Shown here piece after piece: positions 1 through 11,540 of a DNA stretch of 11,540 bases. Position 1 is the stretch's first letter. Each line of letters begins with the position of its first letter. The translations under genes and the position numbers were made by a program. Source of the stretch: Rhodospirillales bacterium (lineage in GTDB: Bacteria; Pseudomonadota; Alphaproteobacteria; Acetobacterales; Acetobacteraceae); NCBI GenBank assembly GCA_025352915.1, contig JANXSA010000025.1, positions 1 to 11,540 of the forward strand, given 5' to 3'. Under the pieces are notes generated by a model. It was not told the origin of the DNA. It ran no database searches and saw only the letters and a program-made list of their open reading frames with translations.

Positions 1-255
1 CTGATGGAAGCGCTCGAACTGCAAAACCTGATGGGCAATGCGATGACCACCATGGTCGGCGCCGAGGCCCGCCACGAAAGCCGTGGTGCCCAGGCGCATG
101 ACGACTTCCCCGATCGCGACGACGAGAATTGGATGAAGCACACCCTGGCCTGGTGCGGCGATGACGGCGCGGTGAAGCTCGACTATCGCGGCGTGAAGAT
201 GCAGACCATGACCAACGAAGTCTCGGTGTTTCCGCCGAAGAAGCGCGTCTACTGA
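1..255 (+). CDS. sdhA: Succinate dehydrogenase flavoprotein subunit, C-terminal part (partial)
   Basis: The reading frame is open from base 1 to the stop at 253-255, leaving 84 codons of a protein that starts outside the window. SdhA is the FAD-carrying catalytic subunit of complex II; it oxidises succinate to fumarate in the TCA cycle on the cytoplasmic face of the membrane. The visible part is the C-terminal helical domain. It begins with an ELQNLM stretch, followed by [18 protein letters not shown] (the conserved EAR-x-ESRGAH block of SdhA/FrdA), then WMKHTLAW and a beta-rich tail ending PPKKRVY. The ATG at position 4 is internal and not a start. Only 12 bases separate its stop from the sdhB start, so the two are co-transcribed. 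The family call rests on the ESRGA block, the tail and the neighbour sdhB; the FAD domain is not visible. Confidence 0.93.
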
Positions 256-267
256 AGGCACCTCGAC

Positions 268-1050
268 ATGGCCAACTTTACCCTGCCGCCCAACAGCCGC
301 GTCCAGCCTGGCACCACCCACAAGGCGCCCGCCGGCGCCAAGAACGTGCGCTCGTTCAAGATCTATCGCTGGAACGCCGATGACGGGAAGAACCCGCACA
401 CGGATACCTACGATATCGACCTCGACGCCTGCGGCCCCATGGTCCTGGACGCATTGATCAAAATCAAGAACGAGGTCGACCCCACCCTGACCTTCCGCCG
501 CTCCTGCCGCGAGGGCATCTGCGGCTCCTGCGCGATGAACATCGATGGCACCAACACGCTCGCCTGCCTCAAGCCGATCGAAGACTGCGCCGGCGACGTG
601 AAGATCAACCCGCTGCCGCATATGCCGGTGGTCAAGGACCTCGTCCCCGACCTGTCCCTGGCCTACGCTCAGCTGCGTTCGATCGAGCCGTGGCTAAAAT
701 CCGACACCCCCGCCCCGCCCGATGGCGAGCGCCGGCAATCCAAGGAAGAACGCGCCAAGCTGGACGGCATGTGGGAGTGCATCCTGTGCTTCTGCTGCTC
801 CACGGCCTGCCCGAGTTACTGGTGGAACGGCGACCGCTTCCTCGGCCCGGCCGTGCTGCTGGCCGCCTATCGCTGGATTGCCGACAGCCGCGACGAGGCA
901 ACCGGGGCGCGGCTGGATGCGTTGCAAGACCCGTTCAAATTGTACCGCTGCCATACCATCATGAACTGCACCCAAAGCTGCCCCAAGGGCCTGAACCCCG
1001 CCAAGGCGATTGGCGAGATCAAGGCGTTGATGGTGGCGCGGGAAGGGTAG
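268..1050 (+). CDS. sdhB: Succinate dehydrogenase iron-sulfur subunit
   Basis: 260 aa, normal length for SdhB, which passes electrons from the SdhA flavin to the membrane quinone site through three Fe-S clusters. The N-terminal ferredoxin domain carries the [2Fe-2S] ligands C80, C85, C88 and C100 (CREGICGSC and a later Cys). The C-terminal domain carries C171, C174, C177 and C238 for [4Fe-4S] and C181, C228 and C234 for [3Fe-4S]. The spacing 228-234-238 equals that of E. coli SdhB (206-212-216). The conserved CPSYWW after the second motif is also present. The start ATG is preceded by GAAGG. It lies 12 bases after sdhA, and the membrane subunits sdhC/D, usually upstream, are outside the window. 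The stop lies 4 bases before the first hairpin of the repeat element that follows, which could mark the 3' end of the sdh transcript. Confidence 0.97.
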
Positions 1051-1052
1051 GA

Positions 1053-1206
1053 GTCTTCTTTTTGTGAACAAAAAGAAGCAAAAAAACTTCATCCGTTGGC
1101 GCGCGGCAATCGCTGTGGCTCTCCGGATCGACGGCATGGGCGTCGAGGCGTTTCGACTGGCCAATGGACAAAGTTTTTTTGCTTCTTTTTGTCCACAAAA
1201 AGAAGT
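1053..1206. repeat. Paired-palindrome element, copy 1 (A-A' type)
   Basis: Two AT-rich perfect hairpins in inverted orientation enclose a GC-rich spacer. The left hairpin is 1055-1078 (half-arm CTTCTTTTTGT, 11-bp stem, 2-nt centre) and the right is 1182-1205 (same half-arm, centre CC). Inside them CAAAAAAACTTCATCC (1079-1094) pairs with GGACAAAGTTTTTTTG (1166-1181), 14 of 16 positions. The right outer edge continues as GTCTTCCTTT, the complement of the AAAGGAAG edge seen left of copies 2 and 4. This copy has the longest spacer (about 70 bp) and two arms of the same type. It fills the gap between sdhB, whose stop is 4 nt away, and the phosphatase gene, whose ATG is 13 nt past the right hairpin. 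Confidence 0.85.
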
Positions 1207-1218
1207 CTTCCTTTGACC

Positions 1219-1866
1219 ATGCGCTTCGACTCCCGCCCCGCCGCGGCCTGGGTCAATTCGCTCTTCGTCGATCATGCTGTGCTCCGCATCGCATGGACGA
1301 ATTTCGCCGAGGTGATCCCCGGCCGCTGGTACCGCGCCAACCACCCGACGCCCGCCCGAATTGCGCGGCTGGCGGCGCGGCATGGCATTCGCACGATCCT
1401 GAACCTGCGCGGCGCGCGCGAATGCGGCTCCGACGCCTTATCGCGCGATGCGGCGGCAAGGCTGGGGCTGGACCACATCTACATGGCGTTCGAGAGCCGG
1501 GGTGCGCCGCACCGGGAGCGGATCCTGCGGTTTCATGAGATATGGCGACAGGTGAAGACGCCGGTGCTGATGCACTGCAAGTCCGGCGCCGACCGGGCGG
1601 GACTGGCATCCGGCCTGGTGCGGCTGTTCGAGGGCGGCACGGCGGCGCAGGCAATGGCGCAATTGTCGCTGCGGTTCGGGCATTTCCGGCGCTCCGGCTC
1701 GGGGATACTCGACGCGTTCTTCCTGCGCTACCAGGCCGAGGGCGAGGGGCGGGTGGCGTTCCTCGATTGGGTGAAGCTCGAATACGACGAGGACGCGCTG
1801 CGGCGGGATTTTCGCGCCAGCGGGATATCGAGCTTCCTCAACGACCAGTTGCTGCGGCGGGAATAG
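1219..1866 (+). CDS. Dual-specificity / tyrosine phosphatase-like protein (HCX5R)
   Basis: 215 aa from the ATG at 1219. The signature HCKSGADRAG (119-128) is the P-loop of cysteine-dependent phosphatases: C120 nucleophile and R126, spaced C-X5-R. The N-terminal half has the pattern of small bacterial DSP-type phosphatases (EVIPGRWYRANHPTP near 31-45, then IRTILNLRG near 57-65). The expected reaction is hydrolysis of a phosphoester; the substrate, protein or otherwise, cannot be read from the sequence. There is no signal peptide, so it is probably cytoplasmic. An upstream TTG at 1096 in the same frame would add 41 residues, but these are encoded by the repeat element (KFFCFFL-type peptide), so I reject that start. 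No strong Shine-Dalgarno is visible before ATG 1219. Its last 29 bases overlap the 3' end of the oppositely oriented glycosyltransferase gene. Confidence 0.85.
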   Translation: MRFDSRPAAAWVNSLFVDHAVLRIAWTNFAEVIPGRWYRANHPTPARIARLAARHGIRTILNLRGARECGSDALSRDAAARLGLDHIYMAFESRGAPHRERILRFHEIWRQVKTPVLMHCKSGADRAGLASGLVRLFEGGTAAQAMAQLSLRFGHFRRSGSGILDAFFLRYQAEGEGRVAFLDWVKLEYDEDALRRDFRASGISSFLNDQLLRRE

Positions 1867-3253
1867 CGCGCAGCCGATAGGCCGGATTCTCGAACGCAAG
1901 CGGGAATGCGGCAACCAGGGGCGCCATCTCGTCGTCTCGCCGCCACCTCTCCTCGATGACGAAGGCGGGACGGAACCGCGCCAGCGTGTCGCGCAGGCTG
2001 TCGGCGGTAAGGTCCTCGGCCCAACTCACGGCCGGACGACCGGCAAACAGCGCGAAGATCCGCGGATTGCGGGCCAGGAACAGCGTGTCCGGCGGCGTGG
2101 CCTGCATATGCGCGACCAACTCGGTGAATTCCGGGCTGTCGGCGTTGAGCGGTGCCACGGCGCGCGCGTTGTGCTGGGCGTAGAACGTGCCGTAAAGCAC
2201 CGCGAAGACCACCAGCGCGACAGCCGGACCTGACCGGCCAAGCCGGGGTGACGCAAATTCCAGCGCCAGCAGCAACAACAACGGCAGGACCGGCAGCGCA
2301 TAGCGCGTCGGCTCCATATGCACGGGATAGGCAATCAGCGCGGCGACATAGAGAACGACAAACAGCGCAACCGCATCGGGGCCGCGACGAATTCGCGCCG
2401 CCAGCCCGGCGGCGATCAGCACGATGCCTGCCATCAACACGGGGAAATTGGCCATCCGCCCAAAACTGAGACCGAACAGCTCGACCAGTGCCAAGGCATA
2501 GGCCAGCCCAGCATCGATGAAATGCCGCACCAGCCCGGCCGCGGTCATCCGCTCGAAGTAGCCGGCATAGGTGGCGTTATCGACGCGCAGCCACAGCATG
2601 CCAACCAGCGCCACCGCCGTGCCCGCAACCAGCGCCGGCAAGAGCCTCCGCCGCACCGGGGCGGGCCGGAACACCAGGTCGAGCGCGATCGCCGCGGCCA
2701 GCACGATGCCGATCGAGCGGGTCAGGATCGCCATGGCAACGCCGATTGCCAAAAGGGCCGGCCGCCCACGAGCCCCGACCAACGCCAGCATGCACCAGGC
2801 GGCAAACGGTAAATCCGACCCGATGGCATCGCGCCGCATCAGGATGGCGGGTGACAGTCCGGCGGCGAGCACCAGCACTGCACACCAGCGCGGGCCAAGC
2901 GTCGGCAGCGCCAGCCGGTGCAGCCCCCACAGCATCGCCAGCAGCGACGCCAACATCACCACTCGAACGGCGCTGAGGTCGATGCCAAACACCGCGACCA
3001 GCGGCGCCAGCAGCAGCGGCAACCCTGGCGGATAGGCCGCCGGCGACATGATGGCGTTCGCCGGGTTGAACACGAAACCCGTGGCGCCATAAGGCTGAAG
3101 CGTCGCAATCGCCTTGGCATGGGCCAGATAGAGCGCGAAATCGCCGCCGCCCATCACGGAATAACCCGGCCGGAACAGCACCAGGTAAAGTGCGGCCAGC
3201 ACCGCCAACGCAGCCGCGGCCCAGGCGTTCTCGCGCCCGGCCTCAGCGTCCAT
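1838..3253 (-). CDS. Polytopic membrane glycosyltransferase, GT-C / PMT-ArnT-like
   Basis: 471 aa, mostly hydrophobic, with many membrane spans. The family resemblance is to GT-C enzymes that use polyprenyl-phosphate sugars. After the first span (about 11-28) the periplasmic loop has GGGDFALYL (35-43), where D38 fits the catalytic acidic residue. PPGLPLLLAPL follows (75-85), then a SDLPF motif (146-150), and RYALPVLPLLLLL in the C-terminal half. A soluble tail of about 100 residues follows the last span. The acceptor is unknown; glycosylation of LPS, lipid or protein is possible, and the nearby lipid-A-type genes make an envelope target an inference only. The start overlaps the MFS gene's 3' end by 11 bases, suggesting translational coupling. 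The stop lies inside the 3' end of the converging phosphatase gene. Confidence 0.75.
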   Translation of the reverse strand: MDAEAGRENAWAAAALAVLAALYLVLFRPGYSVMGGGDFALYLAHAKAIATLQPYGATGFVFNPANAIMSPAAYPPGLPLLLAPLVAVFGIDLSAVRVVMLASLLAMLWGLHRLALPTLGPRWCAVLVLAAGLSPAILMRRDAIGSDLPFAAWCMLALVGARGRPALLAIGVAMAILTRSIGIVLAAAIALDLVFRPAPVRRRLLPALVAGTAVALVGMLWLRVDNATYAGYFERMTAAGLVRHFIDAGLAYALALVELFGLSFGRMANFPVLMAGIVLIAAGLAARIRRGPDAVALFVVLYVAALIAYPVHMEPTRYALPVLPLLLLLALEFASPRLGRSGPAVALVVFAVLYGTFYAQHNARAVAPLNADSPEFTELVAHMQATPPDTLFLARNPRIFALFAGRPAVSWAEDLTADSLRDTLARFRPAFVIEERWRRDDEMAPLVAAFPLAFENPAYRLRAIPAAATGR

Positions 3254-4505
3254 TGGCCGGCGCCGCCAGCGGAAACAGATGCCGCCGCCAGACCAGCGCG
3301 ATGGCCCCGGTCGCCACCAGCCCGAACAGACAATAGCCAGTGGCCGTCGCCACGAAGCCGAAGCGCTGGATCAGCCAGCCCGCCAGCAACAGCCCCAGCG
3401 GCATCCCGTAGACCGCCAGCATCCGCACCCCCATCACCCGGCCGCGGAATCGCGGCTCCGCGCTGCGCAACAGCATCACCGCCATCGGCACCATGCTCAA
3501 GCTCTGCATGAAGCCCGCCAGCATCAACAGAGCGATGCCCAGCGCGGGTACAGTGGCATACGAATACACCAGCAGCATGACGTACCAGACAAAGGTGAAA
3601 CTGATCATTACCCGCCCGGCCGGGATATTGCGCGCCACCGTGCTGAGCAGCAGCGAACCCACCAGCCCGCCCGAGGCAAACCCCGCCGCCAGCATCCCCA
3701 GCCCCGCCTGGTCCATGCCGTAGATATCCCGCGCCACATACGGCAGCAGCCCGCCCGACAGCGGAAACGCGCAAAAATTCACCAGAAACGCCAGCACCAT
3801 CGCGGCCAGCATCCGCGGCGTGCTGCCGACATAGGCCAGCCCCTCGCGCACCTCGCGCCACGGCGAAGCCGGCGCCGTCGCAGCACCCTCCCGCACCGGA
3901 CGCGCGATGCACAGCGTCAGCGCCAGGCTGGCGACATAGAACAAGGTGATCAGCACATAAGCCGCCCCCATGCCCAACAGCGCAAAAACCCCGGCCCCCG
4001 CCAGCGCCCCCATGATGCGCGACGAATCCTGGGTGGTGCGCGAAATCCCCATCGCCCCCATCAGCAGGTCGGGCGGCATCAGCCCGCCGATCAGCGTGTT
4101 GCGCACCGACAAATCCGACGGCCGCACCAGCCCCATGATGAACGCGATGCCCACCACATGCAGCGGCGTCAACACCCCGGTCAGCGAAAACACCGCCAAC
4201 GTGCTAGCCAGTACCGCATAGGCCCCGCGCATCAGGCACAACAGGTTTCGCGGCCCGATGCGATCGCTGGCAACCCCGAACAGCGGCGCGATCAGCGTGC
4301 CACCGAATTGCAGCGACCCAAACACCGTCAACCAGACCACCGACTGCGTCTCGACCAGGATGTACCAGCCGAGGATCAGCGTCTCCATCTCGAACGCCCA
4401 GGAGGTCAGCAGGTCGGCCGGCCACAACACGCGGTAGGAGCGGTTGCGAAAGGGCGCGAGAAACGGCGCCCGCACGTCGCCAGGACGGTGCGGCAGGCTG
4501 GCCAT
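3243..4505 (-). CDS. MFS transporter (MFS_3 / EntS-like group)
   Basis: 420 aa from the chosen ATG, with about 12 hydrophobic segments. FRNRSYRVLWPADLLTSWA near 19-37 and the loop 2-3 motif GVASDRIGPRN (MFS motif A, G-x3-DR-x-G-x-R) identify a major facilitator of the drug or siderophore-exporter-like MFS_3 branch. It should be a proton-coupled inner-membrane transporter; the substrate is unknown. An ATG 18 codons upstream (4559) is in frame, but the ATG at 4505 has GGAGGA upstream and an N-terminus (MASLPHRPGD) leading straight into the conserved FRNRSYR region, so I prefer it. The next gene, a GT-C glycosyltransferase, overlaps the 3' end by 11 bases, so the two form an operon. The gap upstream holds the MITE, which separates this pair from the acyltransferase gene. 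Confidence 0.85.
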   Translation of the reverse strand: MASLPHRPGDVRAPFLAPFRNRSYRVLWPADLLTSWAFEMETLILGWYILVETQSVVWLTVFGSLQFGGTLIAPLFGVASDRIGPRNLLCLMRGAYAVLASTLAVFSLTGVLTPLHVVGIAFIMGLVRPSDLSVRNTLIGGLMPPDLLMGAMGISRTTQDSSRIMGALAGAGVFALLGMGAAYVLITLFYVASLALTLCIARPVREGAATAPASPWREVREGLAYVGSTPRMLAAMVLAFLVNFCAFPLSGGLLPYVARDIYGMDQAGLGMLAAGFASGGLVGSLLLSTVARNIPAGRVMISFTFVWYVMLLVYSYATVPALGIALLMLAGFMQSLSMVPMAVMLLRSAEPRFRGRVMGVRMLAVYGMPLGLLLAGWLIQRFGFVATATGYCLFGLVATGAIALVWRRHLFPLAAPANGR

Positions 4506-4516
4506 GCCGAGCGTTT

Positions 4517-4521
4517 CCTCC
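4517..4521 (-). promoter_or_regulatory. Shine-Dalgarno of the MFS transporter gene
   Basis: On the minus strand GGAGG, continuing as GGAGGAAA, lies 11 nt before the ATG at 4505 (9 nt if AGGAA is taken as the core). The alternative upstream ATG at 4559 has no comparable purine-rich site, so this decides the start. Confidence 0.55.
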
Positions 4522-4596
4522 GTTGCTGACGTTACGACAACGCTAGCAGCGGGCGCCATTCGGGCAAGCCGGCAAGCTGCGGGGCAGCCCCGCTTA

Positions 4597-4759
4597 GAGC
4601 CTGTTTGAGAACTCGCTCTGGCGAGTCAGAGGCGGCCGCTTGGCCGCCGTCCGGCGGTGATTTTCGAGCACCGGAGCGGAGCGGCCTGGAGGCCGTGAGC
4701 ACCGGAGCGCAGAAAATCGCCGTCGGATGACCGCCAGAGGAGAGTTATCAAACAGGCTC
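4597..4759. mobile_element. 163-bp MITE with terminal inverted repeats and TTA target duplication
   Basis: The ends are GAGCCTGTTTGAGAACTC (4597-4614) and the complement of GAGCCTGTTTGATAACTC (4742-4759), 17 of 18 matching. Both sides are flanked by TTA (4594-4596 and 4760-4762), a 3-bp target duplication. Subterminal pairs (CTCTGGCG against CGCCAGAG; a GATTTTC block against GAAAATC) continue the symmetry, so most of the element could fold into one long hairpin. The centre has two direct copies of GAGCACCGGAGCG around a short GGCC-rich palindrome. No transposase is encoded, so it would be mobilised in trans. A 3-bp TNA duplication fits the IS1031 group of the IS5 family, known from acetic acid bacteria; that link is inference. 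The right TTA is the complement of the acyltransferase stop codon TAA. The element fills most of the gap before the MFS gene. Confidence 0.85.
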
Positions 4760-5632
4760 TTAGCGCCAGCGCCGGTGGAACCATAGCCACTGGCCCGGCT
4801 CCTCGCGCACCCAGTCTTCCACCACGCCATTGATCATCTGCGTCGCCGCCACCACGTCGACCAGTCCCTCGGCATCACGCGGCAAGTCGAGCGGACCAGT
4901 GGCGGAGATATGAAACCGCAACCCCGGCCGGCGGATCACCCGCACCCCATAGACCGGGCAGTCATAGCGCCGCGCCAGCCGCGCCAAGGTCGGGTTGCCC
5001 TTCGCCGGACGGCCGAAAAACGAAATATCCGCCCCCCGGCCAAAGAACTGGTCCACCAGCATGCCCAGATGCTCGCCGCGCTCCAGCGCCGCCGCCATCT
5101 CGAACGCCCCGGCCCGCCTTGTGCTGATCAACCGCCCCATCAGCGGCCCGCGGATCGACACGATCTGCGCCGCCACCACCCGGTTGTTCGGCATCCGATA
5201 CACCACCGCCGTCGGCAGCCCATGGCGCTGCGCCGCCACCGCCGGCAGCTCCCAGTTCCCCAGATGCGCGGTAAACAACAGCGCCGGCTTGCCGTCCTCG
5301 CGCAGCAGCTCCAGCACCTCCCGCGAATCCGTGGTCACCCGCCCGGCCTCCGGATGGTCCGGATCGTAGTCCCAGATGCGATCGAGATGGACATACTCGC
5401 CGGCAACCCGGCCCAGATTCTCCCAGGCATCGCGCAACGTCGCCTCAACCCAGGCGGCATCACGATCCGGAAAACTGGCCGCAAGCTGGCGCCGGCCAAT
5501 GCGATGCTCGGGCAACCACGGACCGATGCGCCTTGCCAGGCCGCCAATCAGATTGGAGGCCCGCTCGGGGTTCATCCGGCGCAGCAACCAGAAGAGGCCG
5601 CCGACAAGGGCGCCGAGGAAGCGGTCTAGCAA
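4760..5632 (-). CDS. LpxL/LpxXL-like lipid A acyltransferase (LABLAT superfamily)
   Basis: 290 aa, a usual length for LpxL/HtrB-type enzymes, which move an acyl chain from acyl-ACP onto lipid A at the inner leaflet of the inner membrane. An N-terminal hydrophobic segment (about 4-20) is the expected anchor. The catalytic HX4E is HLGNWE with H123 and E128. Family blocks follow: VVYRMPNN, the STRRAGAF region, GEHLGMLVDQFFGRG and a C-terminal WLWFHRRWR. The start is TTG at 5632, since no in-frame ATG precedes residue 20, which would cut the anchor off. This TTG abuts the edge of repeat copy 2 and lacks a clear Shine-Dalgarno. The gene follows the MDR dehydrogenase on the same strand, as lpxXL follows adh2XL in rhizobia, so a very-long-chain acyl donor is plausible. 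Its TAA stop coincides with the target duplication of the MITE. Confidence 0.88.
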   Translation of the reverse strand: MLDRFLGALVGGLFWLLRRMNPERASNLIGGLARRIGPWLPEHRIGRRQLAASFPDRDAAWVEATLRDAWENLGRVAGEYVHLDRIWDYDPDHPEAGRVTTDSREVLELLREDGKPALLFTAHLGNWELPAVAAQRHGLPTAVVYRMPNNRVVAAQIVSIRGPLMGRLISTRRAGAFEMAAALERGEHLGMLVDQFFGRGADISFFGRPAKGNPTLARLARRYDCPVYGVRVIRRPGLRFHISATGPLDLPRDAEGLVDVVAATQMINGVVEDWVREEPGQWLWFHRRWR

Positions 5633-5637
5633 GGAAG

Positions 5638-5737
5638 GTCTTCTTTTTCTGTAGAAAAAGAAGCAAAAAGACTTTTATCCATTGGGTCCGTGCCCTTATG
5701 GGTAAAAGTTTTTTGGTTCTTTTTTTCAAAAAAGAAC
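5638..5737. repeat. Paired-palindrome element, copy 2 (A-B type)
   Basis: The A hairpin is 5640-5663 (half-arm CTTCTTTTTCT, 11-bp stem) and the B hairpin is 5716-5737 (half-arm GTTCTTTTTT, 10-bp stem). The inner parts, 5664-5686 and 5693-5715, pair almost throughout (ACTTTTATCCAT against ATGGGTAAAAGT, then GGG against CCC) around a six-base loop. This gives the shortest and best-formed long stem of the four, followed by a T-rich run on both strands. The left edge AAGGAAG (5631-5637) is shared with copy 4 and the right edge GCTTGCCT with copy 3. It lies between the MDR dehydrogenase stop (8 nt away) and the acyltransferase start, both on the minus strand. Confidence 0.85.
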
Positions 5738-5745
5738 ATGCTTGC

Positions 5746-6768
5746 CTACAGACTGACTAAAATCTTGCCGAACACATCCCGATGCTCCAACCGCGAGAGC
5801 CCCTCGGTATAAGTCTCCAGCGTATACTCGGTATCGATCACCGGCCGCACCCCGGCGGCAATGCGCGCCAGCGCCGATTCCATGTTCGCCACCCGGCAGC
5901 CGAACGAGCCGGTAATGCGATATTGCTGCTGGAACAGCTGCATCAGGTTGATGCTGCCGCTCGCCCCCGAGGTGGCGCCGCAGGTCACCAGCCGCCCGCC
6001 CCGCTTCATCGACAGCAGCGAGCCCTGCCAGGTATCGGCCCCGACATGCTCGAACACGACATCGACCCCCTTCTTGCCGGTCAGCTTGCGCACCACCCCC
6101 TCGAACCGGTCTTCGACGTAGTTGATGACGTGATCGGCCCCCAGGGCGCGCGCCTTCTCCGCCTTGGCCTCGGACCCCACCGTGGTGATCACGGTGCAGC
6201 CGAGCGACTTGGCGATGCGGATCGCGATGCTGCCAATGGCCGAGCCGCCGGCATGCACCAGGATCCACTCGCCCGGCTCCAGCTTGGCATTATCGAACAG
6301 CATGTGCTCAACCGTGCCATAGGCCACGGTCACGCAAGCGGCATCCGCGGTCGCAACACCGTCGGGCACCGGCACCAACAACCGCGCGGGATGGTTGGTC
6401 AGCTCCTGCGCAAAGCCATCAATATGAAACCCGCGCACACCCGCGACGTTCTCGCACAGATTATCCCGCCCCTGCTGGCACGCCCGGCACACCCCGCAGG
6501 TGATCGCACCAAACGGCACCACGCGCTGGCCCGGCCGCACATTGGCAACCCCCGGCCCAACCGCCACCACCTCGCCCACCCCCTCGGCGGCCACCGTCAA
6601 CGGCAACTTCCGCTTGGCGAACGCCATGCCGCGAAACCCCCAGACGTCCAGGTGGTTCAGCCCAACCGTCCGCATCCGGATCTGCGCCTCGCCGGCGGCC
6701 GGCGCCGGCGGCGGATCAAGCTCGACCAGCCGAACATCGCGGTCGCCGAAAAGCTGAATGGCTCGCAT
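5746..6768 (-). CDS. MDR-family zinc-binding dehydrogenase, adh2XL-like; candidate enoyl reductase
   Basis: 340 aa from the ATG at 6768. The N-terminal GroES-like domain carries a full structural-zinc lobe: C91, C94, C97 and C105 (C-x2-C-x2-C-x7-C). The catalytic zinc site appears absent: the usual Cys is replaced in GLNHLD (36-41) and the usual GHE is AAE (61-63). That pattern fits quinone or enoyl reductase-like MDR members rather than alcohol dehydrogenases. The nucleotide-binding motif is HAGGSAIGSIAI (172-183), with NAD(P)H as cofactor. Position and strand match adh2XL between fabF1XL and lpxXL in rhizobia. In that setting it could reduce the enoyl intermediate of chain elongation, which is an inference. 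An in-frame ATG 10 codons upstream exists, but AAGGA lies 7 nt before the chosen ATG. The gene starts divergently from the TPR gene and ends 8 nt from repeat copy 2. Confidence 0.85.
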   Translation of the reverse strand: MRAIQLFGDRDVRLVELDPPPAPAAGEAQIRMRTVGLNHLDVWGFRGMAFAKRKLPLTVAAEGVGEVVAVGPGVANVRPGQRVVPFGAITCGVCRACQQGRDNLCENVAGVRGFHIDGFAQELTNHPARLLVPVPDGVATADAACVTVAYGTVEHMLFDNAKLEPGEWILVHAGGSAIGSIAIRIAKSLGCTVITTVGSEAKAEKARALGADHVINYVEDRFEGVVRKLTGKKGVDVVFEHVGADTWQGSLLSMKRGGRLVTCGATSGASGSINLMQLFQQQYRITGSFGCRVANMESALARIAAGVRPVIDTEYTLETYTEGLSRLEHRDVFGKILVSL

Positions 6769-6854
6769 CAACTGGTCCTTGCGCATCGTCGCGCGCACGC
6801 TGTACGCACGCCGCGACCGGAAGGCAACCGCGACAGAAACCCCAGGGGCCCGCC
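6769..6854. promoter_or_regulatory. Divergent intergenic region with a weak candidate promoter
   Basis: These 86 bases separate the start codons of the leftward dehydrogenase and the rightward TPR gene, so both promoters should lie here or inside the neighbouring coding ends. On the minus strand TTGCCT (6827-6822), 17 nt and TACAGC (6804-6799) form a weak sigma-70-like pair leading to the dehydrogenase. No convincing pair is seen for the TPR gene. No clear operator palindrome is visible. Confidence 0.3.
6776..6780 (-). promoter_or_regulatory. Shine-Dalgarno of the MDR dehydrogenase gene
   Basis: AAGGA on the minus strand lies 7 nt before the ATG at 6768. It selects this start (MRAIQLFGD) over the in-frame ATG at 6798, whose extra ten codons would cover the site. 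Confidence 0.6.
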
Positions 6855-8522
6855 ATGGATTATCCGTACGACCTCGGCGCCTTCTCCCGCAGGATCACCA
6901 CCGCCTCCCCCGAGGCCCAACGCTGGTTCGATCGCGGCCTCAACTGGTGCTACGGCTACCACCACGAAGAATCCATCGCCTGCTTCGAAAAGGCGCTAAC
7001 CCACGACCCCGACTGCGCCATGGCCCATTGGGGCATCGCCTATGCCGCCGGCCCCAACTACAACTACCCCTGGGTCCTGCACGACCCCGCAGGCAAGACC
7101 GCCGCCCTCGCCCGCGCCTTTGACGCCTCCCGCGCCGCCCTCGCCCTGGCCGACCGCGTCACCCGCCCGGAACACGCTCTGATCGAAGCCCTGGCCGCCC
7201 GCTATCCGCAACGCGACCCGATCGAGGACCAGCGCCCCTGGGACCGCGCCTTCGCCGCCGCCATGCGTGCCGCGCACCAGGCCCAGACCCGCGACCTCGA
7301 CATCCGCGCCGTCTTCGTCGAAGCCGTGCTGAACTGCACCCCCTGGCAGATGTGGAACGTCAAAACTGGCGAACCCACCCCCGGCGCCAACACGCTCGAA
7401 GTTCGGGAAACCCTGGAATCCGCCTTCCGCACAATCCCCGGCGCCATGGACCACCCGGGCCTACTGCACCTGCACGTCCATCTGATGGAGATGTCACCCA
7501 CCCCGGAAGCCGCCCTGCTCACCGGCGACCGCCTGCGCGAACTCACCCCCGACATGGGCCACCTGGTCCACATGCCCACCCATATCGACATCCAGTGCGG
7601 CCATTACCGCGACACCATGCACTGGAACCAGAAGGCCGTGATCGCCGACCGCAAATACTACGACCGCGCCGGCCCGCTGAATTTCTACTCCGGCTACCGC
7701 ATCCACAACTACCACTTCGCGGCCTATGGCGCGATGTACCTCGGCCAGTTCGCCCCCGCCCTGGCCGCCGTCGACGAGATGCTGACCACCATGCCCGAGT
7801 CCCTCCTGCGCATCCCCTCCCCCCCGATGGCCGATTTCTTCGAAGGCTACATCTCCATCCGCCAGCACGTCCTGGTCCGCTTCGGCAAATGGCACGACAT
7901 CATCGCCCAGCCCCTGCCCGCCGACCCCGCGCTCTACTGCAACACCACCGCCATGATCCACTATGCCAAAGGCGTCGCCCACGCCGCCCTCGGCCAGGTC
8001 CCCGCCGCCGAAGCCGAGCAAACCCTCTTCCGCGAAGCCGCCCAGCACGTGCCCAAATCCCGCTACATGCACAACGTCTGTTGCCAGCAAGCCCTGGCCG
8101 TCGCCGAAGAAATGCTCGAAGGCGAAATCGCCTATCGCCGCGGCGAACACGACCGCGCCTTCGCCCACCTGCGCGCCGCCATCACGCTCGAAGACGACCT
8201 GCCCTACGACGAACCCTGGGGCTGGATGCAACCGGTCCGCCACGCCCTCGGCGCCCTCCTCCTCGAACAAGGCCGCATCGCCGAAGCCGAAGCCACCTAC
8301 CGCGAAGACCTCGGCCTCGCCGGCTCGCTCCCGCGTGCCCAAATCCACCCCGACAATATCTGGGCCCTGCGCGGGCTGCTCGATTGCCTCGCGGCCCGCG
8401 GCGAAACCACCGAATCCACCCTCATCCGCCAACGCCTGACCTACGCCGCGACGCGCGCCGACATCGAAGTATCCGTCTCGTGCTTCTGCGCCACAGCGCG
8501 ACAGGATTCATGCTGTAAGTAA
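6855..8522 (+). CDS. Tetratricopeptide-repeat protein, function unknown
   Basis: 555 aa. TPR-like helix pairs are visible at 23-60 (RWFDRGLNWCYGYHHEESIA, then ALTHDPDCAMAHWGIAYA), around 285-310, 365-395, 418-447 and 461-490, with typical small residues and DP ends. Between them lies a histidine-dense stretch: H200, H205, H207, H209 (HLHVHLME), then H236, H239, H243 (GHLVHMPTHI) and H250. The GHLVHMP block recalls a widespread bacterial TPR family of unknown role, in which I believe it is conserved. It ends in a Cys-rich tail (SCFC, SCCK). There is no signal peptide or membrane span, so it should be cytoplasmic; a binding or scaffold role is likely, but no enzyme activity can be claimed. The start has AGGGG 6 nt upstream. 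It is the only rightward gene inside the leftward lipid block, dividing the SDR from the dehydrogenase. Its stop is 5 nt from repeat copy 3. Confidence 0.85.
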   Translation: MDYPYDLGAFSRRITTASPEAQRWFDRGLNWCYGYHHEESIACFEKALTHDPDCAMAHWGIAYAAGPNYNYPWVLHDPAGKTAALARAFDASRAALALADRVTRPEHALIEALAARYPQRDPIEDQRPWDRAFAAAMRAAHQAQTRDLDIRAVFVEAVLNCTPWQMWNVKTGEPTPGANTLEVRETLESAFRTIPGAMDHPGLLHLHVHLMEMSPTPEAALLTGDRLRELTPDMGHLVHMPTHIDIQCGHYRDTMHWNQKAVIADRKYYDRAGPLNFYSGYRIHNYHFAAYGAMYLGQFAPALAAVDEMLTTMPESLLRIPSPPMADFFEGYISIRQHVLVRFGKWHDIIAQPLPADPALYCNTTAMIHYAKGVAHAALGQVPAAEAEQTLFREAAQHVPKSRYMHNVCCQQALAVAEEMLEGEIAYRRGEHDRAFAHLRAAITLEDDLPYDEPWGWMQPVRHALGALLLEQGRIAEAEATYREDLGLAGSLPRAQIHPDNIWALRGLLDCLAARGETTESTLIRQRLTYAATRADIEVSVSCFCATARQDSCCK

Positions 8523-8525
8523 AAA

Positions 8526-8636
8526 GTCTTCTTTTTGTGAACAAAAAGAAGCAAAAAAACTTCATCCACTTACGCCCGATACCAGCACCCGACCAAATGG
8601 ATAAAAGTTTTTTGGTTCTTTTTTTCAAAAAAGAAC
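8526..8636. repeat. Paired-palindrome element, copy 3 (A-B type)
   Basis: The A hairpin is 8528-8551 and the B hairpin 8615-8636. CAAAAAAACTTCATCC (8552-8567) opposes GGATAAAAGTTTTTTG (8599-8614) around a 31-base spacer that includes ACCAGCACCCG, also present in copy 4. It fills the gap between two converging genes: the TPR stop is 5 nt to the left and the SDR stop 10 nt to the right. The sequence after B, CGCTTGCCTTCAG, matches that after copy 2 and contains the SDR stop codon. Confidence 0.85.
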
Positions 8637-8646
8637 ACGCTTGCCT

Positions 8647-9399
8647 TCAGCTTCTTGGAATCCCCAACGAAGCCGTCAACCCGCCATCCACCGGAATAAC
8701 CGCCCCGGTCACATAGCTCGCCCCCGCCGAAGCCAGGAACGCCACCACAGCGGCGATTTCCCCTGGCCGCGCATACCGCCCCGCCGGCACCCGCCCCTCG
8801 GTCGCCTTCCGGTAATCGGCAAACGCCGCCACCATCCCGGTATCCACGAATCCCGGCGCCACGCAGTTCACGGTAACACCGCGCCGAGCCGTCTCCAGCG
8901 CCAGCGTCTTCACATAGGCCGAAAGCGCCGCCTTGGCCGCGCCATATGCCGCATTGCCCTGGCTCGCCTGCTGCCCCACCACCGAGCCGATGGCGATGAT
9001 CCGCCCCGCCCGTGCCCGCGTCATCGGCCGCACCACCGCTTTGGCCAGCCGGGTGAACGACCAGAAATTCACCTGCATCAACGCCTCGGCGGCATCCTGG
9101 TCCATCATCGCCGCCAGCATGTCGTAGGTCGTGCCGGCCACATGCACCAGCGCCCCCAACGCCGGCGCATCCTCCAGCGCCACGGCAAAGACTTCCACCG
9201 CCGCCCGGTCGGCCAAATCCAACACCTCGGACGCGAACACCCGGCCGGGATACCGCTCGCCCAGCCCCGCCACCTGCGCCGCCGCCGCGGCGGCATCCGA
9301 ACGATAGGTGAACGTCACATCGAACCCGGCCTCGGCCAGCGCCTCCACCGTCGCCGCCCCGATGCCCCGCCCGCCGCCGATCACCAGCGCCGTCGCCAT
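8647..9399 (-). CDS. SDR-family 3-oxoacyl-ACP reductase (FabG-like ketoreductase)
   Basis: 250 aa, classical short-chain dehydrogenase length. The cofactor motif is GGGRGIG (8-14). The NNAG position reads HVAG (86-89), a mild variant. The catalytic tetrad is N111, S139 (IGSVVG), Y152 and K156 (YGAAK). The PG motif (182-183, APGF) and a VDGG near the C-terminus complete the FabG pattern. The expected job is NADPH-dependent reduction of 3-oxoacyl-ACP. Its ATG lies one base after the TGA of the upstream FabF gene (TGA-G-ATG), so the two are translationally coupled and very likely work on the same chain. The rhizobial very-long-chain cluster lacks this gene as far as I recall, so here the block has its own ketoreductase. 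The C-terminal end runs into repeat-related sequence (copy 3). Confidence 0.9.
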   Translation of the reverse strand: MATALVIGGGRGIGAATVEALAEAGFDVTFTYRSDAAAAAAQVAGLGERYPGRVFASEVLDLADRAAVEVFAVALEDAPALGALVHVAGTTYDMLAAMMDQDAAEALMQVNFWSFTRLAKAVVRPMTRARAGRIIAIGSVVGQQASQGNAAYGAAKAALSAYVKTLALETARRGVTVNCVAPGFVDTGMVAAFADYRKATEGRVPAGRYARPGEIAAVVAFLASAGASYVTGAVIPVDGGLTASLGIPRS

Positions 9400-9400
9400 C

Positions 9401-10678
9401 TCAGGCGGGCTCCGCCGTCAACACCAGGCAGACATTCTGCCCGCCAAACCCAAACGAGTTCGAAATCGCACAGCGAACCGTCGCATCCCGCGCCACATTC
9501 GGCACGCAATCCACCGGCAGCGCCGGATCGGGCGTCACGTAATTGATCGTCGGCGGAATCCGCCCATGCCGGATGGTCAACAGCGAGAACACCGCCTCGA
9601 TCGTCCCCGCCGCCGTCAGCGTATGCCCGATCATCGACTTGTTCGACGAAATCGGGATCGACCCCGCCCGCTCGCCAAACACCGTCGAGACCGCCAGCCA
9701 CTCCATCCGCTCATTCTCCGGCGTCGAGGTCCCATGCGCGTTGATGTAGTCCACCGCCTCCGGCCCCACCCCGGCATCCGCCAACGCCGCATGCAAACAC
9801 GCAATCACCGGCTTGCCGTCGGGCGATGACCGCGTGCGATGAAAGGCGTCAGCCTTCTCCCCCGACCCCGCCACCACGCCGAGGATCCGCGCCCCCCGCG
9901 CCAGCGCGTGGTCCATGTTCTCCAGCACCAGCGCCCCGGCCCCCTCGGCCATCACAAACCCGTCGCGGTCCTTGCTGAACGGCCGCGACGCCGCCTCCGG
10001 CACCTCGTTGCGCGTCGACAGCGCCGACAACAGCGAAAACCGAATGACCGATTCCGGGTTCACCGAGGCATCCGTCCCCACCACCAGCGCCGCCTCGGAC
10101 AACCCCGCCCGGATCGACTCGACCGCCAACTGAATGGCCGTCCCGCCCGAGGCGCAAGCCGTCGAGGTCGCAATCGGCGACCCTTTGGTGCCGAACCGCG
10201 AGGCCAGATGCTCCCCCACCGACCCGAACAGAAACCGCCGGTAGGTATCCCGAAACCGCGCCTGATCGGCCACGCCAATCAAATCGGCATACGCCACCTC
10301 ATCATTCTTCCCCGTCGCCGCCGCCAAAGCCTGGCGCTGCGGCCATTCCAGCTCCACCGGCGGCAACGCCATGAACAACGGGCCGGGGAAATCCCCTTTC
10401 GACCCGATACCAGCCTCGCTGATCGCCTCCTCGGCCACCCGATCGGCGAGGCGTTGCGACAGCTCCGGCGCACACAGCGGATCGGCCGGCACAAAATCCA
10501 CCGTGCCGGCAATCGTGGTGCGCATGTGGTCGAGCGGAAACCGGGTGATCCGCTTGATCCCGGAAACCCCGGCAGTGAGCTTGGCCCAATTATCGAGTTG
10601 CCCCTCGCCCAGCGAGGTCAGCACCCCCATCCCGGTGACAACGACAATCGGCCGGCCTTGGGAATCCTTATGCGCCAT
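9401..10678 (-). CDS. fabF: Beta-ketoacyl-ACP synthase II-type, catalytically intact (FabF1XL-like)
   Basis: 425 aa. It condenses acyl-ACP with malonyl-ACP in the cytoplasm. The catalytic set is complete: nucleophile C175 in TSTACASGG, H315 in NAHGTSTP, K347 in SSNKSM and H352 in IGHTLTAAG. The thiolase-fold ending NSFGFGGQN is present. A start at 10744 would add 22 residues (a KFFCFFL-type peptide) encoded by repeat copy 4. The ATG at 10678 has AGGAG 7 nt upstream and an N-terminus (MAHKDSQGRPIVVVTGMG) that fits the family, so I use it. The gene lies downstream of a degenerate FabF-like gene, with repeat copy 4 between, and is coupled to the SDR ketoreductase. Gene order matches fabF2XL-fabF1XL of rhizobia, suggesting elongation of a special long acyl chain rather than housekeeping synthesis. 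Confidence 0.93.
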   Translation of the reverse strand: MAHKDSQGRPIVVVTGMGVLTSLGEGQLDNWAKLTAGVSGIKRITRFPLDHMRTTIAGTVDFVPADPLCAPELSQRLADRVAEEAISEAGIGSKGDFPGPLFMALPPVELEWPQRQALAAATGKNDEVAYADLIGVADQARFRDTYRRFLFGSVGEHLASRFGTKGSPIATSTACASGGTAIQLAVESIRAGLSEAALVVGTDASVNPESVIRFSLLSALSTRNEVPEAASRPFSKDRDGFVMAEGAGALVLENMDHALARGARILGVVAGSGEKADAFHRTRSSPDGKPVIACLHAALADAGVGPEAVDYINAHGTSTPENERMEWLAVSTVFGERAGSIPISSNKSMIGHTLTAAGTIEAVFSLLTIRHGRIPPTINYVTPDPALPVDCVPNVARDATVRCAISNSFGFGGQNVCLVLTAEPA

Positions 10679-10685
10679 GGCGATG

Positions 10686-10690
10686 CTCCT
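10686..10690 (-). promoter_or_regulatory. Shine-Dalgarno of the FabF gene
   Basis: AGGAG on the minus strand, 7 nt before the ATG at 10678. It argues against the longer frame that begins inside repeat copy 4 at 10744. Confidence 0.65.
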
Positions 10691-10704
10691 GTAGCAAAGG
10701 AAGA

Positions 10705-10821
10705 ATCTTCTTTTTGTGAACAAAAAGAAGCAAAAAAACTTCATCCATTAAGGCCGAGCTTCGATGACCAGCACCCGCCCAATGGATAAAAGTTTTTTGG
10801 TTCTTTTTTTCAAAAAAGAAC
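10705..10821. repeat. Paired-palindrome element, copy 4 (A-B type)
   Basis: The A hairpin is 10707-10730 and the B hairpin 10800-10821. CAAAAAAACTTCATCC (10731-10746) opposes GGATAAAAGTTTTTTG (10784-10799). The spacer shares ACCAGCACCCG with copy 3. The left edge AAAGGAAG (10696-10703) matches copy 2. It separates the degenerate FabF-like gene, whose stop is only 2 nt from hairpin B, from the active FabF gene. Read leftwards, arm A has an ATG in frame with FabF. Confidence 0.85.
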
Positions 10822-10823
10822 AT

Positions 10824-11540
10824 CTAAGCCTGCGCCACCAGCGCCATCCCCTCGCCCCGCCAATGCCCCCACCCAGTCACCAGAACCTGCCGCAACGCCC
10901 CCGCCATCGCCGCTTCCCCAGCCTCCAGCGGCGCGAACAACGCCCCGCGCGCCACGGCATCCGCCGCCAGCGCGATATTGGCAACGAAACTCGGTTCCAT
11001 CGAATGCCCCAGCGCTGTCGCCGTCGCCCGCACCGGCAACCCCAGCGCATCGAGAAAGCCCAGTTCTTCGCCGGTCGGCCCGGCAACTCCGGAAGCACCG
11101 GACAGCACCGCGGCGCCGTGGCGCTCAAGCGGCATCGCCGCCAACTGGCGACCGGCATTGGCGGCAGCCTCGCCGGGCGCGCGCGTGCACCGGTCGCTTT
11201 CCACGGCCGCGATCCGGGCAATCAGCGTCGCCCCCCGCGCTTGCGCATGGGCACGACTTTCGATCACCAGGAAGCAGCCGAGCGAACTGAGCACCATGCC
11301 ACCTTGGCGCGCCCGCACCGGCGCGAAATCGCCGGCCAGCAGCATGTGGCCCATCGCATAATGCATCGGCGTCTCCGGCCGCTGCGCGTTGTGCGAACCG
11401 CCAACCAGGAACAGATCGCCCTGCCCCGCGGCGATCCGCGCAACCGCGGTGCGCACCGCATCCACGCCGGCGGCTTCCTCGCCCATGAAGGTGCGCGACG
11501 AGCCGACCACGCCATGGACGATCGAGATATTGCCGGCCAG
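10824..11540 (-). CDS. FabF-like protein lacking catalytic residues (FabF2XL / chain-length-factor-like), partial
   Basis: The last 238 codons of a protein whose N-terminus is beyond the right edge; the frame is open to base 11540. The thiolase-fold pattern of a ketosynthase is clear (NISIVHG; a GDLFLVGGSHNA strand; a GHSMEPSFVANI block near the C-terminal active site). By eye, counting from the conserved GG pair, the nucleophile Cys position is a Glu (FMGEEAAGVDAV) and no Cys lies nearby. The NAHGTSTP motif is LSGASGVAGPTG without His, and the Lys five before GH is Ala; only the second His (in GHS) is kept. It is therefore unlikely to condense by itself. The neighbouring intact FabF makes a heterodimer, as in KS/chain-length-factor pairs, a reasonable inference. 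The position corresponds to fabF2XL of rhizobia. It ends 2 nt from repeat copy 4. Confidence 0.8.
   Translation of the reverse strand: MAGNISIVHGVVGSSRTFMGEEAAGVDAVRTAVARIAAGQGDLFLVGGSHNAQRPETPMHYAMGHMLLAGDFAPVRARQGGMVLSSLGCFLVIESRAHAQARGATLIARIAAVESDRCTRAPGEAAANAGRQLAAMPLERHGAAVLSGASGVAGPTGEELGFLDALGLPVRATATALGHSMEPSFVANIALAADAVARGALFAPLEAGEAAMAGALRQVLVTGWGHWRGEGMALVAQA

What the first reader, a model, noticed from the sequence alone, without database searches (positions are those of the whole stretch)
4760..11540. Dedicated long-chain acyl synthesis and lipid A acylation block, with an extra ketoreductase
On one strand, in order: FabF-like (partial), FabF, SDR ketoreductase, MDR dehydrogenase, LpxL-like acyltransferase. 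Except for the SDR this is the rhizobial fabF2XL-fabF1XL-adh2XL-lpxXL order, the pathway for the very-long-chain hydroxy fatty acid of lipid A. The window appears to hold a nearly full elongation cycle (condensation, ketoreduction, probable enoyl reduction) plus the transferase. Such a cluster in what looks like an Acetobacteraceae genome, split by a TPR gene and repeats, would be notable.
Basis: partly seen in the sequence, partly recalled or inferred. Interest (0 to 1): 0.72.

Follow-up and report, generated by a model that had tools for sequence, protein, structure and literature searches.

The report
This stretch of an Acetobacteraceae genome carries a set of genes, known from rhizobia, that builds an extra-long fatty acid and attaches it to the outer membrane; it is mostly a known kind, but one of its two 'synthases' has lost its catalytic residues in every relative examined.

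Summary
The window is a whole contig (C297) of a 69%-complete MAG, taken to be Acetobacteraceae. Its right end overlaps contig C172 by exactly 27 bases; the cut FabF continues there in frame, followed by a FabZ and a specialised ACP. The locus is acpXL-fabZXL-fabF2XL-fabF1XL-SDR-[antisense TPR gene]-adh2XL-lpxXL. The host is not surprising: about a third of 299 sampled genomes of the same family hold XL-type genes. The SDR is not unique: it lies between fabF1XL and adh2XL in 20 of 64 loci, and the cluster SDRs form one clade. The TPR gene was seen only in this genus. Beyond the finding: FabF2XL has Glu at the catalytic Cys column in 79 of 79 aligned rows and has lost the first His and the Lys; FabF1XL keeps them (one row of 86 lacks the first His). 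FabF2XL is thus probably a non-condensing, chain-length-factor-like partner. Acetobacteraceae hold two lineages of the operon; the window's groups with Hyphomicrobiales, which suggests transfer. No lipid A chemistry was tested, and the literature search failed except for one paper.

The parts
10824..11540 (-). fabF2XL, C-terminal 238 aa; the N-terminal part is on contig C172 (L089:1-492); pseudo-ketosynthase, Cys replaced by Glu
   Evidence: NF005084 253 bits over profile 153-395; in-frame join over an exact 27-nt overlap; catalytic residues lost
9401..10678 (-). fabF1XL, condensing ketosynthase with intact Cys-His-Lys-His
   Evidence: NF005076 714 bits, cut-off 629; residues; tree
8647..9399 (-). 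cluster SDR, probable 3-ketoacyl-ACP reductase dedicated to the pathway
   Evidence: TIGR01830 199 bits, below its cut-off of 298; cluster SDR clade of 22 rows, SH-aLRT 99
5746..6768 (-). adh2XL-type MDR, probable enoyl-ACP reductase
   Evidence: PF08240/PF00107; structural 4-Cys loop kept and catalytic-zinc His absent in 37 of 37 rows; fold model pLDDT 92.2
4760..5632 (-). lpxXL, lipid A very-long-chain acyltransferase
   Evidence: NF005120 391 bits, cut-off 273; the only PF03279 match in each of five genus genomes searched, this one included
6855..8522 (+). TPR-repeat protein gene, antisense between SDR and MDR; nothing seen ties it to the pathway
   Evidence: TPR_2 E 1.1e-11; same place in L141, L142 and L145, absent in L146; in none of the loci L003-L058 listed
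5634..5751 (.). dispersed composite inverted repeat between adh2XL and lpxXL
8522..8650 (.). dispersed composite inverted repeat between the TPR gene and the SDR
10701..10835 (.). dispersed composite inverted repeat between fabF2XL and fabF1XL

Best explanation
The locus is an Acetobacteraceae version of the rhizobial acpXL-lpxXL system: a dedicated type II fatty acid synthase plus transferase. Inferred mechanism: AcpXL carries the growing acyl chain; FabF1XL condenses it with malonyl units; the SDR reduces the ketone; FabZXL dehydrates; the MDR (adh2XL type) reduces the enoyl bond; and LpxXL places the finished very long chain on lipid A, probably as its only secondary acyl chain. FabF2XL cannot condense as a normal ketosynthase does, because its catalytic Cys, first His and Lys are gone; it most likely pairs with FabF1XL as a chain-length-factor-like subunit that lets the chain grow far beyond C18. 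Shown here: gene content, order, family membership, residue loss, and that no other PF03279 acyltransferase was found in five genus genomes. Inferred: every enzymatic step, the heterodimer and the chain length.
For: Complete gene set across an exact 27-nt contig overlap, contiguous in same-genus loci L141, L142 and L145. NCBIfam XL-type models over cut-off for FabF1 and LpxXL. Co-occurrence in 299 family genomes: FabF2XL with FabF1XL in 91, all three with LpxXL in 86. FabF1XL lies downstream of FabF2XL in 80 of 82 places in the fetched loci; the 2 misses, L144 and L149, are at contig ends. Residues: FabF2XL Glu at the Cys column 79 of 79, first His lost 79 of 79, Lys lost 79 of 79, second His kept 74 of 79; FabF1XL Cys, Lys and second His 86 of 86, first His 85 of 86. 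One PF03279 protein in each of five genus genomes searched, four of them at least 95% complete; LpxC in 8 of 8. The fabF2XL-fabF1XL pair is present twice in L026, L028 and L038. In Bradyrhizobium ORS278 attempts to mutate acpXL, fabZXL, fabF1XL or fabF2XL all failed (PMC5613085), as expected if both subunits are needed.
Confidence: 0.88

Rival explanations
1. FabF2XL is a KSQ-type malonyl-ACP decarboxylase that primes the pathway rather than a chain-length partner.
For: The Cys is replaced by Glu in 79 of 79 rows, and KSQ domains have the related Gln there (recalled).
Against: Decarboxylation by KSQ uses two histidines (recalled); the first is lost in 79 of 79 rows and the Lys too.
Confidence: 0.12
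2. The operon makes a specialised fatty acid for something other than lipid A (for example a hopanoid ester, glycolipid or polyketide), and the acyltransferase is an ordinary LpxL.
For: Five of 98 family genomes with FabF2XL have no LpxXL over cut-off: G002, G019, G057, G074, G088. In G002, G019, G057 and G074 the contig ends at or before the place where it would lie, and in G088 the match is in two pieces, so this is weak.
Against: The acyltransferase scores 391 bits against the XL-type model (cut-off 273), and it is the only PF03279 match in the five genus genomes searched.
Confidence: 0.07
3. FabF2XL is a second, differently built condensing enzyme for later elongation rounds.
For: A relative keeps the ketosynthase fold in prediction, and the second His is kept in 74 of 79 rows; published work calls both genes 'fatty acid elongation proteins' (PMC5613085).
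Against: No Cys at the nucleophile column in 79 of 79 rows; Glu cannot form the acyl thioester (established enzyme chemistry).
Confidence: 0.05
4. The acpXL-fabZ piece on C172 is not next to the window, and the 27-nt overlap is a chance or repeat-driven join.
For: The two pieces are separate contigs of an incomplete MAG.
Against: The join restores one open FabF2 frame of 393 aa, and L003, L141, L142 and L145 hold the same order on one contig.
Confidence: 0.01

Closest known systems
Rhizobial acpXL-fabZXL-fabF2XL-fabF1XL-adh2XL-lpxXL cluster (very-long-chain fatty acid of lipid A)
   Same: All genes, their order and their relatedness; seen contiguous and without SDR in Hyphomicrobiales loci L015, L016, L022 and L029. 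Published core of five genes: acpXL, fabZXL, fabF1XL, fabF2XL, lpxXL (PMC5613085).
   Different: An SDR between fabF1XL and adh2XL, an antisense TPR gene, dispersed repeats in three gaps, and an Acetobacteraceae host.
SDR-bearing Hyphomicrobiales versions (Ancylobacter L009, Rhodoplanes L013, Methylobacterium L018-L021)
   Same: SDR at the same place; the rows put in the tree (L009, L013, L018, L020) fall in one clade with the window's SDR.
   Different: No TPR gene; SDR identity 59-63% for L009 and L013.
Type II ketosynthase/chain-length-factor pairs (6smo, 1tqy)
   Same: An intact ketosynthase beside a Cys-less homologue. The C-terminal part of the window's FabF2 has 6smo_C as its best solved sequence match, but by little (27.9 bits against 27.0 for a FabF); that 6smo_C is the chain-length factor of its pair is recalled.
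   Different: Glu rather than the Gln of the actinorhodin factor (recalled); the substrate would be a fully reduced fatty acid, not a polyketide or polyene; heterodimer not shown.

Membership tests
Rhizobial-type VLCFA lipid A cluster | acpXL (specialised ACP) | tested here: met
   On adjoining contig C172; best solved match 2kw2 'Specialized acyl carrier protein', 142 bits
Rhizobial-type VLCFA lipid A cluster | fabZXL | tested here: met
   C172, next to acpXL; FEGHFPG motif present
Rhizobial-type VLCFA lipid A cluster | fabF1XL and fabF2XL | tested here: met
   NF005076 over cut-off; NF005084 264 and 253 bits on its two contig pieces, full-length same-genus relatives over cut-off; clades
Rhizobial-type VLCFA lipid A cluster | lpxXL | tested here: met
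   NF005120 391 bits, cut-off 273
Rhizobial-type VLCFA lipid A cluster | Lipid A carries a C26 or longer hydroxy fatty acid | not testable with these tools
   Needs lipid A mass spectrometry
Ketosynthase/chain-length-factor pair | Partner subunit lacks the catalytic Cys beside an intact ketosynthase | tested here: met
   79 of 79 FabF2XL rows Glu; 86 of 86 FabF1XL rows Cys; side by side in 80 of 82 places
Ketosynthase/chain-length-factor pair | Obligate heterodimer and control of chain length | not testable with these tools
   Only monomers could be predicted
Ketosynthase/chain-length-factor pair | Structure closer to chain-length factors than to FabF | tested here: inconclusive
KSQ decarboxylase | Gln for Cys with both His kept (recalled) | tested here: not met
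   Glu, and first His lost, in 79 of 79
Housekeeping FabG | Over the TIGR01830 cut-off, and groups with FabG | tested here: not met
   199 bits, cut-off 298; separate clade
Zinc-dependent alcohol dehydrogenase | Catalytic zinc ligands, GHE motif (recalled) | tested here: not met
   No His at that position in 37 of 37 rows; structural Cys loop kept

The most novel reading that the evidence does not exclude
FabF2XL, annotated as a beta-ketoacyl-ACP synthase, is a catalytically dead pseudo-ketosynthase (invariant Glu in place of Cys) that forms a heterodimer with FabF1XL and acts as the molecular ruler for lipid A very-long-chain fatty acids, a fatty-acid counterpart of the polyketide chain-length factor. 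In this Acetobacteraceae lineage the operon, with its own ketoreductase, was acquired from a Hyphomicrobiales-like source and supplies the only secondary acyl chain of lipid A.
Probability: 0.5. Interest if true: 0.6.

Novelty: new member of a known kind. Interest (0 to 1): 0.4.

Why it matters
The one paper read (PMC5613085) discusses very-long-chain lipid A in rhizobia, Brucella and Legionella and ties it to intracellular life. Finding XL-type genes in about a third of 299 sampled genomes of this family, with no other PF03279 acyltransferase in the five genus genomes searched, says the trait is also common outside those groups and could be the main secondary acyl chain here. The consistent loss of catalytic residues in FabF2XL gives a simple, testable account of how chains of C26-C30 are reached, which the annotation 'two ketosynthases' hides.

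Tried and rejected
Reading right of 11540 in the window: impossible, the window is a whole contig; solved by the neighbouring contig. Idea that the SDR is a new addition in this genome: rejected, 20 of 64 loci have it and 22 cluster SDRs form one clade (a quick tree, with a warning about one long outside row, L236). Idea that the TPR gene belongs to the pathway: no support; it is on the other strand, is missing in G297 (L146, by its length the same record as L003), and among the loci listed (L003-L058; L121-L160) was seen only in L141, L142 and L145. Idea that structure would separate FabF from chain-length factors: inconclusive, ties. Acyltransferase tree: the window row sits with the XL rows, but only 3 non-XL rows were available, two on very long branches and one (L174) nested among XL rows, so XL was not one clade there; the scores are better evidence, though not a clean gap (294 bits for a partial XL match, 269.5 for a full-length non-XL one). 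Acetobacteraceae as one clade in the six-protein tree: rejected by AU test, p 1.8e-6 with the unplaced 'Rhodospirillales' row L011 counted outside, p 0.0021 with L011 left out; the second figure is the fairer one. Both used a quick tree search, and several rows have unusual composition. The promoter/terminator scan gave no promoter-like site and 9 terminator-like sites against 7.4 expected; two of the nine are repeat hairpins.

Literature: ten paper runs failed on time, as did paper reading. One guessed PMC number gave the outline of an unrelated paper, not used. PMC5613085 was reached by a recalled number; its outline and abstract, introduction, one results section, discussion and term passages were read. 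So I cannot say whether the FabF2XL residue loss, the SDR-bearing variant or the Acetobacteraceae distribution is already in print.

The 64 loci are those with fabF1XL and adh2XL on one strand within 4 kb. L014, L023, L024, L143, L152 and L155 carry a cluster SDR but are not among the 64, because adh2XL is on the other strand or not found, or the fabF1XL copy is cut; L123 is counted as lacking it although a short SDR-like match lies there. FabF2XL presence in the co-occurrence figures counts 92 genomes over cut-off plus 6 below it with clear matches; the handle lists were typed from the outputs. Loci were chosen by FabF1 or FabF2, so the 80-of-82 figure says nothing of FabF2XL genes lying elsewhere. 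Residue counts used rows with at least 85% query coverage.
Full report
What was checked. The window is the entire contig C297 (11,540 bp) of a 3.84-Mb, 749-contig genome, 69% complete. The closest relative of its FabF among the named genomes is an Acetobacteraceae MAG (L003, 88%), whose contig has the same length as one of a genome of the window's own genus (G297, L146); on that basis the genome and its family group f1 are taken as Acetobacteraceae.

The missing upstream genes. The last 27 bases of the window are identical to the first 27 of contig C172. Across that overlap the partial FabF continues in frame to a 393-aa protein, and is followed upstream by FabZ, an ACP, a hydratase-like gene and an RlmB-like gene (the last two names are my reading of the sequences, not a family call). 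Same-genus genomes hold the same series on one contig, with identities of 82-99% for the pathway proteins and 78-94% for the SDR (L141, L142, L145). The order is acpXL-fabZXL-fabF2XL-fabF1XL-SDR-adh2XL-lpxXL.

Family assignment. LpxXL (391 bits, cut-off 273) and FabF1XL (714, cut-off 629) exceed the NCBIfam models that fit the XL genes; FabF2XL is cut by the contig end but matches its model on both pieces, at 264 and 253 bits. That these three PRK-numbered models are the XL proteins is my reading of them; their titles say only 'lauroyl acyltransferase' and 'beta-ketoacyl-ACP synthase'. It is backed by synteny with Hyphomicrobiales loci and by the published cluster content (PMC5613085). The ACP matches 'Specialized acyl carrier protein' entries (142 and 118 bits) far better than ACPs not so named (51 bits or less).

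Distribution. In 299 genomes drawn from the same family, FabF2XL is over cut-off in 92, FabF1XL matches at E 1e-150 or better in 93, and LpxXL is over cut-off in 98. Counting six further clear but sub-cut-off FabF2XL matches, FabF2XL and FabF1XL co-occur in 91 genomes and all three in 86. The exceptions were FabF2XL without FabF1XL in 7, FabF1XL without FabF2XL in 2, and FabF2XL without LpxXL in 5. One of the 7, G216, does hold a FabF1 relative at 55% identity, below my threshold; the other six were not looked at. So an Acetobacteraceae host is not in itself surprising. In some genomes the cluster is split between contigs, for example G171, where lpxXL is on another contig.

The acyltransferase. 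Among 13 genomes searched for PF03279, the five of this genus (four at least 95% complete) have one match each, and it is this gene. LpxC is found in 8 of 8 genus genomes, so lipid A is made. The very long chain would then be the only secondary acyl chain added by this enzyme family; other enzyme families were not searched.

The SDR. It lies between fabF1XL and adh2XL in 20 of 64 loci where both were found on one strand. The 22 cluster SDRs tested form one branch (SH-aLRT 99) away from 12 FabG and 15 other SDRs; within it, Acetobacteraceae and Hyphomicrobiales rows separate. It looks like an old accessory part of the system: none of the Roseomonas-type loci in the 64 has it, and none of the Rhizobiaceae/Phyllobacteriaceae-type ones (L022, L027, L029, L032, L041). 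It is most likely a dedicated ketoreductase (inference).

The MDR. It keeps the four-Cys structural zinc loop but has no His at the catalytic-zinc position in any of 37 rows, and it matches acryloyl-CoA reductase and quinone-reductase models as well as alcohol dehydrogenases. Its closest solved match is 2eih, called an alcohol dehydrogenase. An enoyl reductase role is the likeliest reading; it is not shown, and the Bradyrhizobium strains examined lack this gene (PMC5613085).

FabF2XL. In a joint alignment of 79 FabF2XL, 86 FabF1XL and 10 housekeeping FabF rows, the nucleophile column is Glu in 79 of 79 FabF2XL rows and Cys in all others. The first His is lost in 79 of 79 and the Lys in 79 of 79; the second His is kept in 74 of 79. 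FabF1XL keeps Cys, Lys and second His in 86 of 86 and the first His in 85. A separate profile alignment to E. coli FabF puts the same Glu at the Cys. The fold predicted for the L003 relative is an intact ketosynthase (pLDDT 92.9). FabF1XL lies just downstream in 80 of 82 places, the two misses being at contig ends, and the pair occurs twice in L026, L028 and L038; against this, no FabF2XL lies within 10 kb of FabF1XL in four Methylobacterium loci (L018-L021). The best account is a dead partner subunit like a polyketide chain-length factor. The structural comparison does not decide between FabF and chain-length factor.

Origin. In a tree of six concatenated proteins from 47 rows (46 loci and the window), the window's group of Acetobacteraceae falls with Xanthobacteraceae- and Rhodoplanes-like Hyphomicrobiales, and the Roseomonas-type loci form a separate group. 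Holding the Acetobacteraceae together is rejected (p 0.0021 without the unplaced row L011; p 1.8e-6 with it counted outside). This suggests that the operon moved between orders at least once; the direction is not shown.

The insertion and the repeats. The antisense TPR gene sits between SDR and adh2XL in the window, L141, L142 and L145 and is absent from L146. Whether adh2XL-lpxXL then have their own promoter is unknown. The three repeats in the cluster are composite palindromes of 118-135 nt that fold well above shuffled controls (z -4.3 to -5.5). One half of the repeat is found in all nine genus genomes searched (176-346 hits with up to 3 mismatches, reversed control 0) and was not seen in the six loci of other genera scanned.

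Verdict. The system is a known kind in a host family where it proves common. The more interesting point is general to the family of loci and not to this window: FabF2XL appears not to be a condensing enzyme.

Noticed in passing
window 1049-1217, 5634-5751, 8522-8650, 10701-10835: Dispersed composite inverted repeat (two inverted halves, each with an A+T-rich hairpin): 176 hits of one half in this genome and 176-346 in each of nine genus genomes, 0 in reversed controls; not seen in six loci of other genera. Terminator-like or miniature mobile element; carrier unknown.
   Followed up: partly
L026, L028, L038 (Hyphomicrobiaceae-type loci): The fabF2XL-fabF1XL pair is present twice in the same stretch, which may relate to two different very long chains.
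   Followed up: no
L018-L021 (Methylobacterium): fabF1XL-SDR-adh2XL-lpxXL stand without acpXL-fabZXL-fabF2XL within 10 kb; in the genome of L019 a FabF2XL-like match (by its score) lies on another contig.
   Followed up: no
window 1838-3253, minus: 471-aa protein with no NCBIfam or Pfam match; hydrophobic, looks like a membrane glycosyltransferase (my reading). It lies beyond the MFS gene next to lpxXL also in same-genus loci L141 and L145; not detected in L142.
   Followed up: no
L143 (G171, same genus): The cluster is cut after the SDR: adh2XL is not within the fetched stretch and lpxXL is on another contig.
   Followed up: partly
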